Assembly: GCA_024687845.1 (NCBI GenBank)
Contig: JAILEL010000158.1
Span: 1 to 64,000, forward strand
Source: Eubacterium sp.
Lineage (GTDB): Bacteria > Bacillota_A > Clostridia > Lachnospirales > Lachnospiraceae
DNA: 64,000 nt
Reading direction: 5' to 3'
Positions 1 through 64,000 of this stretch are shown here, piece by piece (within the stretch, counting starts at the first letter, position 1; each line of letters opens with the position of its first letter). The notes beneath the pieces were generated by a model. That model worked only from the letters and a program-made list of their open reading frames with translations. It was not told where the DNA came from and did no database searches. The position numbers were made by a program, and so were the translations under genes.

Positions 1-344
1 TTAGTCCGAGCTATCCTTTTAAGCATTCTCTCAACCACACCGGTTGAGTCAATAAAAACAATTCCCTTCTCATCAAGAGCAAAGGAATATTTGTAGTCCT
101 CACCTGTTATATTTCGTCTGCTGGGGATAGAAAATGTACCAGTAAGGGAATCGTAGTTTACTTCAGCCTTCGTACTGTGAATATCCTTCACCTCTGTCTT
201 AAGCTCCATATCAATTCCCATATCGAAGAGTCCCTGCTGCTCCTTCCACTCCTCAGGAGTAACAACAGCAACATACTGATAATTAAACTTTTTTAATTCT
301 TCTGAAGTGCATTCTTTTAATCTTTCTTTAATCAAATAATACAT
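1..344 (-). CDS. CorA-like Mg2+ transporter family protein, N-terminal part (runs off the window)
   Basis: The reading frame is open on the minus strand from an ATG at 344 to the window edge, giving the first 114 residues. It starts MYYLIKERLKEC and contains TKAEVNYDSLTGTFSIPSRR followed by FALDEKGIVFID. I recognise this pattern as the N-terminal soluble domain of a clostridial CorA-like protein; that is recall, not a search. CorA proteins are inner-membrane Mg2+/Co2+ channels whose cytoplasmic N-terminal domain senses the ion. The pore helices and GMN motif would lie outside the window, so the family call cannot be confirmed here. The start has only a weak GGGG-type ribosome binding site about 8 bases upstream. 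It is followed by no visible partner and is divergent from nothing, since the next gene is also on the minus strand. Confidence 0.6.
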   Translation of the reverse strand, partial: MYYLIKERLKECTSEELKKFNYQYVAVVTPEEWKEQQGLFDMGIDMELKTEVKDIHSTKAEVNYDSLTGTFSIPSRRNITGEDYKYSFALDEKGIVFIDSTGVVERMLKRIART

Positions 345-465
345 CGTTCAGCCCCAATCATTTTCTTATTTAAACGTACCATTATTGTACCTATTGTTAC
401 ACATCCCGAATCATTTTTCAAGAAGATAAGCTATCGCGGCGATTTACAAATAAACGGTTTTATAT

Positions 466-506
466 GCAAAAACAGCTGTAGATCAATTAAATAGATCTGC
501 AGCTGT
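466..506 (-). terminator. Rho-independent terminator of the FeoB-associated gene
   Basis: Arms 472-484 and 494-506 form a 13-bp stem with one G-T pair around a 9-base A/T loop. Read on the minus strand the stem is followed by TTTTTG. It lies 12 bases past the stop of the small Cys-rich membrane protein and upstream of the CorA-like gene, so it should end that short transcript. Confidence 0.75.
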
Positions 507-518
507 CCTATTCCTTAA

Positions 519-743
519 TTAACTATTCATACCGTGCTTTTTCATTATCTCGTCGATACTTTTATTCTTTGTCTGATAATCTGGATCCTTCTCTAATTCA
601 GCAAGCATGTCCCTATGGCAATGACCATTGCAGGATGGAGCATCCGGACATCCTCCACATGTACCATTCTTCTTAAGATATGAAATTGCAAGAATAAGTA
701 AAACTACTATTATAAGAAGTGCTATTATTGTAGGCAGATTCAT
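519..743 (-). CDS. FeoB-associated Cys-rich membrane protein
   Basis: A 74-residue protein with one N-terminal membrane helix (about residues 4-22, IIALLIIVVLLILAISYL) followed by a short Cys/His-rich segment, CGGCPDAPSCNGHCH, and a charged tail. This is the layout of the FeoB-associated Cys-rich membrane protein family (PF12669), small proteins usually found beside the ferrous-iron transporter FeoB; their function is not settled. No feoA or feoB is visible in this window, so the gene stands alone. Two starts are possible. GTG at 752 is only 3 bases from the AAGGGA ribosome binding site, while ATG at 743 is about 12 bases from it; I chose ATG. A Fur-box-like dyad lies 38-56 bases upstream, consistent with iron control. 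Confidence 0.75.
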   Translation of the reverse strand: MNLPTIIALLIIVVLLILAISYLKKNGTCGGCPDAPSCNGHCHRDMLAELEKDPDYQTKNKSIDEIMKKHGMNS

Positions 744-780
744 TTCCGTCACTATCCCTTCATAAAATTTTAAACTACAG

Positions 781-799
781 GGTAATGAAATTCATTACC
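781..799 (-). promoter_or_regulatory. Fur-box-like 19-bp dyad upstream of the FeoB-associated gene
   Basis: GGTAATGAA and TTCATTACC form perfect 9-bp arms around a single A. It matches 15 of 19 positions of the classical Fur box as I remember it (GATAATGATAATCATTATC). Its position just upstream of an iron-linked gene supports an iron-responsive operator, by inference. No regulator gene is in the window. Confidence 0.5.
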
Positions 800-934
800 T
801 GTCAGCGCAATGTAAAATTTTAAATAATTATATAAACTAGAATATAGAAGATTAAAAATAATTAGATGTTTCTAACTCGCAATCCCATTATACCATAAAG
901 TCTCAATTTGTACAGATATTTTCATAACATTTTT

Positions 935-1161
935 GTTACTATTCACAGTTCATGAGATAAGTAACAAAAATGACTGCTTGCAGGCGCTTTTTGTTTACTT
1001 ATCTCATGATACCTGTGAAGCAGGAACTCAAAAAGCATGATTCAGTGCCTCCGAAGGAGGTAATAGAACATCGAATATTAGGCTTATTTAAGCTTGCTTA
1101 AGAATAAGCCATATTCGATGTGGACTTAAGAATGCTTTTTGAGTTAACTGTGAATAGTAAC
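935..1161. repeat. 227-bp palindromic structured repeat, copy 1 (complete)
   Basis: It is bounded by perfect 16-bp terminal inverted repeats: GTTACTATTCACAGTT at 935-950 and its reverse complement at 1146-1161. Inside are a hairpin (951-964 with 995-1008), a second closing stem (1025-1038 with 1132-1145), a small CCTCC/GGAGG hairpin (1048-1060), and a long hairpin (1068-1121). The whole folds as a branched structure. A second full copy lies at 10439-10666, with truncated copies at 1162 and 40326. It has no coding capacity, so it is MITE-like or a structured intergenic element. It fills most of the 580-base gap between the FeoB-associated gene and cytidine deaminase. Confidence 0.85.
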
Positions 1162-1230
1162 GTTTCTATTCATGGTTTATGAGATATAATTGATAACAAC
1201 TTGTAAGTATATTTTATATATGTTAGAATC
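1162..1230. repeat. Truncated copy of the 227-bp repeat (left end only)
   Basis: Immediately after the right end of copy 1, the left-end sequence starts again as GTTTCTATTCATGGTTTATG and continues through GAGATATAATTGATAACAAC. It is closest to copy 2. The match fades after about 1202, possibly keeping a decayed right arm of the first hairpin to about 1230. The rest of the element is missing. Two elements therefore once sat head to tail here. Confidence 0.6.
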
Positions 1231-1274
1231 ATCTAATGGCAATATGTATTTTATTTAAATATAATTATGTAGCT

Positions 1275-1293
1275 GTCAAAAGTACCTTTTGAC
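1275..1293 (+). promoter_or_regulatory. Perfect 8-bp-arm dyad upstream of cytidine deaminase
   Basis: GTCAAAAG, a TAC spacer and CTTTTGAC form a perfect inverted repeat 39 bases upstream of the deaminase start. A TATAAT hexamer lies just upstream at 1260-1265, so the dyad would sit in the 5' end of the transcript or beside the promoter. It is a candidate operator; the regulator is unknown. Confidence 0.35.
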
Positions 1294-1331
1294 CCTTATG
1301 AAATATCTATAATTAATCAGGAGAATACACT

Positions 1332-1832
1332 ATGTCTGATACGCCCAATAAATTAGATGATAAAATAAGAAAATTATTAATTAAGGAGGCTGCTAAAGCC
1401 CGTAATATGGCTTATGCACCATATTCTAATTATCTCGTAGGAGCAGCGCTGATTGTACCTTCAGGTAATATCTATACTGGCTGTAATATTGAAAATGCAT
1501 CCTATGGTCTTTCTAACTGTGCCGAAAGAACTGCTGTATTTAAGGCAGTAAGTGAAGGACAGCGTCACATAGATGCAATTGCCATAGTTGGAGCGCCTCG
1601 TGATGTCGAGCTTGCTGTATCAGAAAATGCTCAGCCAGATAATGAGAATATTTCAGATACTCCAAACTATGTTGAAGAATTTGGATATGCCTATCCATGC
1701 GGAGCATGCCGCCAAGTCCTCTCAGAGTTTATTCCAGAAACAGGAGATATGACAGTAATCATCGCAAAATCCGTAGAAGACTATAAAATATTTACATTAT
1801 CAGAATTATTACCCGTAACTTTCGATTTTTAA
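1332..1832 (+). CDS. cdd: Cytidine deaminase
   Basis: This zinc enzyme deaminates cytidine and deoxycytidine to uridine and deoxyuridine in pyrimidine salvage. The 166-residue protein shows the family hallmarks: the substrate-binding YAPYSNYLVGAAL (about 28-40), GCNIENASYG, the CAER motif with Cys63 and catalytic Glu65, and PCGACRQ with zinc ligands Cys123 and Cys126. It is longer than the usual 130-140 residues because of an acidic insert at about 91-119, between the two zinc motifs, which is not part of the common core. The ATG at 1332 has AGGAG 8 bases upstream. It is the first gene of a plus-strand run, followed by an M16C peptidase and Era. In many Firmicutes cdd is next to era, as nearly here. 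Confidence 0.93.
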   Translation: MSDTPNKLDDKIRKLLIKEAAKARNMAYAPYSNYLVGAALIVPSGNIYTGCNIENASYGLSNCAERTAVFKAVSEGQRHIDAIAIVGAPRDVELAVSENAQPDNENISDTPNYVEEFGYAYPCGACRQVLSEFIPETGDMTVIIAKSVEDYKIFTLSELLPVTFDF

Positions 1833-1922
1833 TGTATACTTCTCATGGTATGAAAGTTTCAATTACTAACATAAACATCCTTAAAAGGATATATTACATA
1901 AGCAAGGAGATTGAATAATAAA

Positions 1923-4910
1923 GTGAAAGATTTTAAAGACAGATTTGAAAGAAATATTGAGCAGATAAAGAAGGGACTTGATAATCTTGGCAGCTATAAA
2001 TTGCAGCAGGTAAATGAACTTCCAGAGGTAAATGGTGTTGGTTTTGTACTTAGCCATAAGAAAACAAAAGCCCGTATATCTGTTGTCCTTAATGACGAAG
2101 AAAACAAGGTTTTTGCAATCGGGTTCAGAACACCACCTACCAATTCTAAAGGTATTCAACATATTGTAGAACATACAGTTCTCTGCGGGTCAAAAAAATA
2201 TCCTGCAAAGGATCCTTTTATTGAGTTGGCAAAGGGCAGTCTGAATACATTTCTTAATGCTATGACATTTGGTGATAAAACAGTTTATCCAATTGCAAGC
2301 TGTAATGATAAGGATTTCAGAAATCTGACAGATGTATATCTGGATGCTGTCTTCAATCCTAACATTTATGAAAGAGAAGAGATATTTAAACAGGAAGGCT
2401 GGCATTATGAGCTTTCAGATATGGACAGCGATATCATTATAAATGGTGTTGTTTATAATGAAATGCGCGGTGTTTATTCATCGCCTGATAGTGTTCTCGC
2501 AAATGAGATCAACAAGGTTTTATATCCAGATACTGTATATAGCGTGGATTCTGGTGGAGATCCTGACGAGATTCCTTCACTTTCCAGAGAAGAATATCTT
2601 GATTACCATAAGAATTATTATCATCCATCTAACAGCTATATTTATCTGTATGGTGATATTGATATAGTTGAGCAGCTTGAATATATTGATAGAGAATATC
2701 TTAAAAATTATGACTATCTCTATGTTCCTTCAGAGATTCCGCTCCAGCCATCACTTGATAAACCTGTCTCAAAGGTCATCAATTTCTCGGTGACAGACGA
2801 GGATGAAATGGAGAAGAATTCACTTCTCAGTTATAACGTGGTATTAGGAAGAAGTACTGATAAATATCTTACAAATGCAATGAATATTCTTCAGTTTATT
2901 CTGATTGATTCTCCTGGTGCACCTCTCAAGAAGGCTATAATTGATTCTGGAATCTGTTCAGATGTTGAGTCTCAATATGACAGTTCAATGTTCCAGCCAA
3001 TGTTTACAATTCTTGCAAGAGAAGCAGAAGAGAAGGATCAGGATAAGTTTGTAGAACTTATAGAATCCGAGCTTCGTAAATATGTTGAAGAAGGACTGGA
3101 TAAAAAGGCTCTTGAAGCTGCACTTAATAGCTTTGAATTCAGAGCAAAGGAAGCCAGCTTCGGAAGATATCCTAAAGGACTTGCTCTTGGATTAGATGCT
3201 TTTGAATCCTGGTTATATGAAGATTCATTTGCTCAGACAAAGTTCTCAGTTCAGGATGTTTTTGACTATCTTAGAAAAGGAATCAATGAGAATCTCGAAA
3301 ATCCAGCTGATACATCACATGGATATTTTGAAGAACTTATCTTTAAATACCTTCTGAATAATAATCATAAAGCATTTGTAACAGCCACTCCTGCAATAGG
3401 CTTTAATAATAAAAAGGATGCCAAACTGGCAGAAAAGCTGGCTGAATATAAAAAGTCACTTAGTGAAGATCAGTTAAAAGCTCTGATAAATGAAACAGCT
3501 CATCTGAAAGAGTATCAAAGTGAGCCTTCAACCCCTGAAGAGCTGGCTACAATTCCGCTCCTAAGTATTGATGATATTAAGAAAGATGTAAGAAAAACTG
3601 TTAACGAAGAAAGAACAGTAGCTGGTATTAAGACCATTTACCATGATATATTTACTAATGGTATCTCTTATCTGGACATGTTCTTCAATCTTAATGATCT
3701 TGCATTCGAAGATCTTCCTAAGGCAGCGCTCCTTTTTGAACTGCTTAAATATGTTGATACAGATGAGCATACCTATAACGATCTTTCTAATGAAATAAAC
3801 TTAAGAACCGGTGGTATATCCTTCAGTCTCGGATGTATGAATCGTAAGAATACGCTTTATACCTATGCACTTTGTAAGGTTAAGACATTTGATAATAAAA
3901 TATCTGATGGTATAGAACTGATTAAGGAAATTATTACATCCTCACATATTACAGATAAGAAACGTATTAAAGAAATAGTTTCCGAAATTAAAGCTGCTGG
4001 TAAAAATTCACTTGTTGAAGGCGGTCATCTGACAGCTAGAATGCGAGCAGGTTCTTATATCATGAATAGTCAGAAGATAATGGATAGTCTGGATGGAGTG
4101 GATTTTTATCGCTATATTGATTCAGTAGATAAGAATCTTGACAAAATCTATGAAGAACTTGCAGCTGATCTTAAAAGGCTATATAGTCGGATTTTCAGAA
4201 AAGATGCACTTATTCTTTCATATACATCTAAAGAAAATCCTGAAGTGATGGAAGACTCACTTAATAAGCTTATTAATTCAATAAATAGTGATAGCATCGA
4301 TATTAGTAAGCAGTTTGACATCAAACTTGAAGTCGCTAATGAAGGCTTTAATACATCCTCTAAGGTTCAGTATGTTGCAACTGCCGGTAACTTCAAAGAA
4401 GCAGGGCTTGAATATAACGGTGCCCTTAATGTACTTCAGATCATTTTCTCTTATGATTATCTCTGGGTAAATGTAAGAGTTATGGGTGGAGCTTATGGAT
4501 GTATGTGTGATTTCACAAGAAATGGATTCTCATTCTTTACATCATATAGAGATCCTAATCTTGCAGAGACCTACAAAATCTATCAGGATGCTTATAAATA
4601 CGTTGAAGAATTCGATTGCTCTGACAGAGATATGATAAAATATATAATAGGTACAATTGCGAAGTTTGATGCGCCACTTACACCTTCACTTGAGGGATAC
4701 TTCTCATTTAACTGTTATATGAGTGAAATTACAGATGAAGAAAGACAAAAATCTAGAGATGAGGTACTCGGAGCTACTCAGCAGACAATCCGGGCTCTGG
4801 CTCCATATGTAAAGGTTGTTTCTGAAAGTGGAATAATCTGTGCTGTGGGTGGTGACGAAAAAATAAATGCAAACAAGGATCTCTTTAAGGTTACCGGAAA
4901 ACTGTTTTAA
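1923..4910 (+). CDS. M16C-family zinc metallopeptidase (PreP/Cym1-like, insulinase superfamily)
   Basis: A protein of about 995 residues, the normal size for M16C presequence-protease-like enzymes, which enclose unfolded peptides in a chamber of four homologous domains. Near the N-terminus it has the inverted zinc motif HIVEH within GIQHIVEHTVLCGS (residues 84-88 when counted from the TTG at 1911). The third ligand is the Glu of VYNEMRG, exactly 96 residues after the second His, the spacing I recall for PreP. No signal peptide is visible, so it is probably cytoplasmic and degrades peptides. The start is uncertain: AAGGAG at 1904-1909 is too close to TTG 1911, so I favour GTG 1923, about 13 bases away. 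It lies between cdd and era on the same strand. Confidence 0.85.
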   Translation: MKDFKDRFERNIEQIKKGLDNLGSYKLQQVNELPEVNGVGFVLSHKKTKARISVVLNDEENKVFAIGFRTPPTNSKGIQHIVEHTVLCGSKKYPAKDPFIELAKGSLNTFLNAMTFGDKTVYPIASCNDKDFRNLTDVYLDAVFNPNIYEREEIFKQEGWHYELSDMDSDIIINGVVYNEMRGVYSSPDSVLANEINKVLYPDTVYSVDSGGDPDEIPSLSREEYLDYHKNYYHPSNSYIYLYGDIDIVEQLEYIDREYLKNYDYLYVPSEIPLQPSLDKPVSKVINFSVTDEDEMEKNSLLSYNVVLGRSTDKYLTNAMNILQFILIDSPGAPLKKAIIDSGICSDVESQYDSSMFQPMFTILAREAEEKDQDKFVELIESELRKYVEEGLDKKALEAALNSFEFRAKEASFGRYPKGLALGLDAFESWLYEDSFAQTKFSVQDVFDYLRKGINENLENPADTSHGYFEELIFKYLLNNNHKAFVTATPAIGFNNKKDAKLAEKLAEYKKSLSEDQLKALINETAHLKEYQSEPSTPEELATIPLLSIDDIKKDVRKTVNEERTVAGIKTIYHDIFTNGISYLDMFFNLNDLAFEDLPKAALLFELLKYVDTDEHTYNDLSNEINLRTGGISFSLGCMNRKNTLYTYALCKVKTFDNKISDGIELIKEIITSSHITDKKRIKEIVSEIKAAGKNSLVEGGHLTARMRAGSYIMNSQKIMDSLDGVDFYRYIDSVDKNLDKIYEELAADLKRLYSRIFRKDALILSYTSKENPEVMEDSLNKLINSINSDSIDISKQFDIKLEVANEGFNTSSKVQYVATAGNFKEAGLEYNGALNVLQIIFSYDYLWVNVRVMGGAYGCMCDFTRNGFSFFTSYRDPNLAETYKIYQDAYKYVEEFDCSDRDMIKYIIGTIAKFDAPLTPSLEGYFSFNCYMSEITDEERQKSRDEVLGATQQTIRALAPYVKVVSESGIICAVGGDEKINANKDLFKVTGKLF

Positions 4911-4952
4911 TTTATTTCTGTTGTAGAAATGTAACGGAAAAGGAAATAACTC

Positions 4953-5900
4953 ATGATAAATGATATTGAAAAAGAAAAGAATACGCAAAATAAGATCAAA
5001 TCCGGATTTGTAGCCATTCTGGGACGTCCGAATGTCGGCAAATCAACCCTGATGAATCATCTGATTGGTATGAAAATAGCAGCTGTCAGCAAACGTGCTC
5101 AAACAACCAGAAAACGTATACAGACAGTCTATACCGATGAAAGAGGTCAGATAATATTTCTTGATACTCCTGGAATCAATAAAGCAGAAACTAAGCTGGG
5201 GGAGTATATGCTTGACGAAGCAACTGATACTCTCAAAACTGCAGATCTTATTATGTGGATAATAGAACCATCTTCCTTTATAGGCGCTGGTGAAAGAAGT
5301 ATAGTAGACATGATAAGCAAAGTATCAGGTGTTCCTGTTATTCTTGTAATCAATAAATGCGATACCTGTGAACAGTCAAAACTTAGTCAGACATATAAGC
5401 TCTATAATGATTATATGAATGAAGTAGCCGGAAAAAGCTTTGATAATAGTGCAAATGTATCAGCTACTGAAGGAACAGGTCAGAAAGAGCTTATGAATAT
5501 TCTCTATGATATGCTTCCAGAGGGACCAATGTATTTTGACGAGGATACAGTAACTGATGAAACAGAACGAGAGATAGCTGCCGAATTCATACGTGAAAAG
5601 TGTCTTCGAAATCTCGATAAAGAGATTCCTCATGGAATAGCTGTAATAATTGATAAAATGCGAACAAGACCGGATGGTTCTCTTGTAGATATTGAAGCAA
5701 CTATCATCTGTGAGCGTGAGAGTCATAAGGGGATCATTATTGGAAAAAACGGAGCCATGCTTAAGAAGATTGGAACCCAGTCCAGACATGATATAGAAGA
5801 TATGCTTCAGCAGAGAGTAAACTTAAAGCTCTGGGTCAAGGTTCGTCCCGGCTGGAGAGACAAAAAACTATATATGGAAGAGTATGGATATAAAAAGTAA
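4953..5900 (+). CDS. era: GTPase Era
   Basis: Era is an essential GTPase that binds the 3' end of 16S rRNA and assists 30S maturation. The 315-residue protein has G1 GRPNVGKST (24-32), the TT switch I region (AQTTRKR), G3 DTPG, G4 NKCD, and a C-terminal KH domain with GKNGAMLKKIG near residue 265. It ends in the conserved basic WVKVRPGWRDK region. The ~15-residue charged N-terminal lead before the G domain is slightly longer than in model Era proteins. The start ATG 4953 has AAGGA about 9 bases upstream. It lies 42 bases after the M16C gene and 23 bases before the cellulase start, so co-transcription with both is likely. Confidence 0.96.
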   Translation: MINDIEKEKNTQNKIKSGFVAILGRPNVGKSTLMNHLIGMKIAAVSKRAQTTRKRIQTVYTDERGQIIFLDTPGINKAETKLGEYMLDEATDTLKTADLIMWIIEPSSFIGAGERSIVDMISKVSGVPVILVINKCDTCEQSKLSQTYKLYNDYMNEVAGKSFDNSANVSATEGTGQKELMNILYDMLPEGPMYFDEDTVTDETEREIAAEFIREKCLRNLDKEIPHGIAVIIDKMRTRPDGSLVDIEATIICERESHKGIIIGKNGAMLKKIGTQSRHDIEDMLQQRVNLKLWVKVRPGWRDKKLYMEEYGYKK

Positions 5901-5923
5901 TCATGCATAGTCAGGAGTATAAT

Positions 5924-7948
5924 ATGAAAAAAATAAAATTTTTATCACTTTTTCTTTCTATGATAATAACTTTATCTGTTTTTAACATACCAGAAGTATC
6001 AGCAGCTTCCAATTATAACTATGCGAAGCTCCTGCAGATGTCTCTATATTTTTATGATGCCAATATGTGTGGCGGTGAAGTGGCTTCCAAGTCAGCATTC
6101 TCCTGGCGTGGAAATTGTCATCTTGGAGATAAAAAGGTTAAGATCAATGGTAAAACAGTAGATGTCAGTGGTGGATTTCATGATGCAGGAGACCATCTTA
6201 AGGCAGGTCTTCCACAGGGGTATACTGCTACAATGCTTGGCATAGAATATATGGAATATAAATCAGCCTTCGAAGCTACAAAATCTTCTGAACATCTAAA
6301 AAAGATAACAACTCATTTCTGTGAATATTTTGAACGATGTACAGTACTTAAGAAAAATGGTACTGTGGATTTCTTCGTTTATCAGGTATCTGATGGAGAT
6401 GAGGATCATAAATCATGGACAGCTCCCGAAAATCAGAATGCAGTACGTCATGTATATTATACATCTTCAAATAATCCTGCTACTGATGAAGTGTGTGAGG
6501 CTGCTGCGGCTCTTGCGGTACAATATATCAATTTTAAAGATGCCAAAGCACTCGACTATGCTAAAAAACTTTTTGCCTATGCTAAAGGCTTTTCAAATAA
6601 AGCTGTTGCTACTGAAGGATTATATGACAGCAGTACAGGAAGTTATCTATATAATTCTCAGTCCTGGGGTGACGATTATGCTCTGGCTGCAGCACTTCTT
6701 TATAAAGCAACAGGAACTGCTTCATATAAGAATGAATTTGAAAATATAAAAAATCAGTCTATAGGTGGATATAATATTTATTCCTGGTTTTCCTGGGATA
6801 ATGTTAGTGCGCTTGCTGATTATTATGGTGCTGGAAATGCAGCTTCACTTAAAAGCTGTGCTGATAATATGAAAGCATCTGAAACGGGATACAGCTGTCT
6901 TCTTGAATGGGGAAGTGCCAGATATAATTGTAACACACAGTTCCTGGGACTTCTTTATGACAAAGCGACTAACAATAAGACATATTCTACCTGGGCTACT
7001 AATCAGATGAATTATATTCTGGGAAATAATAGCAGTGGTCAATGCTTTGTTGTGGGATATAGTAGTAAGTCCTCAAAATATCCTCATCATAGAGCAGCAT
7101 CAAATAGTAGTGATGCATCAATAACAAATCCAAATCATTATATACTTCTTGGAGCACTTGTTGGTGGACCTACAGATTCCAATGGAACTTATAGTGATAG
7201 TCAGGCAGATTATAAATGTAATGAAGTGGCACTTGATTATAATGCTGGACTGGTAGGAGCAGCTGCTGCCTTATATACGTTATATAAGAATAATAGTGGC
7301 ATACCTAAAACCTTAATGACTGATTCTGATACCAAGAATATAAAGCTCAGATTCAATTATAATTCTGGAGGTGGAAATAACACCGCTAATGAAACACAGA
7401 ATTTTAAGACTAAAGTTACAACAAATAATATTAAAAAGACAATCTCTGTAAAATGGACAAAGGTTTCAGCGGCAACAGGCTATAAAATTGAAAGAAGTGT
7501 AAATGGGAAAAACAGCTATGCAGTTATAGGAAAGACCAGTTCAGCGGGCAAGGTTACATTTGTCGATAAGAAAGTAAAAAATGGAACATTATATCAATAT
7601 AGAATCACTGCTTTAAATGGTTCAAAAACTCTGGCTGTTTCAAATCCTCAGTCAATAATCTGTCTCAATAATGTTTCAGTTGCTTCATTAACTAATAAAT
7701 CAGCAAAGAATGTGACTCTTAGCTGGAAGAAAAATAAAAAAACAGCAGGTTATCAGATACAATATGCTGATAATAATAAATTCAAGAAAGCAAAAACTGT
7801 TACAGTTAACAAGAAGCTGACTACAAAGAAGTTTTCAAAACTAAAAAAAGGCAAGACTTATTATGTTCGAATAAGAGCCTATAAAAAATCAAAAGGAAAA
7901 ACTTATTATTCTTCCTGGACAACAAGAAAAATCAAGGTTAAAAAATAA
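5924..7948 (+). CDS. Secreted glycoside hydrolase family 9 cellulase with C-terminal Fn3-like domains
   Basis: A 674-residue endoglucanase-type enzyme for beta-1,4-glucans. It begins with a Sec signal peptide (MKKIKF, a hydrophobic core, likely cut after VSA at 27). The GH9 (alpha/alpha)6 domain spans about 30-470: GGFHDAGD gives the catalytic-base Asp pair at 87 and 90, PHHRAAS supplies the conserved His near 388, and NEVALDYNAG supplies the proton donor Glu434. Two fibronectin-III-like modules follow (about 490-580 and 590-674), rich in Lys. I see no dockerin, CBM3 or sortase signal, so it is probably a free or loosely wall-bound enzyme. ATG 5924 has AGGAG 6 bases upstream; the in-frame ATG at 5903 lacks one. 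Finding it directly behind era is unusual. Confidence 0.93.
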   Translation: MKKIKFLSLFLSMIITLSVFNIPEVSAASNYNYAKLLQMSLYFYDANMCGGEVASKSAFSWRGNCHLGDKKVKINGKTVDVSGGFHDAGDHLKAGLPQGYTATMLGIEYMEYKSAFEATKSSEHLKKITTHFCEYFERCTVLKKNGTVDFFVYQVSDGDEDHKSWTAPENQNAVRHVYYTSSNNPATDEVCEAAAALAVQYINFKDAKALDYAKKLFAYAKGFSNKAVATEGLYDSSTGSYLYNSQSWGDDYALAAALLYKATGTASYKNEFENIKNQSIGGYNIYSWFSWDNVSALADYYGAGNAASLKSCADNMKASETGYSCLLEWGSARYNCNTQFLGLLYDKATNNKTYSTWATNQMNYILGNNSSGQCFVVGYSSKSSKYPHHRAASNSSDASITNPNHYILLGALVGGPTDSNGTYSDSQADYKCNEVALDYNAGLVGAAAALYTLYKNNSGIPKTLMTDSDTKNIKLRFNYNSGGGNNTANETQNFKTKVTTNNIKKTISVKWTKVSAATGYKIERSVNGKNSYAVIGKTSSAGKVTFVDKKVKNGTLYQYRITALNGSKTLAVSNPQSIICLNNVSVASLTNKSAKNVTLSWKKNKKTAGYQIQYADNNKFKKAKTVTVNKKLTTKKFSKLKKGKTYYVRIRAYKKSKGKTYYSSWTTRKIKVKK

Positions 7949-7971
7949 CGTATAATTATTTGAAAAATCAC

Positions 7972-8001
7972 TTGACATAATACTTATATACGTTGTATAT
8001 T
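7972..8001 (+). promoter_or_regulatory. Sigma-A-type promoter of the rplU operon
   Basis: A consensus TTGACA at 7972-7977 is followed, after 18 bases, by TATATT at 7996-8001. It directly precedes the L21 leader and is in the only gap between the cellulase and rplU. Confidence 0.8.
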
Positions 8002-8007
8002 ATCTGA

Positions 8008-8088
8008 GTATGCCGCACGACCAGGTTATAAGTGCGCCCTTTAGTTAAAGCGCCACCGAATGTCGGCGAGTTTAAGAGATAGGAGGAA
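8008..8088 (+). ncRNA. Ribosomal protein L21 leader (autoregulatory mRNA element)
   Basis: The 5' untranslated region between the promoter and rplU holds short G/C stems separated by conserved-looking loops, including CCAGGTTATAAGTGCG and two small hairpins before AGGAGG. Its position and the GGTTATAAG core agree with the Firmicutes L21 leader (RF00559), through which L21 is thought to repress its own operon. I judged the match by eye. A covariance-model scan would decide it. Confidence 0.6.
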
Positions 8089-8094
8089 TATCTT

Positions 8095-8403
8095 ATGTAC
8101 GCTGTAATTGCAACAGGCGGAAAGCAGTACAAGGTAGAGGAAGGAGACATCATCAGAGTTGAGAAACTTGATGCTGAAGATGGATCTAAGGTTACATTTG
8201 ATAATGTTATCGCTATTATGAATGATGGTGGTATCATCGTAGGTAATCAGGTATCATCAGCAAGTGTTGAAGCTACCGTTGTTAAGACTGCAAAAGCTAA
8301 GAAGGTAACTGTTTATAAGTATAAGCCAAAGACAGGTTATCACAAGAAGAACGGACACAGACAGCCTTTTACAGAAGTAAAGATTGAAGCTATTAACGCA
8401 TAA
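8095..8403 (+). CDS. rplU: 50S ribosomal protein L21
   Basis: The 102-residue protein starts MYAVIATGGKQYKVEEGD and has the L21 C-terminal signature YKPKTGYHKKNGHRQPFT. This part binds 23S rRNA domain VI and contacts L20. The ATG is preceded by AGGAGG. It is the first gene of rplU-prp-rpmA, the usual Firmicutes arrangement, and is likely under control of the leader at 8008-8088. Confidence 0.98.
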   Translation: MYAVIATGGKQYKVEEGDIIRVEKLDAEDGSKVTFDNVIAIMNDGGIIVGNQVSSASVEATVVKTAKAKKVTVYKYKPKTGYHKKNGHRQPFTEVKIEAINA

Positions 8404-8431
8404 TCGATTAAATTATTAAAAAGGCGAAAAT

Positions 8432-8773
8432 ATGATTAAAGCAGTATTTTATTCCAGGAACAATGAATATTTTGGATTCAAAATAACAGGTCATGCTGAT
8501 TATGGATGCTGTGGTAAAGATGTTGTATGTGCAGGAACTTCTGCATTGGTTATCAATACAGTAAACAGCATTGACAGATTCACAGATGATTCAACAGTTA
8601 CTGAAGAAGCATCAGATGGTGGTCTGGTTAAGTTCAAAGTCATTGGTAAGGTTAGTCCTGAGAGTAAACTTTTACTTAGGTCTCTTCGTTTAGGACTATG
8701 TTCAATATACGAAGAGTATGGAGACAAATATATTCGGATTTATTTTAGGGAGGTAAAGTCATGTTTAAGATGA
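8432..8773 (+). CDS. prp: Ribosomal-processing cysteine protease Prp
   Basis: Prp removes the N-terminal extension of ribosomal protein L27 in Firmicutes and related phyla. The 113-residue protein has the family pattern GHADYG with catalytic His21 and [11 protein letters not shown] with catalytic Cys33. It sits between rplU and rpmA, as is typical, and its last 13 bases overlap the start of rpmA, its substrate gene. This suggests translational coupling of protease and substrate. The ribosome binding site is weak (AAGGCG), which may keep Prp well below the ribosomal proteins in amount. Confidence 0.95.
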
Positions 8774-9042
8774 ATTTACAGCTCTTCGCTCATAAGAAGG
8801 GAATGGGATCTACAAAGAACGGTAGAGATTCAGCTTCTAAGAGACTCGGAGCTAAGCGTGCAGATGGCCAGTTTGTTAAGGCTGGTAATGTGCTTTATAC
8901 ACAGCGTGGAACAAAGATCCATCCAGGACTTAATGTTGGACGTGGCGGAGACGACACACTTTTCGCATTAACAGATGGAGTTGTTAGATATGAAAGACTT
9001 GGAAGAGACAGAAAGCAGGTTTCAATTTATCCTGTTGCATAG
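8761..9042 (+). CDS. rpmA: 50S ribosomal protein L27 with a Prp-cleavable N-terminal extension
   Basis: A 93-residue protein whose start [20 protein letters not shown] carries the Firmicutes-type extension; the NLQLFA segment is the Prp recognition site, with cleavage next to Phe9-Ala10. The exposed new N-terminus reaches the peptidyl transferase centre. The remainder ([18 protein letters not shown] and [14 protein letters not shown]) is standard L27. GGGAGG lies 6 bases before the ATG, inside the end of prp. Confidence 0.98.
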
Positions 9043-9064
9043 TCATCCATAGTATCGGGCATTC

Positions 9065-9100
9065 GGGAGCTTTGTAGTTAATACATAGCTCCCTTGTTTT
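9065..9100 (+). terminator. Probable terminator after rpmA
   Basis: GGGAGCT (9065-9071) pairs with AGCTCCC (9087-9093) around a 15-base loop and is followed by TTGTTTT. It is a modest stem, so it may be a partial terminator that lets some transcription continue into obg. Confidence 0.55.
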
Positions 9101-9140
9101 ATATTTATAGTTATTAACAGCGTTAATAAGGAGACGAGTA

Positions 9141-10436
9141 ATGTTTGCAGATAGAGCAAAAATATATGTCAGATCCGGAAAAGGTGGAGACGGCCATGTT
9201 TCTTTCCGACGTGAACTATATGTTCCGAATGGCGGACCAGATGGTGGAGACGGAGGAAAAGGTGGAGATGTTATCTTTGTAGTAGATACAGGTCTGAATA
9301 CTCTTACTGATTTTAAAAATATTAGAAAATATAAAGCTGGAAATGGTGAAGAAGGCGGCAAAAGAAGATGTCATGGTGCAAATGGCAAAGATGTTGTAAT
9401 CAAAGTCCCTCCTGGAACTGTAATCAAAGATTTTGATACGGACAAGGTTATAATAGATATGGCTGACAGAACTGAACCCTTTATCCTTCTAGAAGGAGGA
9501 AGAGGTGGAAAAGGAAATCAGCACTATGCCACAAGTACTATGCAGGCTCCTCGATATGCTCAGCCGGGTCAATCAGCCATTGAGAAAACTCTTATATTAG
9601 AGCTTAAGATGATAGCAGATGTCGGACTTGTAGGATTTCCAAGTGTAGGCAAATCAACCCTTCTTTCTAAGGTTTCAAATGCAAGACCTAAAATAGCAGA
9701 TTATCATTTCACAACTCTTGTTCCTAATCTTGGAGTAGTAAGTCTTGGAGAAGGAAGAGGCTTTGTTATGGCAGATATCCCTGGAATTATAGAGGGAGCT
9801 GCTGAAGGTGTTGGACTTGGTCTTGATTTTCTTAGACATATTGAAAGAACAAGAGTTCTTCTTCATATAGTAGATGGCGCTGGTATCGAAGGAAGAGACC
9901 CTTTAGAAGATATCGATACTATTAATGCTGAACTAAAGAATTACAGTGAAAAGCTTGTAGAAAGACCAACTATCATCGTTGCAAATAAGCTAGATGTTCT
10001 TTCAGAAGAAGATAAAAATACAGTTATGACAAAACTAAAGGATAGATTTGAACCTGATATTCCTGTTATGGCTATATCTGCTGCAACTGGTGAAGGAGTA
10101 AAAGATCTTCTTGAAAAGGTATATCAGATGATTCAGACAGCACCAGATGATGTCTTAGAGTTTACACCTGAAATATCTCTGGAAGAATATGCTTCAAGAG
10201 TCGAAGAATTGCCATTTACTGTAGAAAAATCTGAAGAAGAAGAGGGCGTATATATAGTAGAAGGCCCACGTATTGAAAGAATGCTTGGATATACAAACCT
10301 CGAAGATGAAAAAGGCTTCAAATTCTTCCAGGATTTCATGAAGAAGAATAATATCATTGATGAACTAAAAGAACTTGGCATCCAGGAAGGCGATACAGTG
10401 CGCCTGTATGGATGGGAATTTGAATATATAGAATAA
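9141..10436 (+). CDS. obgE: Obg family GTPase (ObgE/CgtA)
   Basis: A ribosome-associated GTPase with roles in 50S assembly and stress response. The 431-residue protein shows the glycine-rich Obg fold at about 1-158 (GGDGHVSFRRE, GGPDGGDGGKGGDV), then the G domain with GFPSVGKST at about 165, DIPGIIEGA, NKLD and a SA.TGEG motif. A C-terminal OCT domain (about 350-431) ends YGWEFEYIE. The start has AAGGAGA about 9 bases upstream. Its location after rpmA is conserved in Firmicutes. The left end of the second 227-bp repeat starts 3 bases after its stop codon. Confidence 0.97.
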   Translation: MFADRAKIYVRSGKGGDGHVSFRRELYVPNGGPDGGDGGKGGDVIFVVDTGLNTLTDFKNIRKYKAGNGEEGGKRRCHGANGKDVVIKVPPGTVIKDFDTDKVIIDMADRTEPFILLEGGRGGKGNQHYATSTMQAPRYAQPGQSAIEKTLILELKMIADVGLVGFPSVGKSTLLSKVSNARPKIADYHFTTLVPNLGVVSLGEGRGFVMADIPGIIEGAAEGVGLGLDFLRHIERTRVLLHIVDGAGIEGRDPLEDIDTINAELKNYSEKLVERPTIIVANKLDVLSEEDKNTVMTKLKDRFEPDIPVMAISAATGEGVKDLLEKVYQMIQTAPDDVLEFTPEISLEEYASRVEELPFTVEKSEEEEGVYIVEGPRIERMLGYTNLEDEKGFKFFQDFMKKNNIIDELKELGIQEGDTVRLYGWEFEYIE

Positions 10437-10438
10437 TA

Positions 10439-10666
10439 GTTTCTATTCACGGTTTATGAGATATAATTAAAAACAACTGCTTGCAGTTTGTTTTTTATAT
10501 TATATCTCATAATACCTGCGAAGCAGGAACTCAAAAAGCATGATTCAGTGCCTCCTTCAAGGAGGCGATAGAACATCGAATATTAGGCTTATTTAAGCTT
10601 GCTTAAGAATAAGCCGTATTCGATGTGAACTTAAGAATGCTTTTGGAGTTAACCGTGAATAGTAAC
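10439..10666. repeat. 228-bp palindromic structured repeat, copy 2 (complete)
   Basis: Same architecture as the copy at 935. The ends are GTTTCTATTCACGGTT (10439-10454) and AACCGTGAATAGTAAC (10651-10666), with an inner TATGAGATATAAT hairpin, the CCTCC/GGAGG hairpin with a different loop, and the long ACATCGAATAT hairpin. Compared with copy 1, A-T in the terminal repeat becomes G-C in both arms, and the first hairpin has matched changes on both sides. It separates obgE from yhbY and may affect transcript ends or stability. Confidence 0.85.
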
Positions 10667-10693
10667 AAAAGTAAGAATAAAGAAGGAGACACT

Positions 10694-11146
10694 ATGAACA
10701 CTAAAGAACGCGCCTACCTCAAAGGTCTTGCGCAGAACATTGATTCAGTTCTATCTCTTGGCAAATCAAGCCTTACTCCTGAATTTGTAGAAGCTACAGC
10801 AGAAGCTCTGAAAGCAAGAGAACTAATCAAGGTAAATGTATTAAAAAATTGTATTGATGATCCTGGAACCTTAGCAATCACGCTTTCTGAAAGAACAAGA
10901 TCTGAGGTTGTTCAGGTTATCGGTCGAAAGATTGTTTTATATAAAAAGAACAGAGAAAATCAGAAGATTTTTCTTCCTGGAGAGAAAAAACCTGCAGATA
11001 AAAAAAATACAACAAAAAAGGCTTTTGATTCAAAAAATAGCGGAAAGAAAGCATTTGACAAGAAATCTAATGTAAAGAAATATTCTGATAAAAAAACTCC
11101 AGACAAGAAGTATTCAAGTAAAAAGTATTCAGATAAAAATAATTAA
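10694..11146 (+). CDS. yhbY: YhbY family RNA-binding (CRM domain) protein with a Lys-rich repeat tail
   Basis: Residues 1-97 are a CRM/YhbY domain: MNTKERAYLKGLAQ, then LGKSSLTPEFVEATAEAL, ELIKVNVL and VQVIGRKIVLYKKN, with the GRK-type RNA-binding loop. Family members associate with pre-50S particles. After residue 97 the protein has a ~53-residue low-complexity tail of repeated Lys-Lys-(Ala/Tyr)-(Phe/Ser)-Asp-Lys units, absent from the ~97-residue standard protein and likely disordered and RNA-binding. ATG 10694 has AGGAG 7 bases upstream. An in-frame start further upstream would be inside the repeat and is rejected. It heads yhbY-nadD-yqeK-rsfS, a common Firmicutes order. Confidence 0.9.
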   Translation: MNTKERAYLKGLAQNIDSVLSLGKSSLTPEFVEATAEALKARELIKVNVLKNCIDDPGTLAITLSERTRSEVVQVIGRKIVLYKKNRENQKIFLPGEKKPADKKNTTKKAFDSKNSGKKAFDKKSNVKKYSDKKTPDKKYSSKKYSDKNN

Positions 11147-11160
11147 CCAGGAGCCTGAAT

Positions 11161-11763
11161 ATGAAAAAAGCAATTCTCGGTGGTTCATTCAATCCGATTC
11201 ATAATGCACATTTGGAAATGGCAAAATGTGTCCATGAACAGTTTGACCTTAATGATATTATTGTTATGCCAAACAAATCTACTTATTACAAAGATAACAA
11301 TTTATTCGTGTCTGATGAACATCGTCTAAATATGATAAAACTTGCTATAGAAGGTGTTCCATATCTTTCAGTTTCTGATATGGAAATAAAAAGAGGTGGT
11401 ATAACTCATACTATTGATACAGTTCGTGAATATCTTTGCGAATATCCAGGTATAGTGTTATACTTTATCATTGGCGGCGATAGTCTGGAGTGGATTGACC
11501 ACTGGTACGAAGCAGAAGAACTGCTTAGATCAGTTAATATTCTTACAGCTGTCAGAGGAGAAACTGATATAAAAAGAACACTTGAAATAATTAATATTCT
11601 TAAAGTAAAACATCCAGAGTCGCATATTGAAATGCTTAACATGCCAAATATAAATATTTCTTCTTCAAGTATTAGAGAAAATATTAGAAATGGCATTTCA
11701 GTTAAAGGCTTACTTGATGAAAAAGTAATAGAATATATAAAAAATAATAATCTTTATATATAG
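11161..11763 (+). CDS. nadD: Nicotinate-nucleotide adenylyltransferase
   Basis: It transfers AMP from ATP to nicotinate mononucleotide, the second-last step of NAD synthesis. The 200-residue protein has the nucleotidyltransferase motif GGSFNPIHNAH (residues 7-17, with His14 and His17) and, near the C-terminus, the ISSSSIREN motif that matches the family ISSTxIR ATP-binding signature. FIIGGDSLEWIDHWYEAEEL is also typical. AGGAG lies 7 bases upstream of ATG 11161. It lies between yhbY and yqeK with gaps of 14 and 33 bases. Confidence 0.96.
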   Translation: MKKAILGGSFNPIHNAHLEMAKCVHEQFDLNDIIVMPNKSTYYKDNNLFVSDEHRLNMIKLAIEGVPYLSVSDMEIKRGGITHTIDTVREYLCEYPGIVLYFIIGGDSLEWIDHWYEAEELLRSVNILTAVRGETDIKRTLEIINILKVKHPESHIEMLNMPNINISSSSIRENIRNGISVKGLLDEKVIEYIKNNNLYI

Positions 11764-11796
11764 ATATAAATAAATTAAACAGGAGCTTGAATAAAT

Positions 11797-12399
11797 ATGG
11801 ATCGTGCTGATATGGTAAAAAAACTAAAGGGTAAACTTACCGAAAAAAGATTTATTCATTCTATCGGTGTGGAATATACTGCTGCAAGTCTAGCATTTGT
11901 ATATGGAGAAGATGTGCAGAGAGCAAGGATTGCTGGTCTTCTTCATGATTGTGCAAAATGTATTCCCAAGGATGAAAAACTTAAGAAGAGTAAAAAACTC
12001 GGTCTTCCTATAAATGAAAGTGAAAAAGCAGATCCTGATCTTCTTCACGGAAAGCTTGGTGCATATTACGCAAAAGAAAAATATGGAGTAAAGGATGAAG
12101 GGATTCTTTCAGCCATAACCTGGCATACAACCGGTCATCCAGGAATGAGTATGCTTGATAAGATCATTTTTGTTGCGGATTATATTGAACCAAACAGAAA
12201 AATGATCCGTGATCTGGATATTATTCGAAAAGAGGCGTATGAGGATATAGATAAATGTATAATTCATATTTTGAAAAATACTTTAGAATATCTTCATGAA
12301 AAGCAGGCTATTATTGATGAAACTACTGAACAGACCTTCTATTACTATGTAGACAATAGAGTAATAGATGAGATAAAAAGCGTTACAACGGAGTACTAA
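11797..12399 (+). CDS. yqeK: YqeK HD-domain hydrolase (symmetrical diadenosine tetraphosphatase family)
   Basis: YqeK-family proteins are HD-domain, metal-dependent phosphohydrolases; several cleave Ap4A symmetrically to two ADP. The 200-residue protein has His21 in RFIHSIGVE, the HD pair His50-Asp51 in AGLLHDCAK, HGKLGAYYAK and ITWHTTGHPGMSMLDKIIFVADYIEPNR. It sits in the conserved nadD-yqeK-rsfS order, 33 bases after nadD and 2 bases before rsfS. AGGAGC lies about 10 bases before the ATG. Confidence 0.94.
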   Translation: MDRADMVKKLKGKLTEKRFIHSIGVEYTAASLAFVYGEDVQRARIAGLLHDCAKCIPKDEKLKKSKKLGLPINESEKADPDLLHGKLGAYYAKEKYGVKDEGILSAITWHTTGHPGMSMLDKIIFVADYIEPNRKMIRDLDIIRKEAYEDIDKCIIHILKNTLEYLHEKQAIIDETTEQTFYYYVDNRVIDEIKSVTTEY

Positions 12400-12401
12400 A
12401 T

Positions 12402-12758
12402 ATGGCAGTTGAATTAACAAATGAAGAAAAAATGGTAAAATGTGCTGTTGATGCTATTCTGGATAAGATGGGCTACAACGTATGCTCCCTGAATGTTGGA
12501 AAGGTCACATCAATTACAGATTATTTTGTAATAGCAAGCGGTTCAAATAAGTCTCAGCTTGATGCCATTATTGATAGCGTCGAAGAGGCAATGCGAAACG
12601 AAGGCTATGAGCTTAAAAACAGAGAAGGCCGTTCAACAGGTGGATGGGTACTGCTTGATTATAATGAAGTGGTAGTACATATTTTCTCATCAGAAATGAG
12701 AGAATTCTATAATCTTGACAATTCCTGGCGTGATGTAGAACGTATTACATATAATTAA
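12402..12758 (+). CDS. rsfS: Ribosomal silencing factor RsfS
   Basis: RsfS (YbeB/Iojap family) binds L14 on the 50S subunit and blocks joining with 30S under nutrient limitation. The 118-residue protein has SITDYFVIASGSNKSQLDAI and the C-terminal WVLLDYNEVVVHIFSSEMREF signature. It follows yqeK by 2 bases, so translation is probably coupled; CGGAG in the end of yqeK serves as its ribosome binding site. Confidence 0.95.
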   Translation: MAVELTNEEKMVKCAVDAILDKMGYNVCSLNVGKVTSITDYFVIASGSNKSQLDAIIDSVEEAMRNEGYELKNREGRSTGGWVLLDYNEVVVHIFSSEMREFYNLDNSWRDVERITYN

Positions 12759-12766
12759 ATCCAAGT

Positions 12767-12795
12767 TTGATTTCTTATGTATATGATAGTATAAT
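12767..12795 (+). promoter_or_regulatory. Sigma-A-type promoter before the orphan ORF and his genes
   Basis: TTGATT at 12767-12772 and TATAAT at 12790-12795 are separated by 17 bases. It is in the gap after rsfS and could transcribe the 113-residue orphan ORF and hisZ onward. Confidence 0.7.
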
Positions 12796-12858
12796 TATGC
12801 TTTGCACAGCCAAGACGTGCTTTTATAGTGAATAGCACCAATCACAGGAGACAATTAT

Positions 12859-13200
12859 ATGTTCAGAGTTATAAATGATTATATGTCAAAAATTAATATT
12901 AATACTGATGATGAAATGTATTCTGTGATGAAGGATTATCTTGATAAGTCAGAGCTTATTAAGAGGTATTCAATCAATGTAAATTTTAACAGATATATTG
13001 TCGATATTAAGCTGCATAAATATTCCGTCGAAGCATCTGATCAGATGTTTCGGGAATTTGTTTCAATTACAGCATATCCATATTCACATATATCTGTAAG
13101 ATATAATGAAGGCAGCCGGGTGACATACAGATACGTTACATGTAAAGAAAATAAATCCGGTGTATATATGGATATAATCATTTCTGAAGACAAGAAATGA
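12859..13200 (+). CDS. Hypothetical protein, 113 residues
   Basis: I do not recognise this protein. It starts MFRVINDYMSKININTDDEM and is acidic to neutral, with alternating hydrophobic residues (NFNRYIVDIKLHKYSVEA, SHISVRYNEGSRVTYRYVTC) that suggest a small alpha/beta or beta-rich cytoplasmic fold. No signal peptide, membrane helix or Cys cluster is present. CAGGAGA lies 8 bases before the ATG and a good promoter lies 64 bases upstream, so it is very likely expressed. It is 40 bases ahead of hisZ and may be co-transcribed with the histidine genes, but nothing in it indicates a histidine-related role. Confidence 0.7.
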   Translation: MFRVINDYMSKININTDDEMYSVMKDYLDKSELIKRYSINVNFNRYIVDIKLHKYSVEASDQMFREFVSITAYPYSHISVRYNEGSRVTYRYVTCKENKSGVYMDIIISEDKK

Positions 13201-13240
13201 AAAATCCAAAGCTACAAAATAATGTGAGGAAATAAATAGT

Positions 13241-14494
13241 ATGAGAGAAACTTTACTATCTACTCCGGAAGGAGTAAGAGACATTTATGGTACAGAATGT
13301 GAGAGAAAACATGAATGCATTAACAACATAGAAAACATTCTACATCTTTATGGTAATAAAGATATTGAAACTCCTACATTTGAATATTTTGGAATTTTCA
13401 ATTCTGATACAGGTTCCGCTCATTCTAATGAAATGTACAAGTTTTTTGACAGGAATAATAATACTCTTGTTCTAAGACCGGATTTTACGCCGAGTATTGC
13501 AAGAAGTGTTGCAAAGTATTTTGCGAATGAAGAACTTCCTATAAGACTTTGTTATAGAGGAAATACATTTGCCAGTACCAAGAGCCATCAGGGCAAGCTT
13601 TCTGAAACCACTCAGATTGGCTGTGAGCTTATCAATGATGACAGCTCAGCAGCTGATGCCGAAACTGTTGCATGTGTGATAGACTGTCTTAAGGCCACTG
13701 GATTAAATGAATTTCAGATTGAAATCGGTGAAGTAGATTTCTTTAAAGGTCTGATTGAAGAATCAGGACTTGATGAAAAAACAGAAAATAAAATAAGAGA
13801 TTATATTCAGATAAAGAATTTCTTCGGACTTAGCGAATACATTTCCGAGCTTGAAATGCCTGAAAATATCAAAAGCATATTTAATGAGTTTTCATCATTT
13901 TTTGGTAGTCAGGAAATGTTAGACAGAGCTGAAAAGCTTACTTCAAACCCACGTGCTCTTGAAGCGATTGACAGACTCCGTAAAGTATATAAGGCAATCT
14001 CATTTTATGAATATGAGAAATATGTCAGCTTTGATCTGTCAATGATAAATGGCTATGATTATTATACAGGTATTGTTTTCAGCGGATATACCTACGGAAC
14101 TGGTAATCCTGTTGTAAGAGGTGGAAGATATAATAATCTTCTTGCCAAGTTTGGTAAGGATGCTCCGTCTATAGGATTTTCTATCTATATAGATGAACTG
14201 ATGAATTCACTTACAAGACAGAATATTCCATTTGAAAAGGATAATAAATCTGCATTGGTTGTATATACTATGGAACATCAGGACCCAGCAGTCACCCTTG
14301 CTAAAAAACTCAGAGCTGAAAGCATTGCTACTCATCTGATCCGTAAATCAAAAAAGCATGAGGATGATGAATATCTGAATTATGCTAAGATCTATGACGT
14401 AGGCAAGGTCTATATTCTACAGGATGCTTCAATAGTACGGATAATCAGTGCTGATGGAAGCGTTGATGAAACAAAAAATCTTGAGGAAATATAG
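13241..14494 (+). CDS. hisZ: ATP phosphoribosyltransferase regulatory subunit HisZ
   Basis: HisZ is a histidyl-tRNA-synthetase-like subunit, without aminoacylation activity, that activates the short form of HisG. The 417-residue protein has class II synthetase motifs in modified form: TPEGVRDIYG, LRPDFTPSIARSVA (motif 2 region), YDYYTGIVFSGYT and GGRYNNLLAKFG. It lacks a clear HisS-type anticodon-binding domain, having only a short alpha/beta tail (ALVVYTMEHQD onward). Placement directly before a 211-residue hisG supports HisZ over HisS. GTGAGGA lies about 9 bases before the ATG. Confidence 0.93.
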   Translation: MRETLLSTPEGVRDIYGTECERKHECINNIENILHLYGNKDIETPTFEYFGIFNSDTGSAHSNEMYKFFDRNNNTLVLRPDFTPSIARSVAKYFANEELPIRLCYRGNTFASTKSHQGKLSETTQIGCELINDDSSAADAETVACVIDCLKATGLNEFQIEIGEVDFFKGLIEESGLDEKTENKIRDYIQIKNFFGLSEYISELEMPENIKSIFNEFSSFFGSQEMLDRAEKLTSNPRALEAIDRLRKVYKAISFYEYEKYVSFDLSMINGYDYYTGIVFSGYTYGTGNPVVRGGRYNNLLAKFGKDAPSIGFSIYIDELMNSLTRQNIPFEKDNKSALVVYTMEHQDPAVTLAKKLRAESIATHLIRKSKKHEDDEYLNYAKIYDVGKVYILQDASIVRIISADGSVDETKNLEEI

Positions 14495-14611
14495 TGTATG
14501 AGCTTAAAAGTTTGAGTTAAAAGATATAAAAGATGTGAATGTCTAATGTATCTTTTGATACCATATGACATACGCAAAAATATGATAAACAGATAAGTAA
14601 GGATAAAGAAT

Positions 14612-15247
14612 ATGAGATATCTTACATTTGCTCTTGCAAAGGGCAGACTTGCAAAAGAAACATTAAAGCTTCTTGAAAAAATCGGAATCACCTGTGATGA
14701 AATAAATGATCCAAATACAAGAAAACTGATATTTGAGAATGAAGAGATTGGAATGAGATTCTTCCTTGCTAAACCCAGTGATGTTCCTACATATGTAGAA
14801 TATGGAGTAGCAGATATTGGTGTTGTTGGAAGAGATACATTACTTGAAGAAGGAAGAAATCTTTACGAGGTATTAGATCTTGGATTTGGTAAATGCAGAA
14901 TGTGCGTCTGTGGTCCTGAATCAGCAAGAGAGCTTCTCAAAAAAAATGAAATAATTCGTGTAGCGAGCAAATACCCTAATATCGCAAAGAATTATTTTAC
15001 AGATAAAAAGAATCAGACTGTTGAAATAATTAAACTTAACGGTTCTGTAGAACTGGCACCTATCGTTGGGCTTTCTGAAGTTATAGTAGATATCGTTGAA
15101 ACTGGATCTACACTTAAAGAAAATGGACTTACTGTTCTTGAAGAAATCGCCCCATTATCTGCAAGAATCGTAGTAAATCAGGTCAGTCTTAGAATGGAAC
15201 ACGAAAGAATCAATAAATTACTTCGTGATATCAAAAATATTCTATAA
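14612..15247 (+). CDS. hisG: ATP phosphoribosyltransferase catalytic subunit, short form
   Basis: It condenses ATP with PRPP in the first step of histidine synthesis. The 211-residue protein is the short HisG type, lacking the C-terminal ACT-like regulatory domain, so it needs HisZ. It shows [33 protein letters not shown] and the PRPP-binding [17 protein letters not shown] 117-base gap separates it from hisZ and holds only a small AAAAGATA/TATCTTTT dyad. Confidence 0.96.
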
Positions 15248-15338
15248 GAATTCATTTAATAAAAAATAATTAATAAAATACATTTTATAAAGAAATAATA
15301 TTTTAAAGAAATAATAATTTAAAGAAAGAAGGTATATT

Positions 15339-16628
15339 ATGAGAATTGTAAAACTTTCATCAGAGACAAAAAACAAACTGATGACAGATCTATTAAAAAG
15401 AACAACTGATGATTATGGTGAATATGAAATTATCGTAAAGGACATAATCAAAAATGTTCATGATAATGGTGACAAAGCTCTGTTTGAATATACCGAAAAG
15501 TTTGATAAGGCTAAACTTGCAGCTGAAACTATTAAGGTAACTCCAGCAGAGATTGAAGCAGCATACAAGGAAGTTGATGAAGAGCTTGTAAATGTTATAA
15601 GAAAAGCGATAGTTAACATTAAAAACTTCCACGAAAAACAGAAGCGTAACAGCTGGATTACAACCGAAAATAACGGAACAATTCTTGGTCAGAGAGTATC
15701 ACCCATTGAATCCGCTGGTGTATATGTTCCGGGTGGAAAGGCAGCATACCCATCAACTGTTCTTATGAATGTTCTTCCTGCAAAGGTTGCCGGTGTTGAA
15801 AGAATCGTAATGACAACACCATGTAATAGTGAAGGCGTTGTTTATCCAACAACACTCGTAGCAGCAAATGAAGCAGGTGTAACGGAAATCTATAAGGTTG
15901 GTGGAGCACAGGCAATAGCAGCACTCGCTTATGGAACTGAAAGCATTTCAAAGGTTGATAAGATCGTTGGACCTGGAAATATATTTGTTGCAATAGCTAA
16001 GAGACTGGTATATGGACACGTAAGTATTGATTCCATAGCCGGACCAAGTGAGATACTTGTACTTGCAGATGAAACTGCAAATCCTGAGTATGTTGCTGCT
16101 GATCTGTTATCTCAGGCAGAACATGATGAACTTGCATCAGCAACTCTTGTAACCACAAGTCAGAAACTTGCTGAAGAAGTCTCAGAGTGGGTTGATAAAT
16201 TCACAGCAGAGCTTGAAAGAAAAGAAATAATACAGAAATCACTTGATAATTTTGGAAATATTTTTGTTGCTGAAAATATGGATGATGCAATTGATGCTTC
16301 TAATGAGATTGCTCCAGAGCACCTCGAAATCATTACTGCAAATCCATGGGAGACCATGACCAAGATTAAAAATGCAGGAGCTATATTCCTTGGAGAATAT
16401 TCATCCGAGCCACTGGGAGATTATTTTGCAGGACCGAATCACGTGCTTCCAACAAATGGTACAGCACGATTCTTCTCACCTCTCAGCGTAGATGATTTTA
16501 TAAAGAAGTCCAGTATCATATCATATTCCAAATCAGCACTTGAAGCTGTTCACACAGATATAGAAATTTTTGCAAAAGCAGAAGGACTTACAGCTCACGC
16601 AAATTCGATTGCTGTAAGATTCAAGTGA
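15339..16628 (+). CDS. hisD: Histidinol dehydrogenase
   Basis: This NAD- and zinc-dependent enzyme carries out the last two oxidations to L-histidine. The 429-residue protein shows [42 protein letters not shown], and the metal-binding [18 protein letters not shown] holds the catalytic Glu-His pair and [16 protein letters not shown] follows. The 91-base gap from hisG is A/T-rich with short direct repeats of TAAAGAAATAATA and no clear terminator. AAGAAGG lies 7 bases before the ATG. Confidence 0.97.
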
Positions 16629-16658
16629 TTATTTTAGAAAGTACTAGGAGGTATAGAT

Positions 16659-17252
16659 ATGGCGGACAGAAAATCTTCTGTATCACGTAAAACGGGCGAA
16701 ACAGATATAACTCTTTCTCTGAATCTGGATGGAACCGGTGTAAGTAATGTTGATACTGGAATTGGCTTCTTCGATCATATGTTGAAAAGCTTCTCAAAGC
16801 ATGGTTTTTTCGACATGAACTTAGTCGTAAAGGGTGACCTTGAGGTTGATTCTCATCATACTATCGAAGATACTGGAATAGTTCTGGGTAAAGCTATCAA
16901 AGAAGCAGTAGGAGATAAGTCTGGAATTAAGAGATATGGTTCATTTATTATGCCTATGGATGAAACACTTATTTTATGTGCTATTGATCTTTCCGGCAGA
17001 CCTTATCTTTCTTATGATCTCGACCTTACAGTTCCAAAGGTTGGCAGTTTCGATACGGAAATGACTAAGGAATTTTTCTATGCTGTATCCTATGCCGCAG
17101 AAATGAATCTTCATATTAAGCAGATTTCCGGATCAAATAATCATCACATTATAGAAGCTACATTTAAAGCCTTTGCAAATGCTCTTGATTTAGCTGTAAG
17201 CTATGATCCTAGATTAGATGGCGGACTTCTCTCTACGAAAGGAGCTCTGTAA
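16659..17252 (+). CDS. hisB: Imidazoleglycerol-phosphate dehydratase
   Basis: It removes water from imidazole glycerol phosphate, the sixth step of the pathway. The 197-residue protein is the single-function form without a phosphatase domain. Metal-binding motifs are present: [27 protein letters not shown], and [24 protein letters not shown] lies 7 bases before the ATG. It ends 1 base before the start of hisIE. Confidence 0.97.
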
Positions 17253-17253
17253 G

Positions 17254-18177
17254 ATGACATCATTTAAAATTGAAAACTCTTCAGATCTTAATAATATAAT
17301 TGAAAATAATGATACTGCAGATTATGCTTTAGTATCTTTTTCCGAAATTACATTTGATGATGTAAAACACCTCTTATATGGAAAAGTTAAATGTATTGCT
17401 TTTAATCTGAAAGGATGTAATGAAGAAGATTCTTTATATAAGCTGTATACATATTCAAAGGAAAGATTTCCAGATAAAGTTTTTGAATACAATGACGACT
17501 TTGAATCAGAAATAGCGGACATGGTTAAAAGAGATACAATAAATATAATTAATGATATCAGTTTCTCTGAATTTAAAAAGGATTCAAATGGGCTTGTACC
17601 TTGTATTGCTCAGGATGCCTTTACTGGAGAAGTTCTTATGATGGCTTATATGAACGAGAAATCCTATAATAAGACTCTTGAAACAGGACTTATGACTTAC
17701 TGGTCACGTTCAAGACAGAAACTCTGGACAAAAGGAGAAGAATCAGGACATTTTCAGAGAATGCTCAGTCTGACAATTGATTGTGATAAAGATACGATAT
17801 TAGCGAAGGTTGATCAGACAGGACCTGCATGTCATACAGGTAACAAAACATGTTTCTTTACTCCTTTAGCGGAGAATGAAGGTAAACGCGCTGCTAATCC
17901 GCTTACTGTGTTTGATGATGTTTATAATGTTATAGCAGACAGAAAGGTAAATCCTCGAGAAGGAAGTTATACCAATTATCTGTTTGATAAGGGAATTGAT
18001 AAGATTCTTAAAAAGGTCGGTGAAGAATGTACAGAGATAGTTATTGCCGCCAAGAATCCTGATCCAAAAGAAATCAAATACGAAATGGCTGATTTTCTAT
18101 ATCATGCCATGGTGCTCATGGTTGAAAAGGGAGTCACCTGGGAAGAAATCAGAGAAGAACTTGCAAACCGTGAATAG
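17254..18177 (+). CDS. hisIE: Bifunctional phosphoribosyl-AMP cyclohydrolase / phosphoribosyl-ATP pyrophosphatase with a novel N-terminal extension
   Basis: It performs steps 2 and 3 of histidine synthesis. Of 307 residues, about 110-205 are HisI ([38 protein letters not shown], metal-binding DCDKDT and [11 protein letters not shown]) and about 212-307 are HisE ([28 protein letters not shown]). Residues 1-108 are an extra acidic domain that I do not recognise, about 100 residues longer than the standard ~200-residue HisIE. ATG 17254 has AAGGAG 9 bases upstream, inside the end of hisB. The last codons and stop lie in AACCGTGAATAGTTAC, nearly identical (15/16) to the right end of the 227-bp repeat. 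hisA, hisF, hisH and hisC are not in the window. Confidence 0.93.
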
Positions 18178-18217
18178 TTACTTAAAAAGAAAAATATATA
18201 ATTAGGAGTATCATACG

Positions 18218-20872
18218 ATGAGACAATTCACTTCAAAAGAACTCAGAAAAACTTGGATAGATTTTTATAAAGAAAGAGGCCACGTGGATGTAGGTGCTGT
18301 TTCACTTGTATCTGACGGTTCAACCGGCGTTCTCTTCAATGTAGCAGGAATGCAGCCTCTTATGCCATATCTTCTTGGCGAGAAGCATCCAATGGGAACA
18401 AGATTATGTAATGTTCAGGGATGTGTTCGTACAAATGATATTGATTCTGTTGGAGATAAGAGCCACGTTACCTTCTTCGAAATGATGGGTAGCTGGAGTC
18501 TAGGAGATTATTTTAAAGAAGATAGATGTAAATGGAGCTACGAGCTTCTTACAGGAGTTTTCGGATTTGATGCAGATCACCTTGCAGCTACTGTATTTGC
18601 AGGTGATGAAAATGCACCTAGAGATGAAGAAGGCGCTAAGTTCAGAATAGCATCCGGATTCAAGAAAGAAAATATCTATTATCTACCTGCAGAGGATAAC
18701 TGGTGGGGACTTGAGTATGGTCCTTGTGGTCCTGATAGTGAAATGTTCTATATTGCTGATGTTCCTGATTGTGGTCCTGACTGTGGTCCGGGATGTGATT
18801 GTGGTAAATACACAGAACTTGGTAACGACGTTTTCATGCAGTATGAGAAGCATCAGGATGGACATCTTACTCCTCTTAAGCAGAAAAACGTTGATACTGG
18901 ATGGGGTCTTGAAAGAATACTTGCATTCCTTAATGGTACAAAGGATGTTTATAAGACAGACCTGTTCACAGAAGCTATTGCATTCATTGAAAAATGTGCA
19001 GGTACAACTTATGATGCTGATGAGAAGCTTACAAAGTCTATGAGAATACTTGCTGATCATATGCGTACATCTGTTATGCTTATGGGAGACGCAGCTAAGC
19101 TTCTTCCTTCTAACGTTGGAGCTGGCTATGTACTTCGTCGTCTTATCAGACGTGCTGTAAGACATGGACGTACACTTGGCATGACAAAGGAAAATCTCCT
19201 TGATGTTGCAAAGATTTATATTGATAAAGTTTATGATGACAGCTATCCACTTCTTACAAAAAACCGTGAGTTCATTCTTAGCGAACTTGATAAAGAAATC
19301 GTTCGTTTTGAAAGCACACTTGAAAATGGAATGAAGGAATTCAAGAAGATTCTTGATGAGAAGAATACTGCCGGTAAGAAGGAAATAGACGGAGAATCAG
19401 CATTTTATCTATATGATACGTTTGGCTTCCCAATCGAGCTTACTGTTGAGATGGCTGCCGAAGAAGGTCTTACAGTTGATGAGGCTGGATTTGATAAGGC
19501 TATGGAAGATGCTAAGCAGAGAGCAAGAGAAAATCAGAACTTCTCGCAGAAGCTTACAGCTGATGCAAATATATTTGAAGGACTGGATGAGTCTGTTACT
19601 ACTGAGTTTACAGGTTACGATAAGCTTGTAGATGAAAGTGAGATTGTTGCGCTTGCAGATGATAAAGCAATGGTTGATTCACTTGGTACAGGAGATGAAG
19701 GAACTATCATAACTGCTAAAACTCCATTCTATGCTACAATGGGTGGTCAGTGTGCAGATACTGGTATTATCAAGACAGCTTCTGGTGAATTTAAGGTTGA
19801 GGATACAGCTAAACTTAAGGGTGGCAGATATGCTCATACAGGTATTGTAACTGCTGGTACAATTAAGAATAATGACAAAGCTACACTTTCAGTTGATGCT
19901 GAGAGACGTTCACTTATCTGCAAAAACCATAGTGCTACACACCTTCTTCAGAAAGCACTCCAGATGGTACTTGGAAATCATGTTGAGCAGGCTGGTTCAT
20001 TTGTTTCTGATGGAAGACTCAGATTCGACTTTTCACATAATCAGGCCATGACAGCAGACGAGATCAAGAAGGTTGAAGAGATTGTAAATAAGGAAATCAG
20101 AGAAGATCTTACAGTCAGAACTGATGTAATGTCTCTTGAAGATGCCAAGAAAACTGGAGCTATGGCTCTATTTGGAGAAAAATATGGTGAGTCAGTTCGT
20201 GTTGTAAACATGGGTGACTGGTCAATCGAGCTCTGTGGTGGTACACATGTTCCTCACACTGGAGTAATCGGTACATTTAAAATAGTATCTGAACAGGGTA
20301 TCGCTGCTGGAGTAAGACGTATAGAAGCACTTACTTCAATAGGAGCAGCTGAATACTTTGCTGATGTTGAAAATAAACTTATTGAAGCTGCTAAGCTGGC
20401 AAAGACAGAGCCTGCTAAGCTGGCTGATAAAATTACTTCAATGCTTGAAGAGATTAAAGCACTTCAGGCAGAAAATAACAGCCTTAAGGATAAAATAGCC
20501 AAGGCCGCTGCTGGAAGTGCGGAGACAGATGTTGTTGAGATTGGTGATATCAAGGTACTTCCTATGGCTGTACAGGGAGTCGATCCAAATGCCCTCAGAA
20601 CACTTGGTGATGATTATAAAGCAAAGCTTGGCAAGGCGGTCATAATCATGGGTTCTGATCTCGGCGGAGGCAAAGTAAGTCTTATAGTAATGGCTTCGGA
20701 TGATGCAGTTAAAGCAGGAATTCATGCAGGAAATATCATAAAAGCAATAGCACCAATCGTAGGTGGTGGCGGTGGTGGCCGTCCAAATATGGCACAAGCT
20801 GGTGGTAAAGATGCATCAAGGATTCAGGATGCTCTTAAAGCAGGTGTTGAAGAAGTAAAGAAGCAGCTGTAA
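18218..20872 (+). CDS. alaS: Alanine--tRNA ligase
   Basis: It charges tRNA-Ala. The 884-residue protein begins MRQFTSKELRKTWIDFYKER and has the class II core with motif-2-like RTNDIDSVGDKSHVTFFEMM. A Cys-rich insert (DCGPDCGPGCDCG) near residue 190 is typical of clostridial AlaS. The editing domain follows, with zinc-binding HSATHLL and CGGTH, and then the C-Ala domain with a glycine-rich GGGGGGRP segment. AGGAG lies about 9 bases upstream of the ATG. I looked for a T-box leader in the 40-base gap and before the his genes and found none. Confidence 0.97.
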   Translation: MRQFTSKELRKTWIDFYKERGHVDVGAVSLVSDGSTGVLFNVAGMQPLMPYLLGEKHPMGTRLCNVQGCVRTNDIDSVGDKSHVTFFEMMGSWSLGDYFKEDRCKWSYELLTGVFGFDADHLAATVFAGDENAPRDEEGAKFRIASGFKKENIYYLPAEDNWWGLEYGPCGPDSEMFYIADVPDCGPDCGPGCDCGKYTELGNDVFMQYEKHQDGHLTPLKQKNVDTGWGLERILAFLNGTKDVYKTDLFTEAIAFIEKCAGTTYDADEKLTKSMRILADHMRTSVMLMGDAAKLLPSNVGAGYVLRRLIRRAVRHGRTLGMTKENLLDVAKIYIDKVYDDSYPLLTKNREFILSELDKEIVRFESTLENGMKEFKKILDEKNTAGKKEIDGESAFYLYDTFGFPIELTVEMAAEEGLTVDEAGFDKAMEDAKQRARENQNFSQKLTADANIFEGLDESVTTEFTGYDKLVDESEIVALADDKAMVDSLGTGDEGTIITAKTPFYATMGGQCADTGIIKTASGEFKVEDTAKLKGGRYAHTGIVTAGTIKNNDKATLSVDAERRSLICKNHSATHLLQKALQMVLGNHVEQAGSFVSDGRLRFDFSHNQAMTADEIKKVEEIVNKEIREDLTVRTDVMSLEDAKKTGAMALFGEKYGESVRVVNMGDWSIELCGGTHVPHTGVIGTFKIVSEQGIAAGVRRIEALTSIGAAEYFADVENKLIEAAKLAKTEPAKLADKITSMLEEIKALQAENNSLKDKIAKAAAGSAETDVVEIGDIKVLPMAVQGVDPNALRTLGDDYKAKLGKAVIIMGSDLGGGKVSLIVMASDDAVKAGIHAGNIIKAIAPIVGGGGGGRPNMAQAGGKDASRIQDALKAGVEEVKKQL

Positions 20873-20908
20873 AGCTTTAACATGTGATACATTTTATAAA
20901 AAATCCAC

Positions 20909-20936
20909 TTGACATTATATGTAAATTTGCTATAAT
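20909..20936 (+). promoter_or_regulatory. Consensus promoter of rpsU
   Basis: TTGACA (20909-20914) and TATAAT (20931-20936) are separated by 16 bases: a near-perfect sigma-A promoter immediately after alaS. Confidence 0.85.
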
Positions 20937-20943
20937 ATTTTGC

Positions 20944-20969
20944 GTGTCACATTTTATATGACACTTTTT
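20944..20969 (+). promoter_or_regulatory. Terminator-like hairpin in the rpsU leader
   Basis: GTGTCA (20944-20949) pairs with TGACAC (20959-20964), followed directly by TTTTT. It starts within about 8 bases of the expected transcription start. The 6-bp stem is weak as a terminator but is correctly placed for an attenuator or 5' stabilising hairpin. The leader then runs ~43 bases to rpsU. Confidence 0.4.
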
Positions 20970-21012
20970 GGAATAAAGGATATAAATTCCCGAACGGAGG
21001 GAGGGTAGATAG

Positions 21013-21189
21013 ATGTCAAGCGTAGTTGTAAAAGAAAACGAAACTCTCGATAGCGCTCTTCGCAGATTCAAGAGAAATTGTGCAAAGGCTGGTATCCAGC
21101 AGGAGATACGTAAGAGAGAGCATTACGAGAAGCCTTCTGTAAGACGTAAGAAAAAGTCTGAGGCTGCCAGAAAGCGTAAGTATAAATAA
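21013..21189 (+). CDS. rpsU: 30S ribosomal protein S21
   Basis: A 58-residue, highly basic protein starting [20 protein letters not shown] and ending in the [15 protein letters not shown] tail typical of S21, which sits near the anti-Shine-Dalgarno region of 16S rRNA. GGAGGGAGG lies upstream of ATG 21013. It has its own strong promoter and terminator, so it is probably a single-gene transcript. Confidence 0.97.
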
Positions 21190-21230
21190 GTAACGTAACC
21201 TTACGAATTATATGATATGAAACATAATTT

Positions 21231-21259
21231 ACGCCGCGGTTTTATAACCGTGGCGTTTT
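21231..21259 (+). terminator. Rho-independent terminator after rpsU
   Basis: ACGCCGCGGTT (21231-21241) pairs with AACCGTGGCGT (21246-21256) with one G-T pair and a 4-base loop, followed by TTT. A strong, G/C-rich hairpin 41 bases after the rpsU stop. Confidence 0.9.
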
Positions 21260-21304
21260 GATTATCAGAGTTACATTTATTTAGTAACATAATAGGTATA
21301 TTAA

Positions 21305-22300
21305 ATGGGAAATGTAATCCAGCAGACTATAAAACTCAGTGAACGTGAAGTTCAGGCTGTATTCGGCCAGTTTGATAAAAATATCAGGAAAATTGAAAAA
21401 TCCTTTTCCATTACTTCTGTATATAGAGGTGATTCACTCATTTTAGAGGGAATGGAAAAAAATGTACACTCAGCCGAAAGAGTAATCAAGGATCTTCTTG
21501 TTATTACTAGAAATGGTAACCCGATAAATGATCAAAGTGTTGATTACTCTATTAAACTTGCCTTAGATGGTGATGAAAATAAGGCTAGTGATCTGGAATC
21601 AGATGATGAACTAATATGTCATACACTTGCAGGAAGACCGATTCGTCCAAAAACCTTTGGACAAAGGAATTATGTTCATGCAATAGATAATAACATGATC
21701 ATTTTTGGAACAGGTCCTGCAGGTACAGGAAAAACATATCTTGCCATGGCAAAGGCAATCACTGCCTTTAAGAAAGGTGAGGTTGAACGAATCATTCTGA
21801 CAAGACCAGCTATTGAAGCTGGAGAAAAGCTTGGTTTTCTTCCAGGAGATCTCCAGAGTAAGATTGATCCATATCTCAGACCTCTTTATGATGCATTATA
21901 TGAGATTATGGGAGTTGAATCATTTCAGAAAAATATGGAAAAAGGGCTCATTGAAGTAGCACCTCTTGCTTATATGAGAGGAAGAACCCTTGACAATGCA
22001 TTTATAATTCTGGATGAGGCTCAGAACACAACTGAATCTCAGATGAAAATGTTCCTGACACGTATCGGTTTCGGTTCAAAAGCAATCATAACCGGAGATC
22101 AGTCTCAAAAGGATCTTGCATTCGGTACGAAATCCGGTCTGGATAAAGCTCTAAAGATTGTAAAAGGTATAGAAGGTATAGCTGTTTGTAATCTAACCAG
22201 CAAAGACGTTGTCAGACACCCACTTGTTCAAAAAATAGTTGAAGCTTATGAGAAATATGATACAGAGAAACCAAAGCATACCTCAAACAGAAATAAGTAG
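21305..22300 (+). CDS. phoH: PhoH family ATPase
   Basis: A 331-residue cytoplasmic P-loop protein of the PhoH/RhaA type. An N-terminal KH-like part (about 1-90, IKLSEREVQAVFGQFDKNI) precedes the ATPase with Walker A GPAGTGKTY near 137, the conserved TRPAIEAGEKLGFLPGDL and Walker B ILDEAQN near 237, then TGDQSQKDL. Proteins of this family are linked to RNA metabolism and commonly lie beside ybeY, as here. The ribosome binding site is weak (TAGGTA). Confidence 0.93.
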   Translation: MGNVIQQTIKLSEREVQAVFGQFDKNIRKIEKSFSITSVYRGDSLILEGMEKNVHSAERVIKDLLVITRNGNPINDQSVDYSIKLALDGDENKASDLESDDELICHTLAGRPIRPKTFGQRNYVHAIDNNMIIFGTGPAGTGKTYLAMAKAITAFKKGEVERIILTRPAIEAGEKLGFLPGDLQSKIDPYLRPLYDALYEIMGVESFQKNMEKGLIEVAPLAYMRGRTLDNAFIILDEAQNTTESQMKMFLTRIGFGSKAIITGDQSQKDLAFGTKSGLDKALKIVKGIEGIAVCNLTSKDVVRHPLVQKIVEAYEKYDTEKPKHTSNRNK

Positions 22301-22323
22301 ATTCTATTAATTATATTTTTAAT

Positions 22324-22352
22324 TTGCTTATTATATCAATCTATTGTATAAT
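22324..22352 (+). promoter_or_regulatory. Probable promoter of ybeY and the lipoprotein gene
   Basis: TTGCTT (22324-22329) and TATAAT (22347-22352) with a 17-base spacer, in the 146-base gap between phoH and ybeY. Confidence 0.6.
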
Positions 22353-22446
22353 TCTAATGTTTGTGTTGTGAAATCACATATATATAGTAGCGTTATTATT
22401 CATAATTATTCTTGAATAATAACTTTGTAGAAAAGGATTAACTGAC

Positions 22447-22953
22447 ATGAGCATTTCTATAATAAATGAAAATGATATATTGTATCCAGATGAATATAAT
22501 GACATTATTAAAGATGTTATAAATGCATCTGTTGATTACCTTAACTGTCCGTATGAAGTCGAAGTTAATGTCATTCTTACTGATAATGAGGGCATACATG
22601 AGATCAATCATTCAGAAAGAAATATTGACGCTCCTACGGATGTTTTATCATTTCCAATGTTGGATTTTGACAATCCAAATGATTTATCATATGTTGAAAA
22701 ATATCCTCAGGATTATTTCAATCCTGAAACAGGAGAATTACTTCTTGGGGATATTGTTATATCTCTTGATAAGGTTCATTCACAGTCTCAGGAATACGGT
22801 CATAGTGACAAACGTGAGCTTGCATTTCTCGTAGCTCATAGTTGTCTTCATCTTTTCGGTTATGACCACATGGAGGAAAAAGAAAGGCTGGAAATGGAAA
22901 GACTTCAAGAGGATATATTATTAAAGAAAGGATATTCAAGAGAATATGAATAA
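22447..22953 (+). CDS. ybeY: Endoribonuclease YbeY (16S rRNA maturation)
   Basis: A zinc-dependent RNase needed for 16S 3'-end maturation and ribosome quality control. The 168-residue protein shows DNEGIHEINHSERNIDAPTDVLSFPM, GDIVISLDKV and the metal-binding HSCLHLFGYDH (about 131-141), which matches the family HGxLHLxGYDH except that Gly is replaced by Ser. AAAGGA lies about 9 bases before the ATG. Its last 8 bases overlap the following lipoprotein gene. Confidence 0.95.
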   Translation: MSISIINENDILYPDEYNDIIKDVINASVDYLNCPYEVEVNVILTDNEGIHEINHSERNIDAPTDVLSFPMLDFDNPNDLSYVEKYPQDYFNPETGELLLGDIVISLDKVHSQSQEYGHSDKRELAFLVAHSCLHLFGYDHMEEKERLEMERLQEDILLKKGYSREYE

Positions 22954-24061
22954 GAGATTTTTAGCACTTGGACTTGTATGTACTATGGGACTTACAGTAC
23001 TTGGAGGTTGCGGTAAATCTAAAGAAGAAACTACAGAAACAGAAGCAGTTAACAGTTCAGAAAGCTATACAGTTAATCTGAGCCAGTCAACTATGTTAGC
23101 AGGCGATGCAAATGATGTTATTATGATGAAGGATGGAATGATCATCAGTGACCTTACTGGTGAATGGGTTCCTATTGAGCAGAATGAGAAGAGACCTATT
23201 GCACTCATGGTTAATAATATCATTGACTCAATGCCTCAGTCAGGAATCGGTCAGGCAGACGTAATTTTTGAGTTCCTTGAGGAAGGTGGTATCACCCGTC
23301 TTATGCCTATCTGGTCCAACTGGGACGGACTTGAAAGAATGGGTTCATGTCGTAGTGCAAGATACTATTATGATAGAAAAGCTGTAGAGTTTGATGCTAT
23401 TTTCTGCCATTTTGGTCAGAACTATCTTGCAGAGGCTGATTTTGAATCATATAATTATCTTGATCATATTGATGGAAACAGCAAAGATAATGAATTTTTC
23501 TATAGAACTGAAGATCGTGAAGCTCCTCACAATGCTTATACATCTGGTAAGGGAATAGATGGAGCAATCGCAGCAAATGGATTTGAAACAAAGCATAGAG
23601 ATTACTATCAGAAAACATTTTACTTTAATATGAAGGATGAAACACCAAGTGGTGGTCAGACAGCAAACAAGATCACTACTGCATATAATGCAGACAGAAA
23701 GCCTTGGTTTGAATATGATTCATCTACAGGTCTTTATAACAGATTCCAGTATGGTGAAGCTCAGATCGATGACACAACAGGAGAGCAGCTTAAGTTCAAA
23801 AATGTAATCATTCAGTTTGTTAAGCACTCTGTAGTTCCTGGTGAGGAAGCATCAGATCTTCAGGATATCTGGTTAGTTGACGAAGGTGAAGGCTATTATG
23901 CTTCTGATGGAGTAATAGTTCCAATCACCTGGAAGAAAGAAAGTTCATGGGATTGTACTCATTATTACACAAAGGATGGCGAGAAGCTTAAGATGAATCC
24001 TGGTAAGACATGGGTTACAATATTCAGAGATGATGAAACAGACAACATTATTATTGAATAA
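22946..24061 (+). CDS. DUF3048 (YerB-like) lipoprotein
   Basis: A 371-residue exported lipoprotein: the signal peptide ends in LGGC with lipobox Cys22 (after MNKRFLALGLVCTMGLTV), followed by a Lys/Glu/Thr/Ser linker. The body matches the DUF3048/YerB pattern, with IALMVNNIIDSMPQSGIGQA, VIFEFLEEGGITRLMPIW and the MGSCRSARYYYD segment. The C-terminal part (DGEKLKMNPGKTWVTIF) is a second DUF3048 lobe. Family function is unknown; it acts on the outer face of the membrane. The 8-base overlap with ybeY suggests coupled translation. Confidence 0.9.
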   Translation: MNKRFLALGLVCTMGLTVLGGCGKSKEETTETEAVNSSESYTVNLSQSTMLAGDANDVIMMKDGMIISDLTGEWVPIEQNEKRPIALMVNNIIDSMPQSGIGQADVIFEFLEEGGITRLMPIWSNWDGLERMGSCRSARYYYDRKAVEFDAIFCHFGQNYLAEADFESYNYLDHIDGNSKDNEFFYRTEDREAPHNAYTSGKGIDGAIAANGFETKHRDYYQKTFYFNMKDETPSGGQTANKITTAYNADRKPWFEYDSSTGLYNRFQYGEAQIDDTTGEQLKFKNVIIQFVKHSVVPGEEASDLQDIWLVDEGEGYYASDGVIVPITWKKESSWDCTHYYTKDGEKLKMNPGKTWVTIFRDDETDNIIIE

Positions 24062-24122
24062 TCAATATTCTTAGATGTCATATTTTTGTTATCTGGAATA
24101 TTTCTATTCTGAGGAATACACT

Positions 24123-25532
24123 ATGTATGATAAGATATATGATGTATGTATAATAGGCGCAGGTGCATCCGGACTTGTCGCAGCAATTGAAAGCTCCCGC
24201 AGGGGGCTTTCTTGCGTAGTTGTAGATAAAAACAAAAAGCCTGGAATGAAGCTTTATTCTACTGGAAATGGAAGATGTAACCTGACAAATGATAAATGGG
24301 AAGAGGATGATTACTATGGTAACATCTTCGCTGATATGGTTTTCGGAAGTCTTTATAAGAAAACCGGAAAGCATCCAAGAGCATTTATTCTTGAATATTT
24401 TAAACATCTGGGAATAAATACTACTTCAAAAGATGGTTATATCTATCCATCAAGTATGCAGGCCTCCTCTGTTGTCTGGGCTCTGCTTGATGCCGCAAGA
24501 CTCGGGGGTGTTGAGATAATCAGCAAATTCACAGTTGAACATCTTGCACTATATAACAGTTCTAATAATCAGATTTTCGATGAATCCTATGATTCCTACA
24601 GTCATAGCTATGGTTATGATGCAAGAATTTATGCGGCAGATAATTATAATACGGAATCCATTTACCTTATTAAGGGACTTAAAAGCGTTGATGATACTAT
24701 TCAGGAAGCTACGGTATTTGCCAAAAATGTAATACTTGCAACTGGTGGTCTGTCTCAGACTAAGTTGGGCTCAGCAAGCAAAGAAGGTCTTGAGAAGCTT
24801 CTGATGGATACGAGAGTTCCTTACAGAGATTTTGTAAGCTGTTTATGTCCAGTAGAGACAGAAGAGAATCTCACTGCTCTGGATGGTGTCAGAAGTAAGA
24901 TCAGGATGACAGTAAACGGTAAGTCTGAAAACGGAGAACTACAGATAAACAAAAAAGGACTTAGCGGAATAGTTACATTTAATATGTCATATTATATGAA
25001 TCCTGGTACAGAAGTTTTCATAAACCTTTTACCTTCGGTCAATGAAGAAAGCTTCGTTGAGCATTTTGAAATAATCAGAATGTTATATCCAGATAAAACC
25101 CTGCTTGCATTTCTAAATGGTTACATAAATGATAAGCTTGCACTTTATATGATAAACAAATTCTTTGGATTTATTGCATCACCAGACGGTAAAAAACCAG
25201 AGTTTAAATTATCTGAGGTAACTGATATTGGCATACGTGGTATATTTGAAGAAATGACAAACTGGCGTCTGATTGTTAAAAACAGAGTTGGCTTTGATTC
25301 ATCTCAGGCCAGTGACGGTGGTATTATTATGGGAGTAATAGATAGCGATACTATGCATATTGATGTATCAAGTTCTCTGGGTAGTAATCTATATGCAGTA
25401 GGAGAGGTAACAGATGTTATTGGAAAATGTGGCGGATATAATCTGACCTATGCATTTGTTACAGGATATCTTGCAGGGAATGCCATTCCTTCTTATGATA
25501 ATTCACCTATGACTCAGAATACACTTTTTTAA
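24123..25532 (+). CDS. HI0933/YhiN-family FAD-dependent protein (BaiN-like)
   Basis: A 469-residue flavoprotein. The N-terminal Rossmann FAD motif is IIGAGASGLVAAIESSRRG, followed by STGNGRCNLTND, characteristic of the HI0933/YhiN family. The C-terminal part has GEVTDVIGKCGGYNLTYAFVTGYLAG, which closes over the FAD. Family members are poorly characterised; some are described as bile-acid-related oxidoreductases, but the substrate here is unknown. ATG 24123 has GAGGAA about 8 bases upstream; the in-frame ATG at 24075 has no ribosome binding site. Confidence 0.88.
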   Translation: MYDKIYDVCIIGAGASGLVAAIESSRRGLSCVVVDKNKKPGMKLYSTGNGRCNLTNDKWEEDDYYGNIFADMVFGSLYKKTGKHPRAFILEYFKHLGINTTSKDGYIYPSSMQASSVVWALLDAARLGGVEIISKFTVEHLALYNSSNNQIFDESYDSYSHSYGYDARIYAADNYNTESIYLIKGLKSVDDTIQEATVFAKNVILATGGLSQTKLGSASKEGLEKLLMDTRVPYRDFVSCLCPVETEENLTALDGVRSKIRMTVNGKSENGELQINKKGLSGIVTFNMSYYMNPGTEVFINLLPSVNEESFVEHFEIIRMLYPDKTLLAFLNGYINDKLALYMINKFFGFIASPDGKKPEFKLSEVTDIGIRGIFEEMTNWRLIVKNRVGFDSSQASDGGIIMGVIDSDTMHIDVSSSLGSNLYAVGEVTDVIGKCGGYNLTYAFVTGYLAGNAIPSYDNSPMTQNTLF

Positions 25533-25549
25533 TATAAAACAGGACAAAT

Positions 25550-27292
25550 ATGATATTAATTAAAAATATAATAATGCTTCCCGGTTATAATGAAAAACAA
25601 TTACTGTCGAAGCTGAAGAAAAAAATATACAATTATGATATTTCGTCATATAAAATTCAGAAAGAATCTCTCGATTCAAGAAAACAAAAAGATATTCATT
25701 ATGTGTTAAATGTAATCATCGAATCAAAGGATGAAGAAAAAATACTGAAAAAAGCCGAACGTGTTCACGATAAAAATATTACGTTAACCAAACCGTTTAT
25801 ATATACATTTCCACACATAATAAATACCGATGTTCGAGAATTCTTAGATGTTGCAAATGAATTCCGCCCTGTAATTATCGGCTCAGGTCCTGCGGGCTAT
25901 CATGCTGCTATAAAACTGTCACTGGCTGGTTTTAAGCCCATAGTTCTGGAAAGAGGTAATGCTGTAGAAGATAGACTTTCAGATATTGAGCGTTTCTGGA
26001 GTAATGACCGAATCCTTAACAGTGAATCGAATGTATGCTTTGGAGAGGGTGGAGCCGGAACCTTTTCCGATGGGAAACTGAATACTGGAAATAAGGATAA
26101 AGAAGGATATTTTAAAGAGGTTCTAGATACCTTTGTAAGGTATGGTGCTGATCCCTCCATAGGATACATGGCCAAACCTCATATTGGAACAGATGAACTG
26201 AGACGTGTTCTCGTCAATATGCGTGAGGATATAATAAAATATGGCGGAGAGATACGTTTTGGTAATAAACTTATTGAAATAGTTCATGAAACAAGCATTG
26301 AAACTTTTGGATATGAGTCTGAGCTTCCAATATATGAATTAATTATAGAAGATATTAAGAATAAAAGAATTTATAATCATAAAACTCATTCATTAATCCT
26401 TGCAACTGGTCATAGTGCAAGAGATATTTACAAAATGCTTGATAATATTGGCTTTGGTATGAATCAGAAGGCTTTTGCTCTTGGTGTCCGCGTAGAACAT
26501 AATGCTGAAACTATCAATAAAGCAATGTATGGTGAAGAATATCGTGATATTTATGGCGATAATCTTCCAGCAGCAGATTATAAGCTTGTATATCATACTA
26601 ATTCGGAAAAAAATGATAATGTCTCAAGAAGCGTATTCTCCTTCTGTATGTGTCCAGGTGGATATGTTGTAGACAGTTCTACTGAAGAAGCAACTGCTGT
26701 AGTTAATGGAATGAGCTACAGCGGAAGAGACGGAATGAATTCTAATAGTGCTATAGTAGTTAATATTGATCCGACGGATTTTGACGGTGATGATATAATG
26801 GCAGGTGTTAGATTTCAAAAAGAACTGGAAAAAGCTGCATTTCGTGAAGGAAAATCAGGAATTCCAGTTCAGCTATATGGGGATTTGTCAGAAAACAGAG
26901 TGTCTGATAAAACTGGCTCTATAACACCTCAGATAAAAGGAAACTGGTCCTTTGGTAATCTGAGAAATGTACTTCCTGATTATGTTGTTGATTCAATACT
27001 TGAAGCAATGCCATATTTTGGAACAAAAATTAAAGGCTATGATAATATAGATACCGTTATTAGTGCTGTTGAATCCAGAACCAGCTCACCTATAAGAATT
27101 ATCAGGAATACTGAAACACTTATGGCGGACAATTTTCCGGGGATTTTCCCCTGTGGTGAAGGTGCAGGCTATGCCGGAGGAATAACTTCTGCCGCTGCAG
27201 ACGGAATCCGTTGTCACGAAGCATTAACAAATTATCTGATAGAAGATCTGATAGAGTGCTACAAGAATTATGAATTTTCCAAATATGCATAG
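25550..27292 (+). CDS. Uncharacterised FAD-dependent dehydrogenase (COG2509-like)
   Basis: A 580-residue flavoprotein. Residues 1-100 form a small basic N-terminal domain typical of this group. The FAD motif is VIIGSGPAGYHAAIKLSLAG near 110, followed by a GEGGAGTFSDGKLNTG segment and ILATGHSARDIY. The C-terminus has PCGEGAGYAGGITSAAADG. Substrate unknown. It follows the other FAD protein by 17 bases, so the two are probably co-transcribed. AGGA precedes the ATG. Its stop codon lies inside a 19-bp palindrome at 27288-27306. Confidence 0.88.
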   Translation: MILIKNIIMLPGYNEKQLLSKLKKKIYNYDISSYKIQKESLDSRKQKDIHYVLNVIIESKDEEKILKKAERVHDKNITLTKPFIYTFPHIINTDVREFLDVANEFRPVIIGSGPAGYHAAIKLSLAGFKPIVLERGNAVEDRLSDIERFWSNDRILNSESNVCFGEGGAGTFSDGKLNTGNKDKEGYFKEVLDTFVRYGADPSIGYMAKPHIGTDELRRVLVNMREDIIKYGGEIRFGNKLIEIVHETSIETFGYESELPIYELIIEDIKNKRIYNHKTHSLILATGHSARDIYKMLDNIGFGMNQKAFALGVRVEHNAETINKAMYGEEYRDIYGDNLPAADYKLVYHTNSEKNDNVSRSVFSFCMCPGGYVVDSSTEEATAVVNGMSYSGRDGMNSNSAIVVNIDPTDFDGDDIMAGVRFQKELEKAAFREGKSGIPVQLYGDLSENRVSDKTGSITPQIKGNWSFGNLRNVLPDYVVDSILEAMPYFGTKIKGYDNIDTVISAVESRTSSPIRIIRNTETLMADNFPGIFPCGEGAGYAGGITSAAADGIRCHEALTNYLIEDLIECYKNYEFSKYA

Positions 27293-27306
27293 TAACTGTT
27301 ACTATG
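27288..27306. repeat. 19-bp palindrome over the stop codon of the FAD-dehydrogenase gene
   Basis: CATAGTAAC, one T, then GTTACTATG: perfect 9-bp arms. The core TAGTAAC/GTTACTA equals the outermost bases of the 227-bp repeat's right and left ends placed back to back. It may be a remnant of an element or chance. It is too short to act as a terminator. Confidence 0.35.
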
Positions 27307-27375
27307 TAAATTCCAGATTAATAAGCACCAATCAGAATCACATATAATAATATATAGAAATAAAGGTAAATAATA

Positions 27376-28242
27376 ATGGATATGAACATCAATGTAAGAG
27401 AAACTCTTCATTACAAAAAAAGAATCGTTATCAAGGTTGGTTCATCTTCTCTGATGCATCAGGAAACTGGAGAACTGGATCTTGTAAAGGTTGAAAGATT
27501 AATTAGAATTATCAGTGACATTAAGAATCAGGGTAAGGATGTTGTTCTTGTTTCTTCTGGAGCAATTGCAGTTGGTCGTAAAGTTCTTGGACTCCAAAAG
27601 AAACCTGAAGTATTATCTATGATACAGGCTTGTGCCGCTCTAGGACAAGGGGAGCTTATGATGCTATATCAGAAGCTTTTCATGGAATACAATCAGAGAG
27701 CTGCTCAGGTTCTCCTGACATTTGATGTTATTACCAATGATGAAAGAAGAAAGAATGCTCAGAATACATTAAAACAGCTTCTTGACCTTGATGTCATTCC
27801 TATAGTAAATGAAAATGATACCGTTGCAACAGAAGAAATAGAGTTCGGAGATAACGATACACTTTCTGCTATAGTTTCAACACTTATTGGGGCAGATATG
27901 CTTATTCTTATGACAGATATCGATGGTTTTTATACAGATGATCCACGTAAGAATCCTGATGCTAAGAGACTTTCTTTAATTAATGAAATAAATGATTCAC
28001 TTAAAGATATGGCTAAAGGAACAATATCAAGCTTTGGAACAGGTGGCATGTATACTAAGATTGCTGCAGCAGAGATTGCTTGTCATGCTGGAGCAGATGT
28101 AGCAATTCTTGATTCAAGTGATATGGAAATAATTCACAGATGTCTGGATGGTGAAGATGTAGGAACTATATTTACCAAAGATTCATCTAAAGGTGTAGAT
28201 TTAATAGATTTTATAAAAAATAAAAAATACTTAGATAGATAA
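27376..28242 (+). CDS. proB: Glutamate 5-kinase
   Basis: It phosphorylates L-glutamate in the first step of proline synthesis. The 288-residue protein is the short form with only the amino-acid-kinase domain and no C-terminal PUA domain. Motifs: IVIKVGSSSL, VLVSSGAIAVG, NENDTVATEEIEFGDND, DIDGFYTDDPR and GTGGMYTKIAAAEIA. AAAGGT lies 9 bases before the ATG. Its usual partner proA is not adjacent; a patatin-like gene follows instead. Confidence 0.95.
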   Translation: MDMNINVRETLHYKKRIVIKVGSSSLMHQETGELDLVKVERLIRIISDIKNQGKDVVLVSSGAIAVGRKVLGLQKKPEVLSMIQACAALGQGELMMLYQKLFMEYNQRAAQVLLTFDVITNDERRKNAQNTLKQLLDLDVIPIVNENDTVATEEIEFGDNDTLSAIVSTLIGADMLILMTDIDGFYTDDPRKNPDAKRLSLINEINDSLKDMAKGTISSFGTGGMYTKIAAAEIACHAGADVAILDSSDMEIIHRCLDGEDVGTIFTKDSSKGVDLIDFIKNKKYLDR

Positions 28243-28300
28243 GCATTATTTTCTCTATCCTAACTCATTGTACTGTATAATCACAGGAAGGAGGATTATC

Positions 28301-29383
28301 ATGGAAGGTACTGGTCTTGTTCTTGCTGGTGGTGGTGGAAAAGGAATATATCAGGTTGGTGTAATCAAATCCCTCGCTGAGGCCGGTCTACTTAATGATA
28401 TTACTGCAGTTTCAGGTACTTCTATAGGTGGTGTAAATGCAGTTCTTTTTGCTGAAGGTTTAATGGAAGGCAGAAAGGATTTTGAAAAAGATCTAGGTGA
28501 TAAGGCAAATGAAATCCCTGCAAAATTGGAGCTTACAGCCAGTCTGGACAGAGCCGTAAGCCAGATGGAAGAAGCCTGGAAAGAAATAGACTATAATGTT
28601 TTTTTCAATGTAGATATAAACAGTATTCAAGCGGGGGACAGACATTTCTCCAGAAATGCTACTGAAAAACTGATAGATAAATATCTTTCATATGATCTTC
28701 TAAAGAAAAATGAAGATTTTTATCTACCAATTTATGTTGCGGCAGCCTCATGTCCACCTGACGTTGTTACAACAGATCATATTACTCAAGAGGAAATTAA
28801 CATCCTGTTAACAGCTTCTGTTGAAGAAACCTATAAAAATTACCAGATTGAATACATGAATCTGATCGATCAGGACCAGGATTACATTAAAAATGCAATC
28901 CTTGCAACTACAGCTTTACCAGTTATATATAATCCTGTAAAAATTGGTGAAAAATTGTACGTTGATGGTGGTGCTAAGGATAATATTCCAATAAAACCGT
29001 TATATGATCTTGGAATCAGAAGATTTATTGTAATCGAACTCAGCGTAAAAAGTGAGATACAAGATATCGAACAGTTTGCCGACGCTGAAATAATTGATAT
29101 ACTTCCAAGTCATGAGTTAGGAAGCCTTATAAGCGGAACACTGAATTTTGACAGAGAAGATATCGAGATAAAAAAACAAATCGGTATAAGAGACGGAAAG
29201 CGTTACGTAAAAACACTTTTTGAAAAAAATGATGTATATATATCTATTGAAAAAGAGCTAGCCCTGAGGGACTATAATGATATACTAAAACAGCATTCAT
29301 TTACTCAAAAATATAATATGCTGGACGAGAGCATCTCATCAAGATTTGATTATATTAAAAATATAGAAGATAAATACTCATAA
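28301..29383 (+). CDS. Patatin-like phospholipase family protein
   Basis: A 360-residue serine hydrolase of the patatin fold. The oxyanion hole is GGGGKG (10-15), the nucleophile elbow GTSIG (39-43, catalytic Ser41), and the dyad Asp lies in VDGGAKDN near 222. These enzymes usually hydrolyse acyl chains from lipids; the substrate is unknown. No signal peptide is present, so it is cytoplasmic or on the inner membrane face. ATG 28301 has GGAGG 7 bases upstream; an in-frame ATG 33 bases earlier has no ribosome binding site. Confidence 0.9.
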   Translation: MEGTGLVLAGGGGKGIYQVGVIKSLAEAGLLNDITAVSGTSIGGVNAVLFAEGLMEGRKDFEKDLGDKANEIPAKLELTASLDRAVSQMEEAWKEIDYNVFFNVDINSIQAGDRHFSRNATEKLIDKYLSYDLLKKNEDFYLPIYVAAASCPPDVVTTDHITQEEINILLTASVEETYKNYQIEYMNLIDQDQDYIKNAILATTALPVIYNPVKIGEKLYVDGGAKDNIPIKPLYDLGIRRFIVIELSVKSEIQDIEQFADAEIIDILPSHELGSLISGTLNFDREDIEIKKQIGIRDGKRYVKTLFEKNDVYISIEKELALRDYNDILKQHSFTQKYNMLDESISSRFDYIKNIEDKYS

Positions 29384-29396
29384 AAGGAGAGCTAAC

Positions 29397-30872
29397 TTGA
29401 ATACTAATGTTCTTAATAGCTTAGAACCACAGGAAGTTTTCTACTGGTTTGAACAAATATGTAATATTCCTCACGGTTCTGGAAACACAAAAAAAATAAG
29501 TGATTTTCTTGTTAATTTTGCAAAAGACAGAAATCTTAAGTTTATTCAGGATGAAAGTAATAATGTCATAATATATAAGGATGCATTTGATAAGAATTCG
29601 GATATAAATGATGAACAAAAAAAAGTCATTCTTCAAGGCCATATAGACATGGTCTGTGAAAAGGTTGACGACTGCGATATAGATTTTATCAATGAAGGAT
29701 TAAAGCTCAAAATAGAAGATGGATTCATTAAAGCAGATGGTACAACTCTCGGTGGTGATGATGGTATAGCAGTTGCTTATATGCTCGCTATTCTTGATAG
29801 TAAGGATATTCAGCATCCACCACTTGAATGTGTTTTCACAGTAGATGAAGAGATCGGAATGCTTGGTGCTGCTGCAATGGATATGTCAGTGCTAAAAGGA
29901 AGAAAGCTTCTCAACATTGATTCTGAAGAGGAAGGTTATCTTCTTGTATCCTGTGCCGGTGGAGCTTCAGTTCAGATCAGAATTCCACTTCTAAGACGCG
30001 GAGCCCAAGGAAAGAAATATATTGTAACACTTTCAGGACTAAGAGGCGGTCATTCCGGAGTTGAGATAAATAAAGGCCGTGCAAACGCAGATGCAGTTCT
30101 TGGAAACGTACTTAAAGAACTAAGTCTGGCAGATGACAGCATGAAGGTTGTTTCAGTTAAAGGTGGTCTTAAGGATAATGCAATTCCTGTTAAGGCTACA
30201 GCAGTAGTAGTATCAAAGAATTTTGATATTCTTGAAAAAACCTTAAATGATATGCAGGAAGAACTGCGTGAAATACTTAAAAATACAGACCCTGATATTC
30301 TGTTGTCTATTAAAGAAACAGATGGAAGTACTGAAGAAGAAAAATGGTATCCATTAGATGAACTTCTGAACCTTAGATTCCTGATGCTATTTGGAGATAT
30401 GCCATTTGGTGTAAGAAAAATGAGTTCTGATATTCCAGGGCTTGTACAGACTTCATTAAATCTTGGAATATTAGATACAACTGAAGATGAAATCCTTATA
30501 ACCTACAGTGTAAGAAGCAGCAGGAAGGATGAGAAGCAGGAGCTTATTGAAGAACTTGTTACTATTGCAGAATCAATAGGAGCAACTATTGTCGTAACAG
30601 GAGCTTATCCTGCCTGGGAATATAAAAAGGATTCTGAACTTCGTGAAATAATGACGAAGACCTATGAAGAAATGTTCCATAAGCCTATGGTTGTTCAAGC
30701 TATACACGCTGGAGTAGAATGTGGTCTGTTCTCGGACAAGCTTGAAGGTCTAGATGCTGTATCCTTCGGACCAGATATTCTGGATATCCATACACCAAAG
30801 GAACGACTAAACATCGACAGTGTCAAAAGAACATGGGAATATATCAAAACAGTTTTATCTGAATTATCGTAG
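29397..30872 (+). CDS. pepD: Aminoacyl-histidine dipeptidase (M20 family)
   Basis: A 491-residue dizinc peptidase of the PepD/carnosinase-like M20 group, cleaving dipeptides such as Xaa-His. It shows EQICNIPHGSGN, metal-binding GHIDMVCEK, GGDDGIAVAYML, DEEIGMLGA and, near the C-terminus, AIHAGVECGLF. The start is TTG 29397, with AAAGGAGA 7 bases upstream, and no better ATG exists at this position. It follows the patatin gene by 13 bases. Confidence 0.94.
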   Translation: MNTNVLNSLEPQEVFYWFEQICNIPHGSGNTKKISDFLVNFAKDRNLKFIQDESNNVIIYKDAFDKNSDINDEQKKVILQGHIDMVCEKVDDCDIDFINEGLKLKIEDGFIKADGTTLGGDDGIAVAYMLAILDSKDIQHPPLECVFTVDEEIGMLGAAAMDMSVLKGRKLLNIDSEEEGYLLVSCAGGASVQIRIPLLRRGAQGKKYIVTLSGLRGGHSGVEINKGRANADAVLGNVLKELSLADDSMKVVSVKGGLKDNAIPVKATAVVVSKNFDILEKTLNDMQEELREILKNTDPDILLSIKETDGSTEEEKWYPLDELLNLRFLMLFGDMPFGVRKMSSDIPGLVQTSLNLGILDTTEDEILITYSVRSSRKDEKQELIEELVTIAESIGATIVVTGAYPAWEYKKDSELREIMTKTYEEMFHKPMVVQAIHAGVECGLFSDKLEGLDAVSFGPDILDIHTPKERLNIDSVKRTWEYIKTVLSELS

Positions 30873-30924
30873 TTTTTAGCCCCGAATGAAAATAGCTTTA
30901 TCAAATATAAGAGGAAATAAACGA

Positions 30925-31773
30925 ATGATTTACTATAATTCAAAAATTTTATCAGGTGAAGACTTTATAAGCTGGATTCAAAATAAGGGAGTTTCTTTTA
31001 TAGATTACATTATAAAGATGATAATTGCACTTGCCTTATTCCTTATACTTTGTAAAATCCTGAAAAAAATCATAGGTTCAATACAGGCAAGACTTGATAA
31101 AAGGGGCGTAGATCAGATAGCAAGTCATTTTGTATTAAATCTTATCAAATACGGTATTCTGACACTTGCAGTTTTCACTATAATAACCCAGCTCAAAATA
31201 GTTGAGGTAACATCTATTGCGGCTCTTATAGCATCTGCCGGTGTTGGTATTTCCCTTGCTATGCAGGGAGCTCTGTCTAACTTTGCAGGTGGTATTCTGC
31301 TTCTTATACTTCGTCCATTTAAAAAGGGAGATTACATAGTAATTCCTAGCAATAACATAGAAGGTACCGTACTTGAGATTGAAATATATTATACAACTAT
31401 TAGAACCATTCTTAATGAAACGATAAAGATTCCTAATTCTTCACTGACAAATAATTCAGTTATCAATAAAAAGGGAAACGAGAGCAGAGTATTAGTTTCT
31501 TATGTAAGTGTATCCTACAGGGCTGACATTGATAAGGCTTTAGCATTATTACAGGAAATCGTGTCCGGAGAGAAAAATGTGCTACCAGAATCTACCCAGA
31601 CCTTTGTTGAAGAACTTGGAGAAAGTTCAGTAAAAATAGGAGCAGCCTGTACCGTGCCACTCCTAGAATACAATAACGTAAGAAGAGAAATAAACGCTCA
31701 GATTCTCAATAGATTCAAAGATGAGAAAATTGAAATACCTTATAATCAACTGGATGTACATCTGATCAAATAA
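30925..31773 (+). CDS. Small-conductance mechanosensitive channel, MscS family
   Basis: A 282-residue membrane protein of minimal MscS size, opening under membrane tension to release solutes. Three hydrophobic helices lie at about residues 24-48, 64-86 and 90-120. The pore helix is AGVGISLAMQGALSNFAGG, followed by the conserved ILRPFKKGDYI and a soluble beta and alpha/beta vestibule. ATG 30925 has AGAGGAA 8 bases upstream; an in-frame ATG 39 bases earlier lacks one. It converges with the diguanylate cyclase gene with only 8 bases between the stops and no visible terminator. Confidence 0.92.
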   Translation: MIYYNSKILSGEDFISWIQNKGVSFIDYIIKMIIALALFLILCKILKKIIGSIQARLDKRGVDQIASHFVLNLIKYGILTLAVFTIITQLKIVEVTSIAALIASAGVGISLAMQGALSNFAGGILLLILRPFKKGDYIVIPSNNIEGTVLEIEIYYTTIRTILNETIKIPNSSLTNNSVINKKGNESRVLVSYVSVSYRADIDKALALLQEIVSGEKNVLPESTQTFVEELGESSVKIGAACTVPLLEYNNVRREINAQILNRFKDEKIEIPYNQLDVHLIK

Positions 31774-31781
31774 AGCTCAAT

Positions 31782-33449
31782 TTATATTCTGCCAGCTTTC
31801 ATTTCAGCTTTCATTTTATACATATTTTCATCCGCAGCCTTACTTTTTTCTTCTATATTATCATTTTCAGGATTAAACTCTGCTATACCATAAGCAACAC
31901 TAAGTGGAATATTATATTCACTATTTTTATTATATTCCTCAATCTTACTAAGCAGAGTAGTGATACTTGATTTTAATAGTGAATCGGACATTGAATAATC
32001 GGCCATAACAAAGAATTCGTCTCCACCTATACGGAAACATTTTTCTTTGTTTACAAAGGATTCATCCATAATTTCTGCAATCTTTTTTATATATATATCA
32101 CCAACATTATGTCCAAGTTCATCATTCACCTTTTTTAGATAGTTCATATCAAGCATTATCATTGTATAGATATGAGAACCTTTTGAAACCATATCAAGAG
32201 TATTGTTATATGCCTTACGATTTAATAGGCCCGTCAGTTCATCCAAATATGCAAGTTTTTCCATAATCTCAGCATACTGACCACGATGGATCATTTCTGA
32301 GATGTTAACAAATTCATATATTCCACTGAAGAAAATAAATAAAAATACTGAGTATTTAAAGTAAGAAGTTTTTTCAAAAGAAAAGGAATTAGAACAATAT
32401 CTGACTATATCAAACAGTCCTGTACTAAGAGATAGAAATACTGCAACTAGTAGCATAATTGCAAATCTTTTAGTCATCTTTTTCCTTAATATGCTCAGTG
32501 CAAGAATTAAAAACATGAGACTTGCTGCTATAGCAAGATTTATATGTGTCATCCAGAGGAGCTGATGATAATCCTGATATCCCAGGGCTGATGAAATCAT
32601 CGAACAAACAATTAGCAAAAGAGTAGAAAAAGCCCCAATTATAATAAAAAATTTATTCTTAATCCCAGTTGCATATGAAAGATAAAGAAGACCTGGCAAA
32701 GGCAGAAGATCAAGTGCGATATAGTTCGTAAAATGTGCAGCAATTGGTGATCCTGTAAGAATAGAGATAATAGAAGTTCCTGCTGCTATCCAAAGAGCAG
32801 TGACCATTGCAAAGGTTGCCAAGCTTATTATTTCAAATCTTATCTCTCCAAAATATCTCCCTATTGTCCCAATAAAAATCAGTATCATTCCAGATACAAA
32901 AATTATCATACATAGAACAAATTCAAAGATTGAACTCTGAAGTTCTGATATCAAAAATCTATTTCCATTATCAAGTCTGAGATCTTTTATAAAACCCGAA
33001 CTACCAGGATAAACATTATCGATTTTAATATAAAGCGTACCATCTACAGACATTACCGGAAGAGTAATTGCATGGGGGAAAATCCCATAAGCTTTTCCAA
33101 AAAGATTAGGTGGGGTTGGATGAAAATCATATATTAGTTCATCATCTACATATACAGAAAAATATATATTTTTAGAGTAGAAACATAGATCTTTTGTATT
33201 GATAATATCACCATTGGTTCTTTTCTTAATCTCAAAATAATCATCTGTTTTTAGATTATCAAAATCAACTAGTGAACCAGTTTCATAAGTCCATACATTC
33301 GAATAATCTATGGATTCTCCCTGATATATATTATCATTTCTATGAGATATCATGTTATGAAGAAGAAGAGTAATAATAAGCACAATAAAAAGACTATAAA
33401 ATAGTCTGCTGAAAAACAGGAATTTAGTTGTTTTATTTCCTTCCCCCAT
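31782..33449 (-). CDS. Membrane-bound diguanylate cyclase with a 7TM (DISM-like) sensor
   Basis: A 555-residue signalling protein. An N-terminal helix is followed by an extracytoplasmic domain (about 35-180, including YSKNIYFSVYVDDELIYDF). Seven or so membrane helices (about 185-385) follow, and then a GGDEF domain with LDELTGLLNRKAYNN and FRIGGDEFFV near 472. The architecture resembles 7TMR-DISM receptors. The GGDEF motif is intact, so c-di-GMP synthesis is expected; the RxxD product-inhibition site five residues upstream is absent. ATG 33449 has GGGAG/AGGGG upstream; a TTG 27 bases further out is less likely. It is the only minus-strand gene between 1.3 and 41 kb. Confidence 0.9.
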   Translation of the reverse strand: MGEGNKTTKFLFFSRLFYSLFIVLIITLLLHNMISHRNDNIYQGESIDYSNVWTYETGSLVDFDNLKTDDYFEIKKRTNGDIINTKDLCFYSKNIYFSVYVDDELIYDFHPTPPNLFGKAYGIFPHAITLPVMSVDGTLYIKIDNVYPGSSGFIKDLRLDNGNRFLISELQSSIFEFVLCMIIFVSGMILIFIGTIGRYFGEIRFEIISLATFAMVTALWIAAGTSIISILTGSPIAAHFTNYIALDLLPLPGLLYLSYATGIKNKFFIIIGAFSTLLLIVCSMISSALGYQDYHQLLWMTHINLAIAASLMFLILALSILRKKMTKRFAIMLLVAVFLSLSTGLFDIVRYCSNSFSFEKTSYFKYSVFLFIFFSGIYEFVNISEMIHRGQYAEIMEKLAYLDELTGLLNRKAYNNTLDMVSKGSHIYTMIMLDMNYLKKVNDELGHNVGDIYIKKIAEIMDESFVNKEKCFRIGGDEFFVMADYSMSDSLLKSSITTLLSKIEEYNKNSEYNIPLSVAYGIAEFNPENDNIEEKSKAADENMYKMKAEMKAGRI

Positions 33450-33710
33450 ATTCCCCTGCTCCCAAAATCTAGTCAAATGCTGAGGTCATATATAAGCAAG
33501 TATATAATAAAAATGCATAAATATCAAAATTATTTTAAATTATATTAATACTGATAATTTTCATTAAGTATAAAAAAATACAATAATATAATAAAATATT
33601 CAATTTAAAAAATATATATTATCTGATAATATGACATAAGTGTCAAAATATAAAAAAAATCAGAATAATGATAATTATATTAAGAAATTATATATCGAGA
33701 GGGGAAAACA
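33450..33710. promoter_or_regulatory. Divergent A/T-rich intergenic region with a TGACA-TAAG-TGTCA dyad
   Basis: This 261-base region between the diguanylate cyclase and the arabinofuranosidase is extremely A/T-rich. A small inverted repeat, TGACATAAGTGTCA, lies at 33632-33645 right after TGATAATAT, a possible -10. The dyad is therefore placed like an operator for the GH51 gene, perhaps sensing pentose. No small gene is visible. Confidence 0.4.
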
Positions 33711-36158
33711 ATGAGTTACTTAAAAATCAAAACAAAAGAGAAGCGATTTCCAGTAGCAAAGGATTTATATGGTTTATTTTTTGAAGATATTAGCCACGCA
33801 GGAGATGGTGGTCTGTATCCGGAAATGATAAGAAATCGTTCATTTGAAGATTCGATTCTGCCAGAAGGATGTGTTACAGAAGATGAGGGTAAAACCTTTG
33901 TTTCGCCAACTGGATGGATTGAAGAATTCAACAACGGAGAAGGAATGAGTGACTGGGTAAAGAATAACAAGGTTGTCCCAACATCTATTCCAGGCTGGTA
34001 TTCAGAAAATGCAGAGATGTCTCTCGATTATGTCAATATTCTTAATCCAAAACGAAAGGTTTCGCTTAAGGTAGGCTTTAAAGAAAACGGACAGATTCGT
34101 AATGTTGGTTACTGTGGAATTCCACAATCTAAGGGAAGTTCTTATAATTTTTATATGTTTGTCAAGTCTGATAAGGATGTGACAGTTGAGCTTAAAATAT
34201 CCGATAAAGCCCGTATATCTGATACTGTAAAAATTCAGATCAAAGCCGGAGACTGGAATCGTTACGATGCATTATTAAATGCCCAAATAACTACAGGTGA
34301 AGGTGAGTTTTGTATTACAAGCCAAGCAGAAGCTACTGTTTATTTTGGTTTTGTTTCCTTAATGCCGGCAGAAACATTTATGGGACATGGATTAAGAACA
34401 GACCTTGCCGAAAAGCTTCGTGATATGAATCCAGCTTTCCTGCGTTTTCCAGGTGGATGTATAGTAGAAGGCTTTTCTATGGAAACTGTATGGTATTTTC
34501 AGAATACTGTTGGTCCTGTATGGGAAAGGCCCTCACACTGGCTTCTATGGCATTATAGAACCACTAACGGACTTGGTTTCCATGAATATCTTCAGCTCTG
34601 TGAGGACCTTGATATTGCACCTCTTTACGTATGCAACTGTGGTATGACCTGTCAGGGACGTTGTCCTAGATATTTTGATGAAGAAGAACAGCAATATATG
34701 ATAGATGATATTTTTGCGGCTTTAGAATATGCTCTTGGAAGTGCTGATACAAAGTGGGGTTCTGTTCGTGCAAGTATGGGACATGAAACGCCTTTCAGAC
34801 TTGATTATCTTGAGATTGGAAATGAAAATGCTGGACCAGAATATGACTGGAGATTCGATCTGATCAAAGAAAAAGTATTAGAGAAATATCCTGATATTAT
34901 AATTGTTGCAAATGACCGTGGTAAAACAAAAAAACTTAAAACAGATATAGTTGATGATCATTATTATAATATGCCTGAGTTTTTTGCAGAAGGCATCAAT
35001 ATATATGATGATTCAGACAGAAATGATCCGGATATATTTGTTGGTGAATTTGCAGTTAACCAGACTTACGAAGGTCAGCTTCGGGCAGCAATAGGTGAAG
35101 CAATGTTCATGCTTGGACTAGAGAGAAATCAGGACAAGGTTAAGCTTTCTTCCTATGCCCCTCTTTTTCAGCATGTTAATTACGGTTCATGGTTCCCAAA
35201 TCTTATTATATTTGACAACTTAAAAAGTTTTGTAATTCCGACCTATTATAGTTTTCGTGTATTTGGAGGAAATCGTGGAGAGAACGTTGTTTCCTTCGAA
35301 GAAGAGATAAATAATATCTATTATGATATCCATGGACTTCCTTCACTTTCCGGTGATGATGGAGTCAGATATAAAAACCCAGTATGGAATGGCAAAACAG
35401 TAACTCCATCACGTGATATCTTAGCTGAGCATGATGTTAATAATAATGAAATAACCATATATCGTAAATTACCTGAAGATATGCCAGAATTTCCATTTAA
35501 GGTATATCCTCTGGTTACTCTGGGAGAAGATTTAGAATGTAGAGAAGGAATCTTTGAAGTTGATGCATTTTATGAAGAAGGAAAAGATATATCACTTGGA
35601 ATATTGGCATCTCCAAAGCCACTTTCATTCTACGATCGTACAAATCCTAATCCGGTAGATCCATGGAGCATGAGATTCTTAGAAGTATCACGCTGGATCC
35701 TGTCAGATAGCAAATCCTTCGTTGCTCGTGACAGTTTCCCAGCAAAAGCATATTCTGAAGCTAAGGAAGTTACTCTCAAAAAGAATGAATATAATCATCT
35801 CAAATATACCGTGTCAAATCATTCTATAACATTAGAACTAAATGGAGAGATAATAGATAATGTAGAACTACCTTATTATCCTGGAATGGGTACTGTAGTA
35901 ACAGATACAGAAGAAGAAGTAATAATTAAAATAGTTAATTTTTCGGATAATGAAGAATCTGTTGAAATCATTTTAGACTGTGATGTTGAATCAGATTATA
36001 CCGTAAACCTGCTAACTGGAAATGCTACAGACGAAAATAGCTTAGATAATCCTCTGAATGTATGTGATAAAATAATAAAGAAAAATGGAGCAGCAAGAGA
36101 ATTTGTATACGATGCACCAGCCCTATCTATTAATGCTTTACGTTTGAAGAAACATTAG
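33711..36158 (+). CDS. Alpha-L-arabinofuranosidase, glycoside hydrolase family 51
   Basis: It removes terminal arabinofuranosyl groups from arabinan, arabinoxylan or their oligosaccharides. The 815-residue protein opens with the GH51 start (DLYGLFFEDISHAGDGGLYPE) and has a beta-sandwich insert (about 90-220). The TIM barrel follows with FLRFPGGCIVEG, the acid/base Glu372 in EIGNENAGPE and the nucleophile Glu446 in VGEFAVNQTY. The C-terminal arabinofuranosidase domain ends near 815. There is no signal peptide, so it probably acts on imported oligosaccharides. GAGAGGGG lies 7 bases before the ATG. The GH9 cellulase elsewhere in the window fits a plant-fibre lifestyle. Confidence 0.95.
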   Translation: MSYLKIKTKEKRFPVAKDLYGLFFEDISHAGDGGLYPEMIRNRSFEDSILPEGCVTEDEGKTFVSPTGWIEEFNNGEGMSDWVKNNKVVPTSIPGWYSENAEMSLDYVNILNPKRKVSLKVGFKENGQIRNVGYCGIPQSKGSSYNFYMFVKSDKDVTVELKISDKARISDTVKIQIKAGDWNRYDALLNAQITTGEGEFCITSQAEATVYFGFVSLMPAETFMGHGLRTDLAEKLRDMNPAFLRFPGGCIVEGFSMETVWYFQNTVGPVWERPSHWLLWHYRTTNGLGFHEYLQLCEDLDIAPLYVCNCGMTCQGRCPRYFDEEEQQYMIDDIFAALEYALGSADTKWGSVRASMGHETPFRLDYLEIGNENAGPEYDWRFDLIKEKVLEKYPDIIIVANDRGKTKKLKTDIVDDHYYNMPEFFAEGINIYDDSDRNDPDIFVGEFAVNQTYEGQLRAAIGEAMFMLGLERNQDKVKLSSYAPLFQHVNYGSWFPNLIIFDNLKSFVIPTYYSFRVFGGNRGENVVSFEEEINNIYYDIHGLPSLSGDDGVRYKNPVWNGKTVTPSRDILAEHDVNNNEITIYRKLPEDMPEFPFKVYPLVTLGEDLECREGIFEVDAFYEEGKDISLGILASPKPLSFYDRTNPNPVDPWSMRFLEVSRWILSDSKSFVARDSFPAKAYSEAKEVTLKKNEYNHLKYTVSNHSITLELNGEIIDNVELPYYPGMGTVVTDTEEEVIIKIVNFSDNEESVEIILDCDVESDYTVNLLTGNATDENSLDNPLNVCDKIIKKNGAAREFVYDAPALSINALRLKKH

Positions 36159-36242
36159 TTATTCTGATTGATTTATTTTATTTTTATGATAAACTAAAAG
36201 AGTTGTTTATTACATACATTTAAAAGAAGGATGAGGAGTATT

Positions 36243-37802
36243 ATGAGTAAAGAAAAACGTGATAGCTGGGGCTCCCGTTCCCAGTTCATTCTCGCATCAA
36301 TCGGATCTGCTGTAGGTTTAGGAAATGCTTGGCGTTTTCCAGGACTTGCTGCAAAGCATGGTGGCGGAGCATTCCTTCTGGTTTATCTTCTTGCCATGCT
36401 TGTTATTGGTATTCCATTTTTAATGATGGAAATATCTATTGGACGTAAAATGCATCGTGGTGTTCCAGAAGCACTTCGTGCAATCAAGAAGCCAACCGAA
36501 CCTATAGGCTGGTTCGCAGTTTCAAATGCTTATGTTATTGCTGTTTATTATGCAGTTGTTTTTGCATGGGTAATCATGATGGCATTTGCAAGCTTTAAGT
36601 TTGCAGGTCTCACAGGTGATTCTGAATCAGCTGCTGGAATATGGGCTTCAATGATTAAAACAACAGGAACAACTTCTGGTTATGGTACAATATCATTTCC
36701 AGTACTGGGATGTCTTGTTTTAGCATGGGTACTTATTTATGCTTGTATTCGTAACGGCCCTGGAACAGTTGGAAAAGTTGTTAAATATACGGTATTTCTG
36801 CCAATCATATGTCTTTTAATTCTTACAATAAAAGGAATTCTTATGCCAGGTGCAATACATGGCTTAACAAAGTTTTTTGTTCCAGATTTTGCTTCTCTTG
36901 CAAGTGCAGATATCTGGATTGATGCTATAGGACAGGTCTTTTATTCTCTGTCTATCATGATGGCTATCATGGTAGCTTATGGTTCATTCCTTGATGAAGG
37001 TAGTAATATTGCAATAGATTCAGTAATCATTGCATTTTCTGATTTTGCAATTAGTGTTCTGTCAGGAATCGTGCTCTTTACAACAATGAGCGGAACTGGT
37101 CAGTTAGATAACATGACAGCTTCCGGAATCGGAACAGCATTTATAGTTTATCCACAGTCTATTGTACTTTTAACAAAGAGCGGTGTAGCAAATGCAATAT
37201 TTGCATTTGTTTTCTACTTCTGCCTGTGTACACTTGCAATAGATAGTGCATTTTCAATCATTGAGGGTGTTTCAACTGCAATTTCTGACAAGTTCCATTT
37301 ATCACATAAGAAAACAACTCTTATTCTTTGTATCATTGCAAGTATTCTTTCTCTTTGGTTCATCACTGGAGCAGGACTTGCATGGCTGGATATTGTAGAT
37401 CACTGGTGTAATGCTTTCAGCTTAATCCTAGTTGGTATTCTTGAAGCAATCACCATAGGATGGCTTTTTGACCCAATAAAAGTATTAAATGAAGTAAATA
37501 GAAATACTACTAACTTTAAGATGCCAGCTTGGTGGTTTGTAACTTCTATTAAGTTCTTAGCACCTCTTACACTTGTAGGATTCTTTATTTGGAATTTGGT
37601 AGACTTATTTAAAAATGAAGCTTTAACTGGAATATACGGAAGACCTGATGGCTATTCACTTGCATCTAATATAGTTGGTGGATGGCTTATACTGGCACTT
37701 TGCTTATTCAGTGGTTTTATCGTAAAAATCATTGAGAATAGTATTGCAAAGAAAGGTTATAAGCCTGATGATGTTGTTTGGGAAGATACTGAAGAGAAAT
37801 AA
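36243..37802 (+). CDS. Sodium:neurotransmitter-symporter (NSS/SNF) family transporter
   Basis: A 519-residue Na+-coupled transporter of the LeuT fold, likely for an amino acid. The first helix has the signature SRSQFILASIGSAVGLGNAW, with the unwound GNAWRFP that binds Na+ and substrate. About 11-12 membrane helices follow. ATG 36243 is 4 bases after GAGGAG; an upstream in-frame ATG at 36231 is possible. It is followed by a good terminator, and forms its own transcription unit after the GH51 gene. Confidence 0.93.
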   Translation: MSKEKRDSWGSRSQFILASIGSAVGLGNAWRFPGLAAKHGGGAFLLVYLLAMLVIGIPFLMMEISIGRKMHRGVPEALRAIKKPTEPIGWFAVSNAYVIAVYYAVVFAWVIMMAFASFKFAGLTGDSESAAGIWASMIKTTGTTSGYGTISFPVLGCLVLAWVLIYACIRNGPGTVGKVVKYTVFLPIICLLILTIKGILMPGAIHGLTKFFVPDFASLASADIWIDAIGQVFYSLSIMMAIMVAYGSFLDEGSNIAIDSVIIAFSDFAISVLSGIVLFTTMSGTGQLDNMTASGIGTAFIVYPQSIVLLTKSGVANAIFAFVFYFCLCTLAIDSAFSIIEGVSTAISDKFHLSHKKTTLILCIIASILSLWFITGAGLAWLDIVDHWCNAFSLILVGILEAITIGWLFDPIKVLNEVNRNTTNFKMPAWWFVTSIKFLAPLTLVGFFIWNLVDLFKNEALTGIYGRPDGYSLASNIVGGWLILALCLFSGFIVKIIENSIAKKGYKPDDVVWEDTEEK

Positions 37803-37840
37803 TATATATTTGTTTATTTTACAAAAATAGACACGGATTA

Positions 37841-37876
37841 AACTGTCCTTCAATCAAATGAAGGGCAGTTTTTTAT
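37841..37876 (+). terminator. Rho-independent terminator after the NSS transporter
   Basis: AACTGTCCTTCA (37841-37852) pairs with TGAAGGGCAGTT (37859-37870), with one G-T pair and a 6-base loop, followed by TTTTTATTTTG. Confidence 0.9.
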
Positions 37877-37963
37877 TTTGTGATATATTTATATTTTTGT
37901 TGATCTTTTGTTGTTACTCGGAGTTTATTATGAGGTTAAGTAAAAGATAAATGGAATTTTAAC

Positions 37964-38239
37964 GTGTATAAGAGAAAAAGCATAGCAATGAGTGATATGC
38001 CTCCGGCTTTACTTGAGCATGATGTAAATAAGCTTAATGCTGAGAACAGATTTCATGTTGAGAGAAATGATCTGACTGCTTATGAAAGATACAGTGCTGT
38101 TTTTAATACCGAACAGCCTTATAAGGTTGATGAAAAGAAGACTATATCAAAATACACTTCTAAAAAAGTAATTGGCTTCCTGAAGAATATGATAGAAGCA
38201 GACTATGGTATATTAAGCAGGAAGAATAATAGAATATAA
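37964..38239 (+). CDS. Hypothetical protein, up to 91 residues
   Basis: I do not recognise this frame. The longest reading starts at GTG 37964 without a convincing ribosome binding site; ATG 37988 (MSDMPPALLEHDVNKLNAEN) is an alternative. The protein is hydrophilic and Lys-rich in its second half (KVDEKKTISKYTSKKVIGFL), with no signal peptide or motif. It stands alone between a terminator and the fluoride riboswitch promoter. It may be a real orphan gene or the tail of a decayed one. Confidence 0.4.
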   Translation: MYKRKSIAMSDMPPALLEHDVNKLNAENRFHVERNDLTAYERYSAVFNTEQPYKVDEKKTISKYTSKKVIGFLKNMIEADYGILSRKNNRI

Positions 38240-38252
38240 TCTTTTTCTAATC

Positions 38253-38281
38253 TTTACATATGAGTAAACGAATGATATAAT
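38253..38281 (+). promoter_or_regulatory. Promoter of the fluoride-riboswitch transcript
   Basis: TTTACA (38253-38258) and TATAAT (38276-38281) with a 17-base spacer, directly before the aptamer, which starts 16 bases after the -10. Confidence 0.8.
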
Positions 38282-38297
38282 TCATATGTTTGAAAAA

Positions 38298-38392
38298 GGG
38301 AATGAGGTCTCCCTAAGTAGATATACTTAAACCGCTTAATGAGCTGATGACTTCTGCATTTCTTTTTGTGATGCAGAGTTTGTCAGCTTTTT
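38298..38392 (+). ncRNA. Fluoride riboswitch (crcB motif) with a transcription-terminator switch
   Basis: The aptamer (38298-38356) shows GGGAATGAGGTCTCCC, a variable hairpin (AAGTAGATATACTT), then AAACCGCTTAATGAGCTGATGACTTCTGC. The GAGGTC loop can pair with GACTTC (one G-U) to form the pseudoknot, as in known fluoride aptamers. The expression platform is also visible: the aptamer 3' strand AGCTGATGACTTCTGCAT (38342-38359) alternatively pairs with ATGCAGAGTTTGTCAGCT (38371-38388), followed by TTTTT. Fluoride binding should hold the 3' strand in the aptamer, prevent the terminator and turn the gene on. The downstream cation:proton antiporter belongs to a class known to be associated with this riboswitch. 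Confidence 0.9.
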
Positions 38393-38412
38393 CTGCATAT
38401 TGGAGGTAGTTT

Positions 38413-39588
38413 ATGTTATTAAGTATCGCTATAATACTGTTATCTGGTCTGCTGTTAGGGACTATCTGTAAGAAGGTAAGATTTCCGAGTTTGTTTGGGA
38501 TGATAATAGCAGGTGTTATTATCGGTCCTTACTGCTTGAATCTGATAGATGATTCCATTTTAAATGTTTCGTCTGAAATCAGGCGTATTGCTCTGATTAT
38601 TATACTGATTAGAGCAGGGCTAAAACTGAGTCTAGATGATCTGAAGAAAGTGGGAAGACCGGCCATACTCATGTGTTTTCTGCCGGCTTGTTTTGAGATT
38701 ATAGGAATGATTATTATTGCACCTATAATGTTCGGGATGAGTCGTCTAGATGCTGCAATACTCGGAGCTGTTATCGGTGCAGTTTCTCCGGCAGTAATTG
38801 TACCGCGAATGATAAAACTAATAGATGAAGGATATGGTACCAAACAAGGTATTCCACAAATGATACTTGCGGGAGCATCTGTGGATGATGTGTTTGTGAT
38901 TGTAATGTTTACAACATTTACTGGAATTGCTCAAGGACAGGGTGTATCAATAAGAGAAATAATTAATATTCCTATTTCAATATTGCTAGGAATAATAATA
39001 GGTTTTGCTGTTGGATTTTTGCTTTATAAATGGTTTTCAAAAATATCTGTATCATTAATAATAATGACTATAATAGTATTATCTGTAAGCTTTTGTTTAT
39101 CTGCGGTTGAAACTGAACTGGTGTTTATTCCGTTTGCTTCTTTAATTGCTATAATGTGCCTTGGTATAGCAATAAGAAAATCTGATGTTGATATGGCAAA
39201 AAAACTGTCGGCTCAATATGATAAGCTTTGGACAGTGGCAGAAGTTTTTCTGTTTGTATTAGTTGGTGCGTCGGTTGCTATAGATCATGCAAAAGAAGCA
39301 GGAATAAAGGCTGTTATACTTATTCTTGTGGTAATATTATTCAGAATGATAGGTGTATTTGTGTGTGTGATAAAAACGAAACTCAGTTTTAAAGAGAAAT
39401 TATTTTGCATGATAGCATATACACCAAAAGCAACTGTACAGGCAGCTATTGGAGGACTACCTTTGGCAATGGGACTTCCCTCTGGAGAATTAATTCTTAC
39501 CATATCTGTTGTAGCAATTTTGTTAACTGCTCCATTAGGTGCATTTGGTATAGATCTGACTTATAAAAAATTCCTGATAGCAAAATAA
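38413..39588 (+). CDS. Cation:proton antiporter (CPA family) under fluoride riboswitch control
   Basis: A 391-residue membrane protein with about 12 hydrophobic helices. It starts MLLSIAIILLSGLLLGTICK and contains FPSLFGMIIAGVIIGP, GAVIGAVSPAVIVPRM and ASVDDVF, with the paired Asp158-Asp159 expected at the ion site of CPA-type antiporters. Riboswitch context suggests it helps cells withstand fluoride stress, either by pH/ion homeostasis or direct export; direct fluoride transport is not shown for this class as far as I know. TGGAGGT lies 5 bases before ATG 38413. No crcB/fluc or CLC-F gene is in the window. Confidence 0.9.
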   Translation: MLLSIAIILLSGLLLGTICKKVRFPSLFGMIIAGVIIGPYCLNLIDDSILNVSSEIRRIALIIILIRAGLKLSLDDLKKVGRPAILMCFLPACFEIIGMIIIAPIMFGMSRLDAAILGAVIGAVSPAVIVPRMIKLIDEGYGTKQGIPQMILAGASVDDVFVIVMFTTFTGIAQGQGVSIREIINIPISILLGIIIGFAVGFLLYKWFSKISVSLIIMTIIVLSVSFCLSAVETELVFIPFASLIAIMCLGIAIRKSDVDMAKKLSAQYDKLWTVAEVFLFVLVGASVAIDHAKEAGIKAVILILVVILFRMIGVFVCVIKTKLSFKEKLFCMIAYTPKATVQAAIGGLPLAMGLPSGELILTISVVAILLTAPLGAFGIDLTYKKFLIAK

Positions 39589-39633
39589 AAATGAAATTAA
39601 AACGACTCAATTAAATTTTAGAGGTATTTGAAA

Positions 39634-40146
39634 TTGAAGGTTATTCTAAGTAGAAAAGGATTTGATTCTTCTAATGGTGGGATAGTGAGTCCGATATTTG
39701 AAGATGGTTCCATGGTTTCATTTCCTATTCCAAGTTTTGATAAAGATAACGACCTGCAAGTTATTTGGGGATACCTTCAGGTTGGTGAGATTATAGAAAA
39801 TCCTGTAGAACAGGAAAAATTATGGTGGCATCCGCATTCCAGTATTGAGCGAAGAAATAATAAAACAAATATGATTATTACTGCCACAAAAACTTTATCA
39901 TTTGATAATAGTAAACCAGGTGCTGGATTACTTAAGTATGATGTTAAGAGAGTGTTGACACTTGAAAATAATAATAAAGCTACATGGAAGTATAACACTG
40001 TATATGATTTGGAACATATATTAAGCAACAGAAGGAACTCGGCTAAGAATCCTGATGAAGGCATTTACTATGCTGGTATATGGCAGGAATTAGGGCTTGC
40101 TGAGTCTAAGGAGTGCTTGGATTGGGCAGAATCAATCGTTTTATAA
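39634..40146 (+). CDS. Nmad3-like (nucleotide modification associated domain 3) protein, internally shortened
   Basis: The protein (170 residues) opens with MKVILSRKGFDSSNGGIVSP and GSMVSFPIP, then VIWGYLQVGEII and WWHPHSS, with GAGLLKYD later. I recognise this as the Nmad3 family (putative nucleotide or nucleic-acid modification enzymes defined by gene context). Compared with the full-length family as I recall it, about 60 residues are missing between SFDKDN and DLQVIWGYLQVGE, including the FGQ and DLFLFFGWF segments. The frame is kept. TTG 39634 is 8 bases after GAGGT; a TTG at 39628 is too close. No modification partner genes lie nearby. It may be a non-functional deletion form. Confidence 0.65.
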   Translation: MKVILSRKGFDSSNGGIVSPIFEDGSMVSFPIPSFDKDNDLQVIWGYLQVGEIIENPVEQEKLWWHPHSSIERRNNKTNMIITATKTLSFDNSKPGAGLLKYDVKRVLTLENNNKATWKYNTVYDLEHILSNRRNSAKNPDEGIYYAGIWQELGLAESKECLDWAESIVL

Positions 40147-40180
40147 ACTTCGATGAGTGAGCTGATAGGAGAAATGTCAT

Positions 40181-40312
40181 ATGGAAATAGTGAAAAAGGT
40201 ATTTGATAAGGCGTTGGTTTTAAAACTCAGAACTCGTATGGATAATCGTGGATTAATGACGGTAAATTATGAGGATGAGTTTGTTGACAATAAACAATAT
40301 AATAGACTATGA
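40181..40312 (+). pseudogene. Probable 5' remnant of a dTDP-4-dehydrorhamnose 3,5-epimerase-like (RfbC-family) gene
   Basis: A 43-residue frame starting MEIVKKVFDKALVLKLRTRM and continuing DNRGLMTVNYEDEFV resembles the N-terminus of clostridial RfbC-like sugar epimerases, which normally continue for over 100 residues. Here it stops at TGA 40310-40312, 14 bases before a truncated 227-bp repeat. A ribosome binding site (AGGAG) is present, about 12 bases upstream. The best reading is a truncated remnant, with recombination at the repeat as a possible cause. The family call is from memory and is tentative. Confidence 0.4.
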
Positions 40313-40325
40313 TATGTATGATTAT

Positions 40326-40362
40326 GTTACTATTCACGGTTCATGAGATAAGTAATATAAAC
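40326..40362. repeat. Truncated copy of the 227-bp repeat (left end, ~37 bp)
   Basis: GTTACTATTCACGGTTCATG followed by AGATAAGTAA matches the left end of copy 1 except for one base; similarity ends about 20 bases before the flavin reductase start. Right end and inner hairpins are absent. It separates the epimerase remnant from an intact gene, marking a likely rearrangement junction. Confidence 0.75.
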
Positions 40363-40382
40363 GACTATTTGGGGAGGGAAAT

Positions 40383-40955
40383 ATGACCAAAAGACGTTCT
40401 GTTGATCCGATATATTCTATGTGTGTTCAACCTTCTTTTATTATAGGCACGAATAATGAGGATGGCACAGCCAACTTTGCCCCTATTACCTGGGCAAGTG
40501 CTACCCATGAGGAGGGTAATGGTTATCTTTTTGTCATAAGTATGGCTGGAACTAAGAGGACTAAGAAAAACGTGCTTAGAACTGGCATTTTCAGTGCTAA
40601 TCTAGTAAGCACAGATATGTTACCGCTTATGGACTATTTTGGATCAAAACATGCTAAAGATGGTGCGAAAAATGATGTTTCCTACGAGGTTGTTCGTGGA
40701 GAGGTTTTGAATGTTCCTGTTTTAAACGAAAGCCGATGGGTATATGAATGTGAGGTTGCTAAAACTGTCGAGACCGGAGATTCAACAACCTTCTTTTGTC
40801 ATATCCGTAATATACAGATGGATGAGAATCTCGTATGTGAAGACATATTTGATGTTGATTTAACAACACTTGATCCGGTCATATATTCAGGCAGATACCA
40901 TAGCCTTGGAAAAATGCTTGGGAAAATTGGAGATTTTGCACATGAATGTAACTAG
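40383..40955 (+). CDS. Flavin reductase family protein
   Basis: A 190-residue protein of the flavin-reductase-like FMN-binding split-barrel family. It shows SFIIGTNNEDGTANFAPITWAS near the N-terminus, KRTKKNVLRTGIFSANLVS in the middle and DPVIYSGRYHSLGKMLGK at the end, the last being typical of this group. The likely role is reduction or binding of FMN for an electron-transfer partner not identified here. GGGAGGG lies just before ATG 40383. It is the last plus-strand gene; a minus-strand recombinase converges on it across 75 T-rich bases. Confidence 0.9.
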   Translation: MTKRRSVDPIYSMCVQPSFIIGTNNEDGTANFAPITWASATHEEGNGYLFVISMAGTKRTKKNVLRTGIFSANLVSTDMLPLMDYFGSKHAKDGAKNDVSYEVVRGEVLNVPVLNESRWVYECEVAKTVETGDSTTFFCHIRNIQMDENLVCEDIFDVDLTTLDPVIYSGRYHSLGKMLGKIGDFAHECN

Positions 40956-41030
40956 ATACGGAAATAATCGGAAAAAGTATAGTGGCCTTTTTTCTAAAAA
41001 TTTTTTTGGTTTTTACCTGTCTTTTTGGTT

Positions 41031-42080
41031 TCAATCCTTTTCTCTCAACGTCACTTTGTTTCTTGCAGCACGTTTTCGTTCCTGTTCGATATCGGCATAA
41101 TGTTTTCTTGTTGTATTTACATCTTTGTGGCCTAATACATCTGCTACAAGGTAGATGTCACCTGTTTCCTGATATAATGCAGTTCCATAAGTACTTCTAA
41201 GCTTATGAGGTGTAATATGTTTTAGTGGTGTTGCAACCTGAGCATACTTTTTTACCATATTTTCAACTGTACGTACTGATATACGTTTTCTTTGAGAGGA
41301 GAGGAAGAGTGCATCTTCATGCCCATCCACAGGCTGAATATTCTTACGTTCCTTCAGATAATCCTGAATGTATCCTGTAGCTTCATCTGAAAAATATACA
41401 AACGCTTCATTTCCACCTTTTCGCGTAACTTTTACTCTGGAATTATCAAAATCTACATCTGCAATATTAAGACCAACGGTTTCAGAAACACGAAGTCCAG
41501 TACTAAGCATAAGAGTAAGCAGAGCAAGATCACGGACCTTATCTCGCTCATGAAATTTCTGCTGACGTTCTGAAAGATTATTTCCAAATTCAACTGTATC
41601 AAGAAAATCTGCAGTTTCATTTGCCTCCATACGAGTAATTGTTTTCTCATGTATTTTAGGAGTTTTTACCTTTTCAGTAACATTTTGAGAAATCATATCA
41701 TTAATATACAGATAGGAAAAAAATTTACGAATCCCAACAAGTTTACGTTTTTTTGAAGCATTATCATTAGTATATTCACGTCCATTTCGCACGTAATATG
41801 ACAGATAATCCATGTATTCCTCAAAATCTCGAGCAGACAGCTTATTTAAGTCTTCACAGGTTATTTCATATAATTCTTTCTTTTTAAGAAATGGATTTTC
41901 ACTCTGTAAAAATTCAAAAAAATACTTTATATCATGAGCATAGCCAATACGAGTACGTGGCTGAGTTGTAGTTTCTATAGAACGCATAAAATCCTTGGTA
42001 TAAGGTGGTAAATCCGATAAAATAGAACGAAGTTCAAGGATTTGTTTTTTTGAGAGTTGTTTAACGTAGGATTCGGACAT
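41031..42080 (-). CDS. XerS-like tyrosine recombinase
   Basis: A 349-residue recombinase with an N-terminal SAM-like core-binding domain (about 22-135) and a catalytic domain with all active residues: Arg197 (LSTGLRVSE), Lys221 (VTRKGG), His292 and Arg295 (PHKLRSTYG), His318 (LGHKDV) and Tyr328. Length and segments such as RDLALLTLMLSTGLRVSE, DALFLSSQ, SVRTVENMVKKYA and PHKLR resemble XerS, the single recombinase of streptococci and lactococci, rather than ~300-residue XerC/XerD. ATG 42080 has AAGGAA 8 bases upstream. There are no phage genes nearby, and it lies where gene orientation converges, with a difSL-like site upstream. I infer a chromosome-dimer resolution role. Confidence 0.85.
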   Translation of the reverse strand: MSESYVKQLSKKQILELRSILSDLPPYTKDFMRSIETTTQPRTRIGYAHDIKYFFEFLQSENPFLKKKELYEITCEDLNKLSARDFEEYMDYLSYYVRNGREYTNDNASKKRKLVGIRKFFSYLYINDMISQNVTEKVKTPKIHEKTITRMEANETADFLDTVEFGNNLSERQQKFHERDKVRDLALLTLMLSTGLRVSETVGLNIADVDFDNSRVKVTRKGGNEAFVYFSDEATGYIQDYLKERKNIQPVDGHEDALFLSSQRKRISVRTVENMVKKYAQVATPLKHITPHKLRSTYGTALYQETGDIYLVADVLGHKDVNTTRKHYADIEQERKRAARNKVTLREKD

Positions 42081-42116
42081 GATCAGAGTTCCTTTCAAAA
42101 ATTAGATAAAATATTA

Positions 42117-42283
42117 ATGAGACCTGCAATCACTGAACCCGCTGACTTCGTCATCGGTCGGGCTAAAAAGCAAGCCCTTATGTTCAGTGATTCCGGGCAT
42201 TCGCCCTATAAAACCAAAAAGAGATGCTTAAATTTGCATGCAAGCATGCATTTAACCACTCTTTCTGGTTTTGCAGGTCTCAT
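42117..42283 (-). ncRNA. Cloverleaf-like structured leader of the recombinase gene
   Basis: A branched palindrome closed by ATGAGACCTGCAA (42117-42129) and TTGCAGGTCTCAT (42271-42283), a perfect 13-bp stem. Inside are three branches. One is the stem 42129-42138/42182-42191, enclosing a UUCG-like hairpin (42139-42157) and a GGGCT/AGCCC hairpin (42160-42177). The second is a GGGC/GCCC hairpin (42195-42206). The third is a 14-bp stem (42210-42223/42259-42272, one mismatch) topped by TTGCATGC/GCATGCA (42228-42255). It lies between a minus-strand promoter and the recombinase ribosome binding site, so it should be part of its mRNA leader. It could also be a DNA-level structure. I do not recognise it as a known RNA family. 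Confidence 0.65.
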
Positions 42284-42286
42284 ATT

Positions 42287-42310
42287 TTCGCAAAACTATG
42301 GTTTCACGAA
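42287..42310. other. Candidate difSL-like Xer recombination site
   Basis: TTCGCAAAAC, TATG and GTTTCACGAA form an imperfect inverted repeat (8 of 10 arm positions). With its flank, ATATTTTCGCAAAACTATGG then TTTCACGAA, it closely resembles the streptococcal/lactococcal difSL site as I remember it (TTTCCGAAAAACTATAATTT then TCATGAA). That site also lies just upstream of xerS. The site here is about +11 to +34 relative to the inferred start of the recombinase transcript, so binding could also repress the gene. Confidence 0.5.
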
Positions 42311-42327
42311 TAAATATGTCTCTTTAT

Positions 42328-42356
42328 AATATACCACTATTCTATATATTTTTCAA
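42328..42356 (-). promoter_or_regulatory. Promoter of the XerS-like recombinase
   Basis: On the minus strand, TTGAAA (42356-42351) and TATATT (42333-42328) are separated by 17 bases. The promoter lies within a longer inverted repeat (ATACCACTAT at 42331-42340 with ATAGTGGTAT at 42364-42373). The rest of the 406-base gap to maf (42374-42486) is plain A/T-rich sequence with no gene. Confidence 0.6.
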
Positions 42357-42486
42357 TATATTTATAGTGGTATTTGTTTATTTATTAATTTATAAATTTA
42401 TTTATATATTAATTTAGATGTAGTTATGTATGTTTTATTTATTGATTATATTTATTGTTATGAATGATTTTTATTAATCATAGCTT

Positions 42487-43176
42487 TTAATAATATTCTA
42501 TATATTTTCTTTTGCTTAGTTCTCTTATAAAATGGCTAAGTGGAAATCCAACGACGTTGTTATAGTCGCCATTGATTGACTCAACTAATCTGGAGCCGAT
42601 TCCCTGAATTCCGTATGCACCGGCTTTATCCATTGGTTCTCCGGTTGCTATATAATCTAAAGCTTCATATTCGTTAAATGAGAACATTTTCACCTCAGTT
42701 TTTACATAAAAACTAAAGTTATCAATTATATTATCAGAATCTGATTCATTATCTTTTGAGGCTTTGTCACATTTTGTCAGATCTATAAATTTACAGGAAA
42801 CTCCTGTATATACTTCATGACTACGTCCTGATAATCTCATTAAAAAGTCTTTGGCTTCTTCTATATTTTTAGGTTTTCCAAGTATTTTCTCATCTAAAGC
42901 AACTACTGTGTCGGCGCCTACGACCAGCACTCGGCCAACTTCGTCATTTTGTAATGAGAAAACCGAATCCATTTTAGAGGTTTTACGAATAAATATATCC
43001 GAAACTGCTCCTGCTTTCTGTTCTGACAGATCTAATACCACATCAGAAGGCTTTGTATATTCTGTTTTTTCTTGTATATCGTTTGTAATAATTTGAAATT
43101 CCAGCCCTGCCTGTTTCAGAAGTTCTCTTCTTCTAGGTGAATTAGAAGCCAGAATAATCTGTATCTTTTGTCTCAT
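42487..43176 (-). CDS. maf: Maf-family nucleoside triphosphate pyrophosphatase
   Basis: Maf proteins hydrolyse non-canonical or particular NTPs to NMP and pyrophosphate and influence septum formation. The 229-residue protein has ILASNSPRRRELLKQAGL, ADTVVALDEKILGKP, LSGRSHEVYTGV, GEPMDKAGAYGIQG and GDYNNVVGFPL. Extra acidic stretches at about 66-83 and 130-155 make it longer than the usual ~190-200 residues. The ribosome binding site is poor. It is part of the maf-rluD-lspA group of the minus-strand cluster. Confidence 0.94.
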   Translation of the reverse strand: MRQKIQIILASNSPRRRELLKQAGLEFQIITNDIQEKTEYTKPSDVVLDLSEQKAGAVSDIFIRKTSKMDSVFSLQNDEVGRVLVVGADTVVALDEKILGKPKNIEEAKDFLMRLSGRSHEVYTGVSCKFIDLTKCDKASKDNESDSDNIIDNFSFYVKTEVKMFSFNEYEALDYIATGEPMDKAGAYGIQGIGSRLVESINGDYNNVVGFPLSHFIRELSKRKYIEYY

Positions 43177-43258
43177 TTTATATTATTCTTTATATTTTTA
43201 TTAATTTAAGTATATGTTTACTCTTCAGATTTACTAAGAATACTCTCTTGCTTTCTAC

Positions 43259-44311
43259 TTAATCATTATCCTTTTCCGAATATTTAATAAGTAATTTATT
43301 AAAATATCCCGGAAGTTCGCTCTTAAATTCCATATACTCTCCAGTGACTGGATGAATAAAACCGAGTGTTCCTGCATGAAGTACTTGTCCCTTTAGATTA
43401 AAAGGACATTTCTTAGGACCGTATACGTCATCTCCCAAAAGTGGATGATTAATACTTGCCAAATGTACTCTTATCTGATGTGTTCTTCCCGTTTCAAGCT
43501 TGCACTTAATATAAGAAAAATTATCCTTCAGATTTTCTTTTAAAAATACGTGTGTTACCGCTCTTCTTCCATCGGGATCTATAACCATTTTTTTTCGGTC
43601 ATTCTTGCCTCGATTTATAGGTTTATTAATCTTTAAAGTGTAAAAATCAGATGTATTATCAAACATAAGCTCTGATACGTTCTGACTTTCAAAGGAATAC
43701 GCTCTTAGTATAGGATTTTCTTCAATCGAAACCTTTTCTAATTTATCTATATCGAAATGATTATATACTATGCAGCTATATATTCTATGTATACTATGCT
43801 TTTCAAACTGCTCAGCAAGGCTCTGATGGGCTTTGTCAGTTTTACATACAACTAATAGTCCACTTGTATCTTTATCGATTCTATGGACGATTCCAGGCCT
43901 TTCTACGCCGTTTATAGAGGAAAGTCTGTCTCCACAATGATACATTAATGCATTTACAAGTGTTCCTGTATAATTTCCAGCTGCAGGATGAACTACCATT
44001 CCCTGTGGTTTTTCTATCACTATCAGATCATCATCCTCATATACGATATCAAGAGGTATATTTTCTGGAAGTATATCGAGTTTTTCCGGTTCAGGTAATA
44101 ATACTTTTACCTTATCTTTACTTCGCAGCTTATAAGATGCTTTAACACTTCTAGACGTATTATTTGTATCAATTATAGTTACTTTACCTTCATCTGTGAG
44201 TTTCTGAATATAAGACCTTGATATCCCATCTATCATTACAGATATGTATTTATCGAGTCTTTCTCCTACATATTCAATTTCTGGAGTAAATTCAAATAGC
44301 TGTTCAGACAT
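43259..44311 (-). CDS. rluD: RluA/RluD family 23S rRNA pseudouridine synthase
   Basis: The 350-residue protein has an N-terminal S4 RNA-binding domain (about 15-80: ERLDKYISVMIDGISRSYIQK) and the RluA catalytic domain with HRIDKDTSGLLV containing the catalytic Asp. GRTHQIRVHLASINHPLLGD follows. A ~50-residue insert after HRIYSCIVYN enlarges it beyond ~300. rluD is used by family convention; the exact target uridines cannot be read from sequence. It follows lspA, the usual Firmicutes order. AGGAGA precedes the ATG. Confidence 0.93.
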   Translation of the reverse strand: MSEQLFEFTPEIEYVGERLDKYISVMIDGISRSYIQKLTDEGKVTIIDTNNTSRSVKASYKLRSKDKVKVLLPEPEKLDILPENIPLDIVYEDDDLIVIEKPQGMVVHPAAGNYTGTLVNALMYHCGDRLSSINGVERPGIVHRIDKDTSGLLVVCKTDKAHQSLAEQFEKHSIHRIYSCIVYNHFDIDKLEKVSIEENPILRAYSFESQNVSELMFDNTSDFYTLKINKPINRGKNDRKKMVIDPDGRRAVTHVFLKENLKDNFSYIKCKLETGRTHQIRVHLASINHPLLGDDVYGPKKCPFNLKGQVLHAGTLGFIHPVTGEYMEFKSELPGYFNKLLIKYSEKDND

Positions 44312-44406
44312 AGCTTATTTATCTCCTAATATCATACCATCATGAAATGCAAACACTAATTATGTTCTTCCATTTTATCTACTTTGTTTTTTCTACTGTG
44401 AATTTT

Positions 44407-44970
44407 CTACTTTGTATTTTCTTCTTCAGATTTATCTTCTGATATATCTTCTCGTTTTTCTTTCTGCGACTTCTTATTTTCTCCAAGGATTCTATCCATA
44501 TCTTCTGATTTATATTTTAATATAAATAAGAAAATGAGTACAAATACACTTACTGTTACAAATATATCTGCTACATTAAATACTGGGAAATTAATAATCT
44601 TAAAATATATAAAATCAGTTACATATTTAAATCTTATTCTATCTATCATATTTCCGATTGCTCCACCCATAATAAGTACAAGACATACTCTTATTGGCAG
44701 ATATTTGTTTTCATCAACAATATTATGATAGATATAACAGATTGCAACTGAAATAATTATCGTAATCACAAGCAGAACCGGTATCATTCCTGAAAATTTA
44801 CCCCAGGCTGCTCCACTATTATGTATATGGGTAATTACTACCGCATTACCTATAACAGGAATTTCTTTATGAAGTTCAACATTTTCTATTATCAGATATT
44901 TAGTAAATTGATCTAAGGCTGCCAGTATTATTACCATAATAGCTGCTGTCAGATATTTTTTTATGTTCAT
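44407..44970 (-). CDS. lspA: Lipoprotein signal peptidase (signal peptidase II)
   Basis: It cleaves the signal peptide of diacylglyceryl-modified prolipoproteins in the membrane. The 187-residue protein has four membrane helices and both catalytic Asp residues: Asp110 in GNMIDR and Asp135 in FNVADIF. NSGAAWG is also conserved. A charged C-terminal tail of about 35 residues (Lys/Glu/Asp-rich) exceeds the usual length. A substrate in this window is the DUF3048 lipoprotein. Confidence 0.96.
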   Translation of the reverse strand: MNIKKYLTAAIMVIILAALDQFTKYLIIENVELHKEIPVIGNAVVITHIHNSGAAWGKFSGMIPVLLVITIIISVAICYIYHNIVDENKYLPIRVCLVLIMGGAIGNMIDRIRFKYVTDFIYFKIINFPVFNVADIFVTVSVFVLIFLFILKYKSEDMDRILGENKKSQKEKREDISEDKSEEENTK

Positions 44971-45013
44971 AATAAATGAATCCTTTTCAATAAAACTTAT
45001 ATACAGAATAATA

Positions 45014-45031
45014 GCATCCTTTTCAGGATGC
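45014..45031 (-). terminator. Hairpin between divIVA and lspA (possible terminator)
   Basis: GCATCC and GGATGC with a 6-base loop; on the minus strand it is followed by TATTATT, a poor T-run. It probably gives partial termination or marks a processing site. Confidence 0.4.
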
Positions 45032-45084
45032 CATAATATTCATCAGACATTAAATTATACAATAAATTACTATAAAAAATATAA

Positions 45085-45780
45085 TTAGTCTCCAAAAGGA
45101 TTTATTCCATCTCCACCAAGGGTTGAGCCATAAACATTAGATGAATTACTCCTTTTATCTTCTCTTGCCAGACTGAGGCCTGTTTTCATACCAGTTGGTC
45201 TCGTTACTCCGCCTCCACCAAGATTACTGGTTTCACGCATCTGAGCATCACCACCAAACTCAAAAAGGTTATTAGCTTCATTAGCAGCCTGCTCAACCTT
45301 TTTCCTTCTGTAGTCTCTCGATTTATCATCAGAATCAGGATCGAAATCATTTTCTCTGAGATAAGTTGATACCTGTCTTACAAGTCTGTTAAAGTTCATC
45401 TTGTATTCAGTATACTCTGCAGCAAGCTTAACGATTTCTTCCTGTAACTGATCACGCTCAGCCTTTGCATCTTTTACAATCTCATTTGCATGAGACTTAG
45501 CTTCCATCTCAATGGCTTTAGCAGTTTTCTCAGCATTTGTAACAGATTCCTGTGAATTCTTCTCAGCACGAAGAAGAGTCTTATTCAGATCCTCTTCTTT
45601 TACCTTATAATGTTGCACAGTATCAGTAAGTGTTATTACCTTCTCTTTAAGTTCAGCATTTGACTTATAAAGCTCGCCATAGCTTTTTGAAACCTCTTCA
45701 AAAAAGCTTGTCACATCTTTTTTATCAAAACCAAGACCAGTTTTAAATCTTTTCTGCTGAATATCAACCGGTGTTAACAT
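45085..45780 (-). CDS. divIVA: DivIVA-domain cell-division protein
   Basis: DivIVA proteins bind strongly curved membrane at poles and septa. The 231-residue protein has the membrane-binding N-terminal domain (MLTPVDIQQKRFKTGLGFDK) and a long coiled coil (about 35-150, with heptads such as EELNKTLLRAEKNSQESV in charged pattern). A disordered Gly/Ser-rich C-terminus ends GINPFGD. It directly follows sepF, as in many Firmicutes. GGGGGGTTGG precedes the ATG. Confidence 0.94.
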   Translation of the reverse strand: MLTPVDIQQKRFKTGLGFDKKDVTSFFEEVSKSYGELYKSNAELKEKVITLTDTVQHYKVKEEDLNKTLLRAEKNSQESVTNAEKTAKAIEMEAKSHANEIVKDAKAERDQLQEEIVKLAAEYTEYKMNFNRLVRQVSTYLRENDFDPDSDDKSRDYRRKKVEQAANEANNLFEFGGDAQMRETSNLGGGGVTRPTGMKTGLSLAREDKRSNSSNVYGSTLGGDGINPFGD

Positions 45781-45824
45781 TCCAACCCCCCTAAAGCTAT
45801 TCTAAATTATTAAAACGCTTATAA

Positions 45825-46448
45825 TTAATATCTTATACCGCCGGCAGAGTTAAGAATCTCTTCCCTCAAATCTCCTGATACCTCTATACTGCTGGGAACA
45901 GCGATAAAAATATTTGCTGATATAGCTTTAAGTTCTCCGCCTATTCCATAACAAGCACCACCAATAAAATCAATTATTCTCTGAGCTGATTCTATCTGAA
46001 GTCCTTCCATGTTTATAACAATTGCTTTTCCTCTTTTAAGAAAATCTACAACTGTCTGTGCATCATCAAACTCCTGCGGTTTAATAACAAAAACTTCATG
46101 AGCTGCATTAGTTTTTCTTTTTGCACCTCCGTCAAAAGAAACAAGCTTGTCGGTTGCTGTCTGTGTCTGAAAACTTGGTCTTCTTGGTTCTTTGCTCTCA
46201 CGAAAATCTCTTGATGTATCACCAAAGCTTCTGGACTCTCTTGTATCCTTCGTATCTCTTGAGGATGAATAAGTCGGCTTAGAAGAAGCAGCTGGTTTCT
46301 CGGTTACTGTAGAACGCTTCTTTCTATAAGTATCCTGATAATCATCATCCTCATCTTCAAGAATGTAATCATCATCCTCTTCGTAATCATCATCCTCTTC
46401 ATCATTTATTCTGAAATGATCCAGAAAGCTTTTTCTACCTTTTGCCAT
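45825..46448 (-). CDS. sepF: Cell division protein SepF
   Basis: SepF anchors and bundles FtsZ at the membrane. The 207-residue protein has a basic N-terminus, a very acidic stretch (about 15-38) and a Ser/Arg-rich linker. The SepF domain spans about 115-207, with FVIKPQEFDDAQTVVDFLKR, IVINMEGL and DFIGGACYGIGGELKAIS. Its N-terminal membrane-targeting helix is not typical (MAKGRKSFLDHFRI is short). It lies between yggS and divIVA, 18 bases after yggS. Confidence 0.94.
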   Translation of the reverse strand: MAKGRKSFLDHFRINDEEDDDYEEDDDYILEDEDDDYQDTYRKKRSTVTEKPAASSKPTYSSSRDTKDTRESRSFGDTSRDFRESKEPRRPSFQTQTATDKLVSFDGGAKRKTNAAHEVFVIKPQEFDDAQTVVDFLKRGKAIVINMEGLQIESAQRIIDFIGGACYGIGGELKAISANIFIAVPSSIEVSGDLREEILNSAGGIRY

Positions 46449-46466
46449 CTAAGTAATTCTCCAATC

Positions 46467-47162
46467 CTATAGGTTATAATTTCTCTCTCCAAATATTGCT
46501 GTCCCTACTCTGACCATCGTTGCACCCTCTTCTACAGCTACAACATAATCATTAGTCATCCCCATGGACAGAATATCCATGTCAACATTATCTATGTTTT
46601 CTGATTTTATGTCAAGTAATAATTCATGCATCCCTTTAAACAAATCACGATTTTCTTCGGGATCTGATACAAATGGAGCAATTGTCATGAGGCCTTTTAT
46701 GTTAACAGACTTGAATTTTTCACTAATTTCCTTAATTAAAGGAAGAACTTCTTCTTTTTTTACACCGAATTTGCTATCCTCTTCAGCATAATTAACCTCT
46801 ATTAAAACATCAGCTTTTATTCCATGCTTAACCGCTTCTTTTTCAATAGTTTCAGCAAGATGGATAGAATCAACAGAATGAATAAGGACTGCCTTATCTA
46901 TAATATATTTAACCTTATTAGTCTGAAGGTGTCCTATCTGATGAAAATGCACCGGCTTAGATACACTTTCATACTTCTGTTTCAGTTCCTGAGGTTTATT
47001 CTCACCGAATTCCATTACTCCTTCAGCAGCAAGCTCTTCAATACATTCAAGTGGTTTTGTTTTACTTACTGCTACAAGCGTTATTTCTTCAGGATTTCTT
47101 CCAACTCTTTTTGCAGCAGCATCTATATTAGTTTTAACTTTATTATAATTATCGATTAGCAT
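46467..47162 (-). CDS. yggS: YggS/YlmE-family pyridoxal phosphate homeostasis protein
   Basis: A PLP-binding barrel protein without known catalytic activity. The 231-residue protein has the PLP Lys in TLVAVSKTKP, then FGENKPQELKQKYE, FHQIGHLQTNKVK and MGMTNDYVVAVEEGATMVRVGTAIFG. I start at ATG 47162 with AGGGAATAAG about 9 bases upstream; a longer frame would overlap the HlyD-like gene by 41 bases with an atypical lead. Its position ahead of sepF is conserved in Firmicutes. Confidence 0.94.
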   Translation of the reverse strand: MLIDNYNKVKTNIDAAAKRVGRNPEEITLVAVSKTKPLECIEELAAEGVMEFGENKPQELKQKYESVSKPVHFHQIGHLQTNKVKYIIDKAVLIHSVDSIHLAETIEKEAVKHGIKADVLIEVNYAEEDSKFGVKKEEVLPLIKEISEKFKSVNIKGLMTIAPFVSDPEENRDLFKGMHELLLDIKSENIDNVDMDILSMGMTNDYVVAVEEGATMVRVGTAIFGERNYNL

Positions 47163-47229
47163 TTTCTTATTCCCTGTAATTTCTTCAAAATTCTTATAAA
47201 AAATATAATTACCAAAAGTAACTTTATAT

Positions 47230-48678
47230 TTAGTAAAGTGTCTGATTCTCATTAACCTGAGAACAATCAAGCACTACATTATCAAATTCTTTAAGATATC
47301 CATCGTCTTTCAGGATTGTAAATTCATCCTGTGACATTACAACTTCTACCTCTGTAAAATCAGCTATTCCTGCATTTGCCACATAAACGCCCTGCATTTT
47401 TTCACGTTCAAGTGAAAGCACTGGAGTATTCTCACGCTGATCAGGAGAGAAAAGAATATCTGTATCAAAGAATGAATTCTTTTCAACATAATAATAATCT
47501 TCATCTGACCTGTATATCTTAAGATTAATATCCTTCATAACAGATTTATCTGATGCATCACCAGCAGTTGATTTTTCATCAAATCTCTGAACAGTCACAC
47601 TATGTGTTGAAGATTCCTTGTCTTCTTTTACATATCCTACAGGAATTTTATAGGTCTCTTTTTCTAATATAGATGAATTAGGAACCTTTAATCCCTCATA
47701 TTTATCAAGAATTATTTCAACATTTAAAAATCTGTCATCAATATAGTCGACCATGTATTTGTTAAGTGGTATATTAGCAAAATATACATCACCGCTCTGA
47801 TTCAAGGTATAAGAAGCTGTGATATCATTTGGTGAACCATTTATAACAAATCTCAGATTCTGTTCTTTCTTAAGCTTTTCAGCCTGCTCAGGAGAAAGCA
47901 TACATACAACATGCCAGTTTTCATCTGCAACTATCTTAAAAACAACAGAACCGGAATCCATGATATCTCCTGTTTTAAGAGATTCCTTCTTATAGCTTGT
48001 CTGATCAAAATCATCAACTGATAAGGTCTCTGGTGTTTTCTTTTCATAACCATCAGTGTAATACGTGATTACACCACTTTCAGTTGATTTAATATTTTCA
48101 AGAGTAGAACTAACAGCTGCACCACCTTTGTTAATCTCTTTAATCATAACCTCTGAGGAAAGCTCCATAACCTTACTTTCAATTTCAGATTTGAAATTAT
48201 AAAGGTTAGAAAAGTTTACATCAGAATAGCTGGATTTATAGCTGTCAATTGCATTTCTAATATTTGTATAATCAGCATTTGTAAAGAGTTCATTTCCTTC
48301 ATCATTATCACCAGCAGCCTTTATAGCACTGATGACATTTCCAGTTTCATCCACTGTGCAGACTGGTGAACCCTTTTGAACCTTATCACCATCTCTTACG
48401 AAATAAATCAGATATCCTGATTTAGATGAATTAATCTGAAGCTCATTTCTAAGAGCTATAGCTGTACATTTTATGTTATTGTTAATATTACTCGAGCTGA
48501 CCTTATATGTAGTAATCGGATCTTTAGAAACTGACTTGATAATACTAGCAACAACATAGATCAGTATAATAAAAAATATAATAAATACTGAATTAAGTCT
48601 CGCTGTTCTTGTCAGTCTGACAACCTTCTGATCAGTCCTTCTTCTTTTTTTACTTCTACGTTTATTATTTTCCCCCAT
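47230..48678 (-). CDS. HlyD-like membrane-fusion adaptor protein in the division cluster
   Basis: A 482-residue protein with a strongly basic cytoplasmic N-terminus (KRRSKKRRRTDQK), one membrane helix (about 32-52) and a large extracellular part. The latter includes a biotinyl-lipoyl-like segment (SGYLIYFVRDGDKVQKGSPV) and beta-barrel regions (GVITYYTDGYE, KTGDIMDSGSVVFKI), as in HlyD-type adaptors. No ABC transporter or outer-membrane partner is nearby; its place before yggS-sepF suggests a role in the cell envelope or septum rather than export. That role is inference. Confidence 0.8.
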   Translation of the reverse strand: MGENNKRRSKKRRRTDQKVVRLTRTARLNSVFIIFFIILIYVVASIIKSVSKDPITTYKVSSSNINNNIKCTAIALRNELQINSSKSGYLIYFVRDGDKVQKGSPVCTVDETGNVISAIKAAGDNDEGNELFTNADYTNIRNAIDSYKSSYSDVNFSNLYNFKSEIESKVMELSSEVMIKEINKGGAAVSSTLENIKSTESGVITYYTDGYEKKTPETLSVDDFDQTSYKKESLKTGDIMDSGSVVFKIVADENWHVVCMLSPEQAEKLKKEQNLRFVINGSPNDITASYTLNQSGDVYFANIPLNKYMVDYIDDRFLNVEIILDKYEGLKVPNSSILEKETYKIPVGYVKEDKESSTHSVTVQRFDEKSTAGDASDKSVMKDINLKIYRSDEDYYYVEKNSFFDTDILFSPDQRENTPVLSLEREKMQGVYVANAGIADFTEVEVVMSQDEFTILKDDGYLKEFDNVVLDCSQVNENQTLY

Positions 48679-48725
48679 GGAGAATCTCCCACTAAGTTTT
48701 ATTCTTATTTAACATTAACAATTGT

Positions 48726-49715
48726 TTATTTTGAAAGATTAAATAATATACCTATTTTATCATACAGATCATCCTGAGATGTTCCATCCGCTACAAAAAG
48801 CGAAAAATTCTTATCATCTATATCCACATTCATAGTAAGAATATATCCGGCAGCATCTGTTGTACCGGTTTTCCATTCCTTGATGGTTATATTAGACGGA
48901 GTTTTATAATTTCCTGCCAGAAATTCATTTGTCGGGGAAATGTCATCTTCCCAGACATATCCATCACCATCTGTATATGAATATGTAAATGAATTATAAG
49001 AATCTATCTCATGTAGTATCTCATATTTCTTTGCTTCCTGTAATATAAGATACATGTCATATGCAGTTATATAATGATTATCATCATGAAGACCGTGTGG
49101 ATTGCAAAAATGAGATGACGTTGCTCCAATAGCATATGCCTTGTTATTCATTCTTTCGACAAATGCACTCTGACTTCCACAGATGTATTCTGCAAGGATA
49201 ATAGCATAGTCATTATACGATCTCATCATTAGACCATATAAAAGATTGCGGATAGTTATAGTACATCCAGCTCTAAGTTCACTAACAAGAGCACCTTCTT
49301 CATCAATAACAACATCTGAGTCCAAAGTCACCTTTTCATCTAAGCTAATCTCTCCATCATTTAATGCGTCGCAAACAACAATTCCAGTCATGAGCTTAGT
49401 CGTACTGGCTGGATATATTCTTCTCAGTGCATTATAAGATACTATTGGAGTTTTAGTTTCATTATTGATAAGTAAAGTAGCATAAGTATCATTTACAAAC
49501 TGATCCTTTAACAGATCAGTATTTGGTTCAAGTATGCCGACACGGGACTGATAGCCTTTCAGCTCATATCCAGGCATATTATTCCTGATTGATACTTCAT
49601 TTGTTATCTTATTATCATATTTATCTGCAAATCTGGTATTATCTAATACAAAGTATCCTATCGTAAGTAATGAAGCAATAACCAGAACTGCAAAATAAAT
49701 TATAGCTTTACCCAT
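48726..49715 (-). CDS. dacA: D-alanyl-D-alanine carboxypeptidase (penicillin-binding protein, S11 family)
   Basis: It trims the terminal D-Ala of peptidoglycan stem peptides. The 329-residue protein has an N-terminal signal anchor (IIYFAVLVIASLLTIGYFVL) and the three active-site motifs: SxxK in YPASTTKLMTG, SxN as SYND, and KTG in KTGTTDAAGY. The C-terminal S11 domain is absent. I chose ATG 49715 (MGKAIIYF) with GGAGAG upstream; it overlaps the preceding MgsA-like gene by 8 bases. Confidence 0.93.
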   Translation of the reverse strand: MGKAIIYFAVLVIASLLTIGYFVLDNTRFADKYDNKITNEVSIRNNMPGYELKGYQSRVGILEPNTDLLKDQFVNDTYATLLINNETKTPIVSYNALRRIYPASTTKLMTGIVVCDALNDGEISLDEKVTLDSDVVIDEEGALVSELRAGCTITIRNLLYGLMMRSYNDYAIILAEYICGSQSAFVERMNNKAYAIGATSSHFCNPHGLHDDNHYITAYDMYLILQEAKKYEILHEIDSYNSFTYSYTDGDGYVWEDDISPTNEFLAGNYKTPSNITIKEWKTGTTDAAGYILTMNVDIDDKNFSLFVADGTSQDDLYDKIGILFNLSK

Positions 49716-50106
49716 GATAAAGAGCTCTCCAATCAAGATCTCCTCTTTCAAGAGCTTTTACAAGCAGCTCAGCTGTTGCAAGGTTAGAAGCAAGAGGAAT
49801 ATTATATAAATCACATAATGTAGAAATATTATGAAAATCATTATTATGTGGCTGACTTGCAATAGTCTCTCTGAGGAAAATAACCATATCCATCTGGTTA
49901 CTTTCAATTTGTGTAGCAATCTGCTCAACACCACCCAGGTGACCTGCTAAAAACTTATGTACATTTATACCAGCAGCTGTTTCAACCAATCGACCAGTTG
50001 TTTCAGTTGCATAAACATCATGACGGCCAAGTATGCCTCTATACGCAATACAAAAATTCTGCATCAGTTTTTTCTTAGGATCATGTGCAATAAGTACTAT
50101 ATTCAT
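49708..50106 (-). CDS. Methylglyoxal-synthase-like protein with altered catalytic residues
   Basis: The 132-residue protein clearly belongs to the MgsA fold: VLIAHDPKKK (His8, Asp9), YATETTGRLVE, GHLGGVEQIA, PHNNDF (His87, Asp90) and NIPLASNLATAELLV. In E. coli MgsA the catalytic base Asp71 lies in GGDQQ; here the same place reads GGVEQ, so it is Val60. Asp91 of E. coli (WDP) is also changed, to Glu80 (RET). I therefore expect little or no methylglyoxal synthase activity and a possible binding or regulatory role. It lies between rodA and dacA. GGAGG precedes the ATG. Confidence 0.88.
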   Translation of the reverse strand: MNIVLIAHDPKKKLMQNFCIAYRGILGRHDVYATETTGRLVETAAGINVHKFLAGHLGGVEQIATQIESNQMDMVIFLRETIASQPHNNDFHNISTLCDLYNIPLASNLATAELLVKALERGDLDWRALYHG

Positions 50107-50135
50107 ACCATCCTCCTATAAATATATTTTCCCAA

Positions 50136-51245
50136 TTAATATCTCTTCTTCTGGAGACTTACATTCAAAACAATACCGATTCCAATAGAAAGACTAACAA
50201 GTGAAGTCAGTCCATAGCTTACAAATGGCAAAGGAATTCCAGTATTTGGAAGAAGCTTTGTGGCAACTCCGATATTGATAAAAGACTGATATCCGATAAG
50301 ACATCCTATGCCATAAGCCAGTAAGCTCCCGGCGTCATCTCTAGCGTGCCGCCCAGCCCTTATACATTGTAACACTATCAGCAAAATAATTCCAATTATT
50401 ATTACACTTCCGAAGAATCCAAAGGATTCACCTACAGCAGAAAAGATAAAGTCTGTCTGCTGCTCTGAAATAAGATTGGTATCACTTGTATTTGTATCAC
50501 CCTTTTTACGAAGTCCTTTACCCATCAGCTGGCCTGAACCAATAGCCATAACAGAGTTTTCCTGCTGCATTGTTTCATCCTCATATTCTGAAGGATAGAT
50601 AAATGACATTATACGGGTAACCTGATGCTGATATAAAAGCTTTTGATCCGGTTTCTGAATGTACCAGATGAATATACTAAAGGTCGGAATAAGAATCAGA
50701 AGTGCAATTCCGATAATCTTATAGCTGAGACCTGAGATATACAGCAATGTAAAAAGTACAAGAGTCAGACAAAGTGTAGTAGATAGATCCGGTTCTTTAT
50801 ATATAAGAAGTATTGGGATTACCCAGAAAAACAAAAATCCAAATATACCTCTTATGGAATTGACCTTTTCTTCCTCTATAAGTTTACTCAGGAAAAATGC
50901 CATAAATATAATCATGAGAATCTTAGCAAGCTCTGATGGCTGAAATCTGATACCAGCCAGAGTAAACCATCTTCTCGCATTATTTACCGAAGTTCCTGCC
51001 AGAAGAACAAGGGCAAGAAGTACAGTACTAAAAATATACAGAGGATATGCAAATTTTAGAATAAAATGATAGTCGATAAAAGATATAATAATCATGAAGA
51101 CTATGGATATTCCAAAACCTATGGACTGCTTAACGGTATAGACACTATTAACACTATTTATTAGCAGAATACCAATAAGCATTATAGCTACAACAAGAGA
51201 AAACAATATATAGTTGTAATATCTCATACTATATTTTTTAAACAT
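50136..51245 (-). CDS. rodA: RodA/FtsW-type SEDS peptidoglycan glycosyltransferase
   Basis: A 369-residue polytopic membrane protein with about 10 helices that polymerises lipid II for cell elongation together with PBP2. Family features: GIRFQPSELAKILMI, EPDLSTTLCL, GSGQLMGKGL, TDFIFSAVGESFGF and PNTGIPLPFVSYGLTS. It begins 1 base after the PBP2 stop (TAGAATG) with AGGAG in the end of that gene. The context mreC-mreD-pbp2 supports RodA over FtsW. Confidence 0.96.
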   Translation of the reverse strand: MFKKYSMRYYNYILFSLVVAIMLIGILLINSVNSVYTVKQSIGFGISIVFMIIISFIDYHFILKFAYPLYIFSTVLLALVLLAGTSVNNARRWFTLAGIRFQPSELAKILMIIFMAFFLSKLIEEEKVNSIRGIFGFLFFWVIPILLIYKEPDLSTTLCLTLVLFTLLYISGLSYKIIGIALLILIPTFSIFIWYIQKPDQKLLYQHQVTRIMSFIYPSEYEDETMQQENSVMAIGSGQLMGKGLRKKGDTNTSDTNLISEQQTDFIFSAVGESFGFFGSVIIIGIILLIVLQCIRAGRHARDDAGSLLAYGIGCLIGYQSFINIGVATKLLPNTGIPLPFVSYGLTSLVSLSIGIGIVLNVSLQKKRY

Positions 51246-51246
51246 T

Positions 51247-54099
51247 CTAATCTCCTACTTCTCCACTATCTTCTGTAAATGTAGCATCATTAAGAGCTTC
51301 TTTATCATACAGATATGCATATATAAATCCGGTAAGGTCAGCAGCATTCGCTGAAGAATATCCATTTGGAATAACTGTAGTAACAGATACTTCAGGAGCT
51401 GTATATGGCGCATAAGATACAAAAAGCGCATGTGCTGGTCGATCTTCACCTTCCTGTGCAGTTCCGGTTTTACCAGCAACTTCAACATTTATGGAATTGA
51501 GAAGCTTATTCTTCTCAAGGTCATCTGTAACAACTAATCTCATTCCCGTATGGACAGAATCCCAGAGGTTATTATCTATGTTAACCTGGGATGCTATCGT
51601 ATGCGGTGATGATTTTACAACATTTCCTTCATAGTCAGTAATCTTGTTCATAAGTGTAAGATTATAACAAGTTCCATCATTTGCAAGTGTTGAAACATAG
51701 CGTGAAAGCTGTACAGGAGCATAGTTATGAGTACCCTGTCCGATAGCACTTGTAACGGCATCCATGTTGGAAAACTTAGGTTCTATCTCTTCTATTTCTA
51801 CACCTGATCTTGATGTAAGACCGAACATAGCAGCATATTTCTTAAGGCTTGCAAGACCTTCATCATCCACGTATTTATGTGATCTGGTTGCAAGACGATA
51901 TCCAACTGTAAAGAAGAAATAGTTACAGGAAATATCTATAGCTGTTGGAATATTAATAGAGCCATGTGTAAGTCTGTAATCTCTGTAAATCCAGCACTTA
52001 GGCTTGGTATATACCTCTTCAAATACACCAAGGTCGGTAATATACTCATCCAGACCAAGTACACCTTCAGATACTCCGGTAATTGCTGTAATAGGTTTAA
52101 ATGTGGAACCAGGAGCGGTTCTCATCATCGTAGCTCTGTTATAAAGCGGTTTGGTTTCATCCAGAAGAAGTCTCTCATAATAATCAGGATCAACAGTGTT
52201 GGTCAGATAATTATTATCATAGCTTGGATAGCTTACCATAGCACGCACTTCACCTGTATGTACATCAGTAACAACCACAGCACCTGAACAAGGTGTCAGA
52301 GCCAGCATCGCTGGTGTTATATCAAGTGATTTCAGCTTCGTTATAATAAAGTCATATGGGTCCATAGCTCCTGAAAGGAAGGATGCATATTCCAGATCGC
52401 CATCATCCTTAAGGACTCCCTGTTCATACAGAAGACTTATTGTATCATGACCAGATATAGTTCCCTGTCTGATCATATTTTTAATAACACGGTTATTAAA
52501 ATCTATATCTGTTTCAAGATATTTAATTATATAATTGATAAGAATATTATATATTTCATCAGAATCATAATACTGGTTAACATTCTCTATAGAAGTAACA
52601 TCGATAGCTTCAACTCTGATAAGATATCTGAGAAAGTCCTGAAGTGAAGTCTGGTCATTAACGTAATCAAGAAAGTCATTTGAGTTCTGATTAACCTTAC
52701 TTACATCATATATTCCATTTTTACTAAGCATCTCGCAGATATATTCACAGTAATCCTTATATTCAGAATCGAGATATTTTAATTCCACAGGATTATCGGT
52801 AAGCAGATGGTCAACAGTATCAAGAGTTGTTTCCAGTCTTGAAGTAAAAAGATTATATATCTCCTTTTCGTGTTCTGTAGCACCACTTTCCTTCATTTTA
52901 TTGATACTAATATAATTGTTAGAATAAAATGAAGCATAAACATCAGTTATCGGAATGATCTTCTCCGGATTTTCTTCAGAAGCATAAGCATAGTTAACAA
53001 TCTTTGATATAAGAATTGAGGCAAGCTCCTTCTCAAGCATATCGTAGCAGTACTTCTGAAGATCAGTATCTATAGTAAGGTAAATATCATTTCCTGCTAT
53101 AGATGCAGTATCCTTAGTTACTTCGAGTACTTTTCCAAGATTATCAACATAAAGAGTCTGCTCACCATCAGTTCCATGAAGCTGTCTTTCAAAATCTCTT
53201 TCTATTCCTGATTTACCTACAACATCATTACTGTCATATATTGTATCTCCAGCCTCATCATTTAACTCATCTATATCAGCTTGAGAAGCTTTTCCTACAT
53301 ATCCGATAATATGAGAAAAATATTTCGCATCATTATAAACACGGCTTGATGTAACCTGAATATCCATTCCAAGTAGGTTATCTTTATTTTCAGTAATAGC
53401 AGCACGACTCTTTTCTGAAATATCATGAGCCACTTCTACGGGAACATACTGCTGAAATCTGTTCAGCCAGAGATTATATCTGCAGGCAAGTATCTTATAA
53501 GCAGTTTCCTCATCATATTCATTATCAATTTCAAAAAGCTTCTTAAGGTATTTTGCACTTTCCTCGGCTGTTGCCCTCTCCTGCTCAGGAGATAAGTCAT
53601 CAATCGTATCAACCGCATATACATCCTTAAGAAAATACTTTAAAGTAAGTCCGTCAATATTATAATAATACCGGCCTTCTTTATAACGAATGTTAAAGTT
53701 AGCATCCAGATCATCACCATTTTCTTTAAGAATATTAAGTGTATTGTTTATTATTCTATTCTTTAACTTGCTTTCAGACATATTCAGACTTTTAGCTGTT
53801 TCAGGTAATGCGGTGCTGTTACCAAATGTTAGAGTATAGGATATCTCATTATATGCAAGAAGATTTCCATTAACATCATAAATGTTTCCTCTAATAGAAT
53901 TCACCGTCAGAGTTTTCTCAGACTTATATTCAAAACTCTTGCTGAACTGTTCTCCCTGCTCGATCTGAACAGTGAAGAGACGGTTAATGATAAGAATATA
54001 GAGTACTATAATAAGAAGTGTTATTGGAAACACTCTGCTTTTTACATATTCAAGAGTTATCTCTTTAAGTGAAATAAAGAGATCCTTAAGCAGTTTCAT
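51247..54099 (-). CDS. mrdA: Penicillin-binding protein 2 (MrdA-type transpeptidase) with a large insertion
   Basis: The cross-linking partner of RodA. The 950-residue protein has an N-terminal anchor (VFPITLLIIVLYILIINRLF), a pedestal domain, and a transpeptidase domain with SxxK at Ser665 (APGSTFKPI), SCN in DISCNYFF and KTG at 877 (AGKTGTAQ). Between DLQKYCYDML (about 345) and SGAVVVTDVHTGEVRAMV (about 610) there is an insertion of roughly 250 residues rich in Asp, Tyr, Asn and Ile, which standard ~600-700-residue PBP2 lacks. Its first 14 bases overlap the end of mreD. Confidence 0.94.
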   Translation of the reverse strand: MKLLKDLFISLKEITLEYVKSRVFPITLLIIVLYILIINRLFTVQIEQGEQFSKSFEYKSEKTLTVNSIRGNIYDVNGNLLAYNEISYTLTFGNSTALPETAKSLNMSESKLKNRIINNTLNILKENGDDLDANFNIRYKEGRYYYNIDGLTLKYFLKDVYAVDTIDDLSPEQERATAEESAKYLKKLFEIDNEYDEETAYKILACRYNLWLNRFQQYVPVEVAHDISEKSRAAITENKDNLLGMDIQVTSSRVYNDAKYFSHIIGYVGKASQADIDELNDEAGDTIYDSNDVVGKSGIERDFERQLHGTDGEQTLYVDNLGKVLEVTKDTASIAGNDIYLTIDTDLQKYCYDMLEKELASILISKIVNYAYASEENPEKIIPITDVYASFYSNNYISINKMKESGATEHEKEIYNLFTSRLETTLDTVDHLLTDNPVELKYLDSEYKDYCEYICEMLSKNGIYDVSKVNQNSNDFLDYVNDQTSLQDFLRYLIRVEAIDVTSIENVNQYYDSDEIYNILINYIIKYLETDIDFNNRVIKNMIRQGTISGHDTISLLYEQGVLKDDGDLEYASFLSGAMDPYDFIITKLKSLDITPAMLALTPCSGAVVVTDVHTGEVRAMVSYPSYDNNYLTNTVDPDYYERLLLDETKPLYNRATMMRTAPGSTFKPITAITGVSEGVLGLDEYITDLGVFEEVYTKPKCWIYRDYRLTHGSINIPTAIDISCNYFFFTVGYRLATRSHKYVDDEGLASLKKYAAMFGLTSRSGVEIEEIEPKFSNMDAVTSAIGQGTHNYAPVQLSRYVSTLANDGTCYNLTLMNKITDYEGNVVKSSPHTIASQVNIDNNLWDSVHTGMRLVVTDDLEKNKLLNSINVEVAGKTGTAQEGEDRPAHALFVSYAPYTAPEVSVTTVIPNGYSSANAADLTGFIYAYLYDKEALNDATFTEDSGEVGD

Positions 54100-54598
54100 T
54101 ATCCTTTACCTTCTTTTTAAGTAATTTGTTAAGCCAGACATAGAATCTATAAATAATTACTGTAGCTATAACAGTAAAAAATATCTGTGGTAGAAATACA
54201 TTGGTCAGATAAAATCCGAGATCAGTTCTGTTTCTGAGGAGAAATGTCGCGATATACACAACAAAATTAAAAATGAACTCATCAGCGGCAATGATAAATA
54301 CTGGGAGCATTATATCTTCCATAAGAAATTCCTTATGAAATGCGCCATTTATATAACCAAGTATCATAAAAAGCAGCATATACGGACCGATAAGTGTATT
54401 AAAGAAAAGATCATAAAGAAAACCGCAAAGAAAGCCGATTAAAAGGCCTTCCTTTCTACCTCTCATAAGTCCGAAAGACATCGTAAGAACCAGGAGCAGG
54501 TTTGGAGCTGCTCCGCATAGATTATGAAAGGAAAAAAGAGAGCTTTGCAGTAAAAATGATAATATTATTAAAATAAATATTACTATAGCTCGACGCAT
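54086..54598 (-). CDS. mreD: Rod shape-determining protein MreD
   Basis: A 170-residue protein with five or six membrane helices and the conserved NLLLVLTMSFGLMRGRKEGLLIGF...LYD region, in which GxxxGFLCGFLYDLF is typical. It is part of the elongasome with MreC, RodA and PBP2. Its start shares one base with the mreC stop (TAATG) and its end overlaps mrdA by 14 bases. mreB is not in the window, so it must lie elsewhere. Confidence 0.93.
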   Translation of the reverse strand: MRRAIVIFILIILSFLLQSSLFSFHNLCGAAPNLLLVLTMSFGLMRGRKEGLLIGFLCGFLYDLFFNTLIGPYMLLFMILGYINGAFHKEFLMEDIMLPVFIIAADEFIFNFVVYIATFLLRNRTDLGFYLTNVFLPQIFFTVIATVIIYRFYVWLNKLLKKKVKDNETA

Positions 54599-55449
54599 TA
54601 ATAATTCACTTCCTGTTTACGATCAAGGATTATCATAACATCCTTTATATCAGTAAAATTAACCGTTGGAGTTATCTTGGCTGTCTGTGTAAGATTATTA
54701 GAATCCTGTGCTACACTGGTGACATAACCAATAGTAAGGCCATAAAGATATCTGTCAGAAACACTTGAAGTAATAACCTTATCTCCAACATTTATAATTG
54801 CACTTTTATCTATATCAGTAGCATACAGATAACCTTCCTTGGTTGTCTGAAGACTACCCTCTACAGTACACAGATAACCGGTATTTCCGATTTCTGCTGT
54901 TACATTTGCTCTGTCATCTATAATTGCACGAACCTTTGCATAGTCATCATAGGATTCAACAACAATGCCAAGAAGACCATCATCACTAAGTACATTACAG
55001 CCCTCATAGATTCCATCATTTAGTCCCTTATCAATGTAGAACTCATTAAACCAGCCTGCTGAATTGACAGAAAAGATTCTGGCAACTGTCTTCTCATACT
55101 CAGGATAAAGTACATCCAGATCATACATATCTCTGAGCTCCTGAAGCTCTGCCAGCTCCGCCTGCTGTTTGTCCAGTTCATTCTGTGTATCTGTAAGCTC
55201 ACTCTTTAGCTTTTCATTTTCTTCTTTTAACTCTTTTACATCACCAAAAACCTTGAGCTTATCATTAACATAAATTGCAGCATCGTTTACTCCCTGCTGC
55301 ATCGGTGTAATGTAACGTCCGGTAAATTCACGGACTACCTTTAATTCATTTGGAAAAAAAGCTGACACAATAATAAGAGCTATACATATAACTGATAGCG
55401 CTATAAGAAGATATTTAGGACTTAAGTCCTTATGTAAGTTGAATTTCAT
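54598..55449 (-). CDS. mreC: Rod shape-determining protein MreC
   Basis: A 283-residue bitopic protein: membrane helix at about 11-30 (YLLIALSVICIALIIVSAFF), a coiled coil (about 65-105, EENEKLKSELTDTQNELDK), then the MreC beta domains with GWFNEFYIDKGLNDGIYEGC and NVGDKVITSSVSDRY. I chose ATG 55449, which begins 1 base after the radC stop; two in-frame upstream ATGs would lie inside radC. It couples PBP2 activation to the Rod complex. Confidence 0.95.
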   Translation of the reverse strand: MKFNLHKDLSPKYLLIALSVICIALIIVSAFFPNELKVVREFTGRYITPMQQGVNDAAIYVNDKLKVFGDVKELKEENEKLKSELTDTQNELDKQQAELAELQELRDMYDLDVLYPEYEKTVARIFSVNSAGWFNEFYIDKGLNDGIYEGCNVLSDDGLLGIVVESYDDYAKVRAIIDDRANVTAEIGNTGYLCTVEGSLQTTKEGYLYATDIDKSAIINVGDKVITSSVSDRYLYGLTIGYVTSVAQDSNNLTQTAKITPTVNFTDIKDVMIILDRKQEVNY

Positions 55450-55450
55450 A

Positions 55451-56143
55451 TTATAAGAGACCTCTCTCATATAAACTGTTATAACAGCCGTCACCTATTA
55501 TGATATGATCCTCGAGAGTAACTCCAAGTTCGTCTCCAAGATCTTTAATCTTTTTAGTAACAAGAATATCCATCTCACTAGGTGTCGGATCACCTGATGG
55601 ATGGTTATGAATCAGAATTACACTTGCGGCATTTATTTTAAGTGCTTCAACAAATATCTCACGTGGCGAAAGCATACTCCTGTTAAGACCTCCGACTGAT
55701 ATAAGAATCTTATGAATATATGAATTACTGGAAGAAAGAAAAAGCGCAAATACCTTTTCTTTAGTCAGATATCTCACATCCTCCATAAAATAGTCAGCCA
55801 CACTCTCAGCCGAATCAAACTCAAGTCTGTCCCTTTTACTCTGACTGGCCATTCTTCGCGATATTTCCATAACAGCCAGAATCTGAGACGCCTTCGTTTT
55901 TCCAACACCAGGTATTTCCATAAGACTGTTTATGTCTCTATAATTCAGACCTGACAATCCTTTAAATACAGGATGACAATTCAGAATCTGCTGAGCCAGA
56001 TTAATAACACTCAGGTCTTTTGTACCTGTGCGCAAAATTACAGCCAATAATTCGGCGTCTGAAAGCTTCTCACACCCCTCATTTATCAGCTTCTCTGTTG
56101 GTTTTTCACACTCTGCCATATCGGCAATTCTTAAGTTGTTCAT
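55451..56143 (-). CDS. radC: RadC family JAB-domain protein
   Basis: A 230-residue protein with an N-terminal helix-hairpin-helix part (MEIPGVGKTKASQILAVME) and the JAMM metal motif HNHPSGDPTPSEMD with PREIFVEALKINAASVILI before it. The name reflects an old link to DNA repair that is not well supported; the function is unclear. It lies directly before mreC, the usual order in Firmicutes. AGGAGGT lies 4 bases before the ATG. Confidence 0.94.
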   Translation of the reverse strand: MNNLRIADMAECEKPTEKLINEGCEKLSDAELLAVILRTGTKDLSVINLAQQILNCHPVFKGLSGLNYRDINSLMEIPGVGKTKASQILAVMEISRRMASQSKRDRLEFDSAESVADYFMEDVRYLTKEKVFALFLSSSNSYIHKILISVGGLNRSMLSPREIFVEALKINAASVILIHNHPSGDPTPSEMDILVTKKIKDLGDELGVTLEDHIIIGDGCYNSLYERGLL

Positions 56144-56192
56144 TCATACCTCCTATCACAGGCCACTTGTGCATCGAAGGCATTTTGTCATA

Positions 56193-57476
56193 TTACCATA
56201 CTATAAGATTTTTTTCCACTATTTTCTGTAATGACATCATAATTCCATATTTTGCGTGTGGATATGTGAGTCCGCCCTGGAAATATACCGCATATGGCTC
56301 TTTTATTGGAGCATCTGCAGAAAGCTCTATTGAAGCACCTGAGACAAATGCGCCAGCTGCCATTATTACTTCACTATCGTAACCAGGCATAGCCCATGGT
56401 ATAGGCTTTACAAAGCTGTCAACTGGAGCAGCTGCCTGTATACCTTCGCAGAAGGCTTTAATAAGCTCAGGAGTTCCCAGGGTTACAGCTTCAATAATAT
56501 CATATCTATCTTCCTTTGAATCCGGAACAGCCTTAAATCCAAGTCCTTCATATACATTTGCAGCAAATATAGCTCCCTTAAGAGCAGCCGCTGTAACTGT
56601 CGGAGCAAGGAAAAGTCCCTGAGCAATCTGTGCAGTAAGTCCAAGTGATGCACCAACCTCTTTACCGATTCCAGGGGTTATAAGTCTTACAGCTGCATTT
56701 TCTACGCATTCATGAGTTCCACAGATGTATCCTCCGATAGGTGCAATACCACCTCCCGGATTCTTGATAAGGGAACCAACCACCATATCAGCGCCAACAT
56801 CCGAAGGCTCAATAGTTTCTACAAATTCACCATAACAGTTATCGACCATAACAATAACTTCCGGCTTAATTTTTTTAACAAAGCGAATAACCTCACCTAT
56901 CTTTTCAACTGACAGAGAAGGTCTTACTGAATATCCCTTTGAGCGCTGAATCTCTATTATTTTAGTTTTTTCATTTATTGCATTTTTAATCCCTTCAAAA
57001 TCCCAGGAGCCATCCTCTAAAAGATCAACCTGATTATATGTGATACCATATTCTGCAAGACTTCCTCTTTCAGGTCTGATACCAATTACTCCCTGAAGAG
57101 TATCATAGACAGAGCCAGCTACTGAAAGAATCTCATCACCAGGTCTTGTATTTCCTGCAAGTGCTATCGTAAGTGCATGAGTTCCACAGGTAATCTGTTG
57201 ACGTACAAGTGCATCCTCAGTATGAAATACTTTTGCATATATCTGTTCCAAAGTATCACGACCGGCATCATTATAGCCATAACCGGTAGTACCTCTCAGA
57301 TGTTCTTCTGCAAGCTTACATTCATGCATCGCATGAAGAACCTTAACCTGATTCTGCTCCGCGATTTTGTCTATAATCGCATATCTTTCCATCAAATTAG
57401 CTTCAATGCTATTACAGTAGTCAAAAACCTTTTCATCAATTCCATTATTAAGATAAAATTCTTTAATTGCTTCCAT
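56193..57476 (-). CDS. Aluminium-resistance / methionine-gamma-lyase-family PLP protein
   Basis: A 427-residue PLP-dependent enzyme of the Alum_res family (PF06838), distantly related to Cys/Met-metabolism enzymes. It has TGYGYNDAGRDTLEQIYA, QITCGTHALTIALAGN, VDNCYGEFVETIEPSDVGAD and SLIKNPGGGIAPIGGYI, where the Lys is the expected PLP anchor. Real substrate unknown; the aluminium name comes from early phenotype work. It lies after miaA, a frequent clostridial arrangement (mutS-mutL-miaA-this gene). GGAG precedes the ATG. Confidence 0.93.
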   Translation of the reverse strand: MEAIKEFYLNNGIDEKVFDYCNSIEANLMERYAIIDKIAEQNQVKVLHAMHECKLAEEHLRGTTGYGYNDAGRDTLEQIYAKVFHTEDALVRQQITCGTHALTIALAGNTRPGDEILSVAGSVYDTLQGVIGIRPERGSLAEYGITYNQVDLLEDGSWDFEGIKNAINEKTKIIEIQRSKGYSVRPSLSVEKIGEVIRFVKKIKPEVIVMVDNCYGEFVETIEPSDVGADMVVGSLIKNPGGGIAPIGGYICGTHECVENAAVRLITPGIGKEVGASLGLTAQIAQGLFLAPTVTAAALKGAIFAANVYEGLGFKAVPDSKEDRYDIIEAVTLGTPELIKAFCEGIQAAAPVDSFVKPIPWAMPGYDSEVIMAAGAFVSGASIELSADAPIKEPYAVYFQGGLTYPHAKYGIMMSLQKIVEKNLIVW

Positions 57477-57499
57477 TTATAATCTCCATCTTTATTTTT

Positions 57500-58474
57500 T
57501 TAGCTGTGACTAATAATACCTCTGTTTATTAAAACAATCGATATCATATCAAGTATCTCATTTTCAGTATTAATATCCTTATCAAGCCAGATCACATCTT
57601 TTTCCCGTCTGAACCACGTAAGCTGCCTTTTTGCAAAATGTCTTGTATTAAGCTTAATTTTTTCAAATGCTTCTTCAAGCAGCTTATCTTCATCTATATT
57701 ATTATTTTGCTCGATGCTTTCAAGCGCTTCAAGAATCTCCTTGTAGCCAATTGCCTGCATTGATGTCATACTGAGATTAACTCCAGCTTTCTTAAGTCTT
57801 TCAACTTCTTCAATGAGTCCGGCATTTTTCATAATATCAACTCTTTTATTTATCCTCTCATACAGACGGCTTCTATCCATATTTAAGACAAAATATGCAC
57901 TATTATAAGCTGATTCTTTAGCATGTTCAGTTTCATTATGAAGTGAAATAGGGCTCTTATTTATATGATAAAACTCTAGCGCACGAATTACTTTACGAAC
58001 ATTGTTTTTATGAATTTTATCAGCCGATACCGGATCCACTTCCTTAAGTTCATTATATAACCTGTCTATATCTCCCGTCTGTTCATAGTAATCCTCAAGT
58101 TTTTTACGATAACTTGTCTTCTCTTCCTGATTAAAATCTATCTGATAAAGTAAAGCCTGGATATAGAAACCTGTTCCACCAACAACGATGGGGACTTTCC
58201 CACGTGATAGAATATCATCAACGAGTTTTGTAGCTTCTTTTTGAAAAACAGTTACATCAAACGGAAAATCAGGCTCATACACATCTATCAAATGGTGTCT
58301 CACACCCTGCATTTCCTCTTTTGTAATCTTTGCACTTCCAATATCCAGACCTTTATATACCTGAGCCGAATCGGCAGAAATAATCTCGCCATCGATTAGT
58401 TTGGCGAGATTAATTGAAAGGTCTGTTTTTCCAACAGCAGTTGGTCCAGTTAATATAACTAAAGGTTTTTTCAC
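57500..58474 (-). CDS. miaA: tRNA dimethylallyltransferase
   Basis: It adds a dimethylallyl group to A37 of tRNAs reading UNN codons. The 324-residue protein has the P-loop GPTAVGKTD, DSAQVYKGLDIGSAK, GGTGFYIQALLY and FAKRQLTWFRRE near the C-terminus. The start is GTG 58474, overlapping the mutL stop by 4 bases (GTGA), with GAGG 8 bases upstream. MiaB, which thiolates the MiaA product, is encoded at the window's right edge in the same cluster. Confidence 0.96.
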   Translation of the reverse strand: MKKPLVILTGPTAVGKTDLSINLAKLIDGEIISADSAQVYKGLDIGSAKITKEEMQGVRHHLIDVYEPDFPFDVTVFQKEATKLVDDILSRGKVPIVVGGTGFYIQALLYQIDFNQEEKTSYRKKLEDYYEQTGDIDRLYNELKEVDPVSADKIHKNNVRKVIRALEFYHINKSPISLHNETEHAKESAYNSAYFVLNMDRSRLYERINKRVDIMKNAGLIEEVERLKKAGVNLSMTSMQAIGYKEILEALESIEQNNNIDEDKLLEEAFEKIKLNTRHFAKRQLTWFRREKDVIWLDKDINTENEILDMISIVLINRGIISHS

Positions 58475-60654
58475 TCTACTATCCTCTTAAACTTTTTGTC
58501 AAGTTCATCCTTAGTCATCTTTATAATAGTTGGTCTTCCATGAGGGCATGTATAAGGATTCTTCAGAGCCATAAGTCTGTCCATCAAGGTTTCAACCTCC
58601 TGAACTGTTATTTTCTGATTTCCTTTTACAGCCGCCTTGCATCCCATCGTGGCAATCTTTCTGACAAATATATCTTCTGTGAGACCAGTCACATCATCAG
58701 CAAGATACGCAGCAATCTCAGTAAATACATCCCTACTGTCAAGCCCCAGAAGGTTTGCTGGTACCGCAGATATCTTTACATCATTTCCGCCAAAGTCCTC
58801 AACTTCAAAACCAGTCTTTTTAAAGTAATCAAGATTGTTCATCACGGCTAGCTTTTCTCTACTGGATAAGGTTTCAATAACTGGTGGAAATATATTTTGC
58901 GACATAATCTGTCTGTTTCTGAACTCTTCCATAAAGGTTTCGTAATTAACCTTTTCATGTGCAGCATGCTGATCCATCAGATAGAGCGAATCTTCGTACT
59001 CAGTAATCCAGTAGGTATCAAATGCAAGTCCTATTATTCTATGCTTTGGACGTGCCTCTTTAGATAGATATCTTTCCTCAGTAAGTTCTTCCTGTTTATA
59101 GGTAATCTTGTCGACCGAATTAGTGGCAATCTTGTTACCTGTATTATTGAAAACCTGTGAATTATCCTTTTTCTCAATATATGATTGATTATTATCTTCT
59201 AATTGATTTTTATCTTCTAATCGTTTTTCATCATCAACATTTGATTGATTTACATCATTTAATTGATTTACATTATCTGATTGTTTTTCATCCGAATCAG
59301 CTGATGAAAGATTTTCAGTCGTATGACCAAAGAGCTTATCTCTATATTCTTTAGGAAGCAGGCTTTCTAATATAGAGTAATCACCAGTAATCTTCTCCTG
59401 TTTATCGGATTTAAAACTGCTGGAATTATTTACGCTATTTGTATTATTTCTGAACGTAGAATTATCAGCCGAGGTTTTATCAATATCTGAATCATAAGTA
59501 GCGGCTTTTTCATTCGTTGTATTAACAGTTTGAAAGTCAGCAGATACCTTAGTGCTAGTAGGGAATCCTCTTCTTTCTTCCACCATATCAGTCTCAACCT
59601 TTTGCGGCTTCGGTTCTGGTGTATAGAAGGAACCTTTTGTTCTATAATCTGCTTCCGATTCAGGAATCATTTCCTTTTGAGCAAGGGCATCAGCCACTGC
59701 ATGAAAAACAGAGCTGAAAAGCGCCTTCTCATCATCAAAACGAAATTCTCTCTTGGCTGGATGTACATTAACATCCACCATATATGGAGGAACTTCAATA
59801 AATAGTGCAGTATAAGGAAACTTATGCTGCATTATATGAGTTTTATACGCTTCCTCAATAGCTCTATTAACAACATTACTTTTTATATATCTACGATTCA
59901 CAAAATAATTCTCAAAGCTTCTGTTTCCTTTGGAAATGAAAGGCTTTCCAACGTATCCATATATCTTTATATCTCCAGATTCATAATCAACTTCCAGAAG
60001 ACTCTTAGTAATGTCTTTGCCATATAAAGAATAAATTGTATTTTTTAAATCACCATCTCCTTTGGTATCAACGATAGTCTTGCCTGATGAGATGAGCTTA
60101 ATGGCTATCTCTGGATTAGCCAGTGCAATATGAGACATCAGATCATTTATATAAGCGCCTTCTGTCATATTGGTTTTAAGGAATTTTAGTCTTGCAGGAG
60201 TGTTAAAGAAAATATTGCGAGTAATAATAGTTGTACCATCAGGTGCTCCTGTTTCAGTATACTCAATTTCTTTTCCACCGTGTATAACATACTTAAAGCC
60301 TGACAACGAGGAATGTGTTTTAGTAATCATTTCCACTTTAGATACTGCAGCTATGGTGGATAAAGCCTCACCTCTGAATCCAAGTGAAACCAGAGATAGC
60401 AGATCATCAATATTATCAAGCTTACTTGTAGCGTGACTAACATAAGCCTTCCTGATATCCTCTTCCTCTATACCGGAGCCGTTATCTGTAACTCTGATCA
60501 TAGAAGTTCCACCATCTGTTATTTCAACTGTAATTCTGGTAGCTCCAGCATCTATTGAATTTTCAACCAATTCCTTAACAACCGAAGCAGGTCTTTCAAT
60601 AACCTCCCCTGCTGCAATCTTATCTATAGTATGTTGATCTAATATCCTTATCAT
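58471..60654 (-). CDS. mutL: DNA mismatch repair protein MutL
   Basis: A 727-residue protein. The GHKL ATPase domain (1-330) has ELVENSIDAGAT, DNGSGI and SLGFRGEALSTIA. A long linker (about 340-530) is rich in Asn, Asp and Gln and contains repeated DVNQ/DNNQ units. The C-terminal domain carries the endonuclease motif DQHAAHEKVNYE, a second conserved GCKAAVKGNQKI and CPHGRPT. The endonuclease motif fits methyl-independent mismatch repair. AAGGA lies 7 bases before the ATG. Confidence 0.96.
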   Translation of the reverse strand: MIRILDQHTIDKIAAGEVIERPASVVKELVENSIDAGATRITVEITDGGTSMIRVTDNGSGIEEEDIRKAYVSHATSKLDNIDDLLSLVSLGFRGEALSTIAAVSKVEMITKTHSSLSGFKYVIHGGKEIEYTETGAPDGTTIITRNIFFNTPARLKFLKTNMTEGAYINDLMSHIALANPEIAIKLISSGKTIVDTKGDGDLKNTIYSLYGKDITKSLLEVDYESGDIKIYGYVGKPFISKGNRSFENYFVNRRYIKSNVVNRAIEEAYKTHIMQHKFPYTALFIEVPPYMVDVNVHPAKREFRFDDEKALFSSVFHAVADALAQKEMIPESEADYRTKGSFYTPEPKPQKVETDMVEERRGFPTSTKVSADFQTVNTTNEKAATYDSDIDKTSADNSTFRNNTNSVNNSSSFKSDKQEKITGDYSILESLLPKEYRDKLFGHTTENLSSADSDEKQSDNVNQLNDVNQSNVDDEKRLEDKNQLEDNNQSYIEKKDNSQVFNNTGNKIATNSVDKITYKQEELTEERYLSKEARPKHRIIGLAFDTYWITEYEDSLYLMDQHAAHEKVNYETFMEEFRNRQIMSQNIFPPVIETLSSREKLAVMNNLDYFKKTGFEVEDFGGNDVKISAVPANLLGLDSRDVFTEIAAYLADDVTGLTEDIFVRKIATMGCKAAVKGNQKITVQEVETLMDRLMALKNPYTCPHGRPTIIKMTKDELDKKFKRIVE
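59181..59285. repeat. Imperfect tandem repeat in the MutL linker
   Basis: The TTGATT unit recurs with spacings of mostly 18 bases or close to it (for example TGATTGATTTACATC, AATTGATTTACATTA), coding for a run of (Asp/Asn)-x-Asn-Gln units. It is likely a slippage-prone stretch in a disordered linker. Confidence 0.55.
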
Positions 60655-60695
60655 GTTGTTATCCTTATTTAAACAAATATTATAGTGATATAACG

Positions 60696-63404
60696 TTATT
60701 TAAGTCTCTCTTTTAGCTCCTGCAAATAAAGCAGAGCCTTCACAGGAGTCATATTATCAAGATCCATATTCTTTAATTCTGTAGTTATATTCATCTCCTC
60801 CGATGTTGCAAACATGGATAGCTGACCTGGAGTATCTTTTCCACCTTTATTTCCTTTACGGCCATTATCAATATCTTTATGTGTAGTGACAACCTTCATA
60901 TTTCTTGAGCGGCCGGTTATATCTTCGTCAGAAAGGTAGGCAGCTATTTCTTTGGCTCTATCTGTCACTACCGCCGGAACTCCTGCCAGTTCTGCAACTT
61001 CAATACCATAGGAGCGGTCTGCACCACCATGAATGATTTTTCTGAGGAATATCAGCTTATCTCCATCATGCTTAATCGCAATTGAATAATTGTTGACTGA
61101 GGAAAGCTTATCCTCAAGAGTTGTAAGCTCATGATAATGAGTAGCAAATAACGTCTTAGCCCCAAGAGCATCACTATCAGCTATATATTCAACAACAGAC
61201 CATGCAATAGACAGTCCATCGAAGGTTGAAGTACCTCGGCCTATCTCATCCATAATAATAAGAGAATCTCTTGTAGCATTTCTGAGAATATTTGCAACCT
61301 CACTCATTTCAACCATGAAGGTTGACTGTCCCTGGGCAAGGTCATCACTTGCTCCAACTCTTGTAAATATCCTGTCACTAATAGAAATATCAGCATTATC
61401 AGCAGGAACGAAGGAACCAATCTGTGCCATAAGACATATAAGGGCAGTCTGTCTCATATAAGTTGATTTACCAGCCATATTGGGACCGGTAATAATCATT
61501 ATCCTGTTTCCCTGACTATCAAGGAAGGTATCATTAGGAATAAAATCATCATTTTTAAGCATATGCTCAATAACAGGATGACGGCCATTTTTGATATCAA
61601 TTACACCACTCTGATTAAGCCCTGGTCTTACATAATTATTCTTTACAGCAACATAAGAAAGAGATGCAAGTGCATCCACAAGAGCAATATATGAAGCTGT
61701 TTTCTGTACTCTGACAGTATCAAGAGCAAGTCTGTCACGAAGCTTTACAAATTCATCATATTCAAGACCGTATAGATTCTCTTCAGCGCTGAGAATATCT
61801 GATGATAAGCGTGAAAGTTCATCAGTAGTAAAACGTTCAGCATTGGTAAGAGTTTGCTTACGAATAAAATAATCCGGAACCATAGAAAGATATGAATTTG
61901 TTACTTCGAAGAAATATCCAAAAACACGATTAAACTTTATTCTCAGATTCTTAATTCCTGTCTTTTCTCTTTCTTTATTCTCAAGCTCCGTCAGAATGGT
62001 CTTGGAATTAAGTTTTTTATTTCTATAATCATCGATAATTTCATTATATCCAGTTTTAAAGATTCCACCTTCACGAACTGTAATTGGAGCATCCTCGCTA
62101 ATTGATGCTTCTAATAATTCATGAATATCCCTCAGGGGATCGAAATCATCAGCAATCCCACCAAGAAGTCTTCCATTAAATTCAGATAATAGCTGTTTTA
62201 TAAAAGGAAGATATTCGAGGGAGGTTTTAAATGCCAGCATATCTCTAGGATTAGCACTTCTCATAGTTATACGTGTTATTAATCTTTCAAGATCATATAT
62301 TGAACTGAGATATTCTCTCATTTCATCCCTGGACATCAAATTAACATTAAATGCCTCAACAGCATCAAGTCTGTCATTTATACTTTCGATATTCATAAGT
62401 GGTGTCTCAACAAAGCTTCTCAGCTTTCTTGCACCCATAGCTGTTTTAGTTTTATCAAGAATCCAAAGAAGTGAGCCTTTTTTTGCACCATCTCTCATAG
62501 TTTCCAGAAGTTCCAGATTTCTTCTGGTAGCACTGTCTATGATCATATAATCGTTTGAATAATAGATCTTTAGAGAGTTAATCTGATCCAGCGAACTCAT
62601 CTGGGTTTCATACAGATAAGAAAGCAGAGCTCCAACAGCTGCTGTTGTTTCAGGAATATCTTTAAGACCAAGTCCTTCGATACCAGAAACATTAAACTGT
62701 TTTTCTATGTTGGAAATTGTTTCATCCGAACTGAAATAATTTTCAAATACATAGCTTTCAGTAATGGATAATTTATCAATAATATCCTTATAAGTTGACA
62801 TAAAATCATTATTGTCAATCAAAGGTGTCTTTTCAGATAAAACTATTTCCTTGGGTTCATATTTTGTTATCTCATCAATAACTTTATTAAAGGTAGAAAC
62901 ACTTGTACAAAGGAATTCTCCGGTAGAAATGTCAGATACAGCTATTCCATAGCCATTTCTTTTTAAAGAGCCATTATTCTTAGCAAAGCTGTATAAGCAC
63001 ATTATATAATTATTGTTATCATCTTTAAGACTATTATCTCCCATATTGGTTCCCGGAGTAACAACCTTAATAACTTTTCTTTCAACCAGACCTTTTGCAA
63101 GCTTCGGATCCTGTACCTGCTCACAGATAGCAACCTTATAACCCTTCTCAATAAGTCTGGAAATGTAAACTTCTGCAGCATGATATGGAATACCACACAT
63201 AGGTGCTCTCTCCTCCATACCGCAATCTTTTCCAGTAAGGGTCAGTTCCAGTTCTCTAGAAACATTTTCTGCATCATCAAAAAACATTTCATAAAAATCT
63301 CCAAGTCTGTAGAAAAGCACACAGTCCGGATGTTCTTCTTTAGTTTTTAGGTAATGCTGCATCATAGGTGACAGCTTACGTCTAACTTCTTCAGTTAAGT
63401 TCAT
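60696..63404 (-). CDS. mutS: DNA mismatch repair protein MutS
   Basis: A 902-residue mismatch sensor. It has the N-terminal mismatch-binding FYEMF motif (RLGDFYEMFFDDA), lever and clamp regions, the ABC ATPase with Walker A GPNMAGKSTYM and Walker B DEIGRGTSTFDG, and a C-terminal helix region. The start ATG overlaps the miaB stop by 4 bases (ATGA), and GGAG lies 7 bases upstream. mutL follows after 41 bases. Confidence 0.97.
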   Translation of the reverse strand: MNLTEEVRRKLSPMMQHYLKTKEEHPDCVLFYRLGDFYEMFFDDAENVSRELELTLTGKDCGMEERAPMCGIPYHAAEVYISRLIEKGYKVAICEQVQDPKLAKGLVERKVIKVVTPGTNMGDNSLKDDNNNYIMCLYSFAKNNGSLKRNGYGIAVSDISTGEFLCTSVSTFNKVIDEITKYEPKEIVLSEKTPLIDNNDFMSTYKDIIDKLSITESYVFENYFSSDETISNIEKQFNVSGIEGLGLKDIPETTAAVGALLSYLYETQMSSLDQINSLKIYYSNDYMIIDSATRRNLELLETMRDGAKKGSLLWILDKTKTAMGARKLRSFVETPLMNIESINDRLDAVEAFNVNLMSRDEMREYLSSIYDLERLITRITMRSANPRDMLAFKTSLEYLPFIKQLLSEFNGRLLGGIADDFDPLRDIHELLEASISEDAPITVREGGIFKTGYNEIIDDYRNKKLNSKTILTELENKEREKTGIKNLRIKFNRVFGYFFEVTNSYLSMVPDYFIRKQTLTNAERFTTDELSRLSSDILSAEENLYGLEYDEFVKLRDRLALDTVRVQKTASYIALVDALASLSYVAVKNNYVRPGLNQSGVIDIKNGRHPVIEHMLKNDDFIPNDTFLDSQGNRIMIITGPNMAGKSTYMRQTALICLMAQIGSFVPADNADISISDRIFTRVGASDDLAQGQSTFMVEMSEVANILRNATRDSLIIMDEIGRGTSTFDGLSIAWSVVEYIADSDALGAKTLFATHYHELTTLEDKLSSVNNYSIAIKHDGDKLIFLRKIIHGGADRSYGIEVAELAGVPAVVTDRAKEIAAYLSDEDITGRSRNMKVVTTHKDIDNGRKGNKGGKDTPGQLSMFATSEEMNITTELKNMDLDNMTPVKALLYLQELKERLK

Positions 63405-64000
63405 ACCATTTCTCCGATGTAGTAAAATCCTTTTGCCTCGTCTAATCTAACATTTACGAATTGTCCAATAAGAGCTTCATTCCCTGGAAAATGTACAAGT
63501 ATATTATTATCCATTCTGCCTGTTACATATCCATCCATATGGTCATTCAGACATTCAACAAGAACCTCTTTTGTCTGACCTGTAAATCTTGCACTTTGCA
63601 CTGATGATGTTTCTCTAACCAGCTCCAGCAGTCTGCTAAATCTTTCATTCACAACATCTTCAGGGACCTGCTCCATGGTAGCAGCCGGTGTTCCGGTTCT
63701 GATGGAGTATATAAAAGTAAATGCCTGATCGTACTTTGCATATCTCACAACATCCAAAGTATCCTGAAAATCTTCTTCGGTTTCTCCAGGAAATCCAACC
63801 ATAATGTCTGTAGTCAGAGACACATCAGGAAGCTTTTCTCTAACCTTATCAATTAATGCAAGGTATTGATCTTTGGTATATCTTCTGTTCATTCTTCGAA
63901 GTATTTCTGTTGACCCCGCCTGGAACGGAAGATGTATGTGTCTTGCAATCTTTGGATTCCTTGCTATAACATCCAGAAGCTTATCAGACAGGTCCTTCGG
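63401..64000 (-). CDS. miaB: tRNA-2-methylthio-N6-dimethylallyladenosine synthase MiaB, C-terminal part (runs off the window)
   Basis: The frame is open to the window edge, giving the last 199 residues. It contains the end of the radical-SAM domain (HIHLPFQAGSTEILRRMNRR, TTDIMVGFPGETEEDFQDTL, FTFIYSIRTGTPAATM) and a C-terminal TRAM domain (about the last 65 residues, TKEVLVECLN onward). The cluster-binding Cys residues would be outside the window. MiaB adds a methylthio group to i6A37 made by MiaA. It overlaps mutS by 4 bases, so miaB-mutS-mutL-miaA are probably one transcript. Confidence 0.95.
   Translation of the reverse strand, partial: PKDLSDKLLDVIARNPKIARHIHLPFQAGSTEILRRMNRRYTKDQYLALIDKVREKLPDVSLTTDIMVGFPGETEEDFQDTLDVVRYAKYDQAFTFIYSIRTGTPAATMEQVPEDVVNERFSRLLELVRETSSVQSARFTGQTKEVLVECLNDHMDGYVTGRMDNNILVHFPGNEALIGQFVNVRLDEAKGFYYIGEMV

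Follow-up and report, generated by a model that had tools for sequence, protein, structure and literature searches.

The 64-kb window (the whole stretch of DNA analysed here) very likely contains a chromosome-dimer-resolution locus at the replication terminus, in which an XerS-like tyrosine recombinase would act at a dif-like site next to its gene. An earlier note, made from the sequence of the window, had proposed dimer resolution as the function of this locus, and that reading is well supported by the present analysis. The sequences provide an intact enzyme, a conserved site that is single-copy in close relatives, linkage between site and gene, and a position at a GC-skew switch; the relatives add an FtsK gamma domain and no XerC over the cut-off. 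From these we infer binding, cleavage, activation by FtsK and dimer resolution. A structured element lies between the site and the gene and is an addition to what the earlier note described. The features of the locus are as follows.

40985: peak of the cumulative GC skew, a marker of the replication terminus.
41031 to 42080, minus strand: xer gene, encoding an XerS-like tyrosine recombinase of 349 aa (PF00589, 1.6e-35; XerS model, 219 bits; catalytic residues).
42115 to 42284, minus strand: structured element with a closing stem (P1), a long hairpin (P2), a short hairpin (P3) and a forked hairpin (P4), abutting dif.
42117 to 42129, minus strand: 3' arm of the P1 closing stem, 13 of 13 nucleotides complementary to 42271-42283.
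42271 to 42283, minus strand: 5' arm of the P1 closing stem, pairing with 42117-42129.
42285 to 42312, minus strand: dif-like recombination site of 28 bp (11-6-11), TATTCGTGAAA-CCATAG-TTTTGCGAAAA, unique in the window, with a conserved 24-bp core at 42287-42310.
42328 to 42356, minus strand: candidate xer promoter, TTGAAA-17-TATATT, with an extended -10 and a 10/12 match to the consensus, directly before dif.
42487 to 43176, minus strand: maf gene (PF02545, 4.4e-54), on the other side of dif from xer.

The xer open reading frame spans positions 41031-42098 of the minus strand and would encode 355 aa if a TTG start were taken; the ATG at 42080, with GAAAGGAA just ahead of it, is the likely start codon (MSESYV..., 349 aa). 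A single tyrosine recombinase of about 350 residues with an intact active site, as the earlier note had described it, is indeed what the gene encodes: residues R197, K221, H292, R295, H318 and Y328 are the same in all 22 homologues that were aligned. By our own reading, they correspond to the catalytic motif R-K-H-R-[H/W]-Y given in an excerpt of PMC5357621. XerS was the top NCBIfam model for the window protein (NF003462, 219 bits), the XerA, XerC and XerD models giving 165-171 bits. In the diverse alignment of 22 members, all of which matched the XerS model, its best E-value (1e-68) was lower than that of any other model. The NCBI cut-off for XerS, 267 bits, was missed by the window protein and exceeded in 0 of 200 family genomes, but the Lactococcus lactis control did exceed it. 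The proposed XerS-like identity therefore stands as regards the best model and falls short as regards the cut-off. XerS-like proteins (E-value of 1e-42 or better) were present in 175 of the 200 family genomes, as a single copy in 171 and as two copies in four (G019, G055, G170 and G178). A structure model of the recombinase had a mean pLDDT of 85.6 and a pTM of 0.59, with TM-scores of about 0.4 to its structural matches; the predicted likeness to XerA, XerH and XerD is usable at the domain level only.

Where the earlier note had seen an inverted repeat, the palindromic core reads TTCGTGAAAC-CATA-GTTTTGCGAA on the minus strand (42287-42310). This 24-bp palindrome lies 206 bp from the xer gene, occurs once in the 64-kb window with up to 3 mismatches allowed, and was contained in none of 100 shuffles. 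The two arms of the site are nearly identical to each other (TTCGTGAAAC and TTCGCAAAAC). The whole site is symmetric and 28 bp long, with the layout TATTCGNNAAA-N6-TTTNNCGAATA and 4 variable bases between the arms, as read from the sequence; in distant sites the arm spacing is imposed by the search pattern itself. When 70 sites were aligned and each was read both ways (at least two of them, L025 and L164, seem to be the same place, retrieved twice), A was found at -5 in 111 and T at -2 in 125 of the 140 arm readings. Conservation at these outer positions was not forced by the search, since the pattern leaves them free.

The genome-wide tests were made on draft genomes from relatives of the window's organism, which come without completeness figures. 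The site TTCGTGAAACCNTAGTTTNGCGAA, searched for with up to 3 mismatches, occurred a single time in each of the 16 close relatives, and the reversed control was not found. We also compared the best 80 of 360 recombinase loci, ranked by recombinase homology and fetched with flanks of up to 3 kb. The site was present with at most 1 substitution in 50 of them, the reversed pattern in 0 of 80, and in 30 loci no site at this threshold lay within the fetched DNA; the exact 24-mer was present in 12 of the 14 nearest loci. The site picked out by the earlier note is thus conserved near orthologues and, in the close relatives, single in copy. Across the family, the exact 16-letter pattern TTCGNNAAACNNNNGTTTNNCGAA was found in 41 of 200 genomes, once in 40 and twice in G170, and was not found in 159, with the reversed control in 3 of 200. 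Near variants of the site also occur in family genomes, and 41 is probably an undercount of those that bear it. Relaxing the pattern to 2 mismatches gave matches in 130 of 200 genomes; dozens also matched the reversed control, and this version was dropped for counting.

In 36 of the 41 exact-site genomes, both site and gene could be placed. The distance between them, read by eye, was within 2 kb in 27; in five (G040, G074, G115, G182 and G206) site and XerS-like gene lay about 10-37 kb apart on one contig, and in four (G096, G104, G135 and G159) they were on separate contigs. The five genomes outside the linkage count are G027, G046, G141, G170 and G208. In the close relatives xer is no more than about 4 kb from the site; in L002 the site and the structured element are inverted relative to xer, and in L001, L012 and G007 they are about 1-4 kb from it. 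In G135 the exact-pattern match (C6:219912) and xer are on separate contigs, and about 0.6 kb from xer there is a variant site (C1:167946) that fits the 28-bp pattern with 0 mismatches; an exact-pattern match need therefore not always be dif. We also noted that G170 has two dif-pattern sites (C34:68381 and C36:150967) and two XerS-like matches, as a mixed bin or two replicons might give.

Gene orientation and GC skew both switch at or close to the locus. All large ORFs to the right of 41031 are on the minus strand and those to the left are on the plus strand, except 31782-33476; apart from this exception, the orientation switch at 40956-41030 is as the earlier note had it. The GC skew of the window is +0.132 to the left of the site and -0.161 to the right. 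Its cumulative skew peaks at 40985, within the orientation switch and 1.3 kb from the site, a peak reached by 0 of 5000 block shuffles. We examined nine such regions, picked for long contigs, in which the terminus was judged by GC skew alone: the window, four from close relatives (G013, G015, G006 and G001) and four from more distant ones (G194, G059, G206 and G182). The skew peak lay 87-1980 bp from the site in all nine, each time reached by 0 of 5000 block shuffles; in G182 the skew to the right of the site was weak (-0.03). The site, single in each of the 16 close relatives, stands at the skew switch in 9 of 9 regions, the window and 8 of 8 relatives, which supports the position at or near the terminus that the earlier note had suggested.

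Some neighbouring features were noted in passing. A maf-like protein ends before dif in several relatives (seen by eye and uncounted). A fluoride riboswitch (49.7 bits) at 38289-38363 precedes a gene of the Na/H-exchanger family at 38413-39588. The ORF at 39628-40146, near the terminus, matches Nmad3 (nucleotide modification associated domain 3) with 90.6 bits.

No normal XerC/XerD pair with a canonical dif was found in the 23 genomes searched for both. XerC exceeded its cut-off in 0 of 23 genomes, the cut-off being strict (only 2 of 14 known control genomes pass it), and two XerC/XerD-type proteins, scored with the XerD model, were found in 8 of 200 family genomes. A B. subtilis-type dif, with up to 3 mismatches allowed, occurred in 1 of 23 genomes, as did its reversed control. 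The one match, a Bacillus-type dif-like sequence with 2 mismatches to the pattern, lies in the MAG G002 (C87:38083-38110); the XerS-type site is also present in this genome. Of the 16 close relatives, all but the MAG G004 keep an XerD-like protein (15 genomes), which scores 287-299 bits against the XerC model, and two of these proteins, when scored with the XerD model, were both over its cut-off (343 bits). In the family as a whole, 104 of 200 genomes have an XerC/XerD-type protein at 1e-70 or better, with two copies in eight, and 96 have none at this threshold, including 19 of the 41 with the exact site. Such an absence is weak in single draft genomes and stronger in the aggregate. In G194, where one contig of 2.45 Mb represents a genome of 2.5 Mb, the site adjoins xer at the skew switch; there, the XerC model at 1e-25 returned the XerS-like match alone, and no XerC/XerD-type protein.

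The one-recombinase Xer/dif system proposed by the earlier note is therefore well supported for those family members that lack any XerC/XerD-type protein, but the close clade still has XerD, which may play a helper part. There, the XerS-like protein might have replaced XerC and bind one arm, the retained XerD binding the other. That 15 of 16 close relatives have XerD alongside the XerS-like gene, and 104 of 200 family genomes an XerC/XerD-type protein, would fit such a two-protein reaction. We nevertheless hold it to be unlikely, as the arms TTCGTGAAAC and TTCGCAAAAC are near-identical and neither is like the Bacillus XerD arm, and 19 of the 41 exact-site genomes have no XerC/XerD-type protein at 1e-70. 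Moreover, XerD (RipX) of B. subtilis is known for a separate job, the unloading of SMC at the terminus (Karaboja 2021, cited in PMC13220808). By analogy, an SMC-unloading role would explain why XerD is retained without XerC.

An FtsK gamma domain was over the cut-off in 15 of 16 close relatives, with a weak match in G003. In eight of these genomes (G009, G001, G010, G012, G013, G014, G015 and G016) we noted that xerD shares a contig with the FtsK gamma domain, at a distance of about 10-12 kb. The word GAAGAAG, which we take to be the lactococcal FtsK orienting motif, was strongly skewed towards dif in five regions (246 vs 66); since many A/G-rich words share this skew, no motif is singled out.

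In the mechanism that we favour, the XerS-like recombinase would bind both 11-bp arms of the palindromic dif, and the two dif sites of a dimeric chromosome would synapse at the septum under the control of FtsK. Sequential strand exchange across the 6-bp centre would then turn the dimer into monomers. One recombinase on both arms probably suffices, and the family probably uses one enzyme, where two are usual, to separate joined chromosomes. The structured element is not essential to this reading, because 4 of the 16 close relatives have a remnant or nothing in its place at dif.

Promoter-like sequence abuts the palindrome, which could therefore be read as a mere operator of the xer promoter and no recombination site. 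This is very improbable: the site is inverted to xer in L002, about 1-4 kb off in L001, L012 and G007, and about 10-37 kb from xer in some distant genomes, among which the sites of G206 and G182 were checked and lie at the skew switch. Promoter-like matches in the region numbered 6, not above shuffles (mean 7.4); transcription from the candidate promoter would cross dif and the structured element. It is more improbable still that gene and site are the integrase and attachment site of an integrated mobile element: the protein family does include phage and transposon integrases, but this idea is largely refuted by copy number (of 200 family genomes, 171 have one XerS-like copy and 4 have two), by the location at the skew switch in all nine regions and by the single site in 16 of 16 close relatives, which leaves no second att copy there.

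The structured element, 170 nt between the site and xer, begins 2 nt beyond the 24-bp core. The fold of 42075-42345 (271 nt) had a shuffle z of -8.5. A structure of 60 pairs is common to eleven dif-linked copies; 42 of the pairs show both-sided changes in at least one sequence, counts that lean towards this structure because they come from the RNAalifold structure itself. Covariance model R1 gave 144.6 bits on the window copy, which is one of its 11 model sequences, and found no second copy in the 64-kb window. The element is at dif in 12 of the 16 close genomes (shortened in G005), and with the window in 13 of 17; in G011 a remnant could be made out by eye, and at the dif of G014, G015 and G016 the element is absent. 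All 16 close genomes have between 1 and 10 matches to the model (E 0.1, the dif copy counted), the dif copy alone in G013. At 1e-6 the model matched 73 of 200 family genomes, and at 1e-8 it matched 17 of 196 order-wide genomes, at least 3 of these also being in the family set; both searches used strict filters with few candidates scored per genome, and their E-values are rough. Among 68 further xer/dif loci, a copy was nearby in two, L039 (between dif and xer) and L031 (behind xer), so that copies seem to have come to lie near xer/dif more than once. By eye, repeated 3' halves were seen downstream of dif copies (L003 2836-2960, L004 748-912, L010 and L013); these tandem remnants differ in closing-stem sequence, which might reflect a series of replacements of one element by another next to dif. 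Rfam gave no credible family for the window copy at the gathering cut-off or at E up to 10, the weak matches all being below gathering scores.

Loop and pair statistics were taken from 52 aligned copies, leaving out L111, L112, L116, L125, L126, L206, L208, L211 and L229 as weak, truncated or ill-fitting. Dispersed copies are numbered L107-L126 and L204-L232; the group of copies not treated as dif-linked holds two that are, L108 and L039. The pairs are 91-93% Watson-Crick, and G-T mispairs outnumber A-C (70 vs 19) in an alignment that, being fitted to an RNA model, favours such a result; the G-T excess points to one particular strand as the one that folds. The 179 hairpin loops comprise 42 GNA triloops and 23 GNYA, 14 GNAB and 51 CNNG tetraloops, with 7 GNRA and no UNCG. 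GNA, GNYA, GNAB and CNNG together make up about 4% of 1360 loops from folded pieces of the window. These loop types point to single-stranded DNA folding; since the CUUG loop is stable in RNA too, the copies are related and RNA parameters were used for folding, they are a lead and not a proof. According to the extracts of PMC4686876 and PMC8373063 that we consulted, GNA and GNNA loops, as well as GNNA, GNAB and CNNG tetraloops, stabilise DNA hairpins (Yoshizawa 1997 and Nakano 2002, cited there).

In the window, the element lies between the promoter-like site and the start codon, as a cis-acting RNA leader controlling xer would, and the G-T excess over A-C (70 vs 19, favoured by the RNA-model-fitted alignment) has one strand folding. 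We regard such a leader as quite unlikely. Copies are dispersed at other genes in both orientations and all arrangements: of 38 dispersed copies, 15 lie with and 11 against codirectional genes, 7 between convergent and 5 between divergent ones (arrangements from a simple ORF caller, an ORF of at least 90 aa overlying 12 of the 38). The element is apart from or inverted to xer in L001, L002, L012 and G007, and its loops are mostly of DNA-stabilising types, with GNRA in 7 of 179 and UNCG in none. A retron, suggested by the closing stem and long hairpin, was set aside; the genes flanking the element are xer and maf. Our own suggestion, offered tentatively and with a small chance of being right, is that the element belongs to an undescribed, family-wide dispersed class acting as folded single-stranded DNA, its dif copies being placed or kept by terminus or Xer processing. 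It might, for example, be a mini-element captured by the XerS-like recombinase, as are phages that integrate at dif as folded single strands. The element shares with REP, ERIC and MITE-like repeats a dispersed, mostly intergenic, palindromic and lineage-specific character, but differs from them in a multi-branched architecture kept by covariation and in the lack of an Rfam match for the window copy; Lachnospiraceae are not named among the matches listed in the repeat literature.

Lachnospiraceae are a major gut and rumen family. Our literature search found no paper joining XerS and Lachnospiraceae, and the match for 'dif site' and Lachnospiraceae was off-subject by its title. If the family does use a single-recombinase system with classical dif geometry, XerC would be missing and XerD optional on a large scale, XerD's role with SMC would be naturally separated from recombination, and draft genomes would gain an exact marker of the terminus. 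The locus would also become a third natural model, besides XerS and XerH, for one enzyme acting on a near-symmetric site. The element family is a separate and less understood lead: it covaries, and its loops look as if selection had favoured DNA folding.

Compared with known Xer systems, the locus shares with XerS/difSL of streptococci and lactococci a single recombinase of about 350 aa, a gene next to the site, the terminus position and XerS as the best-scoring NCBIfam model (219 bits); site and gene are linked here too (within 2 kb in 27 of 36 placed family genomes, and in 50 of 80 loci). It differs in score (219 bits vs 267, with 0 of 200 family genomes over) and in layout. As described in an extract of PMC5357621, difSL is 31 bp long, with a centre of 11 bp and arms made unequal by an extra base in one of them, whereas the site here is a symmetric 28 bp, 11-6-11; the resemblance to difSL in the earlier note is corrected to this extent, as the site is not difSL proper. 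With XerH/difH of Campylobacter and Helicobacter it has in common a single recombinase of similar size and a site near the gene. XerH is among the structural matches of the recombinase model and a weak sequence match to the window protein (44 bits, PDB search), but the arms and centre of difH differ from the site here, as far as the same extract goes (PMC5357621). With XerCD/dif (CodV/RipX in B. subtilis) it shares the terminus position, the FtsK gamma domain and the 11-6-11 geometry, which equals that of E. coli and B. subtilis dif as given in that extract of PMC5357621. Unlike XerCD/dif, it has another site sequence, XerC over its strict cut-off in 0 of 23 genomes, and a longer recombinase; Bacillus-type dif sites were predicted for 97 Firmicutes genomes, according to the portion of PMC3025954 consulted. 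Taken together, these comparisons make it very probable that the locus is a variant in its own right among single-recombinase systems, one that would work like XerS/difSL.
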